Positions 1-64,000 of a DNA stretch of 64,000 bases are shown one piece after another. The DNA is from Methanoregula boonei 6A8 (GTDB lineage: Archaea; Halobacteriota; Methanomicrobia; Methanomicrobiales; Methanospirillaceae). Each line of letters starts with the position of its first letter. Position 1 is the stretch's first letter. The stretch is taken from assembly GCF_000017625.1 (NCBI RefSeq), contig NC_009712.1, positions 620,001 to 684,000 on the forward strand, given 5' to 3'. The notes beneath the pieces are model-generated. The model was not told where the DNA came from, made no database searches, and saw only the letters and a program-made list of their open reading frames with translations. Position numbers and translations under genes: made by a program.

Positions 1-90
1 ATTTTTACCGGAACAGATGAACGGGATTTTTATCCCACCCGGCGGATAGTAAAATCAGGTCCGGTGCAAATGGCCCCGGAGGAACTTCTC

Positions 91-963
91 ATGAAAAACC
101 ACGTATGTCTTGTCCTGTGTGCTGCCCTGCTTATTCTCGCTGCATGCGTTATCCCGGCCGGTGCGGTTGTCCTTGAAGTTACGGTTAAAGGTACGGTGTC
201 TGATCTTTCTCCTGTAAACAATACCCTGACCCTTGCCTCCCCGTCCCAGTATGGATGTGATTATGGTAATGGCACATCAGCCCCTGTCTGCTCGTGGACG
301 CCGCTCAACGTTACGACCATTTCTGGTACCGTCCCCGATCCGGCTGCATTTACCGTTTTTGCCAACGGGAATCAGGCTGTGGCCGTCAGCCTTGGCGGAA
401 CGGGCGGGACCTGGATTTCGCTTGCGAAACTTTACGGATCCGGGACATCTGCGGATGAGGCAACCGATGAAATTGGCGATATCGGGAGTCTCCCTGTTCA
501 GCTCATCGGAGATTACGCCGTAAGCGAAATCACCTCCCCCAACTGCTCTTCCTGCACCGGCACGACCTGCACGGCGACTTCCTCGAACGTGACGATCGCG
601 AGCGGGAACATAACCGTGGCGCAGCAGACCCTCAGTGCCGGCCAGTCGCTCTTTTTCAACGGCAGGAACGATGCATCGAGCGTGAACGTCACCTTGGTAA
701 GGGGACAGGCTCTCTCTTCATCCTGCCCCGGGAATACCGGCCTTATCGGTGGTGTCCAGCCAATCTCCGATTATATCGTGCACGTGGTTCCCCCGCTTTC
801 TGTCACGGCAACGAATCCGGGATCAGGTACACCGGCCGCGACAGAATCGTATGCTCCTGTGGCAGCAACCACCCCCCAGTCTGCCCTCCCCTTTGCGGCC
901 TTGAGTGCTCTTGGGCTGGGCATTGCCGCTCTCTGTATTGCCGGCCGGCGCCGCAGGGACTAG
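91..963 (+). CDS. Secreted, membrane-anchored hypothetical surface protein
   Basis: Family not recognised. The ATG at 91 is preferred over an in-frame start at 64 because GGAGGAA precedes it and it opens directly into a signal peptide (basic Lys, then about 20 hydrophobic residues ending near IPAGAV). The roughly 290-residue product has an extracytoplasmic body rich in Thr, Ser, Gly and N-x-S/T sequons (NVT, NCSS, NIT), with several Cys around SPNCSSCTGTTC that could form disulfides outside the cell. A Thr/Pro-rich linker leads to a C-terminal hydrophobic segment of about 20 residues followed by RRRRD, a layout typical of archaeal surface proteins held by a C-terminal anchor. It stands alone, about 110 bp upstream of endonuclease IV. 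An S-layer or adhesin-like role is inference from architecture only. Confidence 0.75.
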   Translation: MKNHVCLVLCAALLILAACVIPAGAVVLEVTVKGTVSDLSPVNNTLTLASPSQYGCDYGNGTSAPVCSWTPLNVTTISGTVPDPAAFTVFANGNQAVAVSLGGTGGTWISLAKLYGSGTSADEATDEIGDIGSLPVQLIGDYAVSEITSPNCSSCTGTTCTATSSNVTIASGNITVAQQTLSAGQSLFFNGRNDASSVNVTLVRGQALSSSCPGNTGLIGGVQPISDYIVHVVPPLSVTATNPGSGTPAATESYAPVAATTPQSALPFAALSALGLGIAALCIAGRRRRD

Positions 964-1074
964 AACCCTGCGGATCACGCTCTTTCTTTTTTGTCCGATC
1001 ACAACTTCCATGTGCCGAGAAGCCGCAATCCTTAATCAGGTACGATGATCCCCCTACAGGAGCACGATTAATCC

Positions 1075-1920
1075 ATGGCACCGGTAAAAGTTGGCGTGCA
1101 TGTCTCCATTGCCGGCTCGCTCGATCTCGCGGTTGACCGGGCAAAAGATGCAGGCTGCGACGTTTTCCAGATGTTCTCCCGTAATCCCCGGGGATGGGGA
1201 TACAAACCCCTGTCCGAGGGAGATTGTGATCTCTACAAAAAGAAGATCGCAGCCACCGGCCTCCTCCCGGTTGACCATATGCCCTATCTTCCGAATCTGG
1301 CCTCGCCAAAAACGGAGATCTGGGAAAAGTCCGTCCAGACTCTGAATGCCGAGCTTGACCGGTGCAACAGGCTGGGCATTCCCTACCTGGTCACCCATCT
1401 CGGCCACCATCTTGGGGACGGGATTGCGGGTGGCAGGGCCCGGGTCATAAAAGCCATAAATACCGTCCTTGCCTCATCGGAATCGGGAACAATGCTGCTT
1501 TTAGAGAATACCGCCGGGGAGAAGAACAGCGTTGGCAGCAGTTTCGAGCACATCGGTGCGATACTTGCGGGGCTTTCCGATGAGAAAAGGATCGGAGTCT
1601 GTTTCGATACCTGCCACGCGTTTGCCGCGGGTTACGAGCTGCGGACCAGGGAGGGAATTACCTCCACCCTTGCACAGTTCGATGAGCAGGTCGGGATTTC
1701 CCGTCTTCGCGTTATCCATCTCAACGACACCAAAGGTGATCTCGGGAGCGGCCTAGACCGGCACGAGCACATCGGGATGGGGTTTATTAGTGAAGACGGA
1801 TTCCGGCACATCCTGCACAACCCGGTCTTTGCGCGCCTCCCGCTTGTCTGCGAAACACCGGTGGACGAACGAAGGGATGATCGCGGCAATATCGCAAAGG
1901 TCCGTGAACTGGCCGCCTAA
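1075..1920 (+). CDS. nfo: Endonuclease IV (AP endonuclease)
   Basis: Predicted Zn-dependent TIM-barrel endonuclease that cuts the backbone 5' of abasic sites in base excision repair. The 281-residue length is normal for the family. Metal-ligand motifs appear in the expected order: HMPYLPNLASP and THLGHHLG (His), LLLENTAGE (Glu), CFDTCHAFAAGYEL (Asp and His), IHLNDTKGDLGS with DRHEHIGMG (Asp and His), and LVCETP (Glu). The start ATG follows CAGGAG at a good distance. A perfect palindrome just past the stop may be a terminator. The OGG-type glycosylase at 10.9 kb would generate the abasic sites this enzyme processes, although the two genes are not linked in an operon. Confidence 0.95.
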   Translation: MAPVKVGVHVSIAGSLDLAVDRAKDAGCDVFQMFSRNPRGWGYKPLSEGDCDLYKKKIAATGLLPVDHMPYLPNLASPKTEIWEKSVQTLNAELDRCNRLGIPYLVTHLGHHLGDGIAGGRARVIKAINTVLASSESGTMLLLENTAGEKNSVGSSFEHIGAILAGLSDEKRIGVCFDTCHAFAAGYELRTREGITSTLAQFDEQVGISRLRVIHLNDTKGDLGSGLDRHEHIGMGFISEDGFRHILHNPVFARLPLVCETPVDERRDDRGNIAKVRELAA

Positions 1921-1924
1921 AAAA

Positions 1925-1940
1925 TTCCCGGTACCGGGAA
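1925..1940. terminator. Perfect 16-bp palindrome after nfo
   Basis: TTCCCGGTACCGGGAA begins five bases after the nfo stop codon. It is a perfect GC-rich palindrome, and no strong T-run follows immediately. It may be a transcript-end hairpin or a protein-binding dyad. Confidence 0.4.
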
Positions 1941-2186
1941 CCATCTGCATGCCTTACGGCAGTGCTTTAATCTTCCCGGTCGGGTAGAGGATCCGGGGGA
2001 CGTGCAACAGCGACATACCTAAAGGATACAATATGGCTAAAAATATTAGCTTTTTATAATCATAATAATGTCGGACAAGGCAAACGTAATTCTTATGAAA
2101 TATTGCGCCTCCTACGTCCCAAAAACCGATAGTATGAGGCTCTCCGCCGGTCATCATTCCGCGCGGCCGGGTGTCCCCCCTACGTC

Positions 2187-2198
2187 CTTATTATACTG
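2187..2198 (+). promoter_or_regulatory. TATA-like box of endA (leaderless start)
   Basis: TTATTATACTGT lies about 25-30 bp upstream of the GTG at 2219, the spacing expected for a transcript that starts at or next to the start codon. This supports GTG 2219 over the in-frame GTG at 2171. Confidence 0.5.
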
Positions 2199-2218
2199 TA
2201 CTCCCAATAGTTCCTGCA

Positions 2219-3229
2219 GTGAAGGCGATATTTGACGGCACCTCGGTGCTGACCGGAAAGGACGGGCGGACTCTCTATGACCAGAGCGGGTACGGGCGCC
2301 CCGAGGGCGAGGGGATCCGCCTCGCGCCGCAGGAAGCTCTCTACCTTCTTCATCGCCAGAAACTCGATGTTCCCGGGTATACCTTCGATTCGCTCCTTGC
2401 CGAGTATGCGGATCAGCGCAATTTCCTGCGCAGTTTCCTTGTGTACCGCGATCTGCGCGAACGCGGGTACGTAGTCCAGACCGGGCCCCATGATTTCCGC
2501 GTATTCCGGCGCGGGGAGAAACCCGGGACCGGCGAGTCGCTCTACCTGGTGCGGGTCCTCTCGGAACGGGATCCGGTCCGGTTCACCAAACTCATAGAAG
2601 AGGTGGTCACATCAAGGAACATGCGCAAGCAGTACGTGCTCGCGGTTGTAGACGACGAGGAGGAGCTCACCTATTACGAGATCAAGCTCCAGAAACTCGC
2701 CGATGCATCAGTCCATGCGCCCCCTATTGCAAAGGCAGAATCTGTTCTCGTGGGAAGATCTGCCATGATCCGGGTACCCCTGCAATCGGATCTTGAACGA
2801 GCCGGGTTTGGGAAGCGGCTTGATGACGAACGGCTCATGCTTGCCCCGGTAGAGCTGCTCTATCTCATGGATTGCGGGGTCCTCAAGGCAAAAAGGGACG
2901 GGGCTTTCATCAGCACGGCAGATTATTTCGCATACGCCTCGGAGTCGGATCCGGAACTTGCCGCAAAGGAAAAAGTGTACGCCGAGTTGCGCCGGCACGA
3001 TTTCACGCCCCGGACCGGTTACAAGTTCGGCCACCACTTCCGTGTCTACTGCGGGAAGAACGTGCATTCCGATCTCCTGGTGCATGCCATTGAAAAGGAA
3101 GCCGTCATGCCTATCAGCGTGGTTTCACGGTCAGTGAGGATGGCGCATAGCGTCAAAAAGAAGATGTTGTTTGGCTGTGTACATACTACCGGTATCCAGT
3201 TCGTCGAATTTGCGCGGATCAAGTTATAA
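2219..3229 (+). CDS. endA: tRNA-splicing endonuclease, fused two-domain type
   Basis: Cleaves bulge-helix-bulge introns from precursor tRNAs. At about 336 residues it carries two tandem endonuclease units, as in the homodimeric archaeal form, rather than the single unit of about 170 residues of homotetrameric enzymes. The N-terminal unit begins VKAIFDG and is expected to be structural. The C-terminal unit has the catalytic set: Tyr in RTGYKFG, His in GHHFRVY and Lys in AHSVKKKM. The GTG at 2219 is preferred because it gives the family N terminus and lies 25-30 bp after a TATA-like element; the GTG at 2171 would add 16 residues of unlike sequence. It is followed by trpS, giving a short tRNA-metabolism gene string. 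Confidence 0.9.
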   Translation: MKAIFDGTSVLTGKDGRTLYDQSGYGRPEGEGIRLAPQEALYLLHRQKLDVPGYTFDSLLAEYADQRNFLRSFLVYRDLRERGYVVQTGPHDFRVFRRGEKPGTGESLYLVRVLSERDPVRFTKLIEEVVTSRNMRKQYVLAVVDDEEELTYYEIKLQKLADASVHAPPIAKAESVLVGRSAMIRVPLQSDLERAGFGKRLDDERLMLAPVELLYLMDCGVLKAKRDGAFISTADYFAYASESDPELAAKEKVYAELRRHDFTPRTGYKFGHHFRVYCGKNVHSDLLVHAIEKEAVMPISVVSRSVRMAHSVKKKMLFGCVHTTGIQFVEFARIKL

Positions 3230-3268
3230 TCCCGTGCTTTAACAACGTGCAAAAAGAGCGTTTATATC

Positions 3269-4525
3269 ATGACAGAGCCGCAGATCAACCCGTGGTCGAG
3301 CACCCCGACGCTCGATGTCGAGAAGACCTTTGCCGAGTTCGGTATTGACCCGATTGCGCCGGTACTGCCTGAGCTGCCTGAGGTCCCGTACTTCATGCGC
3401 CGGGGGATCGTGGTCGGCCAGCGCGACTATCTCCCGATTGCCCGGGCAATCCGGAACCACACGCCCTTTCATCTTCTCACCGGGTTCATGCCCAGCGGCC
3501 ACCCGCATCTCGGGCACCTGATGCTCATGAGGGAAGTAGTCTGGCATGTGCAGCAGGGCGCAAACGGGTATGTGACGATTGCTGACCGCGAAGCGTATGC
3601 AGTCCGAGGCCTGTCGTGGGAGAAATGCCGGGAATATGGTAAGGAATACCTTTCATGCCTGTATGCACTGGGTTTTGAAGGGCAGACATACTTCCAGAGC
3701 AAAAACTCCCGGCTCAAGGACCTTGCGTTTGAAGCGGCAACCAAGGTAAATTTCTCCGAACTTACCGCGATCTACGGCTTTACCCCGGAGACAGCCCTTG
3801 CCCACGCGGACAGCGTGATCACGCAGGTTGCCGACATCCTGTACCCGCAGGTAGAGCGTGAACCTGCCCCGACGCTTGTACCCGTGGGGATAGATCAGGA
3901 TCCCCATATCCGGCTTACCCGGGGAATCGCCCACAAGTTCCGGATGTTCACGGTTGAGGAACGCGAGGATTACGTCAGCGTGCGCTCAAAGAACGCTCCC
4001 GAGGCTGCGCTCGATGCGGTGAAAAAAGCGTTCCCGCACGCAAAAAAATACGAGGGCCACGTGGACATCAAAGGCGCTGCCTGTGCCGATGTGAGCACAA
4101 AGGTCCGGGATATCGAGCGGGCATGCGGCGGGTATGCGTTCTACACGCCTTCATCCACATATCATATCTTCCTGCCCGGGCTCACCGGTGGCAAGATGTC
4201 GTCGAGCATTCCCGAGAGCCTCATCTCATTCTACGAACCCGAGGCAGCCGTGCGAAAGAAGGTGATGAGCGCCCTAACCGGAGGCCGGATGACGCTTGAA
4301 GAGCAGCGGCGCCTTGGCGGCGAACCGGAGAAGTGCACGCTTTATCTCCTCAACATGTTCCATATGATCACCGACGATGCAAAACTCGCGGAACTTCACC
4401 GGAAGTGCCGGTCGGGCGAGATCACCTGCGGGCAGTGCAAGAAGGAGACCGCGGAGCGCGTCGTGGCATTTTTAAAGGATTTCCGGGAGAAGATGGACGT
4501 GGCGGCAGAGACGATTGAGGTGTGA
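3269..4525 (+). CDS. trpS: Tryptophanyl-tRNA synthetase
   Basis: Class I synthetase charging tRNA-Trp in the cytoplasm. At 418 residues it matches the archaeal/eukaryal type, which is longer than the bacterial one. The ATP-binding signature appears as PSGHPHLGHL (HIGH equivalent, about residues 75-85) and the second signature as GKMSSS (KMSKS equivalent, about residue 312). The pocket segment VGIDQDPHIRLTRGIA matches TrpRS. The gene begins 40 bp after endA and ends 6 bp before pheS, so endA-trpS-pheS-pheT probably share transcripts. Confidence 0.95.
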   Translation: MTEPQINPWSSTPTLDVEKTFAEFGIDPIAPVLPELPEVPYFMRRGIVVGQRDYLPIARAIRNHTPFHLLTGFMPSGHPHLGHLMLMREVVWHVQQGANGYVTIADREAYAVRGLSWEKCREYGKEYLSCLYALGFEGQTYFQSKNSRLKDLAFEAATKVNFSELTAIYGFTPETALAHADSVITQVADILYPQVEREPAPTLVPVGIDQDPHIRLTRGIAHKFRMFTVEEREDYVSVRSKNAPEAALDAVKKAFPHAKKYEGHVDIKGAACADVSTKVRDIERACGGYAFYTPSSTYHIFLPGLTGGKMSSSIPESLISFYEPEAAVRKKVMSALTGGRMTLEEQRRLGGEPEKCTLYLLNMFHMITDDAKLAELHRKCRSGEITCGQCKKETAERVVAFLKDFREKMDVAAETIEV

Positions 4526-4531
4526 AAGGCG

Positions 4532-6028
4532 ATGGCGGAACTGACCTTAAACGAGAAACGGCTGCTTGCTGCGCTGGCAAAGGAGAAGAAGGCCGATGCG
4601 GAACATCTCGCATCTCTCCTGAATGCGACCCCCGAGGCGGTTGTCCAGTGGGGGCACCTTGCTGAAGACAAGGGGCTTGCGAAGGTCGAAAGAATTGTCA
4701 AGAAAATTCCCACTTTGACCGAAGAAGGAATAAAATACCGCAAATCCGATCAGCTTCCCGAAACTCAGATTCTCGATGCAATCAAAACAGGCACAACGCT
4801 TACAGATCTCCAGAAAAATGATGCATTTAAGATCGGTTTTGGTCAATTGCGAAAGAGAGGGCTCATACAGCTCAACGGCACTTATGTTGTTAAAGTGCCG
4901 AATGCTTCGACGGAAAAAGAAAATAGCATCCTTCTCTGTTTTGATGAAACTGGCAAATTACACGCGGATCCCGCTCTTAAATTCGGGGAAGATTACAATC
5001 AAAGCATCAAGGAGTTTGTCAAACGAGGGATAGCTCGGGAGTCCGAAACCGTTCAAAACCTTCTCACAATCACATCCGAAGGAACACTCCGCGTAAATGC
5101 CGGTCTTGACATCCGAGAAGAGATCGGCACCCTCACCCGGGACCAGATCCTCTCCGGTTCATGGAAGAACGCGAGCCTGCGGAAGTACGACATCAAAAAA
5201 TTGCCCAAGACGGTTTACCCGGGCAAGTCCCACCCGTACCAGCGGCTCATCGACGAGATGCGGCAGATCCTCCTTGAGATGGGCTTTACCGAGATGCACG
5301 GGGAGATCGTCCAGAGCGCGTTCTGGAACTTTGATGCCCTCTTCCAGCCGCAGGACCACCCGGCCCGCGAGATGCAGGACACGTTCTACCTCAAAGAGGA
5401 TGCACCGCTTCCCGAAGGATGGGAGTGCCTCCGCGACATGCACGAGCATGGCGGCAATACCTCGTCTACCGGCTGGGGCGGGAAGTGGAACCCCGGAAAA
5501 GCAAAGCAGTGCGTGCTCCGTACCCACACGACCAGCCTCTCGATCCAGTACCTCGCCGCTCACCCGGAACCACCGGTCAAGGCGTTCTGCATCGGCAGGG
5601 TGTACCGCCGCGAGGCGATCGACCCCACCCATACTCCCGAATTCGAGCAGCTTGAAGGAATCGTGATGGACAAGGATGTTACCTTCCGTCACCTGCTGGG
5701 CTTTTTAAAAGAGTTCTACCAGCGGATGGGCTTCTCCGATGTCCGGTTCCGGCCCGGGTTCTTCCCCTACACGGAGCCCTCGGTCGAGCCCGAGATCTGG
5801 GTGGACGGCCTTGGCTGGGTGGAGATGGGCGGGGCAGGTGTCTTCCGGCAGGAGGTCACTGACCCGTGGGGCGTAAAATGTCCGGTGCTCGCGTGGGGGC
5901 TTGGCGTGAGCCGGGTGGCCATGCTCCGGCTGGGCCTCAAGGACCTGCGGCAGCTGTACCTGAGCGATCTTGAATGGATACGAAACAGCCCCGTGCATGC
6001 CCCGGCCGCAGCGGGGAGGAAGGCGTAA
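4532..6028 (+). CDS. pheS: Phenylalanyl-tRNA synthetase alpha subunit
   Basis: Catalytic subunit of the alpha2beta2 class II enzyme charging tRNA-Phe. The 498-residue length fits the archaeal/eukaryal PheS with an N-terminal winged-helix region (about residues 1-190) and a C-terminal catalytic core. Core motifs include [32 protein letters not shown], the motif 2 region [20 protein letters not shown], and motif 3-like [14 protein letters not shown]. It starts 6 bp after trpS and is followed by pheT one base after its stop. The segment coding for about residues 50-195 is much more AT-rich than the rest of the gene and its neighbours, which suggests replacement of the N-terminal domain by recombination. 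Confidence 0.96.
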
Positions 6029-6029
6029 C

Positions 6030-7658
6030 ATGGCGATCATCAGCCTTTCCTACAAGTACCTCGAACGGCTCACCGGCACCGACCGGGAGACAATCCTCAA
6101 ACGCCTCCCGATGATCGGTTCCGAGGTCGAACGCCTGGAGGAGGACCACGCGGACGTGGAGTTCTTCCCCAACCGCCCCGATCTCTTCTCAGTCGAAGGT
6201 GCAGCCCGGGCCATGCGGGGATTTTTAGGGATCGAAACCGGCCTGCCACGCTACATGGTGAAACCCTCCGGGATCCGCTTCACGATAGATTCGAAGCTTG
6301 CCGCGATCCGGCCCTGCCTTGCTTCGGCGGTCATCCGGAATGTTTCCTTCGACGACGAGTCTATCCTCTCGGTCATGGCGCTCCAGGAAGCCCTGCACTG
6401 GGCAGTCGGGAGAGGGAGGAGCAAGGTTGCCATCGGCATCCACGACCTCGACACCATCACTCCACCGTTCCATTATGTTGCCTCCCCCCGGGTGAGGAAG
6501 TTTGTCCCGCTCGATTTCACTGACGAGCTCACCCTTGACGGCATTCTCGAAAAACACCCGAAGGGCAGGGACTATGCAAAGATCGTAAAAGACTTCCCGC
6601 TATTTCCCCTGATCGTTGACAATGAGGATCATGTCTGCTCGTTCCCGCCGATCATCAATGGCGAGCGGACCCGGGTGACGACCGCGACAAAAAATATCCT
6701 TCTTGATGTGACCGGCACCGACCAGCGGGCGGTCAATGTGGCGGCAAACATCATCTGTACTGCTCTTGCCGAGGCTGGGGCGACCATCGAGAGCGTGGAG
6801 ATAAATGGCGCTCCTTTCCCCGATCTGGCTCCCGCGGTGCGCACGGTCAGCGTCCGGGAATGCTCCGCGCTCATCGGGGTCGATCTGACCGCCCCGCAGA
6901 TGGCGGAACTGCTCGAAAAGATGCGGTTTGGCGCGGAGCCGGCCGGGCCGGATCAGGTCCGGGTGCAGGTACCCTGCTACCGGGCCGATATTATGCATGA
7001 CTGGGATCTCTTCGAGGATGTTGCGATAGCCTACGGGTACGAAAACTTTGCCGTCGAAGTACCGCCCACGTTCTCCATCGGGAAAGAGCACCCGGCCAAC
7101 CGGATCGCCGGCCAGGCGCGGGCTATCCTTGCCGGCCTCGGGTACCTGGAGATGATGCCTTTTACGCTGACAAACGAGCGTGTACTCTGCGACCGGATGC
7201 AGCGGCCCGGCGAACCGGCGACGCTCCGTCTCATGCACCCGATCAGCGAGGAATACACTGTGGTCAGGACCGATATTGTGCCGCTTCTCCTGGAGATGCT
7301 GCAGGTCAACCGGCACCGGGAACTCCCGCAGCGGCTCTTTGCCACCGGTGATGTGATCGCCGATCTCCTCACCACCCAGCGCCTTGCGTTTGTCAGCACC
7401 CACGCGGGTGCGGACTTTTCTGAAGCCTACGCCCATGCAGACGCGGTGCTCCGCGAGTTAGGGGTTGCCTACAGCGCAGAAGTGTCGGACGACGCTGCAT
7501 TTATCGAAGGAAGGCGGGCGGATATCATTGTCGGCGGGAAAAAAGCAGGAGTGTTTGGCGAGATCCATCCCGCCGTGCTCACGGCGTTCGAACTGGAACA
7601 GCCGGTGGCCGCATTCGAGCTCGATCTCAGAGCCGTACCGGGATACCCTTCCCCTTAA
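6030..7658 (+). CDS. pheT: Phenylalanyl-tRNA synthetase beta subunit
   Basis: Structural and editing partner of PheS, in the compact archaeal form (542 residues). Recognisable segments are the N-terminal [24 protein letters not shown], a B3/B4-like region near IRNVSF, and the class II-like C-terminal domain with [26 protein letters not shown]. The ATG at 6030 lies one base after the pheS stop, so the pair is translationally linked; an in-frame start inside pheS at 5970 is ignored. The 3' end overlaps the convergent hisF by 32 bp. Confidence 0.95.
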
Positions 7659-8433
7659 GGTACTCTTTTACATCGCGGACGCTCATCTCGCCATAATGGA
7701 AAACGCTTGCCGCGAGGCAGGCATCCGCTTTTCCCCGGGTAAACCCCTCATAAAAATGTTCGAGCGTCCCGACCCCGCCGCTTGCGATCACCGGAATGTT
7801 GGCCGCTTCCGAGATCGCCCGGGTGACTGCGATATCAAAGCCGTTTTTCGTTCCGTCGGTCTCCATGCTGGTTAACAGGATTTCGCCTGCGCCCCGCTCC
7901 TCGGCCTCTTTTGCCCAGCGCACCGCGTCGATCCCGGTCGGCTTGCTCCCGCCGTAGATGACTACCTCGTACCAGCAGGTTGTCCCATCGCAGAGCCGGA
8001 CCGGCACTGCCTCCGGGTTCAGGGTGAAGTTCCGGCGCACGTCCATGGCAACCACGATACACTGCGTCCCGAACGACTCCGCACCTTTGGTGATAATTGA
8101 CGGGTCGTGGACGGCGCTCGTGTTCAGGCTCACCTTATCCGCGCCGGCCCGGAGGATCTGCTGGATATCGTCAAGTGTCCGCAGGCCGCCCCCTACCGTA
8201 AGCGGCAGGAAAAGCTGGTCTGCCGCACGCTGGATAAGCTCGATAATGATACCCCTTTTTTCTTTTGAAGCGGTGATATCGAGGAACACCACCTCGTCAG
8301 CTCCCTGCTCGTTGTAGCGCCCCGCAAGCTCCACCGGGTCGCCTGCATCCCGGAGCCCAAGGAAGTTGGTCCCTTTCACCACCCGGCCGTCCTTTAAGTC
8401 AAGGCAGGGGATGATCCGTCGCGTGAGCACCAT
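7627..8433 (-). CDS. hisF: Imidazole glycerol phosphate synthase cyclase subunit HisF
   Basis: With HisH, converts PRFAR and glutamine-derived ammonia to IGP and AICAR in histidine synthesis. The (beta/alpha)8 barrel begins with the family signature [21 protein letters not shown], which carries the catalytic Asp. Phosphate-binding loops are visible as GGGLRT and IASGGVGT, and the second catalytic Asp lies in VVAMDVRR. The ATG at 8433 is chosen over 8457 because it gives the conserved N terminus. The gene is convergent with and overlaps pheT. No hisH or other his gene is in the window, so the gene is not in a his operon here. Confidence 0.95.
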
Positions 8434-8460
8434 GTCATTTCCGGTTTCTCCTCGCATCCC

Positions 8461-8490
8461 TATCTACCTATCTACCTATCTGCCTGTCTG
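8461..8490. repeat. Short tandem TATCTACC repeat
   Basis: Three to four imperfect 8-bp units (TATCTACC, TATCTACC, TATCTGCC, TGTCTG) lie between the divergent hisF and SIHH/SAHH genes. This is a simple repeat in an intergenic promoter region; no function can be assigned. Confidence 0.6.
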
Positions 8491-8594
8491 CGACCCGGTT
8501 TTTGCGGGGAAGTTTATGTGCCATTGTTGCATTATGTACAGGGTAAGTGATAGGTGGTCCCCGCTGCAAGGCAGGGTACCGCACAGGTGTTTTC

Positions 8595-9821
8595 ATGAGT
8601 ACCGGGAAGCTCAAGATTGACTGGGCGGCACAGTACATGCCCGTGCTTGCCTCGATAAAAAAGCAGTTCGAGAAGGACAAACCGTTCAAGGGCATGACGA
8701 TCGGCATGGCCCTCCATGTCGAGGCCAAGACCGCAAATCTCGTCCAGACCCTTGCCGCGGGAGGCGCAAAGGTTTACATCACCGGCTGCAACCCGCTCTC
8801 CACGCAGGACGATGTGGCGGCGGCGTTGAACGAGGTAAAAAACGTGCACTGCTATGCAAAGCGCGGGTGCACCGTTGATGAGTACTATGCGGCAATCGAA
8901 CAGGTGCTCGATGCGGCCCCGTCGATTACCATTGACGACGGGATGGACCTCATCCACTACCTGCACACCAAGCGCCGCGAACTCCTGAAGAAAGTGATCG
9001 GCGGCTGCGAGGAGACAACTACCGGTATCCACCGGCTCCGGGCAATGGCGGCCGAGAAGAAACTCGAGTTCCCGGTAGTGGCGGTCAACGATACGCCCAT
9101 GAAGCGGTTTTTTGACAATGTGCACGGAACCGGCGAGAGTGCCCTCTCCTCGATCATGATCACGACAAATACGCTTATTGCCGGGAAATATTTAGTCGTT
9201 GCCGGCTATGGCTACTGCGGGCGGGGCCTTGCACAGAAAGCCCACGGCCTGGGTGCAAAAGTCGTGGTCACCGAGGTTGACCCCCGCCGGGCCCTCGAAG
9301 CGCACATGGACGGGTACCATGTCATGACCATGGACCAGGCAGCAGAGATTGGTGACATCTTTGTCACGACCACGGGCAACACCAGCGTGATCGGGAAGGA
9401 TCACTTCGGGAAGCTCAAAGCCGGTGCGATCCTTGCAAACGCCGGCCACTTCAACGTGGAGATCGATATTGCGTGGCTGGCAAAACACGCGGACTCGACC
9501 GTTGAGCGCGACGGGATCATCACCTACATCCTCAAGGGAAAACCGGTCCACGTGCTTGCCGAAGGCCGGCTTGTGAACCTTGCCACACCAAAGGGTATGG
9601 GTCACCCGATCGAGGTGATGGACCTTAGTTTCGCCCTCCAGGCACTCTGCGCCCGGTATATTGCGGAGCAGGGAGACTCCCTCAAAGGCGGTGTGTACGA
9701 CGTCCCGCAGGAGATCGATGAGCAGGTGGCCCGGCTGAAGCTCGCGTCGCTTGGCCTTTCCATCGATGAGCTCTCTGCAGCCCAGAAAAAGTACCAGTGC
9801 AGCTGGGATATCGGGACGTAA
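8595..9821 (+). CDS. ahcY: S-adenosylhomocysteine / S-inosylhomocysteine hydrolase
   Basis: NAD-dependent hydrolase releasing homocysteine from the by-product of SAM-dependent methylation. The 408-residue protein has AHCY features: LHVEAKTANLVQTL, the substrate region DDGMDLIH and VNDTPMKRFFDN, and the NAD-binding loop VVAGYGYCGRGLAQKA followed by EVDPRRALEAHMDGY. The C terminus ends CSWDIGT, short like archaeal homologues and lacking the bacterial C-terminal extension. In methanogens studied so far, members of this family can prefer S-inosylhomocysteine made by an upstream deaminase, so the substrate is uncertain. The ATG at 8595 follows CACAGGTG; the in-frame start at 8547 would add 16 unlike residues. 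Confidence 0.88.
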   Translation: MSTGKLKIDWAAQYMPVLASIKKQFEKDKPFKGMTIGMALHVEAKTANLVQTLAAGGAKVYITGCNPLSTQDDVAAALNEVKNVHCYAKRGCTVDEYYAAIEQVLDAAPSITIDDGMDLIHYLHTKRRELLKKVIGGCEETTTGIHRLRAMAAEKKLEFPVVAVNDTPMKRFFDNVHGTGESALSSIMITTNTLIAGKYLVVAGYGYCGRGLAQKAHGLGAKVVVTEVDPRRALEAHMDGYHVMTMDQAAEIGDIFVTTTGNTSVIGKDHFGKLKAGAILANAGHFNVEIDIAWLAKHADSTVERDGIITYILKGKPVHVLAEGRLVNLATPKGMGHPIEVMDLSFALQALCARYIAEQGDSLKGGVYDVPQEIDEQVARLKLASLGLSIDELSAAQKKYQCSWDIGT

Positions 9822-9841
9822 ACTCCCCGTTCTCCCAAAAC

Positions 9842-9850
9842 TTTTTTTTT
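9842..9850 (+). terminator. T-run terminator after the SAHH/SIHH gene
   Basis: A run of nine T begins 20 bases after the stop codon. Archaeal transcription commonly ends at such T-tracts, and the next gene lies on the opposite strand. Confidence 0.6.
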
Positions 9851-9887
9851 ATTTGCTTATCCCGTCAGGATTTCCCCTACCCTGTTC

Positions 9888-10826
9888 CTATCTGCTTTTC
9901 CCTGCCGGTTCATCCCCAATGTCGGCAGTGCACCCCAGTTTCCATTGTTCGTGGATCACGATCAGCGCCCCTGCGGCAAAGAGTGGCACCGCAAGCCAGA
10001 ACTGGCTGCCAAGGGCATCAGAGAAGATAAAGAGCGAGGCAATGCAGCCGATAAAGGGAGCTGCCGAGTAGATCGCCCCTGCCCGTGCCGCTCCCATGTC
10101 CCGCAGGGCCACGATAAAGAGGATAAGCCCGAAGCCAAACGAGAAGAAGCCGGTGAGGAGGGCAAGGACGATCAGGCTGATTCCCGGCAGGGGTTCCCCG
10201 AGTACGATAACGAGCACGGCAGCAATGCTTCCCCCGAAGATCACCTTGTACAGTCCAATGAGCTCGGGGGAATAGGCCGTGATATGCGCCATGCAGTTGT
10301 TGTCCACGCCCCAGAATAACCCTGACAGGATGATCCCGAGCGCCCCCAGGGAAATACCGAGCACGCTCTCTCCGTTCCAGCCAAGGATGATGCTCCCGGC
10401 AAAGATGAGGACAAGGGCAAAACCGATCCGTTTGTCCGCCGGTTCGTGGAAGACCCAGAATGCGAGCAGGACGGTTGCCACGATCTCGAAGTTGAGGAGA
10501 AGCGCCGCGGTTGCCGCCGGGGTAATGGTAAGGGCAAAACACTGGGTGACAGGGGCAATGAAGCCGCCGACAATCACAGTTCCGGCAAGGAGCCAGCGTT
10601 CCCTCTTGTTGGCCGGGGGCAGGCTCCCCGCGGGGCGGTGGCCCCGGGCTATTCGCCAGCAGAGGATCCCCGCCCCGGACCCGAACGCAAGGATGGTGAG
10701 CAGGAGCAGGGGTGACATCCCGTCAACAAGGATCTTTAAAAGTGGCGTTGCCGTCCCAAAAAGCAGGGTGGCTCCGGTGATCGCAAGGAGCGGTTTTGGC
10801 AGGTGGGGAAGAGAGAAACAGTTCAT
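9888..10826 (-). CDS. EamA/DMT-superfamily transporter
   Basis: Predicted ten-helix inner-membrane transporter of the drug/metabolite transporter superfamily (312 residues, usual length). Two halves of about five hydrophobic helices are visible, each with the EamA pattern: LLFGTATPLLKILVDGMSPL in the first and SGLFWGVDNNCMAHITAYSPE in the second. Substrates in this family range from amino acids to nucleotides, and nothing nearby narrows this one. It stands alone between two T-rich ends; the ogg gene upstream is on the same strand but more than 60 bp away. Confidence 0.85.
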   Translation of the reverse strand: MNCFSLPHLPKPLLAITGATLLFGTATPLLKILVDGMSPLLLLTILAFGSGAGILCWRIARGHRPAGSLPPANKRERWLLAGTVIVGGFIAPVTQCFALTITPAATAALLLNFEIVATVLLAFWVFHEPADKRIGFALVLIFAGSIILGWNGESVLGISLGALGIILSGLFWGVDNNCMAHITAYSPELIGLYKVIFGGSIAAVLVIVLGEPLPGISLIVLALLTGFFSFGFGLILFIVALRDMGAARAGAIYSAAPFIGCIASLFIFSDALGSQFWLAVPLFAAGALIVIHEQWKLGCTADIGDEPAGKSR

Positions 10827-10892
10827 GGTATCGGGTATTTTTGGTACGGTGCGCGGGCAGGGAGCACCGGGTTTTCTGATATATGGGACAAA

Positions 10893-11753
10893 TCAGGTCT
10901 TTGAACCTTCCCGTGCCGCGTAGATATATTCCTGTGCTATCCCGCAGTACGGGCCAAAATGCTTCCGGGCAAAGGTTCGTATGGCATCGTACTCCCGTGT
11001 GGTCAGCGCAGTATCCGGCGGGAGCTCCGGCAGGTAATGCTCGCGCATGATCCGCCGGATCCAGACATCGACCGGGAATGCCTCGAACGTCTGGAAGCTA
11101 AAGAGCAGGACGCAGTCCGCTGCCTTGGGGCCGATACCGGAGAACTTCATAAGTTCACGGCGGGCCTCCTCGTATGGCAGGGCCGCTATGTTCTCTGCCC
11201 ATGTTTCGTGTGCGGTGGTATCGCAGGCAGTCTTAAAAACATACGGTTCGCGGTACCCGAGCCCGCATTCTGCAAGAGCGGATGCTGTCCCGGTGCAGGA
11301 GATCCGTGACGGGTCGGGGAACGAAAAGAATGTGTTTTCACCCTCTTGTATTGCATCGCCGAACTGCTGTGCAAGGGTCGCAACCCGGCGCCGGATCGCA
11401 GGGATGTTGGTATTGGTGGCGCAGATGTACGAACAGAGGCACTCCCACGGGGGCTGCCGGATAAGGCGCAGGCCCCGGCACTGCCCGATTGCCGCGTGGA
11501 TGAACGGGTCGCGATCAACGGATTCGAGGATGGCCAAAAGGTCAAGATCAAAAGAGAAATAGTGCCGGATAAACGGTTCGTCCACGCCGGTAAAGGAGAG
11601 GGTTCGTCCTTTCTGCCGGCACCGGATCACCTTCCCGCTTGCGACCCCGGTCCAGCTCCCGTCCGGTGAGTGATTCCAGCGAAAGACCTGCCCGCATCCG
11701 AGTGTCTGGTCAAGGGAGAATGGCTCATCGTTGCCAAGCGTAATCCGCGGCAT
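10893..11753 (-). CDS. ogg: 8-oxoguanine DNA glycosylase (OGG1-type)
   Basis: Bifunctional HhH-GPD glycosylase/lyase expected to remove 8-oxoguanine. The 286-residue protein begins with the OGG N-terminal domain (LGCGQVFRWNHSPDG, typical of OGG1/AlkA). It then carries the helix-hairpin-helix KFSGIGPKAADCVLLFSF, where the Lys of GPKAADC is the expected Schiff-base nucleophile, and PVDVWIRRIM, where Asp is the general base. The segment FICATNTNIPAIRRRV fits the family substrate-pocket helix. It complements endonuclease IV at 1.1 kb in base excision repair. Confidence 0.9.
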   Translation of the reverse strand: MPRITLGNDEPFSLDQTLGCGQVFRWNHSPDGSWTGVASGKVIRCRQKGRTLSFTGVDEPFIRHYFSFDLDLLAILESVDRDPFIHAAIGQCRGLRLIRQPPWECLCSYICATNTNIPAIRRRVATLAQQFGDAIQEGENTFFSFPDPSRISCTGTASALAECGLGYREPYVFKTACDTTAHETWAENIAALPYEEARRELMKFSGIGPKAADCVLLFSFQTFEAFPVDVWIRRIMREHYLPELPPDTALTTREYDAIRTFARKHFGPYCGIAQEYIYAAREGSKT

Positions 11754-11868
11754 GGAAAATGTCCTTTTCAGATATCTGCTTTTGACCCTTTTAGACTATG
11801 GCAGGGCCCCGCACCCAGTTTCGCAGCGGACGGATAGCCTTTTAATATTCCGGCTGAAAGTTCTTTTC

Positions 11869-12198
11869 ATGGAACTAACAGAAACCCTCAAGGCCTTTAT
11901 CGAGGAAGGCGCGGACTGGGAACGCAAGCAGACCACGCTTCCCGGTGTGTCCATAATCCGGCTCCCTGCAACCAAAAACCGCCCGGCATCCCTTGCGATC
12001 GATGTCAATCCCCTCGGGGAGAACGGGCTGCCGATGAAGAAGAAGGGGATCATGATCATGAATGCCGCAGAACTTGCCGCGTTTCGGGCCCTCTTCAATA
12101 ACGAAAAGGCTGACAGCCTGGTAAAGGCACTTGAGGAGATCCTTCCCGAGCGCAAATCGGCAGGGAAAGCCAAAAAGGCGGACGTACTGCAATTATAA
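11869..12198 (+). CDS. Conserved-looking small hypothetical protein
   Basis: About 109 residues, unrecognised. The ATG at 11869 is about 25 bp downstream of a TATA-like CTTTTAATATTCC, which suggests a leaderless or near-leaderless transcript; starts further upstream would overlap the ogg promoter. The protein has an amphipathic N-terminal helix (ETLKAFIEEGADWERKQ), a beta-rich middle (VSIIRLPATKNRPASLAIDVNP), a helix around AAELAAFRALFNNEKADSL, and a Lys/Ala-rich tail. It has no signal peptide or Cys. It could be a small DNA- or RNA-associated protein, but I have no direct evidence. Confidence 0.6.
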   Translation: MELTETLKAFIEEGADWERKQTTLPGVSIIRLPATKNRPASLAIDVNPLGENGLPMKKKGIMIMNAAELAAFRALFNNEKADSLVKALEEILPERKSAGKAKKADVLQL

Positions 12199-12225
12199 CC
12201 CGGGAAATGACAGGATCCGGGCTGA

Positions 12226-12723
12226 ATGGTCGGGGTGATGTGTATTAACGTGAGGTTTATCGTTCCCCTTTTCCTTATCGCGCTGGTACTTGCCGGTGCC
12301 GGCTGTCTTGGGACAAAGACCATCCCGGTCAACCAGACCGCTCCCCCGGCGATCCTGATCGATTACCACCGGAGCGGGGGAATTAACGGGGCAAACGATC
12401 GGCTGGTGATCTTCACCAACGGAGTTGCAGCAGTCTCAGTAGGGTCATCCAATACCGAGCTGCGGCTGAATGATTCGGCTCTCGCGCTCCTTTCGGTGCT
12501 CTTCAATGAGTCCGATTTCTCGCAGCTCCAGGCCAATTACCCGGCTCCGTACCAGTCTCCCGGGCTCATGACCTACACGATCTCCTATGGGGGAAAGACC
12601 GTGACTGCCCAGGACACGGATATCCCCCCGTCGCTTGAGACGCTTATTGACAAACTCAATACCCTCCTTGCCGGTGCCAGCCCGCAGAAGTCCTCGTACC
12701 CGACGTTCAGCCTTACTTCCTAG
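12226..12723 (+). CDS. Secreted lipoprotein-like hypothetical protein
   Basis: About 165 residues, unknown family. The N terminus is a hydrophobic signal (VRFIVPLFLIALVLAGAGC) ending in a lipobox-like AGAGC, so Cys may be lipid-modified and anchored outside the membrane. The mature part contains NQT, a beta-rich segment and a Ser/Pro tail. Both ATG 12226 and ATG 12238 give the same signal peptide; neither has a clearly better ribosome-binding site. It follows the small protein at 11869 by 27 bp and could share its transcript. Confidence 0.6.
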   Translation: MVGVMCINVRFIVPLFLIALVLAGAGCLGTKTIPVNQTAPPAILIDYHRSGGINGANDRLVIFTNGVAAVSVGSSNTELRLNDSALALLSVLFNESDFSQLQANYPAPYQSPGLMTYTISYGGKTVTAQDTDIPPSLETLIDKLNTLLAGASPQKSSYPTFSLTS

Positions 12724-12895
12724 GAAAGGTCTGGTACCGGATCCGGGATCCTTTTTGGGAATAAATCCCACATTTTTCCCCGCGATGGTGTTTACTTTCA
12801 TCCTTTTCCCGCTTACTCCGGCACCTGAATACGACAAGGAGACGCAGGGGTGTCTGTAAAAAACGAAGTGTCCCTTTTGCAGAACCGTAAACGCT

Positions 12896-12903
12896 AAAAA
12901 AAA
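12896..12903 (-). terminator. T-run terminator of nifB (minus strand)
   Basis: Eight A on the plus strand, giving T8 in the nifB transcript, start about 10 bases after the nifB stop codon. Confidence 0.5.
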
Positions 12904-12913
12904 GAGGCGGGAG

Positions 12914-13807
12914 TTACTTGTTCTCGTACATGCAGGACTGCACATCGTGGCCGAGTTTCCCGATAGCATCGGCCCGGCAGCGCTGGCAGTGCCGCATCTG
13001 TTTGACGTACTGGGAACAGGCGTCCTGCATCTTTTTCTTCATCTCGGGGGTCGGCGGGGCGATATCGGCAAACTTGTACTGGGCGATCAGGGGGATGATG
13101 TTGAAGGTGTATACTCCCATCCCGCCTACCTTCTTTGCGATATCAACGATATGATCCTCGTTGATGCCCGGGATGTAGACCGTGTTCACCTTCACGATCA
13201 TGTTTCTCTCCACGGCCATCTCGATACCTTTGAGCTGCTGGGAGAGGAGTAGTTTTGCCGCCTCAATTCCCGTATACCGCTTTCCGTTGTAATCGATGAA
13301 CTGGTAGATCTTTGCGCCGATCTCCGGGTCGATTGCATTGAGGGTTACGGTGATATTGCCCACATCGTATTTCTGGAGCAGGTCGATCTTGTCCGGCAGG
13401 AGCAGGCCGTTTGTGCTGATGCACTTGATGACCCCGGGGTATTTTTCATGGAGCCTTTTGAGGGTCTCAAACGTTTCCTCGTTTGCCAGCGGATCGCCCG
13501 GGCCCGCAATGCCAACGACCTTGATATAATCGTATTTTTTGACAACCTTCCCGATCATCTCCATGGCCTCTTCCGGATTGAGGACTTTGGTGGTGACGCC
13601 GGGCCGGCTCTCGTTGACGCAGTCGAAGTCGCGGATACAGTAGTTGCACTGGATATTACACTTCGGGGCAACCGGGATGTGGCAGCGCCCGAATGTGTGG
13701 CATGCCTTCTCGGAAAAACAGGGATGCTCCTGGATCTTGCGCATCTGTGCCGGGTCCCACTGGACCTTTTTCCCGGCCACGTCTGCGGTCTTGAGTTCGT
13801 CGGACAT
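12914..13807 (-). CDS. nifB: NifB-type radical SAM protein (nitrogenase cofactor biosynthesis)
   Basis: Radical SAM enzyme expected to fuse [4Fe-4S] clusters and insert carbide to make NifB-co, the precursor of the nitrogenase M-cluster. The 297-residue protein is the short archaeal form without a C-terminal NifX-like domain. The signature runs CHTFGRCHIPVAPKCNIQCNYC, giving the CxxxCxxC radical SAM triad plus extra Cys/His ligands, followed by DCVNESRPGV, which is diagnostic of NifB. A TATA-like TTTATTTATAG lies about 30 bp upstream on the minus strand, close to ATG 13807; ATG 13825 is an alternative. No nifHDK is in the window, so the gene stands apart from a nif operon here. Confidence 0.85.
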   Translation of the reverse strand: MSDELKTADVAGKKVQWDPAQMRKIQEHPCFSEKACHTFGRCHIPVAPKCNIQCNYCIRDFDCVNESRPGVTTKVLNPEEAMEMIGKVVKKYDYIKVVGIAGPGDPLANEETFETLKRLHEKYPGVIKCISTNGLLLPDKIDLLQKYDVGNITVTLNAIDPEIGAKIYQFIDYNGKRYTGIEAAKLLLSQQLKGIEMAVERNMIVKVNTVYIPGINEDHIVDIAKKVGGMGVYTFNIIPLIAQYKFADIAPPTPEMKKKMQDACSQYVKQMRHCQRCRADAIGKLGHDVQSCMYENK

Positions 13808-13905
13808 AGGCAGTACGACGTACATGCGATGTCCATCTATAAATAAAGTACAATCGGGGTAGGTGTCCTGAGGGAACTGCCCGGCCCGGGAAGCGGCAGG
13901 GATCC

Positions 13906-15012
13906 TTATCCGGGGCATGTCCCGGTGTCTTCTCTGGATGAAGAAAAGAGAACCAGGGAAAAGTCGGGGTTAACGATGTAGACGGGAAACATCCCGAGGA
14001 GTGTTTTTTTGTCCACCTGATAGATCTGCGTTTCGAGCAGGAGTTCTGCGGCCCGGCAGAGGGTAGATGTCTCTGCATCGGTGCGGGCCGTATCCTCATT
14101 GGACAGGCCGGAGTGCCCGGTGATCTCGATCTGGCGGAAGAGGCACTCAGCCTTTCCCTGTGAAAACCGTGCGAGCAGGTCGCGGCTGGTGATTCCGTGG
14201 ATGTACCGCATAATGAAGTACTGGGTAACCAGGATCACGCCGATGGCAAGGAAGAAATGGCTGAGCTGCTTTAAGTCCGTTACCGAGAGGATATTGTTTA
14301 CGGACATGCCGGGGAGCAGGACAAGGGTTGAGAGGATGCCAAAAAGGGCAAGGCCCGCGCCCAGAAAAACCAGGGAGGAGACCACCGGTTCCGGGACTCT
14401 TTTTTTGATCAGGTGTTCTTTTACGCCGGAAACCCCGGAGAAGAACTCTATGGTGTACGGTTCCAGTCTCCAGACAAGGAAGTAGAAGAGGATGATGGCA
14501 ACGGATTCAAAGAGGACGATACCGGTGCTCGAAAAGGAGAGCACGCCCCGTGAGGCCATTGCGAGTACGAGGACGATATCGATAGAGAAGATCAGGGCAA
14601 AGCCGTAGAAGAGCGGGCGGCAGTTGATAAAAAACGCATTGAGAAAGACGCGGGTGAACTTTTTTGTGCTTACGATGATGCCGTTCTCGCGCAGCCGGGT
14701 GAGGTACCGGGAGATCTCGGTCTGGGGGAGCGGTGCTTCCTTTAAGTTGTGAGGGATGAGGAGCGTAACAAAATAGAACATGAACAAAAAGAAACTTGCC
14801 GAGGTGAACATCAGGGGGTAGAGCGGGTTTGAAACAAAGAGGAGGATATTGATCAGGATCGCCATTCCAAGAATGATGAGGGTGATCCTGCCGGAGGTAC
14901 CCGATGCGTACAATTCGCGGTGCCGCTGGCGCTCCTTGTGGATCTCTGTCCAGAGTGTCCTGTGGAGGGAGGTGATGGGTCCCTGGCCCTTTGCAGGATC
15001 GTTACGGTCCAT
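13906..15012 (-). CDS. Polytopic membrane protein of unknown function
   Basis: About 368 residues, family not recognised. The ATG at 15012 follows a clear GGAGGAA; an upstream in-frame start at 15114 would run into the divergent FKBP promoter. The cytoplasmic N terminus is basic. Then come two close hydrophobic segments (IILGMAILINILLFVSNPLYP, SASFFLFMFYFVTLLIP), a linker with EISRYLTRLRENGII, four more membrane segments, and a soluble C-terminal tail of about 80 residues. It is 98 bp upstream of nifB on the same strand; whether they share a transcript is unclear. A signalling or transport role cannot be argued from sequence. Confidence 0.7.
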   Translation of the reverse strand: MDRNDPAKGQGPITSLHRTLWTEIHKERQRHRELYASGTSGRITLIILGMAILINILLFVSNPLYPLMFTSASFFLFMFYFVTLLIPHNLKEAPLPQTEISRYLTRLRENGIIVSTKKFTRVFLNAFFINCRPLFYGFALIFSIDIVLVLAMASRGVLSFSSTGIVLFESVAIILFYFLVWRLEPYTIEFFSGVSGVKEHLIKKRVPEPVVSSLVFLGAGLALFGILSTLVLLPGMSVNNILSVTDLKQLSHFFLAIGVILVTQYFIMRYIHGITSRDLLARFSQGKAECLFRQIEITGHSGLSNEDTARTDAETSTLCRAAELLLETQIYQVDKKTLLGMFPVYIVNPDFSLVLFSSSREDTGTCPG

Positions 15013-15131
15013 GTCGATTCCTCCGCGTTTGCCGGACACAAAGGTTTGTGGCGCCCGGCACCTATGCCTGATTATACCTATCCGGGACACAAGGGTATAT
15101 TGTTTACCGGCCAATGGTAGGGTGGAGCATT

Positions 15132-15737
15132 ATGAAGAAATCTGAGAAAGTCAAGGGAAAGGAGAAGGTGGCTGCACGCAGCCAGCAGTATAAGACTGCG
15201 GGAATCATCGTGGCGGTCGCAGCCATTATCATCGCCTGTATTGCGGTATATTTTGTGTATTTTGCTGCCCCGGCGGTAGTGGCAGTTGGGGATACAATTA
15301 ATGTCACGTACACCGGAACGTTCGATAACGGGACCGTCTTTGATTCCAATGCCGGCAAATCCCCGCTCACCTTCACGGTCGGCGGCGGCCAGATGATCCC
15401 CGGGTTTGATGCGGCAGTACGGGGGATGAAGGTTAACGAGCAGAAGAATGTGACCCTTACTCCCGATCAGGCATATGGTGCCTATAACCCGGCGCTTGTG
15501 CGGATTGTTCCCACGAGCCAGCTCCCGGCCAACCAGACCTATTATCCCGGCGAACCCCTGGGATTCAGGAGCTCGGTGGATGGGAGTGAACACATTGTCT
15601 ACGTGGTCAATGTTACGGATGCAGGTGTTGCTATTGACGCAAACTCCCCGCTTGCCGGCCAGAACCTGACGTTTGCCATTAAGATCGATTCCATCCAGAA
15701 GGCAAGTTCCGCCAGCACGGCAACGGTAACTCCATAA
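15132..15737 (+). CDS. Membrane-anchored FKBP-type peptidyl-prolyl isomerase
   Basis: Catalyses cis-trans isomerisation of proline bonds and probably assists folding of exported proteins. The ATG at 15132 follows GGTGGAG. The roughly 201-residue protein has a Lys-rich cytoplasmic N terminus, one transmembrane helix (about residues 18-42, GIIVAVAAIIIACIAVYFVY), then an FKBP domain: VGDTINVTYTGTFDNGTVFDSN, GQMIPGFDAAVRGMKVNEQ and PDQAYGAYNP. The AYGAYNP region followed by an insert of about 60 residues resembles the SlyD-type insert-in-flap layout. Its outward location suggests a chaperone for surface proteins, several of which are encoded in this window. A short T-run follows the stop. Confidence 0.88.
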   Translation: MKKSEKVKGKEKVAARSQQYKTAGIIVAVAAIIIACIAVYFVYFAAPAVVAVGDTINVTYTGTFDNGTVFDSNAGKSPLTFTVGGGQMIPGFDAAVRGMKVNEQKNVTLTPDQAYGAYNPALVRIVPTSQLPANQTYYPGEPLGFRSSVDGSEHIVYVVNVTDAGVAIDANSPLAGQNLTFAIKIDSIQKASSASTATVTP

Positions 15738-15740
15738 AAC

Positions 15741-15747
15741 CTTTTTT
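15741..15747 (+). terminator. T-run after the FKBP gene
   Basis: A CTTTTTT run three bases after the stop codon; it also lies at the edge of the degenerate T-rich repeat array. Confidence 0.4.
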
Positions 15748-15776
15748 CCTGTTCTTATTACGGCTGCAAAGCAGCA

Positions 15777-16275
15777 CTTTTTCCGGAATTGTCCGCACGC
15801 GCCCCGCTCATTTTTAGAAATCCTCAGCAGCGGGATGACCAATTTTTTGGAATCCTCAGCTCCCGACGCGCTCTTTTTTGAAAATCTTCAGCAGCTGAGT
15901 GGAACATTTTCCAAAATCTTCAGCTCCTAACGTGCTCTTTTTTGGAAATGTTTCGTTCCTTGTTCGCTTTTTTTTCTGCAAATGTGCGGGTCTCTCTCAC
16001 CATCCGTCGGAAAATATGATGATTATTCGTGGGTTGGCTGATTTTGGTGCAGAACCGTATCGATCATTTTTTGAAATCCTCGGCAACCGAATGACCGATT
16101 TTCCGGAATCTTCCGCTCCCGCCCCGCTCATTTTTTAAAATCCTCCGCTGCTGAGCCACACATTTTTTAAAATCTTCAGCTCGTGTCCTGCTCTTTTTTA
16201 CAAATCCTCAGCAGCAGAGCCGAAGTTTTTCCGGAATCCTCAAGCACATGACCAGGACATTTCCGGAATTATCTG
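15777..16275. repeat. Degenerate tandem array, 32-bp period (64-bp higher-order unit)
   Basis: A T-run followed by a core like AATCCTCAGC recurs with an exact 32-bp step. Cores begin at 15787 (AATT), 15819, 15851, 15883, 15915, 15947, then 16075, 16107, 16139, 16171, 16203, 16235 and 16267. The positions missing between 15947 and 16075 are diverged, but the phase is kept (4 x 32). Alternate units resemble each other more: those at 15787, 15851, 15915, 16107 and 16171 continue to a GCTC before the T-run, while those at 15819, 15883, 16075, 16139 and 16203 carry GA/GAC-type sequence instead. This implies a 64-bp dimeric ancestor. There are no unique spacers, so it is not a CRISPR array, and no long ORF spans it. 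Confidence 0.8.
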
Positions 16276-16990
16276 ATCATTGAGGGAAAGATGGATGGTG
16301 GGATGGGGGCTGCCGTCCCCCTACCCCCGCGTGCGATGCCTTCCCGCCACCCCAAAATACGCCCGTAAAACCGTCCGATTCCCTGGGGAATAAATCCGGG
16401 CCTAAATATAGGATTATTTGCCAAAATACGCCAAATTTGAGCCCCATATAATGCCCATAATGGGCCTGTAATGGCCTTTTTTCGGCCTTTTTTTCCGGGA
16501 TCCACCAATTGCCCGTTTTATGCCGGATCGGCCCGCAAAACGCGTTTACGTGAACTTTTTATTTCGTCCGTTTGCCAAAATAAGGCTAATTTTGGCTTAT
16601 TTTTAAACGGGGCCCAATTCGGGCTCCGATAGGATCAAAAGGTGACCATCCGGGCTCAATACGGGCCCGGATAAGCGTAACCCTGATCAGGAGGATGGGG
16701 GGTCAGCCGGACCAGCACCCCCGGCAGGAGCAGGTTTTTCCCGGAAGCCCCGGATCATGGCCGGATTTTTTTCCAAAAGTCCGGCAACTTTCGCGAACGT
16801 ATTTTGTGAACGGCCGATATCGCGTCTCGCTATTTTTGGAAATCTCGGGCAGCGCAACCGGACTTTTTTCCCCAAGGGCCGCCTCCTTTACGAACGTTTT
16901 TGAACATTGTGCAGCAGGCCGGAACCGGATTACCTTGCGCCGGAAGTCATGAGAAGAGGGATCCCGCGCACACGCATGAGAAAAGAGAGG
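16276..16990. other. Gene-free region with short inverted repeats and T-run segments
   Basis: No convincing gene. Visible features are a TTTGCCAAAATA direct repeat at 16417-16428 and 16571-16582, an inverted repeat AAAATAAG/CTTATTTT at 16577-16584 and 16596-16603, and many GGCC/GGGCCC-type short palindromes. From about 16735 to 16901 T-runs recur every 31-36 bp (16735, 16766, 16802, 16833, 16864, 16897), resembling a more decayed version of the 32-bp array. Short ORFs here lack start signals and coding character. Confidence 0.6.
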
Positions 16991-16993
16991 AGA

Positions 16994-17065
16994 TGGGCCC
17001 GACCGGATTCGAACCGGTGACCTTCGCCGTGTAAGGGCGACGTCATACCGCTAGACCACGAGCCC
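16994..17065 (-). tRNA. tRNA-Val (anticodon TAC)
   Basis: Minus-strand cloverleaf. The 5' acceptor GGGCTCG pairs with 3' CGGGCCC, with an A discriminator. The D-arm segment TGGTCTAGCGGTA is followed by an anticodon stem CGCC(C)TTACAC(G)GGCG giving TAC, and a T arm CACCGGTTCGAATCCGGT. No CCA is encoded. A TATA-like TTTTAATAG lies about 35 bp upstream of the 5' end. tRNA genes are common integration targets, and AT-rich foreign-looking DNA begins on its 5' side here. Confidence 0.95.
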
Positions 17066-17159
17066 GATAACCTACTAATGTCGGATTGAGATCTATTAAA
17101 AGTGTCGGGATTGGGTTTAGAGTAGGGTTGATGGATATTTTTTTTATTCTATTATTTTG

Positions 17160-17537
17160 TCATTTTTTGGAGAAATTGAACAAGTTCAGGAAATTTTCGA
17201 AGGTGATCGTTGCATTATCAAAAATCCCTTTTTTATTTTTTAGTTTGTCAATTTCTCTCTCATGTTCTCTGCTGTCATAGAGATTAATGCTCTTGTCAAC
17301 TGCTAAGCATAGGCGTGTTCTCAATTCATCCATCTTTCTATTTTTTTCTTCTTCTGTATATTTGGAATAGTTATTATCATTCCAGCCGAACTTTATTAAA
17401 TCCGCTTCTAATTTATGACGATATCTATTCGCTCGGTTCAGTGATAATGGAATTTCACTAATTTCTTCGATAGTTTTATTCCATTGATCGATTAGATTAT
17501 CAAGAGGTTCAGTTTGAACAATACCCTTATTTGGCAT
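17160..17537 (-). CDS. AT-rich orphan hypothetical protein
   Basis: A 125-residue, highly charged protein of unrecognised family, predicted largely helical or coiled-coil (for example LIDQWNKTIEEISEI, EEEKNRKMDELRTRL, HEREIDKLKNKKG). It has no signal peptide or membrane segment. Base composition is strikingly AT-rich with AAA/AAT/ATT codons, unlike the GC-rich core genes, so recent acquisition is likely. It sits between tRNA-Val and a decayed toxin-antitoxin island. A TATA-like AAATAAAG lies a short distance upstream on the minus strand. Confidence 0.6.
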   Translation of the reverse strand: MPNKGIVQTEPLDNLIDQWNKTIEEISEIPLSLNRANRYRHKLEADLIKFGWNDNNYSKYTEEEKNRKMDELRTRLCLAVDKSINLYDSREHEREIDKLKNKKGIFDNATITFENFLNLFNFSKK

Positions 17538-17623
17538 AGATGAGATGTTTTCTTTATTTACATAATTTTTTAGGTTCCGTTGGGAAGCTACGCTCTTCCC
17601 TTATCGAATCAAAAAAGAAAAAA

Positions 17624-17660
17624 ATTACTCTTTCTTCGCTGTTTGTTATCAACCGTATCG
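17624..17660 (-). pseudogene. Decayed copy 1 of the porB 3' end (about 37 bp)
   Basis: In plus-strand view this begins TTACTCTTTCTTCGCT, identical over 16 bases to the 3' terminus of the genuine porB at 20122, including its stop codon. It then continues with imperfect similarity (TATCAA..CGTA) for about 20 bases. It is also preceded by an A-rich run, as at the genuine locus. It runs straight into the HEPN remnant, so it appears to mark a junction. Confidence 0.55.
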
Positions 17661-17743
17661 GAGTAACCGGACGCTATCCCCATAACCTTGAAGAAGTCCT
17701 TGAACAATATGCCAAAGCAAAGACACAAAAAATCATATCCTAA
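17651..17743 (+). pseudogene. C-terminal remnant of a HEPN-domain toxin
   Basis: The frame reads NRIGVTGRYPHNLEEVLEQY and on to KIIS before a stop. This matches the C-terminal tail of HEPN (DUF86/HEPN-type) proteins, where an RYP motif precedes the last helix. The upstream two thirds of the domain are missing, replaced by the porB-tail-like junction. It sits 17 bp upstream of a minimal nucleotidyltransferase gene, its usual partner in HEPN/MNT toxin-antitoxin pairs, which supports the identification. Confidence 0.55.
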
Positions 17744-17760
17744 ACAAAGGAGATCCTGAC

Positions 17761-18101
17761 ATGGTTGATGCAAAAGTCCTCGAAACAGTAAATTTTTTTG
17801 GCACACAACTCCGGAATAACGGAGTCCGCATCAACAACCTTATCCTGTTCGGCTCATCGAGCACGGGTACTGCAACAATGGGAAGTGATATTGATATCGC
17901 AATAATCTCCGAGGATTTTAAAAACCGGGATATTTTTGACCGGGCACTTCTCACAAAAGATGCAGAGATGCATACCGTAAAAAAATTCAAAGTGCCCCTT
18001 GATGTAATCACGTTACTCCGGAAGAATACCGGGATCAAAAATCCCTGATTGCAGTCACGATCCGGAAGGGGATTGCCCTTCCAACGGTATCCTCGGCATA
18101 A
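17761..18101 (+). pseudogene. Minimal nucleotidyltransferase (MNT) antitoxin, frameshifted near the C terminus
   Basis: Small nucleotidyltransferase of the HEPN/MNT toxin-antitoxin type. The fold signature is clear: LILFGSSSTGTATMGSDIDIAIIS (GSxxxG...DxD). The reading frame from ATG 17761 stops at 18048 after LLRKNTGIKNP. From 18018 a different frame continues PEEYRDQKSLIAVTIRKGIA to a TAA at 18099-18101, exactly the expected C-terminal tail, ending 2 bp before hicB. One indel near 18015 therefore breaks the gene. Catalytic residues lie before the break, so a truncated product of 95 residues could still fold in part. Its HEPN partner is also truncated. Confidence 0.8.
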
Positions 18102-18103
18102 AC

Positions 18104-18340
18104 ATGAAAACAATCAGTGAAATACGAAAAGGAGGAATTGACTTCGAAATCGCGATTGAACAGGATGAGGATGGCTGGGTTATCGTCACCATACCGGCAC
18201 TCCCGGGCTGTGTCTCTCAGGGAAAGACCGAGTCAGAGGCGAAGAAAAATAGTGCAGAAGCCATCGGACTGCATTTAAGCGCGCTCGCCCGTGATAGCCT
18301 CACCCGGAGATTGCCCGGGGAACCCGGCGGATCACCATAA
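18104..18340 (+). CDS. HicB-family antitoxin-like protein
   Basis: A 78-residue protein with the HicB partial RNase H-like fold: FEIAIEQDEDGWVIVTIPALPGCVSQGKTESEAKKNSAEAI, in which the E-D-GWV...P.LPGC.SQG.T..EA pattern is typical. HicB normally neutralises the HicA mRNA interferase, but no hicA is found next to it. The tail lacks a clear DNA-binding domain. The start ATG lies 2 bp after the expected stop of the frameshifted MNT gene, so they formed one operon. It may be an orphan antitoxin or a solitary regulator. Confidence 0.8.
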   Translation: MKTISEIRKGGIDFEIAIEQDEDGWVIVTIPALPGCVSQGKTESEAKKNSAEAIGLHLSALARDSLTRRLPGEPGGSP

Positions 18341-18384
18341 AGGTTACCGATCTTTCTGTTGAACAATTTCCTGAACTTTTATGA
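18337..18384 (+). pseudogene. Possible remnant of another antitoxin N terminus
   Basis: The frame reads IKVTDLSVEQFPELL before a stop and begins with ATA, one change from ATG. The pattern K-V-x-D-L-(T/S)-V-E-x-F-x-x-L is common at the start of small antitoxin-like proteins. Only about 15 codons survive. Confidence 0.25.
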
Positions 18385-18455
18385 TATTTCGTCCCTTCTT
18401 TTCTGACAGGTGGGATATATTCTTCTTTGAATTTCACCGGATGCAAAAAAGGAAT

Positions 18456-18580
18456 TTACTCTTTCTTCGTTTTCTTGCTATCAATACCGTACTTCTCGGC
18501 ATTCTTGTCGGCCAAGGCCTTGAATGGCCGCAATCCCGGCATTCTGCCTCTTGGGCTTGAAAAGGTGGCGGAACCGTCCG
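18456..18580 (-). pseudogene. Decayed copy 2 of the porB 3' end (about 125 bp)
   Basis: Aligns by eye over about 125 bp to the genuine porB terminus at 20122-20246. Shared runs include TACTTCTCGGCATTCTTGTC, GGCCAAGGCCT, GCCTCTTGGGCTTGAA and GGCGGAACCG. In the minus-strand frame it reads [18 protein letters not shown] and then shifts frame through a single inserted base, so the copied PorB C terminus is broken. An A-run precedes it, as at the genuine locus. It separates the toxin-antitoxin island from the Ntn-type hydrolase gene. Confidence 0.85.
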
Positions 18581-18669
18581 GGCCAGACTAATGGAAATAC
18601 CAAATGTGCGTGACGTATCCCGCACCCCCGCACCGCAAGGAACATCAGTCCCGCGGGTTACAGGAACAT

Positions 18670-19986
18670 ATGGATCTCCTGACAGGGTTAGTGACCATTT
18701 CTCTTATGGTCCCGGCGGTTTTTGCCGGGGTTGCCGGCGTACACCCGGGCCGGGCCTCCCCAGCCCCCCGTGTAACCCGTCGCGTGCTGCTTACCGCATC
18801 CCGGGGGGATGTGGACCACATTGTCATCCGCGGGGGAACCTGGGAAGCAATCGGATACGAGCTGGGGAAGCTTGCAAAGGAAAAATACGGGGTAAAACTC
18901 CTTTCTTTTACCAGCCCGGCGGTGGGAATGGAGAAGGAAGCGTACATCAGGTCCGTTTACCCCTGTCTGGCGGAAAAGATCAGAGGGATCAAAAGGGCCT
19001 ACGGAATCGACCCCGCCGATACCTCGGTCGATGCCTCGATCCTGCCCCTCACGGTCATGACCCCGGCCTGTTCCGCCCTCTTCCTTCCGCCATCGATGAC
19101 GGCGTCGGGCCATGCCACGTCCGGGAGGAACACCGACTGGGTTGCCGCTCCTGGCAAAGACGGGAAAAAGAAATTCCCGAAGAATTCCCTGGAAGCGATC
19201 ATGACCAACCTCCTGGGACAGGCCTACGTGCTGGAACTTTACCCCGATAACGGCTACGCGACCCTGGTGCTCGGGAGCACGGAACTCGCGAACGTGTTTA
19301 CCGACGGGATCAATGAGATGGGACTGGTTGTTCAGCTCCTGCAGGATGACGAAGATGTGAACACCGCGGATCCGGAAGCCCCCCTCGGGGGCGGTAAGAG
19401 CACCGCAATCAGCTTCAGCCATGCGATGAGGATGGTGCTGGAGCAGTGCGCCACGGTTGCCGAAGCAAAAGAGAAACTCCGGGCAGTCACCATGACGGTA
19501 TTCGGCCTGGCCGCCATGCATGCCCTGATCTTTGATACCTCAGGGAACGCTGTCATTGTGGAGATCGACACGAAGAAGAACCGGGTAGTCTTTACGGACT
19601 ACAAAAATATCCCGGTCCCCCTGACCAACTATGCAGTTCACCTGCACCCGGATGTCACCGCAATGGTCCCGAAATATCCTGATGAGCCCTACGATGACAC
19701 GGTCAGGAGGAGGAAACTGCATGATTTCGTGGCCGGCCACGCCGGGAAGTTTACCACGGATGATGTCTGGAATGCCATGGCTCTGGTCGAGGCAAACATG
19801 GACACTGCGCCGGACCCTCATTTCACCGGCGAGATCTTCCGGCCTGTCTGGACCGTGGTCACTGATGCCCATGACCGATCCATGGTTGTGAAGTATTTCC
19901 TCAGGGACGGTCCCGGCTACGACCCGGTCAGGAAGGCGCATGAAACCGTCTATGCCGAACCATTTACCTTCTGGCTCCGGAGATAA
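18670..19986 (+). CDS. Secreted C45/choloylglycine-type Ntn hydrolase (linear amide hydrolase family)
   Basis: About 438 residues, probable N-terminal-nucleophile amidase or acyltransferase related to the C45 (acyl-CoA:6-APA acyltransferase) and Phospholipase B-like groups. The N terminus is a signal peptide (LLTGLVTISLMVPAVFAGVAG). The candidate nucleophile is Cys134 in TPACSALFLPP, followed by GRNTDW (Arg153, Asn154, Asp156), the usual Cys...RNxDW arrangement. A later DTSGNAVIVEID strand fits the fold. Cleavage before Cys134 would make it autoproteolytic; that is inferred. The ATG at 18670 opens into the signal peptide. It lies between a decayed and the genuine porB 3' end, so it was probably acquired. 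The substrate is unknown. Confidence 0.7.
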   Translation: MDLLTGLVTISLMVPAVFAGVAGVHPGRASPAPRVTRRVLLTASRGDVDHIVIRGGTWEAIGYELGKLAKEKYGVKLLSFTSPAVGMEKEAYIRSVYPCLAEKIRGIKRAYGIDPADTSVDASILPLTVMTPACSALFLPPSMTASGHATSGRNTDWVAAPGKDGKKKFPKNSLEAIMTNLLGQAYVLELYPDNGYATLVLGSTELANVFTDGINEMGLVVQLLQDDEDVNTADPEAPLGGGKSTAISFSHAMRMVLEQCATVAEAKEKLRAVTMTVFGLAAMHALIFDTSGNAVIVEIDTKKNRVVFTDYKNIPVPLTNYAVHLHPDVTAMVPKYPDEPYDDTVRRRKLHDFVAGHAGKFTTDDVWNAMALVEANMDTAPDPHFTGEIFRPVWTVVTDAHDRSMVVKYFLRDGPGYDPVRKAHETVYAEPFTFWLRR

Positions 19987-19998
19987 AAGGGGCAGCCG

Positions 19999-20027
19999 CA
20001 TGCCGGCAGGAAAGCCTGTCGGGCATG
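19999..20027 (+). terminator. Strong stem-loop after the Ntn-hydrolase gene
   Basis: CATGCCGGCAGG (19999-20010) pairs with CCTGTCGGGCATG (20015-20027) around a 4-base loop, with one bulge. It lies 13 bp past the stop codon and in front of the convergent porB terminator. Confidence 0.55.
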
Positions 20028-20110
20028 AGGGGAGCGATGAGGATATGCATATAAGGTGCTGACAGGTTCATGGCGGATCGTCGCAATCAGCCGACGCCAT
20101 ATATCCTCAC

Positions 20111-20119
20111 AAAAAAAAA
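20111..20119 (-). terminator. T-run terminator of the por operon (minus strand)
   Basis: Nine A on the plus strand, giving T9 in the por transcript, lie just past the porB stop. The same A-rich tract precedes both decayed porB-tail copies. Confidence 0.6.
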
Positions 20120-20121
20120 GG

Positions 20122-21021
20122 TTACTCTTTCTTCGCTATCTTGATATCAATGCCATACTTCTCGGCATTCTTGTCGGCCAAGGCCTGGATCGCCGCGATC
20201 TCGGCGTCCTGCCTCTTGGGCTTGAAGAGATGGCGGAACCGTTTCTGGGTCTTGAGGTACTCCTCGACGGGTTTCCTGACCACTTTCTTTGCCTTGGTCA
20301 CCTTTCCGTCCACCATCTCGTAGTTCACCCAGAGGCCGGTCTCGATGGCGAGTTTTGCAATCGCGATCGTCTGCTCGCCTTCGAATCCCCAGCCGGTGCA
20401 GCAGGGTACATGGATCTGGACATAGGTCGGGCCAACGGTGTTGAGCGCCTTTTCCACTTTCTGGAGCAGGTCGTTTGGGTAGGCAATCGATGCCGTTGCC
20501 ACATAGGGAGAACCGTGGGCCGCAAGGATCGCTGGCATGTCCTTTTTCGGGCGCTTGTTCCCGAAGGACTGGGAGCCTGCCGGGCTCGTGGTCGTACTCG
20601 CATCGTACGGCGTTGCACCGGACCGCTGGATACCGGTGTTCATATAGGCCTCGTTATCGTAGCAGATGTAGGTGATATCGTGGCCGCGTTCGAACGCGCC
20701 GCTGATGCAGAGCATCCCGATATCAAAGGTCGCGCCGTCGCCGGCCATCACGATGACTTTCTCTTTCCTGCCCTGCTTCTTGAGGGAGGACTCTATCCCG
20801 GAGGCAACTGCCGAAGCGTTCTCAAAGAGCGAGTGTATCCACGGGACCTTCCACGCAGTCTCGGGGTACGGCGTGGAGAAGACTTCCATGCAGCCCGTTG
20901 AAGAGACGACAATGGACTCCGGTCCGGCCGCCTTGAGCATGAGCCGTGCGGCAAGTGCCGCCCCGCATCCTCCGCAGGCCCGGTGGCCGGCGTCGAAAAG
21001 TTCGCAGGATTTGTCCGCCAT
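20122..21021 (-). CDS. porB: Pyruvate:ferredoxin oxidoreductase beta subunit
   Basis: Thiamine-diphosphate-binding subunit of the four-subunit enzyme that reversibly makes pyruvate from acetyl-CoA, CO2 and reduced ferredoxin; in methanogens it mainly fixes carbon. At 299 residues it shows the TPP motif [10 protein letters not shown]...[15 protein letters not shown] and cluster Cys in RACGGCGAA with further Cys at SSTGCME and PCCTGWG. It is the last gene of porGDAB, 3 bp after porA. Its 3' end is the source of two decayed duplicates at 17.6 and 18.5 kb. Confidence 0.96.
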
Positions 21022-21024
21022 GAT

Positions 21025-22179
21025 TTAGAGCACCTCCTTACGCAGCCCGATAAACTGATCTCCCTTACCTTTTTCGGCAAGCGCGACAACCTCGCGGATG
21101 TCCTTCTTGCGCACATCTCTTCCGCCAAGTCCGATGATGTAATCGTACACCGGGATGCCGGAACCGTAGAGTGCGTCTTTTACTTCGAGTGCGGTGGCAC
21201 CTTTCGCGCCAAGCGAGATGTTCTTGTCGAGCACGGCAACGTGCTTTGCGCCTTTGAGGGCCTTTGCCACATCTTCTGACGGGAACGGGCGGAAGACCCG
21301 GATCTTCAGAAGCCCGACTTTCTTTCCTTCTTTTCGCATCTCGTCGATGGTGTCCTTGACGGTACCGCAGATCGAACCCATGGCAACGATCACGGTCTCT
21401 GCATCCTCAAGCTGGTAGCCCTCGACAAGAGCGCTGTAGTCACGGCCGAACATCTTCCCGAACTCGGCCCCTGCTGCCCGGATCGCGACCGCTGCTTCCT
21501 TGACGGCCTTGTCGATCTCGTACCGGAACTCAAGGTAATACTCGGGCGTTGCGTACATCCCGAAACTGATGGGGTCGGCTGCATCGAGCCGTTCCTTTGG
21601 CGAAAACTTCGGGAGGTACTTGTCCGCATCCTCCTGCGAGATCATGTCCACCGGCTCGTACGTATGCGAGAGAATAAATCCGTCAAAACAGACCATCGCC
21701 GGGAGCTGCACGGTGGGGTTTTCCGCTACCTTGTAGGCGATATAGTGGAGGTCGGTTGCTTCCTGGTTGTCCTCGGCATAGAACTGGAGCCAGCCGGAGT
21801 CCCGCAGGGAAATCGAGTCCTGCTGGTCGTTCCAGATGGAGAGCGGGGCGCCCATGGCCCGGTTGGCAATGGTCATAACAATGGGCAGGCGCATGCCGGC
21901 CACGTTGAAGCAGACCTCGTACATCAGGGCAAGGCCCTGCGAGGTGGTGGCGGAGTACGTCCGGGATCCCGCGGCGCTCGCCCCAAGGCAGGCGGAGAGC
22001 GCGGAGAACTCGCTCTCGACCGTGATGTAGTCCGCGTCAAGTTTCCCGTTTGCAACCATCTCGGCGAGCGCTTCGACGATGTGGGTCTGGGGGGTGATCG
22101 GGTACGCGGAGACGACCTGCGGGCGGCAGAGCCGGACCGCCTCGGCGACAGCCATCGAGCCTTCGGTGATTTCAAGCAT
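21025..22179 (-). CDS. porA: Pyruvate:ferredoxin oxidoreductase alpha subunit
   Basis: The 384-residue alpha subunit carries the PFOR domain I/II region that forms the active site with PorB. Segments typical of the family are AYPITPQTHIVEALAEMV near the N terminus, ESEFSALSACLGASAAGSRTYSATTSQGLALM, and the C-terminal transketolase-like domain with VGLLKIRVFRPFPSEDV. The start ATG directly abuts the porD stop (TAG then CAT on the plus strand), so translation is coupled. Confidence 0.96.
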   Translation of the reverse strand: MLEITEGSMAVAEAVRLCRPQVVSAYPITPQTHIVEALAEMVANGKLDADYITVESEFSALSACLGASAAGSRTYSATTSQGLALMYEVCFNVAGMRLPIVMTIANRAMGAPLSIWNDQQDSISLRDSGWLQFYAEDNQEATDLHYIAYKVAENPTVQLPAMVCFDGFILSHTYEPVDMISQEDADKYLPKFSPKERLDAADPISFGMYATPEYYLEFRYEIDKAVKEAAVAIRAAGAEFGKMFGRDYSALVEGYQLEDAETVIVAMGSICGTVKDTIDEMRKEGKKVGLLKIRVFRPFPSEDVAKALKGAKHVAVLDKNISLGAKGATALEVKDALYGSGIPVYDYIIGLGGRDVRKKDIREVVALAEKGKGDQFIGLRKEVL

Positions 22180-22440
22180 CTACTTCTCCTCCTGTTTCAT
22201 TGCGATCGCATCTTTCGGACACTCGGTTGCGCACATGCCGCAGCCCTTGCAGTAGGCATAATCGGGATCGAAGAACCCTTCGGTATCTTCGGTGATGCAA
22301 CCTTCGGGGCAGATGATCTGGCAGGTCCCGCACTTGGAACACTTGCCGTGGTCGAAGATGGGCTTGAAGACCCGCCACGAACCGGTCTTGTTGTCCCGTG
22401 ATTTTCCGGGCCGGGCCCGGCAGCCGATTGCAAGCGCCAT
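22180..22440 (-). CDS. porD: Pyruvate:ferredoxin oxidoreductase delta subunit (2x[4Fe-4S])
   Basis: An 86-residue ferredoxin-like subunit that passes electrons from the active site to external ferredoxin. Two classical cluster motifs are visible: CSKCGTCQIICP and CKGCGMCATECP. The ATG overlaps the porG stop by one base (TAATG), and the gene ends directly before porA, as expected in a porGDAB operon. Confidence 0.96.
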   Translation of the reverse strand: MALAIGCRARPGKSRDNKTGSWRVFKPIFDHGKCSKCGTCQIICPEGCITEDTEGFFDPDYAYCKGCGMCATECPKDAIAMKQEEK

Positions 22441-22985
22441 TATGCCGCCGCCCCCTTCACGTGCTCGAACGCCTGCCGCGCTGCCTCGATATTCTTCTCC
22501 GCGAGCTCTTTTGGGAACCGGTGGTAGAGTGCATTCCTGAGTGCATCGAACTTGATCTCGCCGGTTGCTGCGGCAAATGCTCCCATGAGGGAAGTATTGG
22601 TGATGGGAAGCCCGATCACCTTGAGCGCAATGGATGTCGCATCGATGGTGATCAGCTTAACGCCTTCGGGCACTTGGTAATCCGGTGCCTTTTCGGTATT
22701 GACAATCACGATGCCACCCTTTTTTACTCCCGAAAAAACATTCACGTCTTTGATGAGCGTGCTGTCCTGGACAATGATATAGTCCGGTTCGTACACCTGG
22801 CTCCGGAGCCGGATCTTACGGTCGTCAAACCGTACGAATGCCTGCACCGGGGCACCGCGCCGTTCGACACCAAAGGCCGGGAACGCCTGCGAAAAAACGC
22901 CCCCTTCAAACGCAGCAACAGCAATAAGTTCCGCAGCGGTGACCGATCCCTGGCCACCCCTGCCGTGGATACGAAGTTCTCTCAA
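22440..22985 (-). CDS. porG: Pyruvate:ferredoxin oxidoreductase gamma subunit (TTG start)
   Basis: A 181-residue gamma subunit opening with LRELRIHGRGGQGSVTAAEL, the family signature. The reading frame stays open far upstream, but the family N terminus and a GAGGGG ribosome-binding site seven bases upstream select TTG at 22985 as the start. A TATA-like TTTATATCG lies about 30-40 bp further upstream, making this the first gene of the por operon. The long upstream frame, which overlaps marker protein 12, is not coding. Confidence 0.92.
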   Translation of the reverse strand: MRELRIHGRGGQGSVTAAELIAVAAFEGGVFSQAFPAFGVERRGAPVQAFVRFDDRKIRLRSQVYEPDYIIVQDSTLIKDVNVFSGVKKGGIVIVNTEKAPDYQVPEGVKLITIDATSIALKVIGLPITNTSLMGAFAAATGEIKFDALRNALYHRFPKELAEKNIEAARQAFEHVKGAAA

Positions 22986-23028
22986 AGAAAAACCCCTCAG
23001 TAATTTTACATGATAAATCGATATAAAT

Positions 23029-23907
23029 CTAGAGATCCACATCGAGGCCAAGGATCTCTTCTGCCCCGGAAAAGACTTCGCGGGCAATACGTGCCAGACC
23101 GCGGGATGCGCACCATTCATCGTAAACGGCCACATCCGTGCCCAGAAGCGATTCAACTTCAGGGGCAAGAAGGGGGGCAAGTGACCCGGCAAGCGCGACT
23201 TGGGCGCGCGGGTTGAGCAGCAGGAGTGCCGCGCATTCCATGGCCGAGAACATGGCCACGGTCCGGATACGCAGGGACTCGTCATCGGGAAGGGAATAGT
23301 TCACCCCGGCCTGCTGGAAGGCCTCGTTTGCGGTGCATTCTCCCGCATCCACCCGGCGGATGGCATCGACATCCAGCGCACCGTGCCGGGTGCCGGGGGC
23401 AAAGATACAGGCATCAAATGCCCCGACCAGTTTTCCCGCCGAAACAAGCAGGGTCACGGTGTTGGAACTGGCATCCGAGACTACGACATCGTCTCCCAGG
23501 TCCTGGCAGACCTCAAATGCAATCCCGATCTTTTCCGGGCTGGACTGGTGGGAGTACGCCTTGAATCGGGGATCGGTCGGGGAGTCCCGGTGCAGGCCGG
23601 GGATGACCACAGTGGGCAGGCCGCTTTTTTTGATCTCGTCAAAGACCTTTGTACCGCCGCCGACATGCTTGCCCGCACCCTCGCGGCTGACAATGCCCCG
23701 GTTTTTTATCTTGTCGATCCCGGTAATCCGGGAGAAGTTGTCGCCCATCGAGTAACACAGGGCGATCCCCTCGATCTCTTCGGGGGGGCAGAGGCGGCCG
23801 AGATCTGCAACGGAAAAGCCGGTGGCCTCCTCGCGCGTCAGCTTGAACTGCCCGGTCTCTGAGGAGAAGCGCATGGCGGTCGTGCCGTGATCGATCCCGA
23901 TGAACAT
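23029..23907 (-). CDS. Methanogenesis marker protein 12
   Basis: A 292-residue protein of the methanogen-specific marker 12 family, whose biochemical role is not established. The N terminus MFIGIDHGTTAMRF is the phosphate-1 motif of the ASKHA (sugar kinase/Hsp70/actin) fold, so nucleotide binding is expected. GRTG-like and LAGSLAP segments follow in the C-terminal half. The ATG at 23907 fits the family; the frame continues far upstream without a gene. It is divergent from the GalE-like gene and transcribed towards porG, 44 bp away, possibly as part of the same regulon. Confidence 0.88.
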   Translation of the reverse strand: MFIGIDHGTTAMRFSSETGQFKLTREEATGFSVADLGRLCPPEEIEGIALCYSMGDNFSRITGIDKIKNRGIVSREGAGKHVGGGTKVFDEIKKSGLPTVVIPGLHRDSPTDPRFKAYSHQSSPEKIGIAFEVCQDLGDDVVVSDASSNTVTLLVSAGKLVGAFDACIFAPGTRHGALDVDAIRRVDAGECTANEAFQQAGVNYSLPDDESLRIRTVAMFSAMECAALLLLNPRAQVALAGSLAPLLAPEVESLLGTDVAVYDEWCASRGLARIAREVFSGAEEILGLDVDL

Positions 23908-23946
23908 AGCAGTAATCCTATAGCATAACCTACATATTAGGTATTG

Positions 23947-24879
23947 ATGTTTGATGTGGTGACAGGCGGGGCCGGGTTTATCGGCTCCCATCTGGTTGAC
24001 ACGCTCGTTGCCCAGGGTAACGAGGTGCTGGTCATCGACTCGCTCTGTGCAGGACGCCGGGAATGTATTGCCCGGCACATCGACAACGGCGCGGCCCGGT
24101 TTGTCCGGGCTGACCTGCTGGACGACGGCTGGCAGGAACATATCGATGGGGCGGACCGCCTCTTCCACCTTGCAGCGGACCCGGATGTCCGGCAGAGCGC
24201 CATTAATCCTGATCCCACAATGCAGAACAATATCATGGCCACGTACCGGGTTCTTGAGGCAATGCGCCGGTACGAGGTCACGGAGCTCGTGTTTACCTCC
24301 ACATCCACCGTATATGGCGATGCAACCGTTATTCCCACGCCGGAGGATTATGCCCCCCTCCTTCCTATATCCGTGTACGGGGCAAGCAAGCTGGCCTGCG
24401 AGGCGCTGATCTCCTCGTACTGCTATTCCTTTGGCATGAAATCCTGGATCTACCGGTTTGCCAATATCGTGGGCGAGCGCAGCGGCCATGGCGTTATCAC
24501 GGATTTCATCAGGAAACTCAGGGAAAACCCGGCCGAACTTGAGATCCTTGGGGACGGGAAACAGGCCAAGTCCTATCTTGAAGTACACGAGTGCGTTGCC
24601 GCCATGCTCTTTGCCCTGCGCACACGGGGGACAGTCAATATCTTCAACATCGGTTCCGAGGACTGGATCGATGTAAAGAGCATCGCCGAGATCGTGGCCG
24701 AGGAGATGCACCTGCCGGACGTGAAGTTCCGATTCACGGGAGGCGAGCGCGGCTGGGTGGGCGATGTGCCCCGGATGCAGTTGTCCATCGAACGGATCAA
24801 AGGCAAGCGCTGGAAGCCCGAACTTGGATCCCGGGAGAGCGTACGGCTTGCTGCCCGCGACCTGGTCCGATCCGGATAA
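23947..24879 (+). CDS. NAD-dependent epimerase/dehydratase (UDP-glucose 4-epimerase-like)
   Basis: An extended short-chain dehydrogenase acting on nucleotide sugars, 311 residues. The Rossmann motif is at the N terminus (VVTGGAGFIGSHLV). The catalytic set is Thr/Ser in VFTSTSTVYGD and Tyr-x3-Lys in YGASKLACEA. The segment RFANIVGERSGHGVITDF matches GalE-type proteins. The start is ATG 23947 with a TATA-like element 20-30 bp upstream, consistent with a leaderless transcript. It precedes apgM by 10 bp. It probably feeds surface-glycan synthesis; the exact sugar is unknown. Confidence 0.88.
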   Translation: MFDVVTGGAGFIGSHLVDTLVAQGNEVLVIDSLCAGRRECIARHIDNGAARFVRADLLDDGWQEHIDGADRLFHLAADPDVRQSAINPDPTMQNNIMATYRVLEAMRRYEVTELVFTSTSTVYGDATVIPTPEDYAPLLPISVYGASKLACEALISSYCYSFGMKSWIYRFANIVGERSGHGVITDFIRKLRENPAELEILGDGKQAKSYLEVHECVAAMLFALRTRGTVNIFNIGSEDWIDVKSIAEIVAEEMHLPDVKFRFTGGERGWVGDVPRMQLSIERIKGKRWKPELGSRESVRLAARDLVRSG

Positions 24880-24889
24880 GGGGATTTTT

Positions 24890-26041
24890 ATGAAGTGTAT
24901 CCTTATTCTTGGGGATGGCATGGCAGATGAGCAGATCCCGGAACTGGGGGGAAAGACCCCGTTAGAGTACGCAAAGACGCCCAACCTGGACCGGATGGCA
25001 CAGGAAGGTGCGTGCGGCATGCTGCACACGATTCCTGATGGTTTTGAGGCGGGAAGCGATATCGCGAACATGTCTATCCTCGGGTATGCGCCGGAAAAGT
25101 ACTATACCGGCCGCGGGCCCCTGGAAGCGCTGAGCATGGGCGTTGATCTCGCTCCGACCGATGTTGCATACCGGTGCAACATCGTGACTGTCAGGGATGA
25201 GATTATGGCGGATTTTTCCGCAGGCCACATCAGCAGTGCAGAAGCAGCGGAACTTTTTGCGTCTCTTGCCCCCGCGGTTCCGCGTGTTCTCCTCCGGGCC
25301 GGGGTCAGTTACCGCAACCTCCTTGTCGTCCCCAACGGGTCGGCAGCTGACTCCTCCGCACCTCATGATATCGTGGGCCAGCCGATCGCAGCCTACCTGC
25401 CCCGGAACGGCGACGCCGATATCCTGCTGTCTGCCATGGCAAAGAGCCGCGAGGTGTTTGCCGGCCACCCGGTAAACGTGGCACGCGTCCGGGCAGGAAA
25501 ACTGCCGGCAACGCAGATCTGGCCGTGGAGCGGCGGGCGGCGCCCGGCCTTTCCTTCCTTCTTTGAAAAGTACCATCGCCGGGGAGGCATGATATCGGCC
25601 GTCGATCTCTTAAACGGCATTGCCCGCTGTGCCGGCATGGAGGTCATCAAAGTCCCCGGCGCCACGGGATATTTCGATACGGACTATATGGCAAAGGCAC
25701 GGTATGCACTCGATGCAATCCGGCGCCTTGATTTTGTCTATGTCCATATCGAAGCTCCCGATGAGGCCGGGCACGAAGGGAGTATAGAGGAGAAAGTCCG
25801 GGCCATCGAGAACGTGGACAGGGTGGCCGGTGCCATACGAGCAGAGTTTGATGGCATTATTGCGGTTCTCCCGGATCACCCGACACCGATCCGGATTAAA
25901 ACGCATTCCCGTGAACCGGTGCCGTTCGTAGTGACAGGCAAAGGTACGGATTCCTGCACACAGTTCTCCGAGAAAGAGGCACAGTCGGGGATGCTTGGGA
26001 CACGGAAGGCAACTGAGCTCCTCTCATTCCTCTTTGCATAA
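24890..26041 (+). CDS. apgM: Cofactor-independent phosphoglycerate mutase, archaeal type
   Basis: Interconverts 3- and 2-phosphoglycerate in gluconeogenesis/glycolysis. The 383-residue alkaline-phosphatase-superfamily enzyme starts MKCILILGDGMADEQIPEL, where Asp is a metal ligand. It carries the phospho-acceptor Ser region NMSILGYAPEKYYTGRGPLEA and later metal ligands HIEAPDEAGHEG and PDHPTPIRIKTHS. The ATG at 24890 follows AAGGGG; a long in-frame extension upstream inside the epimerase gene is rejected. A T-run follows the stop. Confidence 0.95.
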   Translation: MKCILILGDGMADEQIPELGGKTPLEYAKTPNLDRMAQEGACGMLHTIPDGFEAGSDIANMSILGYAPEKYYTGRGPLEALSMGVDLAPTDVAYRCNIVTVRDEIMADFSAGHISSAEAAELFASLAPAVPRVLLRAGVSYRNLLVVPNGSAADSSAPHDIVGQPIAAYLPRNGDADILLSAMAKSREVFAGHPVNVARVRAGKLPATQIWPWSGGRRPAFPSFFEKYHRRGGMISAVDLLNGIARCAGMEVIKVPGATGYFDTDYMAKARYALDAIRRLDFVYVHIEAPDEAGHEGSIEEKVRAIENVDRVAGAIRAEFDGIIAVLPDHPTPIRIKTHSREPVPFVVTGKGTDSCTQFSEKEAQSGMLGTRKATELLSFLFA

Positions 26042-26049
26042 TTTTTTTT
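26042..26049 (+). terminator. T-run terminator of apgM
   Basis: An eight-T run immediately follows the apgM stop codon, upstream of the orc1/cdc6 promoter region. Confidence 0.55.
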
Positions 26050-26116
26050 AAAAGGCGATGTGGCATCAGTCCCCTGCTTCATCACGAATGTCAGTGGGGG
26101 TAACTTTCATCATTTG

Positions 26117-26170
26117 CCTCATCCGCATCTTCGTTTCTTGTACAGGCGGATATAAGTTTGGCGGATGAGG
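26117..26170. promoter_or_regulatory. Inverted repeat flanking the orc1/cdc6 TATA region (candidate operator or origin element)
   Basis: CCTCATCCGC (26117-26126) and GCGGATGAGG (26161-26170) form a perfect 10-bp inverted repeat with a 34-bp spacer. The spacer holds a TATA-like GATATAAG (about 26149-26156) preceded by another GCGGAT. Upstream lies TCAGTGGGGGTAAC, loosely like a mini-origin box. The arms are well placed for autoregulation by Orc1 or for origin binding, but neither is shown. Confidence 0.5.
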
Positions 26171-26226
26171 GGCTGATCCGGTTTACCAGAGCTGTTATCA
26201 TTTGCAACGTTGATGGAGTACTAGCG

Positions 26227-27351
26227 ATGAAAAAGAACCTGCTGATGTGGGATGAATCCCTGTTCAGGGACCCCGATGTTTTTGAGATCGATTATATCCC
26301 CGAGCAGTTCGAGTTCCGTGATGCCCAGATGCGCGAACTCGCGTTCCAGATAAAGCCCGGACTCCGGGGCGGCCGTCCCCTCAATACGATCTGCAAGGGC
26401 CTGCCTGGTTCCGGCAAAACCACCAGTATCAAGAAACTTTTCCAGGAGATCGAGGAGACTACAAAGAAACTGGTACCGGTCCACGTCAACTGCCAGATGG
26501 ACAATACCAAGTTTGCCATCCTCTCCCAGATATACAAGAAACTCTCGGGTCATCTCCCTCCTGCATCGGGAACGTCGTTCAAGCAGGTCTTTGATGCGGT
26601 GGCCCGCATGCTCCAGAAGGAGGAATGCGTGCTGCTGGTAGCCCTCGATGATGCCAATTACCTTCTCTACGAGAACGAGCTCAATACCGTACTGTATACC
26701 CTGCTCCGGGCACACGAATCCTACGAGGGTGTCAGGATCGGAGTGATCGTGATTATCAGCGACCCGGATGTGGACCTCTCGCGGGCAGTGGATGCACGGG
26801 TCTCCTCGGTCCTCCGCCCCACCGAGATCTATTTCCCGCCGTATGGTAATGAAGAAGTCCGGGAGATTATGACCGCCCGGGTGATGCAGGGTTTTTTCAC
26901 CGGGGTCTTAAGCGACGAGATGCTCAATCTTGTCGTGGAGCAGACCCAGAAAAGCGGCGATCTACGGGTAGGAATCGATCTCCTCAAACGGGCTGCGCTC
27001 AATGCAGAGCGGGCCGCCCGGCGCAGCATCGAGCGGGGGGATATCTGCGGCGCATATGCGGTTTCGAAGTATCTCCACCTGGAATACACACTGCGGACCC
27101 TCAAAGACGAGGAGCGCAGGGTTCTCCGGGAGCTGGCCGCAGCAAGTGCCGGTGGTACCGAGATGAACGCCGGAGAAGTGTACAAGTCCATCAAGGAGAA
27201 GGTGCCGCTCGGGTATACCCGGTTCTACGAGATCGTAAAAAAGATGGATGCGATGCGGCTGGTCAATCTCCATTACCGCGACGGGAAGGGCCGGACCCGG
27301 GTGATCACGCTCCGGTACGAACCGGCCCGGGTGCTGGAATATCTTTTATAA
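26227..27351 (+). CDS. cdc6: Orc1/Cdc6-family replication initiator
   Basis: AAA+ ATPase that recognises archaeal origins and helps load MCM. The 374-residue protein has Walker A GLPGSGKTTS (about residues 58-67), Walker B LLVALDDANYLL, a sensor 1-like region VIVIISDPDVDLS, and a C-terminal winged-helix domain (about 300-374, with MNAGEVYKSIKEKVPLGYTRFYEIVKKM). The ATG at 26227 follows GGAG; the open frame further upstream starts with TTG inside an inverted repeat. Archaeal origins often lie beside this gene, and its upstream region contains a dyad. Genomes of this group can encode several paralogues, so origin status is unproven. Confidence 0.93.
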   Translation: MKKNLLMWDESLFRDPDVFEIDYIPEQFEFRDAQMRELAFQIKPGLRGGRPLNTICKGLPGSGKTTSIKKLFQEIEETTKKLVPVHVNCQMDNTKFAILSQIYKKLSGHLPPASGTSFKQVFDAVARMLQKEECVLLVALDDANYLLYENELNTVLYTLLRAHESYEGVRIGVIVIISDPDVDLSRAVDARVSSVLRPTEIYFPPYGNEEVREIMTARVMQGFFTGVLSDEMLNLVVEQTQKSGDLRVGIDLLKRAALNAERAARRSIERGDICGAYAVSKYLHLEYTLRTLKDEERRVLRELAAASAGGTEMNAGEVYKSIKEKVPLGYTRFYEIVKKMDAMRLVNLHYRDGKGRTRVITLRYEPARVLEYLL

Positions 27352-27420
27352 GGCCGACGGAATATTTTCAAAAATCTTATCTATTTGAGCCCCCTCATCT
27401 TATGAGACAGGGGTTTTTCT

Positions 27421-28365
27421 ATGTTAAGTGTTAACGAACTGGCACTTGAAATATTTGACAACCTCGCCGATCTGGCGGAGGAGTTCAACGCAGTATACCA
27501 CGAGCTCGACAATGGCGCACGCATCGTTGACTGCGGAGTCAGCACACGGGGCGGGTATGCAGCAGGGCGGGCATTTACCGAGATCTGCATGGGCGGTCTT
27601 GGAGAGGTTAACTTCCGGATGGGACAGATCAAGGAGTTCCCCCAGCCGTTCATCGATGTAAATACCGATTTTCCCTCGATTGCCTGCCTCGGCGCACAGA
27701 AAGCCGGCTGGACGGTCAAGGTAGGGAACTATTTTGCGATGGGCAGCGGCCCGGCCCGGGCGCTCTCCCTCAAGCCCAAGCACACCTATGAAGTGATCGA
27801 TTACGAAGACGACTATGACTGCGCTGTGATCTGCCTCGAATCCGATCACCTGCCAAACGCAGAAGTCATGAATAAGATCGCAGAGGAATGCCATGTGGAT
27901 GTGGCAAACACCTGTGCCGTGGTTGCGCCGACTTCCTCGATTGTCGGCTCGATCCAGGTGTCGGGCCGCTGCGTGGAAACAGCGATCTACAAGTTAAACG
28001 AACTTGGCTTTGACACCCGGAAGATCGCATCCGCCATAGGCACAGCCCCAATCCCGCCGGTACGGGGCGCCAAGCGTGCGATGGGCGTGACAAACGATGC
28101 AACCATCTACCACGGCCAGATCCAGCTCACGATGAATGCGCCGGAGATCAAGGACTACCTTGAGAAGATCCCGAGCAGCAAATCCAAGGGCTACGGCAAG
28201 CCGTTCAACGACATCTTCAAGGAAGCAGGGTACGACTTCTACAAGATCGATACCTCGCTCTTCTCTCCCGCGGAAGTCATCATCAACGAACTTTCCGATG
28301 GCAGCGTCTACCGTGTGGGCGCGGTCAATACTGATGTGACCTTAAAGTCATTCGGGTTACAGTAA
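27421..28365 (+). CDS. mch: Methenyltetrahydromethanopterin cyclohydrolase
   Basis: Converts N5-formyl-H4MPT to methenyl-H4MPT, the third step of CO2 reduction to methane. The 314-residue sequence is strongly conserved: VDCGVSTRGGYAAGRAFTEICMGGLGEV, NYFAMGSGPARALSLKP and APTSSIVGSIQVSGRCVETA. It is a core hydrogenotrophic methanogenesis gene and the best single marker of the organism's metabolism in the window. It stands as a single gene, with a pyrimidine-rich leader after orc1 and a T-rich terminator. Confidence 0.97.
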   Translation: MLSVNELALEIFDNLADLAEEFNAVYHELDNGARIVDCGVSTRGGYAAGRAFTEICMGGLGEVNFRMGQIKEFPQPFIDVNTDFPSIACLGAQKAGWTVKVGNYFAMGSGPARALSLKPKHTYEVIDYEDDYDCAVICLESDHLPNAEVMNKIAEECHVDVANTCAVVAPTSSIVGSIQVSGRCVETAIYKLNELGFDTRKIASAIGTAPIPPVRGAKRAMGVTNDATIYHGQIQLTMNAPEIKDYLEKIPSSKSKGYGKPFNDIFKEAGYDFYKIDTSLFSPAEVIINELSDGSVYRVGAVNTDVTLKSFGLQ

Positions 28366-28379
28366 TTTTTTTCTTTTTT
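28366..28379 (+). terminator. T-rich terminator of mch
   Basis: Two T-runs separated by one C start right after the mch stop codon, ahead of a convergent acylphosphatase gene. Confidence 0.6.
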
Positions 28380-28443
28380 CCACCCGGTCCTTGGACTGGT
28401 TTTTTGGCATATGCCCGGTACACTTCCGTATCGTCCGGAAAAA

Positions 28444-28719
28444 TTACCACACAACCCAGAATCCCTTAAATTCCCCGGTGGCCCCTCCCTCGGTCACCTG
28501 CAGGTTCTCGACATGGATCCGCGGATCTCCCCGGGCCCATACCAGCCGGAGAAAATCATCGAGCGCTGCGGGGGATCCTTCTGCAACCATGTGCACGGAG
28601 CCGTCCTGCATATTCTGCACCGAGCCATGCAGCCCGAGATGGTGGGCGCATTCGGATATATAATGCCGGTATCCCACCCCCTGCACGTTGCCGGTTGCCA
28701 CCGCGGTAACCCGCTTCAT
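28444..28719 (-). CDS. acyP: Acylphosphatase (copy 1)
   Basis: A 91-residue enzyme hydrolysing carboxyl-phosphate bonds. The active-site loop reads GNVQGVGYRHY, with the catalytic Arg in the VQGVGYR segment, and the catalytic Asn lies in GLHGSVQNMQDGSV. Length is normal. It is a single gene convergent with mch. A second, divergent member of the family is at 56.2 kb beside cas1. Confidence 0.92.
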   Translation of the reverse strand: MKRVTAVATGNVQGVGYRHYISECAHHLGLHGSVQNMQDGSVHMVAEGSPAALDDFLRLVWARGDPRIHVENLQVTEGGATGEFKGFWVVW

Positions 28720-28813
28720 CGCTCCTGATCTGGGGGCAGTATTACAATAATCTTTGCGGTTTTTGTTCCGGTGGCATTCCTCCCGGCGGTAGGGATCCTG
28801 ATAGTTTCTCTCT

Positions 28814-28822
28814 AAAAAAAAA
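28814..28822 (-). terminator. T-run after the DUF5803-like gene (minus strand)
   Basis: Nine A on the plus strand, about 27 bases past the stop codon of the minus-strand gene. Confidence 0.5.
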
Positions 28823-28849
28823 GGTAGTTATGCCGGAGTCCTGCTCCCG

Positions 28850-29488
28850 CTATTCTTCCGGCGGTTTTCTTGTCAGGAAGAAAGGCAGTAACAGGATGGT
28901 TGCAAGAATTACCATAAACTCGGCAAAGAGGTACAGCAGGTCTTCCCGGGCCTGGTCATAGAACCGGATCTCAAAAGAGGTGGTCTGGTTCCAGGATACC
29001 ACCGTGGAATTGTCCGGAAGCCGGGTCACGTTTGCACCCTGACTCAACCCCGCAAGGAGCGGGTTGCGTACATCGTATTCCCCGGGCAGATTCACGCTCA
29101 CGTTGTATGGTGAGAAATACGATTCCTGAATCTGGTTGTTGCTTAACGGTGCTACGTAGGCAACGGTGTAATTCCCTTTGGGAAAGGAAATTGACGAGGG
29201 GGCGTTCCACGGTTTTGTCCAGTTAACGTCCACCGGAGTGCCATTCTCCGCGATCAGGGTCACATTGGTGACGCTCACAGGGACATTCTCTCCCAGCATG
29301 TCGGTATCGGCAAACAGATAGTCCGACGCACCGGTGATATCAACCCGGGCGGCATACGATGTAGCGTTGGGCAGCACCTGGTACGTGGCATCAAGTGCCC
29401 CGACAGGGGGGACACCAAGGATGATCACAAGTGCAACGCAGAGAGCAGCGAGGGCAGGTCCGCATCGATCTCGATTGGGGGTTCGCAT
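28850..29488 (-). CDS. Secreted, membrane-anchored protein, DUF5803-like
   Basis: A 212-residue protein with an N-terminal signal (ALAALCVALVIILGVPPVGAL), an extracellular beta-rich domain with several sequons (NATS, NVT, NTT-like), and a C-terminal transmembrane helix (LLYLFAEFMVILATILLLPFFL) followed by TRKPPEE. The layout and wording of the domain resemble the archaeal DUF5803 family, recognised from memory only. Its start overlaps the end of thrC by about 64 bp on the same strand, suggesting translational coupling. The function is unknown. Confidence 0.65.
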   Translation of the reverse strand: MRTPNRDRCGPALAALCVALVIILGVPPVGALDATYQVLPNATSYAARVDITGASDYLFADTDMLGENVPVSVTNVTLIAENGTPVDVNWTKPWNAPSSISFPKGNYTVAYVAPLSNNQIQESYFSPYNVSVNLPGEYDVRNPLLAGLSQGANVTRLPDNSTVVSWNQTTSFEIRFYDQAREDLLYLFAEFMVILATILLLPFFLTRKPPEE

Positions 29489-30630
29489 TGTTTAATCACT
29501 GTTTCCGGGTCTTTTAAGAGGTGACCGGTCACCACACAGACAATCTTCTCATCGCGGTCGATCGCACCCATCTCTACGAGCTTGCGGATGCCGGCCACTG
29601 ATGCGGCAGATGCAGGTTCCACGCCGATTCCTTCCTTGCGTGCGAGATCGCGCTGCATCGCAAGGATCTCATCATCAGTCACCGATTCGGCTGTTCCTCC
29701 GGTCTTACGGATTGCAACAAGCGCCTTCTCTGCATTTACAGGTGCACCGATCCGGATTGCTGAGGCAAGGGTCTCGGGATTCTCCTCGGTCTGGACAACG
29801 GGCAGGTTCTCCTTTATTGCCCTGACGACAGGGCTTGCACCGGTGGCCTGAATGCCGGTCATTTTTGGCAGGCTATTGATAAAGTCCAGTGCCTCAAGTT
29901 CCAGCAGCCCTTTGTACACCGCGGAAATATTTCCAGCGTTTCCTACCGGGAGGACAATCCTGTCGGGGACGCATCCCAGCTGATCGATTGCCTCAAACCC
30001 GATCGTCTTTTGGCCCTCCAGCCGGTAGGGATTGATCGAGTTTAAGAGGTAGAGCCCATGCGTGAGGCAGAGATCGTGGACCATCTCGAGTGCACGGTCG
30101 AAATTGCCCCGGATCGAGATAACCTTTGCACCGTGCATCAGTGCCTGGGCAATCTTTCCGACAGCAACGTGTCCCGCAGGGAGAAGCACGACTGCCGGGA
30201 TCCCGGCTTTTGCGGCATAGACTGCAAGGCTTGCCGAGGTATTCCCGGTGCTTGCGCAGGCAACGCTCTTCTTCTTGAGCTGGATTGCCATGGAGACGCC
30301 CACGGTCATCCCGCGATCCTTAAAAGAGCCCGACGGGTTCATCCCTTCGTGTTTCGCATAAAGGTGCTTCAGCCCCATCTCTTCCCCGAGGCGTTTTAAG
30401 TGGTAGAGGGGGGTACCTCCTTCCTGCAGGGAAACCGGCTCAATATGCACCGGGAGGAGCTCCTTGTAGCGCCAGACCGAGAGCGGGCGGGCGTCCCAGG
30501 TGGAACGCTTCACGGTTATTGTATCAAGAGGATATTTTACCGCGAGCAGGTGACCGCATTTTTTACAGTTATAGAGGATCTCGTCAGCGGAATACGTGGC
30601 ACCGCAGTGAACGCACACGAGATGGTACAT
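29425..30630 (-). CDS. thrC: Threonine synthase
   Basis: PLP enzyme converting O-phosphohomoserine to threonine. The 401-residue protein opens with a zinc-ribbon-like N terminus, CVHCGATYSADEILYNCKKC, as in archaeal ThrC. The PLP Lys lies in MNPSGSFKDRGMTVG and the phosphate-binding loop in PVGNAGNISAVY. ATG 30630 follows AGGTGA; a GTG two codons earlier is less likely. It overlaps the DUF5803-like gene downstream. Confidence 0.95.
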   Translation of the reverse strand: MYHLVCVHCGATYSADEILYNCKKCGHLLAVKYPLDTITVKRSTWDARPLSVWRYKELLPVHIEPVSLQEGGTPLYHLKRLGEEMGLKHLYAKHEGMNPSGSFKDRGMTVGVSMAIQLKKKSVACASTGNTSASLAVYAAKAGIPAVVLLPAGHVAVGKIAQALMHGAKVISIRGNFDRALEMVHDLCLTHGLYLLNSINPYRLEGQKTIGFEAIDQLGCVPDRIVLPVGNAGNISAVYKGLLELEALDFINSLPKMTGIQATGASPVVRAIKENLPVVQTEENPETLASAIRIGAPVNAEKALVAIRKTGGTAESVTDDEILAMQRDLARKEGIGVEPASAASVAGIRKLVEMGAIDRDEKIVCVVTGHLLKDPETVIKQCEPPIEIDADLPSLLSALHL

Positions 30631-30684
30631 GGTCACCTATTGGTTTTCCGGGTACATATAGAAGCATGTCAGGAGAAGAGATCG

Positions 30685-31482
30685 TTACGTGCGGGCGTTT
30701 TCTCCAAGGGAACGGTACAGCTCGTCCTTCCGGTCATTTTCCACCGGGAAATCCCTTCTGGCCTGTTCCACGATTAAGGGATCGATCTCGTAGTACAGCA
30801 GTTCCTGTTCTGTACCTGCCCGTGCAATGATGGTCCCGTGAGGATCTGCGGTCATTGACGCTCCCGCATACTGATCTACCGGGTTTGTCCCGGAGGTATT
30901 CACTCCCGCAATGTACATCTGGTTCTCCGCTGCACGGGACTGGATGAACAGCTCCCAGTGTTTCAACCGGCTTTTGGGCCATGCAGCAGGAACAATCACC
31001 GCATGGACACCACGTTGCCGGTATAACCGGAAGATCTCGGGGAACCGGAGATCGTAACAGATAGCAAGACCGATCTGCACTCCTTCAAGGGCAAAGGTTG
31101 CAAGCCCGGTACCCGGGGAAAAAGCCTGATCTTCCCGGCCGGGTGTGAAGAGGTGGATCTTCGCGTACGTTGTAAGGATCGTGCCATTGCGATCGATAGC
31201 GATTGCCGTGTTTCGTGGTTTGGGCAAGCATGTCTCGCGAAACGATCCGATGACGGCAATTTTGTGCTTTTTTGCAAGCTCCCTGAGGCCGTTCACCACA
31301 GTCCCGGAGATGCCCCCGGTGTTTTTTGTTGAACAGGGATCCCACCCTGTGGCAAACTGCTCGGGAAACGAGATAAGTGCCGCCCCCTCACGGGCAGCAC
31401 GAAAAAAACACGTTTCTACTTGTTCAAGGGTCTCGTCCGGGGCTTCCCAGACTCCGCTTATCTGGGCGCTGCAGCATCGCAT
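30685..31482 (-). CDS. Carbon-nitrogen hydrolase (nitrilase superfamily)
   Basis: A 265-residue amidase of the nitrilase superfamily. The Glu-Lys-Cys triad is visible: Glu in SFPEQFATGWD, Lys in TYAKIHLFTPG, and Cys in LAICYDLRFPEIFRLY. The overall pattern resembles omega-amidase/Nit2 and other small aliphatic amidases, so a repair or nitrogen-salvage role is plausible; the substrate cannot be fixed from sequence. It lies 54 bp upstream of thrC on the same strand and may be cotranscribed. Confidence 0.88.
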   Translation of the reverse strand: MRCCSAQISGVWEAPDETLEQVETCFFRAAREGAALISFPEQFATGWDPCSTKNTGGISGTVVNGLRELAKKHKIAVIGSFRETCLPKPRNTAIAIDRNGTILTTYAKIHLFTPGREDQAFSPGTGLATFALEGVQIGLAICYDLRFPEIFRLYRQRGVHAVIVPAAWPKSRLKHWELFIQSRAAENQMYIAGVNTSGTNPVDQYAGASMTADPHGTIIARAGTEQELLYYEIDPLIVEQARRDFPVENDRKDELYRSLGENART

Positions 31483-31506
31483 CGGGGCATCTCCGGAGTT
31501 TCCGTT

Positions 31507-31707
31507 TTAGCTCCCCGTCCCGCTTTTACGGTCAATGTACAGGATGAGCACTGCCCCCATCACGACAAGCATGATTGTGGTCAGCAGGAGAAACTGGGTG
31601 GATGAATGAAGAATCCCGAGGATCATGGCAGCGATAATGAGTCCTGCCGCAATAATGCTGCAACCCACAAGGACAAGACCCACGGTTGCACCGTCCCACT
31701 CTGACAT
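31507..31707 (-). CDS. Small two-helix membrane protein
   Basis: A 66-residue hypothetical protein with two hydrophobic helices (VGLVLVGCSIIAAGLIIAAMI and FLLLTTIMLVVMGAVLILY) joined by a short loop and ending with RKSGTGS. Its start shares a base with the marC stop, so the two are cotranscribed and translationally coupled. No family is recognised; it may be a subunit or modulator of the MarC protein. Confidence 0.6.
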   Translation of the reverse strand: MSEWDGATVGLVLVGCSIIAAGLIIAAMILGILHSSTQFLLLTTIMLVVMGAVLILYIDRKSGTGS

Positions 31708-32357
31708 TATGAAGCTCCTGTTAGGGGAAACGCAAGTTTGATCCCGGTGATGACAAACTGCACTGCAATTGCAATGAGCAGCATACCCAGCAGCCGGTTT
31801 ATCACCCGGTACTGCCGCTGGCCGACCTTGCGCATGATATATTCAGCGTTCCTCATCATAAAATAGGTGATTGCGATAGATATCCCGATTGAAATAAAGA
31901 TGAAAATCCCGGCATAGGGAGAGATTTCCGAAGCCTCATTGGTGAGCACAATCGTTGTCGTGATCGCCCCGGGGCCGGCGATCATGGGAATGGCAAGGGG
32001 CATCACGGCCACATCCTCATTGTCCTGCGACTCGTACTTCTCGGTTGCCGTCAGCTTTGTGCGGGATGTTTTTGCATATACCATCTCCATACCGATCCCA
32101 AAAAGCAGGATGCCCCCCGCAATCCGGAATGCTTCAAGCGTGATGCCAAAAATCTGGAGAATAATGGTGCCTGCAATTCCCACGATGACAAGGATCGCAA
32201 GGGAGATGGTACAGGCCTCCCTGATGATCTGGTCCTTTGTTTTTTTCTCCAGATTGCCCGTCAGGGAGATATAGGTCAGCGTGGCTCCCAGGGGGTTTAT
32301 GATAATAATGATGGACGATAAGCACAGGAGGGAAAAACTGAGCAGCTCATCAACCAT
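31707..32357 (-). CDS. MarC-family integral membrane protein
   Basis: A 216-residue UPF0056/MarC-type protein with six predicted helices. The motif IIINPLGATLTYISLTG near the N terminus and PLAIPMIAGPGAITTTIVL in the middle are the family hallmarks. Biochemical function is unsettled across the family; despite the name, a role in multiple antibiotic resistance is not supported. It is coupled to the small membrane protein downstream. Confidence 0.9.
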   Translation of the reverse strand: MVDELLSFSLLCLSSIIIIINPLGATLTYISLTGNLEKKTKDQIIREACTISLAILVIVGIAGTIILQIFGITLEAFRIAGGILLFGIGMEMVYAKTSRTKLTATEKYESQDNEDVAVMPLAIPMIAGPGAITTTIVLTNEASEISPYAGIFIFISIGISIAITYFMMRNAEYIMRKVGQRQYRVINRLLGMLLIAIAVQFVITGIKLAFPLTGAS

Positions 32358-32408
32358 AAAGAGAGACCAACCTTATGGCTAATAGATGTTTCCGGTAAAA
32401 AGAGGTTT

Positions 32409-32861
32409 TTAGTATTCGTATACCACGGATTCGTCAACCCGGGTGTATGCGAACAGTTCAGCCGGTTTGAAGTGGATGCCGATCTCCCGTGCGGCACTCT
32501 CGGGAGAATCGGAAGCGTGGATCACGTTCCTTCCGATGTCTATCCCGAAATCGCCCCGGATGGTTCCGGGAGCTGCCTCCTGGGGATTTGTGGCACCGAT
32601 CATTTTCCTGACAATGGCAACCACATTCCTGCCCTCCCAGACCATCAGGAAGCACGGGCCTCCCCTGATATAGGATTTGAGTGACGGGAAGAACGGTTTT
32701 GACAGGTGTTCCTGGTACTGCTCGATAACCCGGCTCTCGGGCAATACCTCGAACCGGGCTGCCACGAGCTTGAGACCTTTTGCCTCAAACCGGGAGACGA
32801 TCCCGCCGACCTGCCCGCGCTGGACACCGTCCGGCTTGATCATCACAAAGGTGCGATCCAT
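32409..32861 (-). CDS. ndk: Nucleoside diphosphate kinase
   Basis: Balances nucleoside triphosphate pools through a phospho-histidine intermediate. The 150-residue protein begins [16 protein letters not shown] and has the active-site signature [17 protein letters not shown] with the phospho-accepting His. ATG 32861 gives the family N terminus; the frame extends upstream into L24e. It closes the L7Ae-S28e-L24e-ndk operon, an arrangement conserved in many euryarchaea. Confidence 0.96.
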
Positions 32862-32869
32862 GGAGGATC

Positions 32870-33061
32870 TCACTCCTTGTTTGTACCCTTCTGCCCTGCA
32901 GTTGTCCACTCAACCCGGCGCGGGACCCTGCCCAGCTTGTGGTTGTTCTGGCATTTGGTGCTGCAGAAATAGAAGATCGTACCGTCTCTCTTGACAAACA
33001 TCTTGCCGGTGCCCGGCTCAAGCGGTTCACCGCAGAAACTGCAGATGTGCTGTTCAACCAT
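32870..33061 (-). CDS. rpl24e: Ribosomal protein L24e
   Basis: A 63-residue zinc-ribbon protein of the large ribosomal subunit. The Cys pairs are [14 protein letters not shown] and [14 protein letters not shown], with the family motif [15 protein letters not shown]. It starts 5 bp after rps28e and ends 8 bp before ndk. Confidence 0.95.
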
Positions 33062-33066
33062 GCGGT

Positions 33067-33276
33067 TCACCGCCTCGACAGTTTCTTTGCTTCGCGTTCG
33101 GTCTCAAGGAGCATGATAACATCTCCTTCCCTGATGGGGCCGACCGTGTTGCGGGTGATGATGCGCCCTTTGTTATTGCCGTCGAGGATACGGCACTTGA
33201 CCTGCATCGCTTCCCCGTGCATACCGGTGGAACCGACAACCTCGATGACTTCTGCGGGCGTTGCGTCGTCAGCCAT
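33067..33276 (-). CDS. rps28e: Ribosomal protein S28e
   Basis: A 69-residue small-subunit protein with an OB-like fold. It contains [41 protein letters not shown] and ends LSRR, all characteristic. It is the second gene of the L7Ae operon. Confidence 0.95.
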
Positions 33277-33285
33277 GAATGCACC

Positions 33286-33654
33286 TTATGCCTTCAATGC
33301 AGTCAGCTGCTTTGCGAGATCTTCAACCACTTCTTTTGCTTTGCCGGGCTTGACAATCGCTGCCGCGGCAGAACCGACATCAAGACCGCTTGCGGCACCG
33401 ATGTCATTTTGTTTGTTGATGAAGACGTAGGGGATCTTCTTTTCTTCGCATAAGGGGGCCAGGTGCATAACAATCTCTGCGGGCTCCACATCGGCGCCGA
33501 TTAAAACAAGCAGTGCGGCGCTGCGTTCAATGGCTTTTGTTGCCTCGTTTGAACCCTTCTTGATCTTCCCGGTGTCTCTTGCAACTTCAAGGGCTTCAAG
33601 CGCCTTGTTCTGGAGCTCCTCAGGAGCCTCGGTTTTTACGTAGCCTTTTGCCAT
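33286..33654 (-). CDS. rpl7ae: Ribosomal protein L7Ae
   Basis: A 122-residue kink-turn-binding protein that serves in the large ribosomal subunit and also in box C/D and H/ACA ribonucleoproteins and RNase P in archaea. The RNA-binding segment [30 protein letters not shown] and the [12 protein letters not shown] strand are clear. First gene of the L7Ae-S28e-L24e-ndk operon, with TATA-like CCTTTATTTC about 85 bp upstream on the minus strand. Confidence 0.96.
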
Positions 33655-33775
33655 AAACTCACCTCATTCAGGAGCCGATTTGCCCCTTCATTACTCATCA
33701 GTCAGCAGTGATGCAGCCATATCATTTCATCAGGAGGAGAAATAAAGGTTTGTGAGCGTGAGGGGAGACCACTGC

Positions 33776-33799
33776 CCGGCAGGGAATCAAACCGGGCTG
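33776..33799 (-). terminator. Hairpin downstream of the DUF2298 gene
   Basis: GCCCGG (33776-33781) and CCGGGC (33794-33799) form a 6-bp stem with a 12-base loop, just after the stop of the minus-strand DUF2298 gene. The minus-strand sequence CCGGTTTGATTCC faintly resembles a tRNA T arm, but no cloverleaf can be completed. Confidence 0.4.
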
Positions 33800-33806
33800 C
33801 CACGCA

Positions 33807-35750
33807 TCACCCACTAAGCCGGTAAATCTCGGTACCTTCCCCGGAGTACACTTGTTCCAAACCGGTGGAAGGAAGACTTACATTATAGGTTTCCCTCTCG
33901 GTGTCCCCGACATAGAGAAGGGTCGCATTGTATTTTTTCATGAGCGCCACAGTCTGATCGGGATTCTCGTAGATTGCCCTGACATCCCCGGGCCGGGTGC
34001 TGTACCATCCTGTCGTATCTTGCCTCCACATATATTCGTGGAAAGGCTGGCCCAGGATCGCTGGGATGCCAGTGAACGACGAGATCCGGGAGTAATACGT
34101 GTAGTCCCCACCGACAGCCTCGACAATGATCTCATTACCGGTCAGGTTCCTGAGATATGCAACTCCCCCGGCGTCCCCCGGGTGTGTGGAATCAAGGTAG
34201 GCCAGCCCGTCAAGTGTCCGGCCCCCATAGCTGAGATCGAGGGGCACCAGGAACGGGACGATAAAGAGGAACCCGATAACCAGCACGGCAAGGGCCGCGC
34301 CTTTTCTTACCGGCAGTATTGGTATGCGTCCCGGCCGGGCAAGCCATCCCCCCACCATTGCAAGGGAACTGATCCCCAGAAGGATCCACGCCGGAACATA
34401 ACACTTAAAGACCGTGTTCATCCGGAAATACGTGTCACCCATGTTATCCTTGAGATAGAACAGTTCCACAACGAGAAGGATTCCCAGCCCGAAGATGGCC
34501 AGAAGATCGGGGATGCTGCGCTCCTTTTTTGCAATGAGATAGATAAGAGGGATAACGGCAATCGCGGCAGCCGTATACCCGGCCAGGATAAAGGGAGCCG
34601 CAACAAGCAGGAGGTACGGGCGATCCCGGATCTCTTTTACCAGGAACAGGAGGAAGATGGCGATAAACCAGCCATTTACCAGCAGGAACTGGAAGGGATC
34701 GGACGGTGTCCTTACAAGGGCAAATCCCCCGGTGTTAGTCTTGAGCATCAGGTAAAAGGGAAGGTAGATGATGATGGCAAGGGGTGGAACTGCGGCAAGC
34801 GGACTCCATGTCCGGATCCCTTGTCCCTTTCTCCAGCCCTTCCGCATGATCAGCGCTGCAACCAGTACCGTGATCGGGGCATAGATCAGGACATCCCAGG
34901 TATTGATTAGGGGCATGGAACCAAGACTGAGTGCCGCAAGCCCGCAGAGCAGCCATCTTCCCCGCGATTCCAGAGAATCCCAGAATTTATAGAGGTAGAG
35001 GAGCAGGAAGATCAGCAGTACCTGGTTGAAGATGGAGATGACATGCGCATGGAGATCTCCCCAAGTAAAGGAGAAGAGCGGATATTCATTGATGGTATTA
35101 GTGATCGTGCGGGTACTGTTCCAGAGCGCCGAGCTGATACTGCTCCCAATACTAAGCTGGTAGATAAATGAGGGATTGGGCAGAAAGAAGAGAAGGAGCG
35201 GTAGCCAGCGGAACCGGTCGAGCACGAGCGTACCGATTGCGTACACCGTGACCGCTGCAACCCCAAGGACCGTTGGAAGGGAGAGGTTAAACGCAATATT
35301 CGACGGCACCCCGCTTACAATCCCCAGGCAGCCGAATATCCAGTAACCCAGATAATAATAGACATCCATCGTCCCCCCGGAAAACCAGGGATCGAGAGGG
35401 GGCACGACCGGGCTGCGCATAATGGATGCAAGGAATGCGTGGTCCATGAACTTCTCTGCATAGGATATGGTCGGGTTGACAAACCTGACTGTGAGCATCA
35501 AAAAGAAGAAGATGAGGAAGATGAGCTCCCAGTGCCATTCTTTTTTCAGTTCACTCCACGCATAATCCCGCCGGTAGAGATGATACCCGAACAGCAGGGC
35601 AAAGGGAACAAGCCCAATCTGCACCGGGAGACTGGCAAGGCCGCAGTACCAGGTGAGGAGGGTAAACAGGACAAGTGACGCGCCAAAAGAAACCGGGAAG
35701 GCGTATTGCCGCAGACTATTTTTCAGGGAGGGGTAGAGCGCAAGCTGCAA
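33807..35750 (-). CDS. DUF2298 (YYY-type) polytopic membrane protein, probable GT-C-like
   Basis: Large membrane protein (647 residues from TTG 35750) with about 14 hydrophobic segments and an extracytoplasmic C-terminal region. The first-loop segment SYAEKFMDHAFLASIMRSPV...PPLDPWFSGGTMDVYYYLGYWIFG is the hallmark of DUF2298, a family thought to be glycosyltransferase-like. The frame is open and hydrophobic upstream (SVASWLLVVTFLQLALYP), with a possible CTG start at 35807 overlapping the flippase gene by about 11 bp; I consider an upstream start likely. It ends a four-gene operon with the FAD oxidoreductase, GT2 and flippase-like genes, so a lipid-linked glycan role is plausible. Confidence 0.8.
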   Translation of the reverse strand: MQLALYPSLKNSLRQYAFPVSFGASLVLFTLLTWYCGLASLPVQIGLVPFALLFGYHLYRRDYAWSELKKEWHWELIFLIFFFLMLTVRFVNPTISYAEKFMDHAFLASIMRSPVVPPLDPWFSGGTMDVYYYLGYWIFGCLGIVSGVPSNIAFNLSLPTVLGVAAVTVYAIGTLVLDRFRWLPLLLFFLPNPSFIYQLSIGSSISSALWNSTRTITNTINEYPLFSFTWGDLHAHVISIFNQVLLIFLLLYLYKFWDSLESRGRWLLCGLAALSLGSMPLINTWDVLIYAPITVLVAALIMRKGWRKGQGIRTWSPLAAVPPLAIIIYLPFYLMLKTNTGGFALVRTPSDPFQFLLVNGWFIAIFLLFLVKEIRDRPYLLLVAAPFILAGYTAAAIAVIPLIYLIAKKERSIPDLLAIFGLGILLVVELFYLKDNMGDTYFRMNTVFKCYVPAWILLGISSLAMVGGWLARPGRIPILPVRKGAALAVLVIGFLFIVPFLVPLDLSYGGRTLDGLAYLDSTHPGDAGGVAYLRNLTGNEIIVEAVGGDYTYYSRISSFTGIPAILGQPFHEYMWRQDTTGWYSTRPGDVRAIYENPDQTVALMKKYNATLLYVGDTERETYNVSLPSTGLEQVYSGEGTEIYRLSG

Positions 35751-35796
35751 AAATGTTACGACAAGGAGCCAGCTTGCAACGGACAGGGCCTGGAAT

Positions 35797-36777
35797 TCAG
35801 GTGTCAGGTTTTTCCCCTCCGTCCAGTTTTGTCCAGAGTGCCGATTTGATGGTTGGGATCACCCAGTCCCCGAGGTAATAGATGGAAACAATCCCCCCGG
35901 CAAGAGTGACTAGGTTCTTGATCAGGTCATCGATCACGGCAATCAGGAACGCCACCCCGGGAGAGACACCGGTAATAGCAAACGTTGCCGATACGATAAG
36001 CTCGTAGGTCCCGATTCCCCCGGGAGTAATGGGTACCGCCTTGACCAGGTTTCCAAGGACAATAGCAAGGATGATCACCGCAAAAGGTATCTGCTGTTCA
36101 AACATCATTGCAACCGAATTGCAGACAAGAATGTCAAGCATCCAGATCACCATGGATGAAATTCCGAGAATCAGGATTGAACTGAGAGAGAGCGAGGCTC
36201 TCCTGATCTCATCGAGCATGGTCAGGATATATCTGACGTACTTGTTCGTGGAGGTCAGCTCCCCCACAAATATCAGGAAGATAAAGAATGCAAATCCAAC
36301 CGCAAGGATAGCGATCATGATATAGATATAGAGGTTGAGCCAGCTTGGGAGATTGGGGATAAAGAACAGGGATGCAGCTCCCAGAATCGCTATGGCAATG
36401 ATATCAAAGACCCGCTCCACCACGATAGATGAGATACCTTCCGAGTAGGTAGTCTGGTAATCGTGTTTCAGGATAAATATTCTGACAAAATCCCCCAGGC
36501 GCGCGGGGACAATAAGGTTGACCGTCTGGCTGACAAAGACACACGCCATTGAGAAGGTGACCCCGATCCGGTAATTAAGGCCAAGAAGGATCCGGTGGTA
36601 TCTCCAGCCACGCAGCCACCATGCAGTAAGGCAGACAAGGATTGCAATCACCAGGTAAACCGGAACGATGTGCTGAAGTGCGGTGATCAGTTCGTCCCAG
36701 ACATGGTAGAGCATATAGGCAATGATCCCGACAGCGATCAGGGTGGGGATCAGGATTGCGCTAATCTTTCGATACAT
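35797..36777 (-). CDS. Flippase-like UPF0104/LPG-synthase TM-domain protein
   Basis: A 326-residue polytopic protein of the lysylphosphatidylglycerol synthase TM-region (AglD-like/UPF0104) group. About eight hydrophobic segments are present, with the family segments VNLIVPARLGDFVRIFIL, SSIVVERVFDIIAI and VPITPGGIGTYELIVS. In archaea such proteins accompany dolichol-phosphate sugar synthases. ATG 36777 is chosen because the in-frame start at 36825 lies deep in the GT2 gene; even so it overlaps that gene's end by 17 bp, which suggests coupling. Confidence 0.85.
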   Translation of the reverse strand: MYRKISAILIPTLIAVGIIAYMLYHVWDELITALQHIVPVYLVIAILVCLTAWWLRGWRYHRILLGLNYRIGVTFSMACVFVSQTVNLIVPARLGDFVRIFILKHDYQTTYSEGISSIVVERVFDIIAIAILGAASLFFIPNLPSWLNLYIYIMIAILAVGFAFFIFLIFVGELTSTNKYVRYILTMLDEIRRASLSLSSILILGISSMVIWMLDILVCNSVAMMFEQQIPFAVIILAIVLGNLVKAVPITPGGIGTYELIVSATFAITGVSPGVAFLIAVIDDLIKNLVTLAGGIVSIYYLGDWVIPTIKSALWTKLDGGEKPDT

Positions 36778-37477
36778 GGATCTGCCACCAGAGGCGCAGG
36801 ATGGATGAGCCCATCCCGAAAACATCCTTTACCCGTACCGTTGTTCCCCTGCCTGCCCGCCATCGGACAGGAAATTCCGTTACCTTAAATCCTGCCCTCT
36901 GTGCCCGCACCAGGAGTTCGGTATCCCAGAACCAGTGGTTCGACCGTATTTTCGGGAGGACGGGGAGAATTTTAGCCTTATTAAATGCCTTGAACCCGCA
37001 TTGGTGATCGCAGAGGCTACTTCCAAGGATAGACCGTACAAGGAAATTATAGGATCTGCTGGCGATCTCGCGACTTTCAGTCCGGCGAATATCACTTTCC
37101 GGGAGCAGGCGGGATCCCGTGGCAATGTCTGCACCTTTTCGTATTTCATCGATAAGTTGTGGGAGGTGTTGCATGTCTGTGGCCAGATCGACATCATAGT
37201 AACAGACAATAGGGCCATTTGCCTGGCTGATTGCCCGGTTGAGTGCAGTTCCCCGTCCCAGCCGTTCACGGGAATGCAGGAGTTTCACGTGTATATCTCG
37301 TACTTCATACTCCCGGACCAGTTCCGCACTGCCATCGGTACTCCCGTCTTCAGCAACGATCACTTCGAACTGATCCGTGATCGTAGAAAGGACTGCCAGA
37401 GATTCCGGAATTGCACGTTCAAGCGCGGTGCGGTCATTGAACACCGGGATGATTGCGGTAACTTCAGATGTTGTCAT
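36761..37477 (-). CDS. GT2 glycosyltransferase (dolichyl-phosphate sugar synthase-like)
   Basis: A 238-residue soluble GT-A glycosyltransferase. Nucleotide-binding Asp lies in VIVAEDGSTDGS, the DxD region in CYYDVDLATDM, and the acceptor-side segment DHQCGFKAFNK is typical of dolichyl-phosphate mannose/glucose synthases. No transmembrane helices are seen, so it probably acts with the downstream flippase-like protein. ATG 37477 overlaps the stop of the FAD oxidoreductase gene (37474) in an ATGA-type junction. Confidence 0.9.
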   Translation of the reverse strand: MTTSEVTAIIPVFNDRTALERAIPESLAVLSTITDQFEVIVAEDGSTDGSAELVREYEVRDIHVKLLHSRERLGRGTALNRAISQANGPIVCYYDVDLATDMQHLPQLIDEIRKGADIATGSRLLPESDIRRTESREIASRSYNFLVRSILGSSLCDHQCGFKAFNKAKILPVLPKIRSNHWFWDTELLVRAQRAGFKVTEFPVRWRAGRGTTVRVKDVFGMGSSILRLWWQIHVSKD

Positions 37478-38703
37478 CGGTGCGTTCTCTCCTGAATGCA
37501 TTTTGCAATCCGGTTGCCTGCCCGGACAGATCCTTCAATGCTTCGTTCCGGATAATTCTCTTCCGAAAACATGCCTGCAAGGAAGATACCATGCTTTTCG
37601 CAGGCAGGGATCAGGGATCGGTATCCCGTCGTATACACCGGGCCCGCCCAGGGATCGATGGCCATCCGGCTCCAGTGGATTTCCCTTTCTGCAAGGCCAA
37701 ATCTCAAACAGAAATCCTCTTTCATCTTCTGGTCGAGCCGCGCAGGAACACTGCCACTGAAATACGATGCCAGATACGCGATATGCTCACCGTACCGTTC
37801 ATGCGGGATCAGATTGGTATGTGCAACTACCGCTCCGTACGGGCCTTCATCTTTCATGTTGGTCCAATACACGCCCCTGCACACATCACGTTCGAATCCT
37901 AAGGTCATACAGGCCGCGCCCTGATAGGGAATCTCCGGAAGGGTAAGGCCGGACAAGGATCCCAGCTCCTGAGGGGGGATCGTGGAAACGACTGCATCCA
38001 CGATTTCATCATTGACATTCCATCGGTTGCCATTTTTCGAAAGGGACGTGACCGGGGTCTGCAGATTGATCTTCCCTCTTTTACTTCCGATAGATTTTTC
38101 CAATTGGTCAATAATCTGGTGAAACCCCCCGTTCAGGTAGCCAAGACGTTCCCCATGTACTCCCCTGTTCGACCTGATGGCGATACGGCTGATCAACCAG
38201 GCTGCAGATACCTTGCTCCGGTTCTTTCCGAATTTGCTTCGCAGGAGCGGTTCAAAAAACGAGGTATAGATGCGGTGGCCCAGATTATCAATGATAAATG
38301 TTTCAGCCGGGATATCATCGAGTGCGAGAGGATCCATTTTCCCTGCACGGTGCGTTAACAGGGCCAGTTTTGTTTTATCGATGAGGGAAAGTTCCGGCCA
38401 GCGCAGGATTTGTAATGGCGTCGTGAGTGGGTAGAGAGTGTCTCCCGAAAAGTAACCGGTACTCCCTGACCACCATTCCAGTTTTTCCAGCAGGCCAAGT
38501 TCTCCAAGGAGACTAAACAGTTGTTTATCGCCGGAAAAGCAATGGTGGTAATATCGCTCAATCCAGTAATCATCGATGTGGTATGAGGAGAGACAACCGC
38601 CCAGATACGGCATCTGTTCGAAAAGGAGAACATCATGCTCTCCGGCTAACGCATGAGCAGCAACCAGCCCGGTCAGGCCTCCTCCGAGTATACCTATCTT
38701 CAT
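37474..38703 (-). CDS. FAD-dependent oxidoreductase, protoporphyrinogen oxidase/UGM-like
   Basis: A 409-residue flavoprotein whose N terminus MKIGILGGGLTGLVAAHALA is a GxGxxG dinucleotide-binding motif. It is followed by LFEQMPYLGGCLSSY, where the second Gly pair contacts FAD. The family is broad: related proteins include UDP-galactopyranose mutases and amine-oxidoreductase-like proteins of polysaccharide clusters. It heads the glycan operon, which argues for action on a sugar nucleotide or polyprenyl lipid rather than on haem. The promoter faces the cetZ promoter across about 200 bp. Confidence 0.8.
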   Translation of the reverse strand: MKIGILGGGLTGLVAAHALAGEHDVLLFEQMPYLGGCLSSYHIDDYWIERYYHHCFSGDKQLFSLLGELGLLEKLEWWSGSTGYFSGDTLYPLTTPLQILRWPELSLIDKTKLALLTHRAGKMDPLALDDIPAETFIIDNLGHRIYTSFFEPLLRSKFGKNRSKVSAAWLISRIAIRSNRGVHGERLGYLNGGFHQIIDQLEKSIGSKRGKINLQTPVTSLSKNGNRWNVNDEIVDAVVSTIPPQELGSLSGLTLPEIPYQGAACMTLGFERDVCRGVYWTNMKDEGPYGAVVAHTNLIPHERYGEHIAYLASYFSGSVPARLDQKMKEDFCLRFGLAEREIHWSRMAIDPWAGPVYTTGYRSLIPACEKHGIFLAGMFSEENYPERSIEGSVRAGNRIAKCIQERTHR

Positions 38704-38821
38704 GCTGGGATACCGGTATTATTTATTCGGGATCACGTGAAAAAGGCTCCGGAACCGTTCTGAGAAAATGCGACGAATTGTGACGATATTTGTAAGAAAG
38801 TTTTTGTATTGATGAATTTAA

Positions 38822-38847
38822 AGTTCTTAAAACAGAGAAAGAACTTA
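38822..38847. promoter_or_regulatory. AT-rich dyad upstream of cetZ
   Basis: AAGTTCTT (38822-38829) and AAGAACTT (38840-38847) are a perfect 8-bp inverted repeat with a 10-bp spacer. A TATA-like AAATATTAAC follows at about 38863-38872 and the cetZ ATG is at 38900. The dyad therefore covers the region just upstream of the core promoter, where an archaeal regulator could bind. Confidence 0.5.
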
Positions 38848-38899
38848 AAAGAATTAAGAGAAAATATTAACTCGTCAGCCCATTGGATGGTGTAGCGAG

Positions 38900-40090
38900 A
38901 TGCGGGTCTTTTTCATCGGATTTGGTCAAGCGGGGGGCAAAATTGTCGACATGTTCATTGAACAGGACAAAAAGCTCGGGACCCACAGTTTCCGGGGGAT
39001 TGCCGTAAACACCGCACGGACAGATCTGATGGGGCTTAAACATATTGAATTGAAAGATCGCATCCTCATCGGGCAGACCATGGTCAAAGGCCACGGTGTC
39101 GGTACTGATAACGTGACCGGCGCCCGGGTTACTGCTGATGAGATTGACAGCATCATCTCTGCTGTTGACTCACGCGGAACCCATGATATCGATGCTTTTG
39201 TGATTGTCGCAGGACTGGGGGGAGGAACCGGATCCGGTGGTTCCCCGGTACTTGCCCGCCACCTCAAACGGATCTACCGGGAACCTGTCTATGCATTGGG
39301 CATTATTCCGGCACCGGAAGAGGGCCGGCTCTACTCTTATAACGCAGCCCGCAGCCTGACCACGCTTGTTAATGAGGCTGATAACACATTCATCTTCGAT
39401 AACAGTGCATGGAAAAACGAGGGCGAGAGCGTCAAGAGTGCATTCGAGCGTCTTAATAACGAAGTTGTCCGGAGATTTGCTATTCTCTTCCGCGCCGGTG
39501 AAGTTGGCCGGATGGGTGTTGGTGAGATGGTCGTTGACTCAAGTGAGATCATCAACACCCTCCGCGGCGGCGGCATCACTTCCGTGGGGTACGCAATCAG
39601 CGAAGTGATCAGTACCCGCACCAAGCAGCAGCGGGGGCTTCTCGGAGGTATCCAGAAGAACATCAAGGATACCTTCGGGGGTAAGAAGGAAGCAAACGAG
39701 GAAGTGCTTATGGGTGAGGACCGGTCGGCAAAGATTGTCGGTCTTGTCCGGCGGGCGATGCTTGGCCGCCTCACCCTGCCCTGCGACTATTCAACCGCGG
39801 AACGTGCACTTGTTCTCTTGGCAGGCCCGCCGGACGAGATGGACCGGAAAGGTGTCGAAAAGGCCAAGAGCTGGGTTGAAGAGAATATTGCCGGTGTTGA
39901 AGTGAGAGGTGGGGACTATCCGGTCAACAGCGAGTACGTTGCTGCAGTTGTGATGCTTGCAACCGTAGGTAATGCACCCCGTATCAAGGAACTCCTGGAT
40001 ATTGCCAAGGAAACAAAAGAAGAGGTTATTAAATCCAAGGAGAAGAAATCCACTATGTTTGAGGAAGGTATCGAACCGTTGTTCGAATGA
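38900..40090 (+). CDS. cetZ: CetZ-family tubulin-like GTPase
   Basis: A 396-residue cytoskeletal GTPase of the archaeal CetZ group, which in haloarchaea shapes cells and supports motility rather than septation. The tubulin/FtsZ signature GLGGGTGSGG lies at residues 105-114, the N-terminal FFIGFGQAGGKIVDMF replaces the FtsZ start, and nucleotide-contact segments IAVNTARTDL and AARSLTTLVNEADNTFIFDN follow. The T7-like region LPCDYSTAERALVLLAGPPD is present. A TATA-like element about 30 bp upstream gives a short leader. It is followed within 9 bp by a secreted helical protein gene, an operon partner worth attention. Confidence 0.9.
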   Translation: MRVFFIGFGQAGGKIVDMFIEQDKKLGTHSFRGIAVNTARTDLMGLKHIELKDRILIGQTMVKGHGVGTDNVTGARVTADEIDSIISAVDSRGTHDIDAFVIVAGLGGGTGSGGSPVLARHLKRIYREPVYALGIIPAPEEGRLYSYNAARSLTTLVNEADNTFIFDNSAWKNEGESVKSAFERLNNEVVRRFAILFRAGEVGRMGVGEMVVDSSEIINTLRGGGITSVGYAISEVISTRTKQQRGLLGGIQKNIKDTFGGKKEANEEVLMGEDRSAKIVGLVRRAMLGRLTLPCDYSTAERALVLLAGPPDEMDRKGVEKAKSWVEENIAGVEVRGGDYPVNSEYVAAVVMLATVGNAPRIKELLDIAKETKEEVIKSKEKKSTMFEEGIEPLFE

Positions 40091-40099
40091 GTGAGGTTG

Positions 40100-41251
40100 A
40101 TGATGAAGGGAATGGGATTGAAACGGTTAATTATCATTTTGGCCCTGCTGGTTCTCCTGCTGCCTGCAGTATCCGAGGCATATACAGTAAATTCAATGAC
40201 GATAAACCCAAGTACTGGTGCATTGACTCCGGGAACGGCAGTGAGTCTTTCATTCACGGTACAAGAACCCAGTGGTTCATCGACAATGAACGATCTCATA
40301 TTGAATACTGCATTGAAAAACCCCCAATGGTCTTATATCATCAATGTAAACGGAAACCCGACTTCACCTACCCAGTCAGGATCTGCTACTGTTGACATCA
40401 GTAGCTTTTTACTAGAGTATAAATCATCAGATGATGTCACAGTCGGTGTGACATTGTCCGGTACTGCTCCCTCAGTGACCCAAACCTCTAATCAAACTTT
40501 AATCTCTATATGGGAGGAGGATTCAAATGGTAATCAGGTTGCGACTCCCTATACCCAGACCGCACTTATCGTCAATACTAATGATGTAACAACCGCGATT
40601 GCAAATGCGAACACCCAACTTGCTCAGCTCAAGGCAGATATCGATGAGAAATCAGCACTTGGTATTGATACGTCTGCAGCACAGGCTCAGTACAACTCTG
40701 CCCAGAGCCAGATCTCTCAGGCTCAGGCAATGCCATCAAGCCAGTACACAGATGCGTTGAACGCGATTAATTCGGCCACATCTGCAATCACTAACGGAGA
40801 AACTCTTCTTGATAAATCTTGGGCTGAATCTGAGATCTCAAATGCGCAGGGTCCCATTAATAACGTTGATCAACTGATTGCGTTTTTCCAGAGCAACACA
40901 AGTACGGCGAATGATGCCCGTTTGTCGACGGTTATAACTGAAAGGGAAATTGCGGTCAGTTATATTTCGGCAGCAAATGACTTTGTGACCAACGGTAACT
41001 ATGCATCGGCCCGCTCGAAGGCTGAACAGGCATATACCGAGGGAAACCAGTCCTACAACGATGCTCTTGCGTTTCAGGCAGCATTAGCTGCAAATCCATT
41101 CTCTAATCTTTTGGGAGGCCTAGGTACCAGCGTTGGTTCTGTGTTCAGCTCAGGTGTTCTGATCATAGGGGTTGGGGTAGTTGTTGTGGTATTGATTGTT
41201 GTTGGGATTATCATCTACCGCAAACGCTCCCGGTGGGATGAACTGGGTTGA
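40100..41251 (+). CDS. Secreted helical protein with C-terminal membrane anchor, operon partner of cetZ
   Basis: About 383 residues, unrecognised. It starts a few bases after the cetZ stop; two adjacent ATGs (40100, 40103) follow a GAGGT element, so it is cotranscribed. The signal peptide LKRLIIILALLVLLLPAVSEA is followed by a beta-rich Ser/Thr domain of about 120 residues, then about 200 residues of Ala/Gln/Ser/Asn-rich helix likely to form coiled coils (DIDEKSALGIDTSAAQAQYNS, AQSQISQAQAM). The transmembrane segment VLIIGVGVVVVVLIVVGIIIY precedes a basic tail, RKRSRWDELG. The tail faces the cytoplasm and could contact CetZ; this is inference. Confidence 0.75.
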   Translation: MMKGMGLKRLIIILALLVLLLPAVSEAYTVNSMTINPSTGALTPGTAVSLSFTVQEPSGSSTMNDLILNTALKNPQWSYIINVNGNPTSPTQSGSATVDISSFLLEYKSSDDVTVGVTLSGTAPSVTQTSNQTLISIWEEDSNGNQVATPYTQTALIVNTNDVTTAIANANTQLAQLKADIDEKSALGIDTSAAQAQYNSAQSQISQAQAMPSSQYTDALNAINSATSAITNGETLLDKSWAESEISNAQGPINNVDQLIAFFQSNTSTANDARLSTVITEREIAVSYISAANDFVTNGNYASARSKAEQAYTEGNQSYNDALAFQAALAANPFSNLLGGLGTSVGSVFSSGVLIIGVGVVVVVLIVVGIIIYRKRSRWDELG

Positions 41252-41706
41252 AGATTGTGAAAATCCCCAATCTCACTCCCTTTTTTTATGTAGCAGGTAA
41301 ACTCCCGTTGGCTTGGGACTTTTAGTGATTTCTTTACATCGTGGAAGGCTGTAAGAATTTTTCCGTGACTTGGGTGGCAACACCTCGTTTTCGCGTCACT
41401 TTCTTATCGAAGTAGTTATGGTATGCGTAAAGATGGAGACCGTAAGATACCTGCATTAAATGCCGAGCCCTTCTCATATTGCATCTTCCCACGCACCCCG
41501 GATCCTTTATCTTACCCGGTAGCAACTTGTTTTCCCGTTCACTTCCATTTTTTAACTTCAAAAATCCGATATTAGCATTTGGTAGCGTGCATATCTTGAA
41601 AATGGTGTATCCGGAAAAAGGGTAAATATGCACTTTTTTTGCAAAAAACCGATCGAAAACAGGATAAATATATCATATGGGGGTCAGGATTTCAACCGAG
41701 TAAAAA
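41252..41706. other. 455-bp gap with a T-run terminator and no convincing gene
   Basis: A T-run (41281-41287) ends the cetZ operon. Downstream the sequence is AT-rich. A minus-strand frame 41334-41633 (GTG start) has a TATA-like TATATTTATCC about 30 bp upstream on the minus strand, but its protein has no recognisable features and its composition is unusual. It could be a remnant or a small orphan gene. Confidence 0.5.
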
Positions 41707-43338
41707 TTAACGATCCCGGGTGAACACGTCAAGGTTAATGCTCCCCATGGTGCCGTCCCGGTGGAAATAGTAGTCAAGCAACCGATCCTGGTTATCATAA
41801 AAGGAGAACCAGTAATCCAGCTTGTAGGTCTGTTTATCATACCCCGGTATCGAATCATAACTCTCGGCATCGTGGAGGATGATGGTGTCCGGATGCTCCG
41901 CAGTAAGAGTTGCGATATCTTCTTTCTGGCCGTAGAAAGTTATCTTGTTCCACCGATCACCCCGGTAATACCAGGGCAGTGGCCAGTAATCCTGTGATGC
42001 GAGAACTACATGGCTCGAATTGTCAATAATGCCCATGACGCTTCTTAGATCTTCTGAATTCTGGACCTGGACAATGGGCTCATTAATATCTGCTGGAATA
42101 AATGCTACATGCCAGGTCATCAGGGCTAGGAACAGACAGCCGATAAGCGCAAAGGCAACCTTCTGCCAGTTCAGTTTGTACACAGCAACAAAAGACATCG
42201 GGAGGAGCTGGTGGATGATAAGCCATGGCACCTTTTCCCCGACGTAGGCATAAAAGGCCATGGTCAGGATCATCCAGTAGATACAGAGCTGGAAGAAAAA
42301 GTCGGATTTATATGAGGCCGTTCTGGAACATTTCAGCTGGTCACGGCTCGTTGCAGCAAGATCACCTACTGACAATTCGAACTGGCGCGTCGAAATCCAG
42401 TTTTTCAGACGTCTTCCTGCGAGGATTAGGCCGGAGTCCGTTACGATAAACTGAAGGGTTCCCACTATTGCCAGAAGGAATATTGGTACTTCGTAGAGCA
42501 AATAGAGGGGGATATAGAAATAAAACGGCCCACCCAGACGCTGTTCATCGGACATCGACACCCAGTGATCGACTGCCTGGTACCAGCCAGTGGTATTTAC
42601 CTGGAAGTTCTGCCCGACCAGCGTTTCCGGATGCATCCCGAATGCCGAATAAAAAGCTACCAGTACCGCTGTGATCACCAGCAGTCCGATCAGGAGATCG
42701 TATTTCCATTGCGGTGGCAGGCTGATCCGTTTTCTCCAGATGGCAAATCCGAAGAATGTGATAAATATCAACAGGATAAACGGCATTTCTTCCTTGCAGC
42801 ACAGTGCCCCTCCTGCAGCAAGCGCCCCGATGAGCACATACCTCAACTGTCCCCGCTCGAAATAATAGAGCAGGGCGACAAGGAGCAGCATCGTAAAGAA
42901 CAGCATGAAGATATCATGGCGCAGGAACCGGGAGAAATAGACCATGTCGGGAGATATGGCAAGGAACAGTGCAACAACCAGTGTCTGTGCTTTAGTGATA
43001 TACCCCAGCCGGTAAATGCAGTACACCAGCGGAATGAGCAGGGTGCCGAATAGTGCCGGGGCAAGCCTTGCCACCAGATCAGATGCACCAAAGAGGGAAA
43101 ACATCCCGGCGGTGATGTAGTAAAGGAACGGGCCGTGGTAGCTGGGATCGTAGATCCATGTCCCTTTGGTCAAGAGGGTAAAAGAAAACCACGAGTGGAT
43201 GGCCTCATCATGATGGAACAATTTGAGATCCAAGTGCCAGAACCGGAGGACTATGGCTACTAGAAAAACAAGAAGGAAAAGTCTCTCGAAAGTAAAAATG
43301 TGTTTTATCTTATCGGAAAAGAAAGCGGCCTTTTCCAT
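41707..43338 (-). CDS. Agl23/TIGR03663-type membrane glycosyltransferase-associated protein
   Basis: About 543 residues with roughly 12 hydrophobic segments. The early loop DLKLFHHDEAIHSWFSFTLL carries the acidic pair of GT-C-type enzymes, and SPDMVYFSRFLRHDIFMLFFTMLL is typical of the TIGR03663 family linked to archaeal protein glycosylation. A soluble C-terminal domain follows (PLPWYYRGDRWNKITFYGQK). ATG 43338 starts just after rps10, on the same strand, so it is read from the EF-1alpha/S10 transcript or its own promoter. A sugar-transfer role on the outer face is likely; the donor is unknown. Confidence 0.82.
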   Translation of the reverse strand: MEKAAFFSDKIKHIFTFERLFLLVFLVAIVLRFWHLDLKLFHHDEAIHSWFSFTLLTKGTWIYDPSYHGPFLYYITAGMFSLFGASDLVARLAPALFGTLLIPLVYCIYRLGYITKAQTLVVALFLAISPDMVYFSRFLRHDIFMLFFTMLLLVALLYYFERGQLRYVLIGALAAGGALCCKEEMPFILLIFITFFGFAIWRKRISLPPQWKYDLLIGLLVITAVLVAFYSAFGMHPETLVGQNFQVNTTGWYQAVDHWVSMSDEQRLGGPFYFYIPLYLLYEVPIFLLAIVGTLQFIVTDSGLILAGRRLKNWISTRQFELSVGDLAATSRDQLKCSRTASYKSDFFFQLCIYWMILTMAFYAYVGEKVPWLIIHQLLPMSFVAVYKLNWQKVAFALIGCLFLALMTWHVAFIPADINEPIVQVQNSEDLRSVMGIIDNSSHVVLASQDYWPLPWYYRGDRWNKITFYGQKEDIATLTAEHPDTIILHDAESYDSIPGYDKQTYKLDYWFSFYDNQDRLLDYYFHRDGTMGSINLDVFTRDR

Positions 43339-43349
43339 GTGCCGCCCCT

Positions 43350-43658
43350 TCAACTTTCCAGTACAATTTCAATTCCGATATCTTTTGGCACCTGAATCCG
43401 CATCAGCTGGCGGAGTGCACGCTCATCTGCATCAATATCAATCAGTCTCTTGTGCACGCGCATCTGCCAGCGGTCAAAAGTTGCGGTCCCCTCCCCATCG
43501 GGGCTTTTGCGGATGGGTACAACGAGTCTTTTTGTCGGGAGTGGTATGGGTCCAGCCAGATTTACTCCTGTGCGTTCGGCTATTTCTCGGATCCTGTCAC
43601 AGACCGTCTCTACTTTATTGAAATCTGTTCCTGTCAGGCGAATTCTGGCTTTTTGCAT
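43350..43658 (-). CDS. rps10: Ribosomal protein S10
   Basis: A 102-residue small-subunit protein. It begins [23 protein letters not shown] and ends [14 protein letters not shown], with the tRNA-site loop [20 protein letters not shown]. It follows tuf by about 18 bp, the usual archaeal order. The in-frame GTG at 43670 is not needed. Confidence 0.96.
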
Positions 43659-43676
43659 CACAATCACCAAAAAATA

Positions 43677-44954
43677 TTATCTCATCTGTTTCGGCTGAAT
43701 CGCAATGCACATTCCGGCAGCAATCGTTGAGCCCATATCACGGACGGCAAACCTGCCCAGCTGTGGGAGTTCCTTGACGTTCTCTATGACCATGGGTTTT
43801 GTGGGCTTGATCTGGACGATGGCTGCGTCTCCGGTCTTTAAGAACGTGGGGTTTTCTTCCTTGGTCTGGCCGGAGCGCGGGTCGAGTTTCTTCTTGAGCT
43901 CGATGAACGTGCAGGCTGTCTGGGTGGTGTGGCAGTGGAAAACCGGCGTGTAACCAACGGTAATTGCGCTGGGGTGCTGGAGAACAACGACCTGCGCCGT
44001 GAACTCATCTGCAACGGTCGGGGGCTGCTCGGCAGGGCCACAGACATCGCCGCGGCGGATGTCACCCTTTGCGATACCACGGACGTTGAACCCGACGTTG
44101 TCACCGGGGACTGCCTGGGGGATCTCTTCGTGGTGCATCTCGATGGACTTGATTTCGCCATCCTTGTTTGCCGGCATGAATGAGACCTTCATGCCCTTTT
44201 TCATGATACCGGTCTCAACACGGCCGACCGGTACGGTTCCGATACCGCTGATACTGTAACTGTCCTGGATAGGTAAGCGGAGCGGCTTGTCGGTGGGCTT
44301 TGAGGGTTCCTTGAATGTGTCGAGTGCAGGAATCAGTGCCGGGCCCTTGTACCATGGGGTTTCGGGGCTGTTTGCCTTGATGTTGATACCCTGAAGCGAG
44401 CTTATCGGGATAAAGAGCGTCTCTTCCGGTTTATACCCTACCATCTTGATAAGGTCGGAGAGTTCCTTCTTGACTTCGTTGAAGCGCTTTTCATCGAATT
44501 TGACTGCATCCATCTTGTTGATGGCGATGATAATCTGCGTGATGCCAAGAGTACGGGCAAGGAACACATGTTCCTTGGTCTGCTCCATGACGCCATCAGG
44601 GGCTGCAACGACAAGAATTGCTGCATCGGCCTGTGACGCGCCGGTGATCATGTTCTTGACGAAGTCTCTGTGTCCCGGGCAGTCTACGACCGTGAAATAA
44701 TACTTGGGGGTGTCGAACCGCTTGTGTGCGATATCGATGGTGATACCTCTCTCACGCTCTTCCTTGAGGTTATCCATGACCCATGCAAATTCAAAAGTCG
44801 CCTTACCCTTCGATTCAGCCTCCTTGCGGTAGGCTTCGATAATGTGTGCAGGTACTGCACCCGTCTCGAACATCATGCGGCCAACGGTGGTTGACTTCCC
44901 GTGGTCAATGTGTCCGATAACGGCCAGGTTCATATGGGGCTTATCAGCTGCCAT
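43677..44954 (-). CDS. tuf: Translation elongation factor EF-1 alpha
   Basis: GTPase delivering aminoacyl-tRNA to the ribosome. The 425-residue archaeal EF-1A shows the P loop [12 protein letters not shown], the switch II region [12 protein letters not shown], and NKMD for guanine recognition, followed by two beta-barrel domains. It is upstream of rps10 and probably cotranscribed. A divergent small gene begins about 165 bp away. Confidence 0.97.
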
Positions 44955-45118
44955 TTGATTGTTCCTCCCAAAATGGGGTAATACGCATACCGTCTGTCTA
45001 TGCGAGTATTACATATATGAGACGCATCTATTTAAAGTATTTCGATTCCGCACACCTTTCTTCAGGTGAGAATTCTTATCGATATTCTCATATCGTTTGT
45101 CCGAGTATTTTCATGGGT

Positions 45119-45415
45119 ATGAAAACCCTTGCTTTCCAGCGCGATACTGCAAAAAACCGGGTTACCGTTGCCTGTGCCATGGGCAGCGTCTCAGTGTACA
45201 GTTCATGCGCGTACTGCAGGCATTGTCAAGCGATCAAGGTGGGCGAACGCTTCTTGCCATCCCCACAGATCCAGGCACTCAGGAATTTGCGTCATCAGGG
45301 TGCTGCCGATGAAACCCTCATGACCGCCGGGATGATGTTCAATGCACTGGTGAGGGATGGATCTGCCGTTGAGTGCGATGATGATACAAGTCAGGGTTTT
45401 GAAAAACTGTACTGA
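45119..45415 (+). CDS. Small Cys-rich hypothetical protein
   Basis: About 98 residues from ATG 45119 (ATG 45113 is two codons earlier). The distinctive core is SVYSSCAYCRHCQAIKVGERFLP, a CxxCxxC cluster suited to bind a metal or iron-sulfur cluster, followed by a helical segment QIQALRNLRHQGAADETLMTAG. No known family is recognised. TATA-like elements lie in the AT-rich divergent promoter it shares with tuf. The short length and the compact Cys cluster suggest a rubredoxin-like or regulatory protein, without proof. Confidence 0.55.
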   Translation: MKTLAFQRDTAKNRVTVACAMGSVSVYSSCAYCRHCQAIKVGERFLPSPQIQALRNLRHQGAADETLMTAGMMFNALVRDGSAVECDDDTSQGFEKLY

Positions 45416-45622
45416 ACTTTTTCACCCTTATTTATGGGGCAGAACAGTGAGGCGGGTATTGATATTCTTCATCCGTGTAGTTGTGTGCCCACAGTCACAA
45501 TTTTGCAGCGGGTACCGTAACGGGTTTTACTTGGTTGTTTCACGTTATCCCCCCCCCAATAACTCTTTTTTGTTTCATTAGAGGAAAGGCACAAGCAGGG
45601 CAGCGTATATCAGAAAAAACAT

Positions 45623-46333
45623 TCAGACCAGTGCCAGTGCAACAACAACCAGTGCCCGGGTGATCTCGTTTGATGCCCCGACCACATCGCCATTGACTCC
45701 GCCGAAAATTCTTTCTGAAATGGTAAGAAGCACGACCGGGCAGAGGATCATCATGAGAGCGGCAACTGCGAGCCGGAAGGGAGATACTGGGAGAAGCACC
45801 AGAGGGATACAGAGCAAGAGTGAAAGGAAGGGAAACCAAGGCTTTGAAAACCGGTGGAGATAACTGTGCATTCCTTCCTTGAACGGCGCCCCGTAGGTTG
45901 TAAGAAACGCCATGGAGAATTTTGCCGCAACCTCGCCTATGATAAGGGCAGAAATCAGGGACGTCGCTGCATGGAGACCGGCAAAAAGAAGAAGAGTGAC
46001 GACAATACCCGCGGCAATTCCCCCTGCTCCTACACACCGGTCTGTGAGCGCGCGCGTCCGTTTTTCGCGGTCACCCTGCGCCATGAGTCCGTCACCGAGA
46101 TCGAGCAGGCCGTCAAAATGGTGGGCCCCCGACAAGAGAATCACCCCGGCAACGGCTACTGCCGCGGCAAGCACCGTGTCCCTTATGAAAAATACCGGTA
46201 TGGCAACCAGAAGGGCAATTACGTAGCCGGCAATCGGAAATATCCATGAGTGACGTGCAAAAAGATCAAAATCTAGCGGCTTTCCCACAGGAAGAAGCGT
46301 AGTAAACTGCAAAAGCGAAAGAACCGGCCTCAT
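45623..46333 (-). CDS. cobS: Adenosylcobinamide-GDP ribazoletransferase (cobalamin synthase)
   Basis: Membrane enzyme joining adenosylcobinamide-GDP and alpha-ribazole (phosphate) to form cobalamin. The 236-residue polytopic protein has the family start MRPVLSLLQFTTLLPVG and the motif GAHHFDGLLDLGDGLMAQGDREKR, in which the conserved Asp residues bind Mg. ATG 46333 overlaps the cobZ stop in an ATGA junction, so cobZ-cobS are coupled. The methanogen needs corrinoids for methyltransferases. Confidence 0.93.
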   Translation of the reverse strand: MRPVLSLLQFTTLLPVGKPLDFDLFARHSWIFPIAGYVIALLVAIPVFFIRDTVLAAAVAVAGVILLSGAHHFDGLLDLGDGLMAQGDREKRTRALTDRCVGAGGIAAGIVVTLLLFAGLHAATSLISALIIGEVAAKFSMAFLTTYGAPFKEGMHSYLHRFSKPWFPFLSLLLCIPLVLLPVSPFRLAVAALMMILCPVVLLTISERIFGGVNGDVVGASNEITRALVVVALALV

Positions 46334-46764
46334 ACGCACTCACTGTACAGGCGGGAGGTACATCCGGCGATCAGGCCTGCCACGGCATCATCGAGAAACG
46401 GTCCGAGCGTGGCAAGGATCCCGGGTTTCTTCTGGTCGTACCGTGTAAACTCGAACCGTGCGTAGGTTCCTCCGATGCATTCGGCAATGGCCATGCCGAT
46501 GATCTCGTCGCTTAATAAAAAAACCGGATCTTCGGCAATTTCGGAATCTTTCCGGTGTTCATAGAGTTCTTCTTCGAGCAACACGGCACCAAGGAGCAAA
46601 GAGGCGACGTTTGGGTCTGCAAGGTATTTCAGGATTTTTTTCCTGATATCTTCCGCGGCCTGCTCCTCCGGCATCCCATGAGAGACATAGAGCCCCATGG
46701 CAGCATCCACGATTGCATCAAGGGTAATCCCCTTTTTTTCCAGCCGGGTTTCGATCTCAAACAT
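46330..46764 (-). CDS. cobZ: Alpha-ribazole phosphatase CobZ (PgpA-like)
   Basis: Archaeal phosphatase removing phosphate in the nucleotide loop step of cobalamin assembly. The 144-residue protein has the PgpA-like segments LSDEIIGMAIAECIGGTYA and LGPFLDDAVAGLIAGCTSRL. It overlaps cobS by four bases. The membership in this operon favours the cobalamin role over phosphatidylglycerophosphate hydrolysis. Confidence 0.88.
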   Translation of the reverse strand: MFEIETRLEKKGITLDAIVDAAMGLYVSHGMPEEQAAEDIRKKILKYLADPNVASLLLGAVLLEEELYEHRKDSEIAEDPVFLLSDEIIGMAIAECIGGTYARFEFTRYDQKKPGILATLGPFLDDAVAGLIAGCTSRLYSECV

Positions 46765-46846
46765 GCCTTGCCATGTACTGGGGGTACGATCCTATTATAG
46801 GATTGTGAAACAGGATGACGATATCTTCAAAGCAGATGGATAAGAG

Positions 46847-47875
46847 ATGATTCTATCAGTATCCATGGCATTCCTCACCGGTGTACCCAATTTCTCCGGG
46901 AAAAGACCTGCATTTTGTGTCATTCTGGGAAATACACTGCTCTCAACCATCCCCGGTATTTCCGGTGCCGGTCCGACACCGGAACAAACCCTGCTCACCC
47001 CGAATCTTGATGCTGAATTGGTCACAAACGGTCGGATTGCAAACCCGGATATTAAGCCAAATACCCCCACCGGGTGTCCAACTCCTGCTACAATCACCCG
47101 TGCTATGATAGAACTGACCGGTATTGCCCCGGTCTTTATCAATGCAGGTTTGCATAATCCTCTGACCGTCCCGTACCTGGATGCCTTGGGAAGCGTGGGA
47201 AACGATCCCCGGACCGGTGATGCCATCCCCCGGGCCCACCAGATTTTTTCCCAAGGCAGGAATATTGGGAAGATCCTGTCAGGAATGGGAGACCTGCTGA
47301 TTCTGGGAGAGTGCGTGCCCGGTGGAACCACAACAGCGCTCTGCGTTCTCCGGGCACTCGGGTATCCTGCCGCTGTAAGCAGCAGTTTTGTCGACAATCC
47401 CCGTGACCAAAAAGAGAGGATATGCCGGGAGGTCCTTACCGGCCTCACCCCGGAAATGCGGCGCGATCCCTTGGCCATTGTCCAGCGTGTCGGCGATCCA
47501 ATGATCCCGGTCGCGGTAGGTATTGCCAGCACATACTCCGGAACCCTGGTGCTCGCCGGAGGAACCCAGATGCTTGCCGTGTGTGGTGTGATCAAGGCAA
47601 TGAACGGTCGCCTGCCTTCTGTGGCCACGACTGTTTATGTTCGTGACGACGGTTCGGCAAACGTGCAGGAACTTGCCGATATGATGGGTGTAACCGTTTA
47701 CTATGTTGATCCCACATTTGGTGAGCTTGGTCACGATGGACTCGCACGCTACTGCACCGGGGAAGTCAAAGAAGGGACCGGTGCAGGGGGAGCTATGTTC
47801 ATGGCCTCAGTGATGGGATTTACCCCGGAGCAGATCAAGGATAAGATCTATAATACTGTGCTGGCTTACCGCTGA
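46847..47875 (+). CDS. cobT: Nicotinate-nucleotide:dimethylbenzimidazole phosphoribosyltransferase-like (UPF0284, CobT-type)
   Basis: A 342-residue member of the archaeal UPF0284 group, related to CobT, which makes alpha-ribazole phosphate from the lower-ligand base and nicotinate mononucleotide. Recognisable motifs are GISGAGPTPEQTLLTPNLDAEL, GECVPGGTTTALCVL and AGGTQMLAV. Start ATG 46847 is a plain choice; 46865 is an alternative. It is divergent from cobZ-cobS, completing a lower-ligand set around one intergenic region of about 80 bp. Confidence 0.88.
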   Translation: MILSVSMAFLTGVPNFSGKRPAFCVILGNTLLSTIPGISGAGPTPEQTLLTPNLDAELVTNGRIANPDIKPNTPTGCPTPATITRAMIELTGIAPVFINAGLHNPLTVPYLDALGSVGNDPRTGDAIPRAHQIFSQGRNIGKILSGMGDLLILGECVPGGTTTALCVLRALGYPAAVSSSFVDNPRDQKERICREVLTGLTPEMRRDPLAIVQRVGDPMIPVAVGIASTYSGTLVLAGGTQMLAVCGVIKAMNGRLPSVATTVYVRDDGSANVQELADMMGVTVYYVDPTFGELGHDGLARYCTGEVKEGTGAGGAMFMASVMGFTPEQIKDKIYNTVLAYR

Positions 47876-47914
47876 ACAGACTTAAGACCCCGGTTATCCA
47901 ATGGATCTGTAACA

Positions 47915-48469
47915 ATGCTTCCTATCTGTGTAGTCAATAATTACGGGCAGTTTAACCATCTGATTCACCGCGCCCTGCGGGATCTTGACATCGATGCGGT
48001 GCTGATCCCCAATACTACTCCAAGGGAGGAGATTGCCTCTCAGTACCGGGGTATTATCCTTGGAGGTGGGCCGGATATTGCGCGGGCAGGGGTATGTGCG
48101 GAGTATCTGGATCTTGGAATCCCGGTACTGGGGATATGCCTTGGGCTTCACATAATTGCGAGAAAATTTGGTGGGGTGGTTCATCCGGGAAAATCCGGAG
48201 GATACGGATCGGTCGAGGTAACGATCCGTGAACATGACGATATCCTGTCGGGGTATCCAGATATAATCCCTGTATGGGCATCGCATGCGGACGAAGTCTG
48301 CAGGATCCCTGAGGGATTTACGCTTCTGGCCAGTTCCGGGATCTGCGAAGTGGAGGCAGTCGCTTGTCCCCGGAAACGGATTTACGGTCTTCAGTGGCAT
48401 CCTGAGGTTAGTCATACTGTGGGTGGGAAGCGGGTGTATGAAAATTTCGATGCGATCTGCACGGAATAG
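47915..48469 (+). CDS. guaAA: GMP synthase glutaminase subunit
   Basis: Class I glutamine amidotransferase supplying ammonia to the separate synthetase subunit for XMP to GMP. In 184 residues the triad is visible: Cys in LGICLGLHIIARKF, and His-Glu in GLQWHPEVSHT. The nucleophile elbow reads GICLGLH rather than the usual GICLGHQ, a noticeable but probably tolerated change. The synthetase subunit is not in the window. Confidence 0.9.
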   Translation: MLPICVVNNYGQFNHLIHRALRDLDIDAVLIPNTTPREEIASQYRGIILGGGPDIARAGVCAEYLDLGIPVLGICLGLHIIARKFGGVVHPGKSGGYGSVEVTIREHDDILSGYPDIIPVWASHADEVCRIPEGFTLLASSGICEVEAVACPRKRIYGLQWHPEVSHTVGGKRVYENFDAICTE

Positions 48470-48557
48470 CGTCCATATTGAGTGAGTTACCCATTTTTTG
48501 CCGTGGTGACCCCGGCGGAACATCACGTTTTTAAAGCCAAAAACAGCATTGAACAAT

Positions 48558-49598
48558 ATGCGAATCGGATCAGCTGCCCGGTATGGGTTTGTGTTTATCT
48601 GCCTCTGTGTGCTTGCCGGCCCGGCGCTGGCGGCCGGAGCCTATACAACCGTCCCCCAGGGGGGGACCGTCTTTATCGGTGAACAGGGTCTCGATATCAC
48701 GTCCGCACTGGGTAGTGATTCCACCATTGGGTGGTGGGCCTCGGGGGCGGCAATTGCGACCAGTTCCCCCGATAGCCAGATGCCGGTGACCACCCCCTCT
48801 AACTTCTACATATCACCGTCTGCATTCGGGCAATATACAGGCAATTGGTATCGGATAAATTCTCAGGGAAAACCCGATGGGGTAGCTTTTGTCGTTGCCG
48901 ATCCCTCTCTTGCTGTCAGGATAATCGATACAACCGTGAGTATCGATATGACAAACAAGTGGATTCCCCGGGGGGATCAGGCAGCTTTCCAGATAGATAC
49001 CAACTTAAACCAGTTGTTTACAAGAGGCAGTTCTTCCACTGAAGGGATTGATCTTTATGTACAGGCTCCTTCAGGAGGAGTCTATTCAGCCCTTCTCGAT
49101 AGTTCGGGTGTAGCCCACCCCCTCAGTAACCTTATCGTCTCGAGCCCATCGTACCAGACACCCTGGAGCTGGGACACCGGCAATTCGCAGTACGTAACGG
49201 GGACTTATACGATCTGGGCCAAGTGCGACATAAATGGCATGTATGATAATTACGGTACCACCGGTAAAACGATCAGCCAGCAGGTTACCGTTCTCGATCA
49301 GGAACAGAATCCTCTGATCTCGGCAAATGGTCCTGCAACTGTTACCACTACGCAATCGAATGCCATACAGACTTCCACAACACAGAATACACCCCTGCCC
49401 ACTACGCTTCCGACAACAATCGTCACAACACCGGTAACGGTTATTACCACAACCACCGTAACCACCCCGGTCACTTCTGTGGCTACCACATCCGCTCCTG
49501 TGGAAACAACAACTCCAAAGGCCAGTGGGTTTGGAACGATCCTGACAGTGGTCTCAATAGTTACTATAAGCCTTCTGGGGTTTTGCCGTCGGCATTGA
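48558..49598 (+). CDS. DUF3821 domain surface protein
   Basis: A 346-residue exported protein. Signal peptide ARYGFVFICLCVLAGPALAAG is followed by a beta-rich DUF3821 domain (TTVPQGGTVFIGEQGLDIT, GQYTGNWYRIN, ADPSLAVRIIDTT, IPRGDQAAFQI). That family is common in Methanomicrobiales and combines tandem beta domains. A Thr-rich linker (TTTTVTTPVTS and similar) leads to a C-terminal GFGTILTVVSIVTISLLGFCRRH, resembling a PGF-CTERM-type sorting tail, though without an exact PGF. It is probably heavily O-glycosylated. ATG 48558 precedes the signal; a TTG three codons earlier is ignored. Confidence 0.85.
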   Translation: MRIGSAARYGFVFICLCVLAGPALAAGAYTTVPQGGTVFIGEQGLDITSALGSDSTIGWWASGAAIATSSPDSQMPVTTPSNFYISPSAFGQYTGNWYRINSQGKPDGVAFVVADPSLAVRIIDTTVSIDMTNKWIPRGDQAAFQIDTNLNQLFTRGSSSTEGIDLYVQAPSGGVYSALLDSSGVAHPLSNLIVSSPSYQTPWSWDTGNSQYVTGTYTIWAKCDINGMYDNYGTTGKTISQQVTVLDQEQNPLISANGPATVTTTQSNAIQTSTTQNTPLPTTLPTTIVTTPVTVITTTTVTTPVTSVATTSAPVETTTPKASGFGTILTVVSIVTISLLGFCRRH

Positions 49599-49646
49599 AT
49601 GTTCCCTCCATAACCTTTTTATCCGCTGTTTCGCCATATCCGGAAT

Positions 49647-50153
49647 ATGAACGTTATAACTGCGGTCATCAAGGGACGGCACAGTATCCGGAAATTCAGG
49701 TCGGATCCCCTTGATGAGATATTTATCCATGATGCCATCGAATGCGCAGTCCATGCTCCGACTGCGATGAACCTGCAGCCCTGGCTAATCGGTGTCATAC
49801 ATTCCCGGGATCTGCTTTCCAAAATTGCAGCAGTGACCGATCACGGTAAGTTCATTGCAGATGCCGCGGTTTGTTTTGCTGTTTTCGGAGAGCGTGATGC
49901 AAAATATTATCTGGAAGACTGCTCTGCGGCAACTGAGAACCTGATTCTTGGTCTGCATGCGTACGGCGTGGGATCCTGCTGGGTGGCGGGAGACAAAAAA
50001 GAGTACGCGGAGGACCTGCGAAAGCTCCTGAACGTGCCGGAAAAATACACCCTTGTTTCTCTGGTTCCCGCCGGAATTCCTCAAGAAGTCACCCCGGCAA
50101 CAAAGAAAGAAACAAAGAATATGATCTTTTCCGATACATTCAAGAAAAATTGA
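49647..50153 (+). CDS. Nitroreductase-family flavoprotein
   Basis: A 168-residue FMN-binding reductase. It has RHSIRKFRSDPL, the FMN-contact start of the family, the segment APTAMNLQPWLIGVI, and AYGVGSCWVAG near the C terminus. Members reduce nitro compounds, flavins or dehalogenate; the physiological substrate is unknown. It is a single gene with a long, gene-free region downstream. Confidence 0.88.
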   Translation: MNVITAVIKGRHSIRKFRSDPLDEIFIHDAIECAVHAPTAMNLQPWLIGVIHSRDLLSKIAAVTDHGKFIADAAVCFAVFGERDAKYYLEDCSAATENLILGLHAYGVGSCWVAGDKKEYAEDLRKLLNVPEKYTLVSLVPAGIPQEVTPATKKETKNMIFSDTFKKN

Positions 50154-50752
50154 GTCCTTTCTCATTTTTTGGCTCTGTTGAAACGTACATAACCGGGAGT
50201 TCACTCCAGAAGTACGAAAGTTAAACATGCATACCCGGTTTTGGTAAAACGAGTTAACCCGATGTATGTAATTTTCAGGGCGAGTTCCAGGAAAATGACC
50301 GGTTGTTACCGGGTTATGAACTGCGGCATTGCCCTGAGTACTGGTTCCAGCCCGGATCTTTTTCCCGAGCACAAAAAAATGCCGGCATTTCGTTGGCCGA
50401 ATTTTTTTGTCAGCCCAGGCGATCCGGATTTTTTTTAAAAAACCGGAACTGCCTAAAAATTCACGGCGAAGCAATAACTGTTACGTTAGTTGTACAACCA
50501 ACCGTTGGTCAATTATCCAACAGTTGGCTTGTTAACTAACACCTTTTTTTCGCGCAAAAATTTTTTTGCCATATTTTTTTCGGCACATCAACCCGGTTGC
50601 TCTCCACGGTACCGGCAATCAACAGATCCCGTGCTCTCTTGCATTATCTGTACCCCGAGGCTTTCGACAGCGCAGACGTATTCACTTCAATAAAAATCCG
50701 AACCAGGCATTCCCACAATCCTTAAACTCCCGGTGCGTCCCATCAATAGATT
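50154..50752. other. 600-bp gene-free region with palindromes
   Basis: No convincing gene. It contains a palindromic ATGCCGGCAT within A-rich sequence (about 50379-50391), a CCGG-bounded T8/A6 palindrome near 50420-50443, and the dyad cluster 50485-50540. The region separates the nitroreductase gene from the HPS-RraA gene and may include the latter's promoter. Confidence 0.6.
50485..50540. promoter_or_regulatory. Clustered dyads (CCAACnGTTGG type), candidate multi-site operator
   Basis: CCAACCGTTGG (50498-50508) and CCAACAGTTGG (50517-50527), centres 19 bp apart, each are 11-bp palindromes around one base. They are embedded in a larger imperfect inverted repeat: GTTAGTT (50485-50491) at one edge and AACTAAC (50534-50540) at the other. 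A related AACTGTT lies at 50476-50482. Two-turn spacing is typical of cooperative dimer binding. The target gene is unclear; the next gene starts 210 bp downstream. Confidence 0.5.
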
Positions 50753-52039
50753 ATGGAAAAGATTGTCCTGCAGGTTGCGCTGGACCTCCTTGAGCTTAAC
50801 CGGGCCGTACAGATTGCACGGGAGGCGCTGACCGGTGGAGCTGACTGGATCGAGGCCGGGACCCCGCTTATCAAAAGCGAGGGAATGCGGGCGATCCGTA
50901 CGTTGCGTGAGCAGTTCCCGGATGCTGTCATCGTTGCTGACATGAAAGTCGCTGATACCGGTACTCTCGAAGTCGAGATGGCCGCAAAAGCCGGGGCAAA
51001 CATTGTCTGCATCCTTGCTGACGCGGACGATGCAGTGATTGCCGAAGCAGTACGGGCCGGCCGATTGTATGGAGTCAAGCTGATGGCGGATCTTATCAAT
51101 GTTGAGGATCCGGTGGGGCGTGCCCGACAACTTGAGACGCTGGGGGTGGATATCATTGCAGCACATGTTGGCATCGATCAGCAGATGATAGGGAAGGATT
51201 CTCTAGATCTTCTCCAGATGATAAGGAAAGAGATCCATATCCCGGTTGCCGTTGCAGGAGGGTTGGATCCTGTCACCTCCGGGGAGGCAGCAAATATTGG
51301 CGCCGATATCGTGATTGTCGGTGGTTGGATCGCCCGCTCTGCCGATGTCGAGGGATCTGCCCGTCAGATCCGGACATCTTTGGATTCACCCACCCCTGCA
51401 GCCCCGGAAAAAAAGAGCAGGGACGAAGAGATCCGATCGCTCCTGATTCAGGTCTCCACTCCCAATATCAGTGATGCAATGCACCGGAAAGGTGCGCTCC
51501 CTGGCTTGGTTTCACTTTGCGGAAATGTAAAGATGGCCGGCAGGGCTGTCACTGTGTGGACGATAGCCGGTGACTGGGCTAAACCAGTGGAGGCTATCGA
51601 TGGTGCAGCCCCGGGAAGCGTTCTTGTCATTAACAACGATGGAGGAGTCCATGTAGCTCCATGGGGAGAACTTGCTACATTGAGCTGCCTCCAGCGGGGC
51701 ATCGCAGGTGTCGTGATTGATGGTGCGGCCCGTGATATTGATGATATACGGGCTATGAAATTTCCTCTCTTTGCACGTGCTGTCGTACCCAATGCCGGTG
51801 AACCCAAAGGGTATGGCGAAATTAATACGGAGATCCAGTGCTGCGGGCAGTCTGTCCGGCCTGGTGACTGGATTGTTGGGGACGAGAGCGGCGTTGTGGC
51901 AATTCCCGGTGAACGGGGATACGAAGTGGCACGACGGGCGCTTGAAGTCAAAAAGACTGAGGCGAGGATACGCGAGGAGATCCGCCGGGGAAGTACGCTC
52001 TCCACCGTTGCAGATCTGATAAAATGGGAGAAAAAATGA
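50753..52039 (+). CDS. hps: Bifunctional 3-hexulose-6-phosphate synthase / RraA-like protein
   Basis: A 428-residue fusion. Residues 1 to about 210 are an orotidine-decarboxylase-superfamily HPS domain with VADMKVADTGTLEVEMAAKAGA as the active site region. It condenses formaldehyde with ribulose 5-phosphate or, in reverse, makes pentose from hexulose phosphate, the route many archaea use for ribose. Residues about 225-428 are an RraA-like domain (STPNISDAMHRKGALPG, DGAARDIDDIRAMKFP, VVGDESGVVAIP). RraA binds RNase E in bacteria, but in archaea such domains may be aldolases or regulators. The fusion is known in methanogens. Confidence 0.92.
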   Translation: MEKIVLQVALDLLELNRAVQIAREALTGGADWIEAGTPLIKSEGMRAIRTLREQFPDAVIVADMKVADTGTLEVEMAAKAGANIVCILADADDAVIAEAVRAGRLYGVKLMADLINVEDPVGRARQLETLGVDIIAAHVGIDQQMIGKDSLDLLQMIRKEIHIPVAVAGGLDPVTSGEAANIGADIVIVGGWIARSADVEGSARQIRTSLDSPTPAAPEKKSRDEEIRSLLIQVSTPNISDAMHRKGALPGLVSLCGNVKMAGRAVTVWTIAGDWAKPVEAIDGAAPGSVLVINNDGGVHVAPWGELATLSCLQRGIAGVVIDGAARDIDDIRAMKFPLFARAVVPNAGEPKGYGEINTEIQCCGQSVRPGDWIVGDESGVVAIPGERGYEVARRALEVKKTEARIREEIRRGSTLSTVADLIKWEKK

Positions 52040-52045
52040 GAGATG

Positions 52046-52480
52046 CTAATGGAATACGGAGTACTCAAGCAAGGTTGCCCCGGATGCCAGAACCTTATCG
52101 ATCGCTTCTTCTACCTGATCCACGCGGAGAATAAGCACTGCGGCTTTTTTCCCGGAATACGCATAGGAATATTCGATGTTGATGCCAGCATCGCCAAGGA
52201 TCTTTGCAATCTCGTAGAGGCCCCCCGGCTGATCTTTCATCTGGACGGCGATCACCTCGGTAAAGGCCACATTAAAACCAAGTGATGAGAGTTTTTCAAA
52301 TGCTTTCTCCGGGTGATCCACCAGAGCCCGGATTACACCAAAACCACTTGCTTCGGCTATGCTGAAGGCAAGGATATTGATCTTCTCCTCCCCCAGAGCG
52401 TGGGCGACGGAAGCGAGCCTGCCCGGTCGGTTTTCCGAAAATATCGAGATCTGTTTGATGATGTACTTTTTCCTGTCCAT
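52046..52480 (-). CDS. Tandem ACT-domain protein
   Basis: A 144-residue protein with two ACT-type small-molecule domains: SIFSENRPGRLASVAHALGEEKINILAFSI at the start, and VQMKDQPGGLYEIAKILGDAGINIEYSYAY in the second half. Such proteins sense amino acids. ATG 52480 is one base before the stop of the PaaK-like gene downstream in map order (52482), so it is the last gene of the paaK-paaK-ACT operon. The arrangement suggests aromatic amino acid control, as seen in other methanogens. Confidence 0.88.
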   Translation of the reverse strand: MDRKKYIIKQISIFSENRPGRLASVAHALGEEKINILAFSIAEASGFGVIRALVDHPEKAFEKLSSLGFNVAFTEVIAVQMKDQPGGLYEIAKILGDAGINIEYSYAYSGKKAAVLILRVDQVEEAIDKVLASGATLLEYSVFH

Positions 52481-52481
52481 C

Positions 52482-53783
52482 TTACAACACCCTCTTGTCA
52501 ATCACTTTTTTTGACTTCCCTTCAAACCTCGGAAGGGATCCCGGCTCCACAAGTTCGACATCCACAGCGACATTCAGTGTGTTTCTGAGCCGGTGTTCTA
52601 CATTCTGCCGGATCCTCATGAGATCGTTGATCTTGTCGCTGAAGGACTCTTTGGTCAGCTCCACCCTGACCAGCATATCATCAAGTGCACCCGAGCGCTC
52701 GACTACGATCTGGAAGTGCTCTCCTATCTCGGGAATCGACATCAACGTATACTCAACCTGTGATGGGAAGACGTTGATGCCGCGGATGATCAACATATCA
52801 TCCACCCTTCCTTGGATCCGTTTTATCCTTGGGCTTGTTCTGCCGCAGGGGCACACTTCATCCTCGATCGAGGAGACATCTCCGATCCGGTATCGGATCA
52901 TCGGGAGCGCCTCTTTCTGGAGCATCGTGATCGTCAGTTCACCCTTTTCGCCTGTATCCAAAGGTTCACCGGTTTTGGGATCAACGATTTCCACATAAGC
53001 GATATCGGACCAGATATGGAACCCGTTCTGCTCAGAACATTCTGTAAACATGGGGCCGGAGAGTTCGCTTGTCCCGTATATGTCATATGCCTTGATCCCC
53101 AGCCAGTTTTCGATTCTGGCCCGCATATTTTCGGTCCAGGGCTCCGCTCCAAGAATGCCGGTCCTGAGCCGGGTGTCCTTTTTAATATCGATTCCCATCT
53201 TTTCTGCAACTTCGCCGATGTGGAGGAGATATGAGGGAGTGCAGGCAATTGCCGTGACATCGAGATCCTGCATCAGTTCGAGCTGGCGTTCGGTATTCCC
53301 GACACTGGTGGGGAGCACGGTTGCACCGATCCTCTCTGCCCCGTAATGCATCCCAAGTCCCCCGGTAAACAGGCCATAACCATAGCTTACCTGAATGACA
53401 TCCCCTCTGCGAAGACCAACGGAAGTGAGTCCCCGGGCAAGTGAGGTGGTCCAGAGGTCAAGATCCCGCTGTGTATAACCGACTACTGTCGGCTTCCCCG
53501 TAGTGCCTGAAGAGACATGATACCGTACCAGTTCTTCCTGCGAAGCAGTGAAGATCCGGTTAGGATAATTGTCCCTGAGATCGCGCTTGAACATGAAGGG
53601 CAGTTTCCTGATATCAGATAATTTCTTGATATCATCCGGGTGGACCTTCTGCTCCTTCATACGGTCATGGTAAAAAGACGAAAAACTATAGAGCCGGTAG
53701 ACAAGACTTTTTAACAGTTTATACTGGGTTTTCCGGAGATCCTCAACGGGCATCTCTTCTATTCGGGGATCCCAATACTGCAT
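52482..53783 (-). CDS. paaK: Phenylacetate-CoA ligase family protein (copy 1)
   Basis: A 433-residue AMP-forming ligase. The ATP-binding P-loop reads VSSGTTGKPTVVGYT, and later motifs include DIYGTSELSGP and LITIMLQKEALPMIRYRIGDVSSI. The C-terminal lid follows RIQGRVDDMLIIRGINVFP. The substrate would be phenylacetate or a related aryl acid; in methanogens the enzymes probably recycle aryl acids for aromatic amino acid synthesis through indolepyruvate-type oxidoreductases (not in this window). The start overlaps the stop of the second copy by one base. Confidence 0.93.
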   Translation of the reverse strand: MQYWDPRIEEMPVEDLRKTQYKLLKSLVYRLYSFSSFYHDRMKEQKVHPDDIKKLSDIRKLPFMFKRDLRDNYPNRIFTASQEELVRYHVSSGTTGKPTVVGYTQRDLDLWTTSLARGLTSVGLRRGDVIQVSYGYGLFTGGLGMHYGAERIGATVLPTSVGNTERQLELMQDLDVTAIACTPSYLLHIGEVAEKMGIDIKKDTRLRTGILGAEPWTENMRARIENWLGIKAYDIYGTSELSGPMFTECSEQNGFHIWSDIAYVEIVDPKTGEPLDTGEKGELTITMLQKEALPMIRYRIGDVSSIEDEVCPCGRTSPRIKRIQGRVDDMLIIRGINVFPSQVEYTLMSIPEIGEHFQIVVERSGALDDMLVRVELTKESFSDKINDLMRIRQNVEHRLRNTLNVAVDVELVEPGSLPRFEGKSKKVIDKRVL

Positions 53784-55081
53784 CAGATCTCACCTCTGCG
53801 GTCGATGACCCGCTTGGCTTTTCCCTCAAATCGTGGCAGGGAGCCGGGTTCTACCAGTTTTACTGTAGTCCGCAGTTCAAGTGTGTCGTGCAGTTCTTTT
53901 ACTACCTTTTTTTGGATCTTGGCAAGATCCGCAAGTTCCCCGGAAAAATGGCTGCGATTGATCTCGACTTCCACGGTCATCTCGTCCAGATGATTGATTC
54001 TGTCGATATATACCATAAACTGATTGCCTACCTCCGGGATCCTGAGAAGTACATGTTCAATCTGGGAGGGGAACACATTGATGCCGCGGATAATGAGCAT
54101 ATCGTCGCTCCTGCCGGTTAACCGGGCGATCTTTTTTCCCCGCCTGCAGAGGCATCCGTCTTCCATGAGCATGGTGACATCACCAGTCCGGTAACGGATG
54201 AGTGGCATCGCCTCCTTGACAAGCGGCGTCACCACCAGTTCTCCCCGTTCCCCATCAGAGAGATTTTCCCCACTGACCGGATCGATGATCTCTACCAGAT
54301 AACTGTCGTGCCAGATGTGCAGTCCATCCCGTTCGGGGCACTCGAAAGCAACTCCCGGTCCGAAGAGCTCGCTCATACCGTACGAATCAAATGCCGTGAC
54401 ACCCAGACGGTCTTCGAGAGTATGGCGCATGGTATCTGACCAGGGTTCGGCACCAAAAATGCCGGTTTTCAGGCTTTCCAGAGGTTCACCCATCTCCTCC
54501 GCGACTTCTGACAGATGCATGGCATAACTGGGGGTGCAGTGGATGGCAGTCACACCGAAATCACGGATCATCTCTATCTGGCGTCGGGTATTTCCGGTAG
54601 CGCTGGGGATCACCGTCATTCCTATGAGTTCTGCACCGTAATGGAACCCCAGCCCACCGGTAAACATTCCATAATTGACCATGTTCTGGAAAACATCATT
54701 CTTCCCGATACCGATCATGGTCATATTCCGTGCGATGAGGCTGGCCCACGTCTCCAGATCCGTGCGGGTATAACCGACAACGGTAGGTTTGCCGGTGGTA
54801 CCTGAAGTTGTGTGGATCCGAACAATCTTTTGCATGGGAACTGCAAAAAATCCAAAGGGATACCCGTCACGGAGATCCTGTTTTCTGGTGAAAGGCAACT
54901 TCGGGATGTCTTCAAGGGTTTTGATATCCGTAGCAGAAACCCCGGCCTTTTCAAACTGTTGCCGGTAAAAATCCACATGCTGTACAGCGCGAAGGGTTTT
55001 TTTCAGCCGTTTAAACTGGAGCGCCTTGAGATCTGCGGGTTTCAGAGTTTCCATTTTTTTATCCCAGAACATCCGTAGCAC
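53783..55081 (-). CDS. paaK: Phenylacetate-CoA ligase family protein (copy 2)
   Basis: A 432-residue paralogue of the neighbouring gene, with the same order of motifs: TSGTTGKPTVVGYT, DSYGMSELFGPG, LVKEAMPLIRYRTGDVTML and LTGRSDDMLIIRGINVFP. Many positions differ, so it is a diverged tandem duplicate rather than a recent copy. Start ATG 55081; an internal ATG at 55072 is a second option. It is the first gene of the paaK-paaK-ACT operon. Confidence 0.93.
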   Translation of the reverse strand: MLRMFWDKKMETLKPADLKALQFKRLKKTLRAVQHVDFYRQQFEKAGVSATDIKTLEDIPKLPFTRKQDLRDGYPFGFFAVPMQKIVRIHTTSGTTGKPTVVGYTRTDLETWASLIARNMTMIGIGKNDVFQNMVNYGMFTGGLGFHYGAELIGMTVIPSATGNTRRQIEMIRDFGVTAIHCTPSYAMHLSEVAEEMGEPLESLKTGIFGAEPWSDTMRHTLEDRLGVTAFDSYGMSELFGPGVAFECPERDGLHIWHDSYLVEIIDPVSGENLSDGERGELVVTPLVKEAMPLIRYRTGDVTMLMEDGCLCRRGKKIARLTGRSDDMLIIRGINVFPSQIEHVLLRIPEVGNQFMVYIDRINHLDEMTVEVEINRSHFSGELADLAKIQKKVVKELHDTLELRTTVKLVEPGSLPRFEGKAKRVIDRRGEI

Positions 55082-55220
55082 CTGTTATGCTATTGCATGA
55101 CACTGTATGTATGCAACGTTATATTCTTTATACTTCATTCTCCCCTTGCTTGCACCACAGCCGGATTTTCTTGGTCATGCCCTCTTTATGGCGCCATTTG
55201 ACCAAAACGATGCCTTAATC

Positions 55221-55243
55221 AGGAGGAAAAGGGCACTATGTAA
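55221..55243 (+). promoter_or_regulatory. Strong Shine-Dalgarno with ATG-TAA start-stop upstream of cas1
   Basis: AGGAGG (55221-55226) is followed 11 bases later by ATG (55238) and immediately by an in-frame TAA (55241). The same frame continues to ATG 55274, the first usable start of Cas1, which has no Shine-Dalgarno of its own. Either codon 2 of an older start has become a stop, or the pair acts as a minimal regulatory ORF. Confidence 0.55.
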
Positions 55244-55273
55244 ATTACACCAAGCGCTTTCCTGCGGGCTTCT

Positions 55274-56206
55274 ATGACACGAGCGATTCCCTGGGTGGCA
55301 GTGTATGGGTTTGGCGCTCATATCAAGTCCACACAAAAAAAACTTAGTATCCTTGCCAAAGGAAAGGTCGAGGAGTACCCGCTTGAAGAGATACAAAATC
55401 TCCTCATTGTTGGTGGGCATCACCTTAATTCTACCACTTTCTCTCACCTGCTCAGAAATGGATCGTACATCTCCTTTTTTGAGCCGGATGGCTCCCCCTT
55501 GGGAATCCTAAAACCCTGGGGGAGTACCTGCGATACCACCATCCGGGCCCTTCAGGAAGGGGCCCCCAGGGATCGTTATGCTACAGCACTCGCCCAAGCC
55601 GCTCTTAAGTCCCGTTTGATTGCAATTGAACACATTCAGGATCAGCAGGGGTCATCCCTTTTCTATGAGGGAGAGCTGCAAATACTTCACAATGCACTTC
55701 ATAATCTCGAATATATGGTCAAACTGGACGAGATCCGGCGTCTTTCCGATCTGACTGCAAATATGTATTACGAGATTCTTTCGCGTGATATTCCCCGTGA
55801 GTTCGATTTCCGGAGACGCACAGTCAGGCCGCAGTGCGATCCCATCAACGCTATGCTCTCTTTTGGCTATGCCATGCTTTTTGGGAACTGTTGTGTCCCC
55901 GTTATCGGAGCCCGCCTCGATCCTGATCTCGGGATCCTTTATGAGGGATCGGGAGCTCTTGTTCAGGATCTTATGGCCTCATTTAAAGCCCAGATGATTG
56001 ACGGGGTTATATGGAGCATTGCCCGGGATTCATTGAATGTCGGGGATTTTGAGATAACATCAAACCGGTGTATACTTTCGGACAACCTGATTCAGAATTT
56101 AATGTCTTCGTTTCGGAAATCCATTGATAATCAAAAACTGGATTGCCAGGTACATAATTTCCTGCAGGCTCTTTCGAACAAGGAAGATCTCACAATACTG
56201 TACTGA
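55274..56206 (+). CDS. cas1: Cas1 homologue, solo, with degenerate metal-binding site
   Basis: A 310-residue protein with the complete Cas1 layout: beta-rich N-terminal domain (VYGFGAHIKS, SYISFFEPDGSPLGIL), then the helical domain with DPINAMLSFGYAMLF, the family signature. Canonical metal ligands appear replaced: the Glu of the IRxxEGxxA motif is Ser158 (IRRLSDLTANMYY), the His of the GxLHE motif is Tyr223 (GILYEG), and the second acid of the DLMEEF motif is Ala235 (QDLMASF); Asp232 is kept. It is therefore predicted to lack integrase chemistry. No cas2, other cas gene or CRISPR array is in the window. ATG 55274 is the first workable start. The 3' end overlaps the convergent acylphosphatase by 17 bp. 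Solo Cas1 lineages are known in archaea. Confidence 0.88.
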   Translation: MTRAIPWVAVYGFGAHIKSTQKKLSILAKGKVEEYPLEEIQNLLIVGGHHLNSTTFSHLLRNGSYISFFEPDGSPLGILKPWGSTCDTTIRALQEGAPRDRYATALAQAALKSRLIAIEHIQDQQGSSLFYEGELQILHNALHNLEYMVKLDEIRRLSDLTANMYYEILSRDIPREFDFRRRTVRPQCDPINAMLSFGYAMLFGNCCVPVIGARLDPDLGILYEGSGALVQDLMASFKAQMIDGVIWSIARDSLNVGDFEITSNRCILSDNLIQNLMSSFRKSIDNQKLDCQVHNFLQALSNKEDLTILY

Positions 56207-56483
56207 CCGGCCCGCTGATCTTGATAATGGAGAACTCGGTGTAGGTCCTGATCGGAATATCTGTAGTATGCATATCCCGTATCACCGCCCGTGGACAACT
56301 ATAGAGCATTGAGATGAATTTTTCCAGAATGATCGGCTCTGCTGTAGCAAATATCTGAACTTTTCCATCGGAAAGATTCATGACAGTACCGGTTACGTTC
56401 AGATCGCTGGCAATCTTTCTGGCACAGGCGCGAAACCCCACTTTCTGCACCCGGCCCGTAATGAGAATCTCTACGGTTTTCAT
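56190..56483 (-). CDS. Acylphosphatase-like protein (copy 2)
   Basis: A 97-residue acylphosphatase-fold protein with GRVQKVGFRACARK for the phosphate loop (Arg retained) and GTVMNLSDGKVQI with the Asn. Compared with the copy at 28.4 kb, the usual G-V-G-Y/F-R context is kept (KVGFR), so it may be active. Its start overlaps the stop of the giant helical-repeat gene (56480) by four bases, making the two translationally coupled, and its 3' end overlaps cas1. The pairing with a solenoid protein suggests a joint function that cannot be named. Confidence 0.82.
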   Translation of the reverse strand: MKTVEILITGRVQKVGFRACARKIASDLNVTGTVMNLSDGKVQIFATAEPIILEKFISMLYSCPRAVIRDMHTTDIPIRTYTEFSIIKISGPVSTVL

Positions 56484-59400
56484 TCCGGTTCACCTCCCTG
56501 GAGTATTCGTATGGCCATTCCCAGCTCATTGAAGACTTCGTCTCTTAAGATCGATTGCCGGATATTTGTGGCGGCATCAATTGCCTGGTCGAGAATATCC
56601 TGCGCAACACTCTCGTATCCCGCAGTGAACATTTTTATTGCCATGTCGCATCGTATATATGCTCTTTTTGAGAGTGGCCTGATGATCTCCGACTCATTTA
56701 TCGCGTTCTGCAACATTCGTCTCGCTGTTTTAATCTCACCGTTTTCACGGAAGAGAATGGAGAGACGGCAGTATATAAGGGCCCGTTTCCCTCGATCAGG
56801 AACTGCATGAACTGTCTGTTCGAGTGATGCAATCTGGCCCGGCGGGGCACCGGTGTCAATAAGCCGGGTCATAGTTGCCATGATCTTTGTAGAGGGCAGA
56901 TTCTTTTCCGTTGTATCTTCGCATCCAATCCGGGCCAGGCTATCCTGCCGAAGCTGATCATCTTCTATCAATGCAAGGATCTCTGCAGATTTTTTCAGAT
57001 ATCGTTCATCTCCCTGCATTCGGAAGAGATCTTCCAGGATACGTGCAACTTCGTCACGGATGGAATCGGCTACATGCTGAACATTTATCGTTTCTGACAA
57101 TTGTTCTGCGCGGTTAAGAAGATCAAGTGCAAATGCGATCTCCCCTTTCCTTACAGCAAGCGGTATCAGTTTGAGAGTGAGCAGTGCCTGATTATAGGGT
57201 GAATCGATTTTTTCAAGTGATTCTGAAATATGACGCAATGTACTTCTTCCCTGATCCTCTCCATCAAGGGTGTAGGCGGAAATGAGTGCAGTTACATACT
57301 CTATGGGATCTGAGATATCGGCAATAATTTCCAGAATCAGACTCAAGCGGGTCTTCTCCGGAAGGAGATCGCCTGCCCGGACTATTGCTGCTACCATCTT
57401 CCTGTGGACGAGGGTACTTTGGTCAGGTTCCACATTGTGCAGGCGATCTAATCCTTCCTGTAGACATTTTTGCGCCATCTCCGGATCAATATCATGGTAC
57501 CCGACAGTCAGTTCTGCGAGTATCAGGATCTTCTCATGCTCCGTGGGAAGACTGCTTACGCCGTCGGTTACCTCGGAGAGCATTCTTTGGCACCCCTGCT
57601 CATCGTGTATTATAAGAGTTGATTCGGCAAGTGCACACAGTCCTTTCAAACGGATAAAGGGGTTTTGAATGAGATCGAGAAGGTGGTGTATCAGGATAAT
57701 GATTGCAGGGGTTGATCGCACGTTGTACCGATTCTGGAGAATATATGCCAGTATTTCGTAGGGATCTGCCGAATCCGGATACACGATATCTTCTCCCAGT
57801 TTGGCAATTATCCGCAGCATCATGGCATTGCGCTCTAAGGGATCGTCAATCTCGAGGGCATACAAAGCTAAGGGAAGGACAAAGTCCCGATCGGTACTTT
57901 TTTTCGAAAAGGAGAGGATGATATCGATCATCCCTGCAATTTTTAGTGATATACGGGGTTTTTTCACTTCGGCTTTCAAAAGCTGCAGACTTTTCCTGAA
58001 GGGATGTAACAGAGCATCGTGATCTGCATGGTTTTTCTGCCCCTCGGTGGCGTTCTGTATGCGGATGCACCCAATTCTGACAAATGATTCTGCAATCCGC
58101 TCGCTTATTTGTATCCTTAATGCCGGGTCCTCAATATCCTGCGCAATACGATATGCTTCTTCGAGGGCATCGGGGTCCCGTTTGCTGAGAGCATATTTTA
58201 TTACTCCGTCAACGATATTTTTTATCGCGTATGTGACGATGCTGCTGTCCAAAAATGCGGAACTCCAGATCCTCATTCGTAAGAGAAGATCAAGATCTCC
58301 TTGTGTTGCTGCAAGAAGGGCTGCATCGTCAATAATACTGCTCAGTGTCGATGACCGGATATTTTCCCCTTCTATCATGCAAGTGATGCCAACGGCCTGC
58401 TGGAGAATATCGCGGTTTTTGGTTCTCACTCCGATTTCTGCCAGTTTCATGACCACTGTTGACATTGCTTCTTCACGGGCAGACGTAGTCCGGATCCTTT
58501 TTGCGAGATCCACGAGAAATAATGCATCAAACGAATCAAGGAAGCCTCTGGATGTCAGAGTCATGATAAAATCAGTGATCACAGAATCTGTTCTGTCATT
58601 GAGATCAAGGAGCCGCTTTAAGGAATCACCGTGTTTTGCAATCTCCTCAAACGAGGTATTTTGTCCCATCTCGCGCATTGCAAGGGAAACAGCAAGAGAG
58701 ACGTTATCGGGAGTACTGTTTTCCAGGATTTCACGGAACTGGGCGGAACCCAATTCCAGTGTTATTCCCATTTTGAGCATGTGGGCAAGGCAGAATGTAT
58801 ACTGGGGCATCCTCTCATGATCCGGAGTGATCTGTGAAAACAGTGCGGCAGCTTGCTCAAAAGCTTCCAGTTCGAGCATAACGCTTACAAATTGCAGATA
58901 GATTTCCGTTAGCTCGCTATGGCTGCAGGATTCATTGGCAAATGGAATCAGCTGTCCGATAATTGAGGTTGAGCGGGTACGCCGCGCAATACCTATGCCC
59001 GCCCGGATGATCTCTCGTACCGGAACCTTTTCTTCCGATTGGAATTCTTGGATAAATCCTATTGCAGTAGTCAGGTACCATGAATCACCGGAACGCTCCG
59101 CCTTAATAAGAAGATTTTGAACGAGATTTTCCTGGATAAAAGGGAATTTTGCTCTGAGAAAAAGAAGATTTTCCAGAATTTGACTTTTATTTTTTATCCG
59201 CTCCAGGAATTGTTCAGTCAGGGAATCAATCAGCTCACCCTGAATTTCAGGTAAAAGATCCTCAAATCGGGGAATAAGGAGGCGGACATCGGTAAGATCT
59301 TTTACCAGCGAAGATCGCATTCCCAGACCTATGATATGATCCATGCATGCCCGTCTTCGAATCTTCTGGTGTATCTGGGCAGTTAAGTGTAAGCTCTTCA

Positions 59401-60043
59401 GAAGAAGGTTCAAATCTTCCGTTTTCACGGCATTTGTTGCAAGAGCCTCCGTTATTTCTGCATGAAGTGCTGCTCGTTTTGAAATATCGGTGACCTCATT
59501 GGTAAGATCATAGATTTCACAGAGCAGGGTATTGTTCCCCTTCTGGAGGGCCCATCTGGTGAGTCTGGATGCAGCTTCGGTTGTACATTCTGACCGGTAT
59601 TTTCTAAATGAGATTTTATTGAGGCTTGCAATACCGGTTTCAATAAATAGGGGATTAGCCTCTTCAATACCTGCTGAAATGAGGTTTTGAACAATGCCGG
59701 CTATTATTTTCGATTTCAGACTTTTTTTCCCCAGTTTTTCCGCAAGAATAAAAATGCCGTCGAGCCATCCTCTATTCCCCGATTTCGTATATTGTTTTAC
59801 AAGCCGCGAGAAGAACTCCTCAGCTCCATCTGGTGGAATCGTCCTGATTGCAACTAGCACCTCCGGGGAATTGTGCTGAAAGGCATAATCAAGGATGGTT
59901 GCATTCAGTGCCTGATACATCAACGCCCGGGCTTTCCTCTCTTTAAAATGTGCCGAATCGGAAACAAGAGTATCAATGCCCTCCCAGTCTTTGGAGGCAA
60001 GCCTTTGACGAATTCGTTCAGTAACCAGGCCGGATAACAACAT
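56480..60043 (-). CDS. Giant alpha-solenoid protein, unknown function
   Basis: A 1187-residue protein with no signal peptide, membrane helix or enzyme motif. It consists almost entirely of helical hairpins of about 35-70 residues with Ala/Leu/Ile spacing typical of HEAT/TPR-like repeats, for example DLDLLLRMRIWSSAFLDSSI and DPDALEEAYRIAQDIEDPAL; many units contain a D-P or G-D turn. Such proteins are scaffolds. The start ATG 60043 is preceded by direct repeats. It is coupled to the downstream acylphosphatase and abuts cas1 across it. Composition is more AT-rich than the housekeeping genes. It has no recognised family. Confidence 0.8.
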   Translation of the reverse strand: MLLSGLVTERIRQRLASKDWEGIDTLVSDSAHFKERKARALMYQALNATILDYAFQHNSPEVLVAIRTIPPDGAEEFFSRLVKQYTKSGNRGWLDGIFILAEKLGKKSLKSKIIAGIVQNLISAGIEEANPLFIETGIASLNKISFRKYRSECTTEAASRLTRWALQKGNNTLLCEIYDLTNEVTDISKRAALHAEITEALATNAVKTEDLNLLLKSLHLTAQIHQKIRRRACMDHIIGLGMRSSLVKDLTDVRLLIPRFEDLLPEIQGELIDSLTEQFLERIKNKSQILENLLFLRAKFPFIQENLVQNLLIKAERSGDSWYLTTAIGFIQEFQSEEKVPVREIIRAGIGIARRTRSTSIIGQLIPFANESCSHSELTEIYLQFVSVMLELEAFEQAAALFSQITPDHERMPQYTFCLAHMLKMGITLELGSAQFREILENSTPDNVSLAVSLAMREMGQNTSFEEIAKHGDSLKRLLDLNDRTDSVITDFIMTLTSRGFLDSFDALFLVDLAKRIRTTSAREEAMSTVVMKLAEIGVRTKNRDILQQAVGITCMIEGENIRSSTLSSIIDDAALLAATQGDLDLLLRMRIWSSAFLDSSIVTYAIKNIVDGVIKYALSKRDPDALEEAYRIAQDIEDPALRIQISERIAESFVRIGCIRIQNATEGQKNHADHDALLHPFRKSLQLLKAEVKKPRISLKIAGMIDIILSFSKKSTDRDFVLPLALYALEIDDPLERNAMMLRIIAKLGEDIVYPDSADPYEILAYILQNRYNVRSTPAIIILIHHLLDLIQNPFIRLKGLCALAESTLIIHDEQGCQRMLSEVTDGVSSLPTEHEKILILAELTVGYHDIDPEMAQKCLQEGLDRLHNVEPDQSTLVHRKMVAAIVRAGDLLPEKTRLSLILEIIADISDPIEYVTALISAYTLDGEDQGRSTLRHISESLEKIDSPYNQALLTLKLIPLAVRKGEIAFALDLLNRAEQLSETINVQHVADSIRDEVARILEDLFRMQGDERYLKKSAEILALIEDDQLRQDSLARIGCEDTTEKNLPSTKIMATMTRLIDTGAPPGQIASLEQTVHAVPDRGKRALIYCRLSILFRENGEIKTARRMLQNAINESEIIRPLSKRAYIRCDMAIKMFTAGYESVAQDILDQAIDAATNIRQSILRDEVFNELGMAIRILQGGEPE

Positions 60044-60044
60044 T

Positions 60045-60092
60045 ATGTGACACTGATATAATGGATACTTGTGAGTTAATGTGACATTGACT
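60045..60092 (-). promoter_or_regulatory. Direct repeats and AT-rich promoter of the solenoid gene
   Basis: In plus-strand view, ATGTGACACTGA (60045-60056) and ATGTGACATTGA (60079-60090) differ at one base and lie 34 bp apart, the first directly adjacent to the start codon. A TATA-like TATATATTATTTAAG lies just beyond (about 60094-60110, read on the minus strand). Repeats on both sides of the expected transcription start suit a repressor. Confidence 0.5.
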
Positions 60093-60286
60093 TAAATAAT
60101 ATATATAATTTTTTGTTTTAAAAAAATCTCATTTTGCGTCTGTTTTTGATTTTCCCCTTTTTTTATTCGAAAAAAATTGTTTTAAATTGATATTTGTTTG
60201 GATTTTCCCATTTTAAGAAAACTGAATTTTTCAAAACCTTTATGTAAAGCTAACGGAAAAAAGCATTTCATTGGATATAGTCTGTG
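60093..60286. other. AT-rich spacer between solenoid gene and glmM
   Basis: Very AT-rich, with TATATATAATTTTTTG and several A6/T5 tracts on both strands. It carries the promoter of the solenoid gene and probably the terminator of glmM. No gene is seen. Confidence 0.6.
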
Positions 60287-61669
60287 TTAATGAGTATGAG
60301 ATAATACTTCAAGATTTTCCAGTACAGATTTTTTAATTTCTGCAAGCAGGGCAATAGCTGTTGCACTTTCATCGGCATCAACCATGATGCGGACAAGTGG
60401 CTCTGTGCCCGAAGCCCGGATCAATACCCAAGAATCAGGCCTATTGATCTTGAGACCGTCAGTATAATCTATAGATTCCCCTGAGTACTGCTCCCCGAGC
60501 CTTTTGATAAGCTCTACCCCATGTGGGGTTGCCAACTTTTCCTTTATCATCTGCCGTTTTGGCAGATGTTCAATGAGTGTGGAAAGATTCTGATTCGATA
60601 GGGAAAGAAGAAAAACCATGGAAGCTGCAGTCATCCCCCCGTCCCGGCAGAACTGGTGATCGGGAAAGATTAGTCCACCATTGCCTTCCCCACCGAAAAC
60701 AACGGAAATCCCGGAATCAATGAGCTCCCGCATCTTTCGGGCAACGTAAATGCTACCCACAGGGGTGTACTGAACGGTGCATCCTTCGGCATTGGCTACC
60801 TGTTCAACCAGCTGCGATGTACTGACCGGTGTAACGATGGCACCCTTTGCATTCCTACATATATATTGTGCAATAAGGGCGAATTCGTGATTTTCTTCGA
60901 CGAAATTTCCTTTGTTATCTACAAAAACGGCTCGATCGGCATCGCCATCGTGGGCAACACCAAAGGCAGCATTGTTTGCCTTCACCAGCGCAGCCAGATT
61001 TGCAAGACCTTCCGGTGATGGTTCCGGCAGGCGCCCGGGGAAGGTTCCGTCCATAACACCATTAATGGTAAGAACCCTGCATCCCAGGGCTTGTAGGATT
61101 GCAGGGGTGGTCTGGCAGGCAGGACCGGATCCGGGATCCACGATGACGGTCATCCCACTCCCGGGTTTTCCCGTGAAATGCCTGACAACCGCTTCTACAT
61201 ATTCTTCAATCAGGTTTGGTGCTGCTGTTTCTGTTCCGACTTCGCTCCAGAGTTTAACTGGTGTTGAATTCTTTGAGAGCAGATGTTCAAGCCTGACAGT
61301 TTCTTCATCCCCCATCTCGGTTCCGTCGGGTTCGATAATTTTTACCCCGTTATATTCCGGGGGATTGTGGGAGGCAGTGATCATTGCTCCTCCGTCATAG
61401 TGTTCTTTTATGATATATTGAAGGGCTGGTGTGGGGAGTACACCACAATCTATCACCCTGCAACCGGTGGCAAGAAGGCCGGCCTTTAATGCATTGGCAA
61501 GTGCAGGCCCGGTAGTGCGCGTGTCCCGGCCGACAGCGATCCTGCCTGGTCTCATTGTTCCGAGTACCTTTCCGATGGCAAGTGCTAGATCCGGAGTAAT
61601 TTCTGTTCCTGCTATCCCCCGCACGCCATTTGTCCCGAACAACTGTTTCTGTATTTTTTCTGCTGCCAT
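60287..61669 (-). CDS. glmM: Phosphoglucosamine mutase (archaeal GlmM / phosphomannomutase family)
   Basis: A 460-residue alpha-D-phosphohexomutase making glucosamine 1-phosphate or mannose 1-phosphate for UDP-GlcNAc or GDP-sugar synthesis. The phospho-Ser loop is TASHNPPEYNGVKI, the metal loop DGDADRAV, the sugar loop GGEGNGGLI, and the phosphate-binding loop RASGTEPLVRIMVD. GGEGNGG fits archaeal GlmM better than phosphomannomutase. It lies downstream of mobB by 30 bp on the same strand. AT-rich spacer of about 240 bp separates it from the solenoid gene. Confidence 0.93.
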   Translation of the reverse strand: MAAEKIQKQLFGTNGVRGIAGTEITPDLALAIGKVLGTMRPGRIAVGRDTRTTGPALANALKAGLLATGCRVIDCGVLPTPALQYIIKEHYDGGAMITASHNPPEYNGVKIIEPDGTEMGDEETVRLEHLLSKNSTPVKLWSEVGTETAAPNLIEEYVEAVVRHFTGKPGSGMTVIVDPGSGPACQTTPAILQALGCRVLTINGVMDGTFPGRLPEPSPEGLANLAALVKANNAAFGVAHDGDADRAVFVDNKGNFVEENHEFALIAQYICRNAKGAIVTPVSTSQLVEQVANAEGCTVQYTPVGSIYVARKMRELIDSGISVVFGGEGNGGLIFPDHQFCRDGGMTAASMVFLLSLSNQNLSTLIEHLPKRQMIKEKLATPHGVELIKRLGEQYSGESIDYTDGLKINRPDSWVLIRASGTEPLVRIMVDADESATAIALLAEIKKSVLENLEVLSHTH

Positions 61670-61699
61670 TTTCGTTAAGATCCATCTGGTCTTTGTCTT

Positions 61700-62110
61700 T
61701 TAATAATCTTCGAAGGAGGATAGGGAGGCGATTACCTGATCGACTGTCGGGTTTCGCAGGATACCGGTATCATCCTGAAGATCCCCAATAACAATCTTCG
61801 GGAACGGATACTTCTTGAATCCTTCAATAACTGCGAAATCGATGTCCTGCTGTTTATACAGATAAAGCATCATATCAAGAGAGTTGGAACGGAACGTTAC
61901 GACCGATTTACCGGCATCAATTCCTGTGGTGAGATCTGCACCGTTCTCAAAAAAGAGGGTAGTATCTTTCCCTTCTTCTAGCCGGTATTCATGATCCCCG
62001 AGGTGTTTTATCACACCAACCGTTCCATAAATTTTGAGTTCGGGAATAAGCTTGCAGATAAAGGTGGTCTTTCCCGAATTTGAACGGCCAGTAACCGGAA
62101 TTATCTTCAT
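61700..62110 (-). CDS. mobB: Molybdopterin-guanine dinucleotide biosynthesis protein MobB
   Basis: A 136-residue P-loop NTPase assisting guanylylation of molybdopterin, needed for tungsten- or molybdenum-containing formylmethanofuran and formate dehydrogenases. The P loop is PVTGRSNSGKTTFICKLI and the later segment DIDFAVIEGFKKYPFPKIVI is typical. Its start overlaps the DUF5806-like stop by four bases. Confidence 0.9.
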   Translation of the reverse strand: MKIIPVTGRSNSGKTTFICKLIPELKIYGTVGVIKHLGDHEYRLEEGKDTTLFFENGADLTTGIDAGKSVVTFRSNSLDMMLYLYKQQDIDFAVIEGFKKYPFPKIVIGDLQDDTGILRNPTVDQVIASLSSFEDY

Positions 62111-62922
62111 GGTTGTAAACCCTCGTTGGTGTTCCCGGAGGAGTTCATCGAAAGAGTATCAGAATTTTTTTCATCAGGGTATGAAGAGGGGATAGCCTGA
62201 GTGGTTGTGAAGAGTTCATGTCCATTCTGTCGGGGAGACTGTGACTGTGTTTTTGCCATCTGATCTGGACGAGTAGGGAATTCGACTGCGTTATCCTCTG
62301 GCTGAAGAACAGGAGAATTTTCTGGGTTGGGCGGCTTGTTTGTTTCAGGAAATCTTGTCTCCTTGTCATGAGGTTCTTTAGGATTTTCTGAGGGGGTATC
62401 CTCTTCATCAGTATGAGTATTTTCGGTTCTCTGAGTGAGGATCGTCTTTGCGGTTTCCCCGACGCTTCGCATAACTCTGGTGATCCTGTCCTCGATATCA
62501 ATCTCCTCATCGATATCCAGTGTCGTTCCTTCAACCTCCAGAAGAAATCGTGAAACTTCGCTTGCCTCAAAGAGGAGGTCATCGAGTTCGTCCGTGGTAA
62601 AGAATCCGCACATTGCCCCGTAGAAAAAGGTGGCGCTTGCTTTTCGTACTTTTTTCTTGAATGAATGGCGTGCCTGGTTCACAGCCTGGGGAGAGTACTG
62701 TTCCTCCATGAAGGGGACCAGTTCCGGGAGATGTCTCCCGATAAAGGTCATTTCAGCCCCTCCGGACGTCCGAAAGTCCGTGCACAACCGGGCCAGCGCC
62801 CATTCTCGGGCCGTGATATAGGTACGTTTGCGCAGAAACTGGTTTACTTTTCGGTATGTGGCGCCGTCGACTTTTTTGAATTTCTTGTATTTATTGATCA
62901 CATCTTGGCTGTTATCTTCCAT
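62107..62922 (-). CDS. DUF5806-like archaeal protein with disordered C-terminal tail
   Basis: A 271-residue protein. Residues 1 to about 150 form a conserved-looking helical domain (YKKFKKVDGATYRKVNQFL, TYITAREWALARLCTDFRT, YSPQAVNQARHSFKKKVRKA) resembling the archaeal DUF5806 family, named from memory. The rest is a Pro/Glu/Ser/Asn-rich, low-complexity tail of about 110 residues, presumably disordered. YITAREWALARLCTDFR suggests a DNA- or RNA-binding helical bundle. It is coupled to mobB. The function is unknown. Confidence 0.65.
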   Translation of the reverse strand: MEDNSQDVINKYKKFKKVDGATYRKVNQFLRKRTYITAREWALARLCTDFRTSGGAEMTFIGRHLPELVPFMEEQYSPQAVNQARHSFKKKVRKASATFFYGAMCGFFTTDELDDLLFEASEVSRFLLEVEGTTLDIDEEIDIEDRITRVMRSVGETAKTILTQRTENTHTDEEDTPSENPKEPHDKETRFPETNKPPNPENSPVLQPEDNAVEFPTRPDQMAKTQSQSPRQNGHELFTTTQAIPSSYPDEKNSDTLSMNSSGNTNEGLQP

Positions 62923-63146
62923 GTGGATCTTCCTGATGGGATAGATTTGCGGTAATATGGATTCTCTCTCGTATCCTGTAGATAGCGTAGATCCCGTTTG
63001 TATATAGCAGTATGTGGTTTATTCAGGTTGAAAATAAGACAATTCAGTAGATCCGAAAGTGGTTTTTATTCAAAAATATCCCGATAGATACATAACGCAA
63101 CGTTTATTGTGAAATAACGATTTTACTCCATTGAAGGTTATTTAAG
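62923..63146. other. Divergent promoter region between DUF5806-like gene and HNH gene
   Basis: About 220 bp with TATA-like elements for both directions (for example ATACAAACG on the minus side and TTATTTAAG before 63147). No gene is seen. From here to the right end the DNA becomes AT-rich. Confidence 0.5.
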
Positions 63147-63410
63147 ATGTGCCCTTTTTCACAAATCGCGAGACAGAAATGCTGGGAATTATGGTTTGGC
63201 GATAATAACGTAGGCGTCTGTAAAAGAAAAGGTTGTACGAAGACAATTTATCGAAATGCAGGTCCTGATTCTGTCCATCATTGGCATGCCGGTCATATAA
63301 GATCATCAGCAAGTGGTGGTTCAGACAATGTTAAAAGAAATTGTGTTCCCCTATGTGACGAATGTAATCGGGAAATTGGAGCAAACCATACTCCCGCCAA
63401 TAAAAGATAA
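63147..63410 (+). CDS. Small HNH-type zinc endonuclease-like protein
   Basis: An 87-residue HNH-family protein. The beta-beta-alpha-metal core is HAGHIRSSASGGSDNVKRNC followed by VPLCDECN; paired Cys in CKRKGC and CDEC likely bind structural Zn. The start ATG follows a TATA-like TTATTTAAG by about 20 bp, so it is probably leaderless or nearly so. Small solitary HNH proteins occur in mobile DNA, restriction systems and phages. AT-rich composition and the following tiny genes support recent acquisition. Confidence 0.78.
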   Translation: MCPFSQIARQKCWELWFGDNNVGVCKRKGCTKTIYRNAGPDSVHHWHAGHIRSSASGGSDNVKRNCVPLCDECNREIGANHTPANKR

Positions 63411-63469
63411 TTTTTCCATTATAGGAAATGCCGATATGTATTTATAGAGATTCTCTGTTAGTGTATTAT

Positions 63470-63625
63470 ATGGCAACTAACACGGGTAAGGGATATAGGC
63501 AAGGCCCAGTAAAAAAACGCAGTCAAACGGAAAATCCTGCTGCGGGTACATTTGTTAAACGAGGCGAAGATGGGAAATTTATGGCAGCTTCAAAAAAACC
63601 TTTCAAGGGAGTACGTAAAGAATAA
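63470..63625 (+). CDS. Small basic protein, widespread hypothetical type
   Basis: A 51-residue Lys-rich protein. The pattern NTGKGYRQGPVKKRSQTENPAAGTF...RGEDGKFM...KPFKGVRKE matches a widespread group of uncharacterised small proteins in bacteria and archaea whose motif is RSQxxNPxTGxxxKRDxxTGKFM. ATG 63470 opens the conserved part. The function is unknown; the basic, Gly-rich composition suggests nucleic acid binding or disorder. Confidence 0.7.
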   Translation: MATNTGKGYRQGPVKKRSQTENPAAGTFVKRGEDGKFMAASKKPFKGVRKE

Positions 63626-63647
63626 AATTTGATTTTTGAAAACGATC

Positions 63648-63785
63648 TTAGCCGGTTTTAATTTTTTTTATTGTGACTTCGACGTAATCATCCTTAATTA
63701 ATCCTTCATCATCCCAGGTTTTTTTATCAATTACAATCCGCCTCTGTTTATCGTCCTTAACTTGGACAATGAATGGCTTTGCCAT
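63648..63785 (-). CDS. Small 45-residue hypothetical protein
   Basis: A minus-strand frame of 45 residues reading MAKPFIVQVKDDKQRRIVID then KKTWDDEGLIKDDYVEVTIK and KIKTG, with a stop at 63648. The beta-strand rich sequence and the K-x-x-G-L-I-x-x-D-Y-V-E-V-T pattern resemble the swapped-hairpin AbrB/SpoVT-type antitoxin domain. It lies convergent to the small basic protein. It is too short to be called with certainty. Confidence 0.6.
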   Translation of the reverse strand: MAKPFIVQVKDDKQRRIVIDKKTWDDEGLIKDDYVEVTIKKIKTG

Positions 63786-64000
63786 GTTCACCACACTACC
63801 CATTTTCACCATAATCTATTAATAGATAACTTGATAATAGGTGATTGTGGTGAATTAACCATAAATGGTGAAAATGGAGATGGCCCGTTTCCATCTGTAC
63901 CCCTCTGCATAAGCGCAGGAAAGCCCCGTGAAAGACATCCACTCTGATAAGAATAATGTCCAATATAAGGATAATAAAGGCACCGCTGAAAAGCGGAGCA
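63786..64000. other. AT-rich end region without a clear gene
   Basis: Includes a short palindrome CTATTAATAG (about 63816-63825) that may be part of the promoter of the minus-strand small gene. A short plus-strand frame (63762-63947) has no start signal or recognisable feature. The window ends here, so a gene may continue beyond it. Confidence 0.4.

Follow-up and report, generated by a model that had tools for sequence, protein, structure and literature searches.

Results

The cas1-solo locus in Methanoregula boonei

The window analysed here, a stretch of 64,000 nucleotides from the chromosome of Methanoregula boonei 6A8, contains a cas1-solo (group 1) gene on its forward strand (55274..56206, +), recognized from the open reading frame, profile matches and predicted fold. 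It starts with ATG, has no internal stops and encodes a catalytically incomplete Cas1 of 310 amino acids. Pfam PF01867 (Cas_Cas1) matches residues 10-281 with 183 bits (E 7.3e-54), and TIGR00287 and many PADLOC Cas1 models match the protein as well. An AlphaFold2 model, built with 75 orthologues, has the Cas1 fold with a pLDDT of 94.7 and a pTM of 0.91, and the top PDB hits that Foldseek gives for it are without exception Cas1 proteins or the casposase (6opm_B, TM 0.83). An initial sequence-only reading, which had taken this gene for a Cas1 with its fold intact and had called for a structure prediction, is borne out on this point.

The gene is followed by a convergent acylphosphatase gene (56190..56483, -; PF00708), whose position is conserved; the two genes share 17 bp at their 3' ends. 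Next to the acylphosphatase gene lies the gene of a 1187-residue protein (56480..60043, -), another conserved positional neighbour, which matches nothing in Pfam, NCBIfam or PADLOC, is predicted by AlphaFold2 to be helical from end to end (pLDDT 86.8, pTM 0.47) and evolves faster than cas1-solo. On the upstream side, profiles and synteny identify a divergent gene for a phenylacetate-CoA ligase-like AMP-binding protein (53783..55081, -). A DUF5806 protein (62107-62922, -; PF19122, E 1e-70) is encoded within the same conserved neighbourhood. Elsewhere in the window are an 87-residue open reading frame (63147-63410, +), in which an HNH-type nuclease domain can be made out by eye and which lies about 7 kb from cas1-solo with no link seen between the two, and a CetZ-type tubulin gene (38900-40090, +; PF21011, E 9e-71). 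Scans for sigma-70 promoters and terminators, with models that are ill-suited to archaea, gave nothing above chance.

Five of the six families of the order Methanomicrobiales have members in which the acylphosphatase, the 1187-residue protein and a phosphomannomutase gene adjoin cas1-solo; in the sixth (f6) it is mostly the acylphosphatase alone that still does so. The position is lost in one small-genome genus (g25) and altered in another (g13). Because the neighbours of cas1-solo are convergent or divergent, there is no operon, and these orientations, together with the lack of any gene that follows cas1-solo in every family, leave no guilt by association to be drawn. An operon-based function was therefore rejected, and of the special interest once attached to the gene context it is the conserved chromosomal position that remains.

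Loss of the catalytic ligands

The alignment with Synechocystis Cas1 (7cr6) is ungapped and places Ser158 (55745..55747, +) in the column of the catalytic Glu (E141 in Escherichia coli, E162 in the casposase), Tyr223 (55940..55942, +) in that of the catalytic His (H208 and H232, respectively) and Ala235 (55976..55978, +) in that of the last acid (D221 and E247). Asp232 (55967..55969, +), in the column of E. coli D218, is the sole ligand retained. All 35 CRISPR Cas1 rows read E, H, D, [ED] in these four columns, and the three replacements proposed at the outset are thereby confirmed. It had also been suggested that Asp159 or Glu224 might stand in as ligands. Both were rejected as unconserved: the column of Asp159 is mostly R, K, T or Q in other members, and Glu224 is Glu in only 59 of 102.

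When counted over 162 distinct family proteins, the catalytic Glu is present in 8 and missing in 154, His being the commonest residue in its place (87 members). The catalytic His is kept in 92 proteins, Asp232 is Asp in 160, column 235 is acidic in 149, and about a third (50/162) show the pattern HHD[ED]. Thus the question of whether Ser158, Tyr223 and Ala235 are conserved in orthologues has a divided answer: the loss of Glu is near-universal, whereas the combination is particular to M. boonei, whose sister copies read SHDG against its own SYDA, more ligands having been lost here. By minimum change counts on the gene tree, the solos alone account for no fewer than 18 changes of the His state, and the Glu and acid states changed 5 and 4 times over all rows; columns 158 and 223 vary more than the median column. 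Such drifting ligand columns, as read from the alignment, present the picture of a released active site.

A complete quartet was seen in just one of the 162 proteins (L184, EHDE, from a Lake Pavin MAG), leaving it incomplete in 161. Since the relatives of L184 at 81-89% identity read ENDE or EKDE, and since L184 itself has Arg, like the rest of the family, in place of both Gly residues of the CRISPR RGxEG motif, its quartet is probably a chance reassembly. Judging by their residues, some members, such as L184 and the 50 with HHD[ED], could still bind metal.

A genome that appears to be free of CRISPR-Cas

The complete genome of M. boonei, a single contig of 2,542,943 bases, was searched for CRISPR components. 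PF01867 matches this one gene only, so that there is no second Cas1, and the profiles PF09827 (Cas2), PF03787 (RAMPs), TIGR01596 (Cas3 HD) and PF01930 (Cas4) have no matches genome-wide. No CRISPR array was found in 1.264 Mb around cas1-solo, out of 2.543 Mb, with a script that recovered arrays at 15 of 20 control CRISPR loci. Within the window, Pfam scans of nearly all open reading frames of at least 330 aa (all but the one at 48549 and those frames that overlap other genes) revealed neither PolB nor a further cas gene, in agreement with the first impression that cas2, other cas genes and a casposon polymerase are missing there. With the four profiles blank and no array in the region scanned, about half of the genome, the cell appears to lack a CRISPR-Cas system; these same searches showed no cas gene of the families covered, and no array, just outside the window that might have served this gene.

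Order-wide retention and vertical inheritance

Orthologues were found in 217 of 232 Methanomicrobiales genomes, representing 38 of 40 genera, and in 133 of the 135 near-complete ones (at least 90% complete). Three of the four misses examined are contig-end effects. In one of the two near-complete genomes concerned (G093) the contig stops 2 bases past the match to the 1187-residue neighbour, where the locus should continue; in G139 the contig runs out 24 codons into cas1-solo; and in G061 the neighbour sits at the contig start. In the other near-complete miss (G160) the 1187-residue protein is absent too. Cas2 was detected in 68 of the 135 near-complete genomes, and 65 of them have the solo gene without a detected Cas2.

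Among the matches listed, orthologues within the order score 355-484 bits, and the best match outside it, in 391 genomes of the phylum, scores 164. The solos form one clade in the Cas1 tree (SH-aLRT 100), each of the six families forms one group in the gene tree, and the family label changes five times, which is the minimum; by these trees, the gene is vertically inherited in congruence with taxonomy. As to selection, which the sequence-only reading had wished to see examined, the median pairwise dN/dS is 0.15 in close pairs, the window gene's own value not being among them owing to saturated dS, and the family, as judged from such pairs, is under purifying selection. The M. boonei copy has a branch of 0.34, against 0.06 for its sisters; its relative rate is only slightly raised, and some neighbouring genes differ similarly.

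Two groups of sequences outside the order deserve mention. A contig labelled Geobacter sp. UBA4074 (L189) carries a group 1 solo Cas1 at 50% identity, the only such case among 80 named matches, and is probably archaeal contamination of the MAG. The best Cas1 proteins outside the order (L192-L195), which score 143-164 bits, all belong to genomes of a single other family (f8); their active sites are complete and arrays adjoin three of the four loci. They are candidates, on the basis of similarity, for the nearest CRISPR relatives of the solos, and the tree does not place them as sister to these.

A rewritten helix at the former active site

In place of the Glu motif RGxEG of CRISPR Cas1, the solos carry an invariant-rich RR..R....MYYE...R, in its fuller form E..RR..R....MYYE...R. 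This rewritten active-site helix covers codons 153-171 (55730..55786, +) and includes E153, R156, M164, Y165, Y166, E167 and R171; the predicted helix spans residues 151-170, so that residue 171 lies just beyond its end. Seven residues, namely E134, R156, Y165, Y166, E167, R171 and D243, are identical in all 162 members. Residues that are invariant or nearly so in the solos and not in CRISPR Cas1 include W7, R114, E134, E153, R156, M164, Y166, E167, R171, R181 and R265, while Q94, Y165, R182, P186, N192 and D243 are retained from the Cas1 core.

From helix periodicity, E153, R156, M164, E167 and R171 would share one helix face, some 160-240 degrees from position 158, and this face would lie opposite the old catalytic Glu. 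The pattern points to the former catalytic helix having become a rebuilt functional or packing face rather than having simply decayed, though the constraint on it might be one of packing alone.

Discussion

A probable CRISPR-independent role

Exaptation of CRISPR parts for roles other than defence has been much discussed. We consider it probable that the solo Cas1 is an instance, namely an exapted, non-catalytic adaptor with the Cas1 fold that performs a CRISPR-independent housekeeping role and is vertically inherited and specific to this order. The catalytic Glu would have been lost early in the solo lineage, the remaining ligands being left to drift, and the window protein would have ceased to integrate DNA as it was taken into a conserved role outside CRISPR. 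The fold, with its N-terminal beta domain and helical domain, would then serve as a non-catalytic binding scaffold, which may dimerise as Cas1 does; the conserved block around MYYE would be its most constrained, working part, and its partner might be a protein or a nucleic-acid structure. A bolder version of this proposal, to which we give slightly less than even confidence, is that the catalytic helix was rebuilt in the ancestor of the order, creating a new invariant surface (R114, E134, E153, R156, M164-E167, R171 and R265) and turning a dead Cas1 into a core, CRISPR-independent component of the cell.

The alternative that survives best, although we regard it as rather unlikely, is that the protein has been domesticated for nucleic-acid binding, the Cas1 groove holding DNA or RNA structures without cutting them. 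The retained core residues are in line with this idea, as are the added invariant arginines R114, R156, R171, R181 and R265. Casposase R250 contacts the DNA backbone (PMC6977970), and its column, at position 238, is K or R in 92 of 102 solos. On the other hand, when the casposase contacts reported in that study were transferred by hand through pairwise alignment, R191/R192 had no counterpart in the solos, K238 and N239 were not kept, and the Y206 column was mostly F or L. The solos are also acidic, with a median net charge of -5 and a pI of 6.2 compared with +2 and 8.2 in the CRISPR Cas1 set, and with -6 against +4 over residues 86-310, although the net charges of CRISPR Cas1 proteins from Methanomicrobiales range from -8 to +14 around a median of +1.5. 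With the acidic charge and most casposase contacts unkept, and the R250 column kept, DNA binding by the solo Cas1 is possible, conservation offering it little backing.

It is less probable still, and in our view improbable, that the protein is still an enzyme but has an altered metal site, in which replacement of Glu by His would yield a 2-His/2-carboxylate centre, HHD[ED], accepting another metal and perhaps catalysing another reaction. The prevalence of His in the Glu column, the HHD[ED] pattern in about a third of members, the near-invariance of Asp232 and the mostly acidic column 235 would all suit such a centre. Yet His223 has changed again and again on the tree, and many members, the window copy with S, Y, D, A included, keep just one or two ligands. 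Drift of this kind would be unexpected of the catalytic centre of an order-wide core gene.

The remaining explanations have very little to recommend them. The possibility that the M. boonei copy is a recent pseudoenzyme or a decaying gene, first raised from the sequence, might seem to draw on its long branch and its more extensive ligand loss relative to its sisters, but we consider it highly improbable, and the suggestion of recency does not hold: the Glu is lost across the order, and the copy is an intact reading frame of a core gene under purifying selection elsewhere in the family, retains the family-wide invariant residues and has a barely raised relative rate, shared by some of its neighbours. 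Just as remote is the idea that the protein assists CRISPR adaptation in trans, as a Cas1 subunit without activity; only two of the four subunits of the casposase tetramer are catalytic (PMC6977970), but a role of this kind is contradicted for this genome, where no other Cas1, Cas2, Cas4 or effector gene was found, and stands against the 65 near-complete genomes that have the solo without a detected Cas2.

An exaptation of a CRISPR part that is retained by nearly a whole order would be notable, and a dead Cas1 that is an order-wide core gene makes the exaptation question testable. There is a practical warning for annotators as well. Given that half of the near-complete genomes of the order have no detectable Cas2, an automatic 'Cas1' label on such a gene is no proof of a CRISPR system.

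Comparison with known Cas1 systems

The window protein shares with CRISPR-associated Cas1 (Archaeoglobus fulgidus, 4n06; Synechocystis, 7cr6) the fold, the N-terminal domain and the R182/P186/N192/D243 core. It differs from them in lacking the catalytic quartet, and in its genome Cas2 was not found and no array was present in the 1.264 Mb scanned. Casposases (Cas1-solo group 2; Methanosarcina mazei, 6opm) are similar to it in fold (TM 0.83) and in standing alone, but they keep all four residues, have PolB alongside and lie within terminal inverted repeats, whereas at the window gene PolB was not found, the quartet is incomplete and the place in the chromosome varies little. Inverted repeats between 50000 and 62000 amount to weak pairs of 16-30 nt at 70-94%, none recognizable as the ends of an element. 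A casposon remnant was accordingly rejected, PolB being missing from the scanned window ORFs along with clear element ends; phage or plasmid relatives were rejected too, only distant CRISPR-type Cas1 proteins having matched.

The solo family entered the literature in 2013-2014 (Krupovic 2014, PMC4046053, and Makarova 2013, cited there), and its group 1 is known from Methanomicrobiales only, with no sign of horizontal transfer and no member with a full active site (PMC4046053; PMC9939771). The accessible literature on group 1 does not propose a function. By its sequence, the window gene is a member of this group and, with no second Cas1 in the genome, a solo of a known archaeal lineage, as had been supposed: it is restricted to the order, falls in a separate, vertically inherited clade, is unlinked to CRISPR and has an incomplete quartet, and there is no real difference between the two. 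A finding of this kind has therefore already been published. What is new here is the near-universal retention across the order, the single full quartet among 162 proteins, the rewritten helix motif and the independence from Cas2 over 135 genomes.
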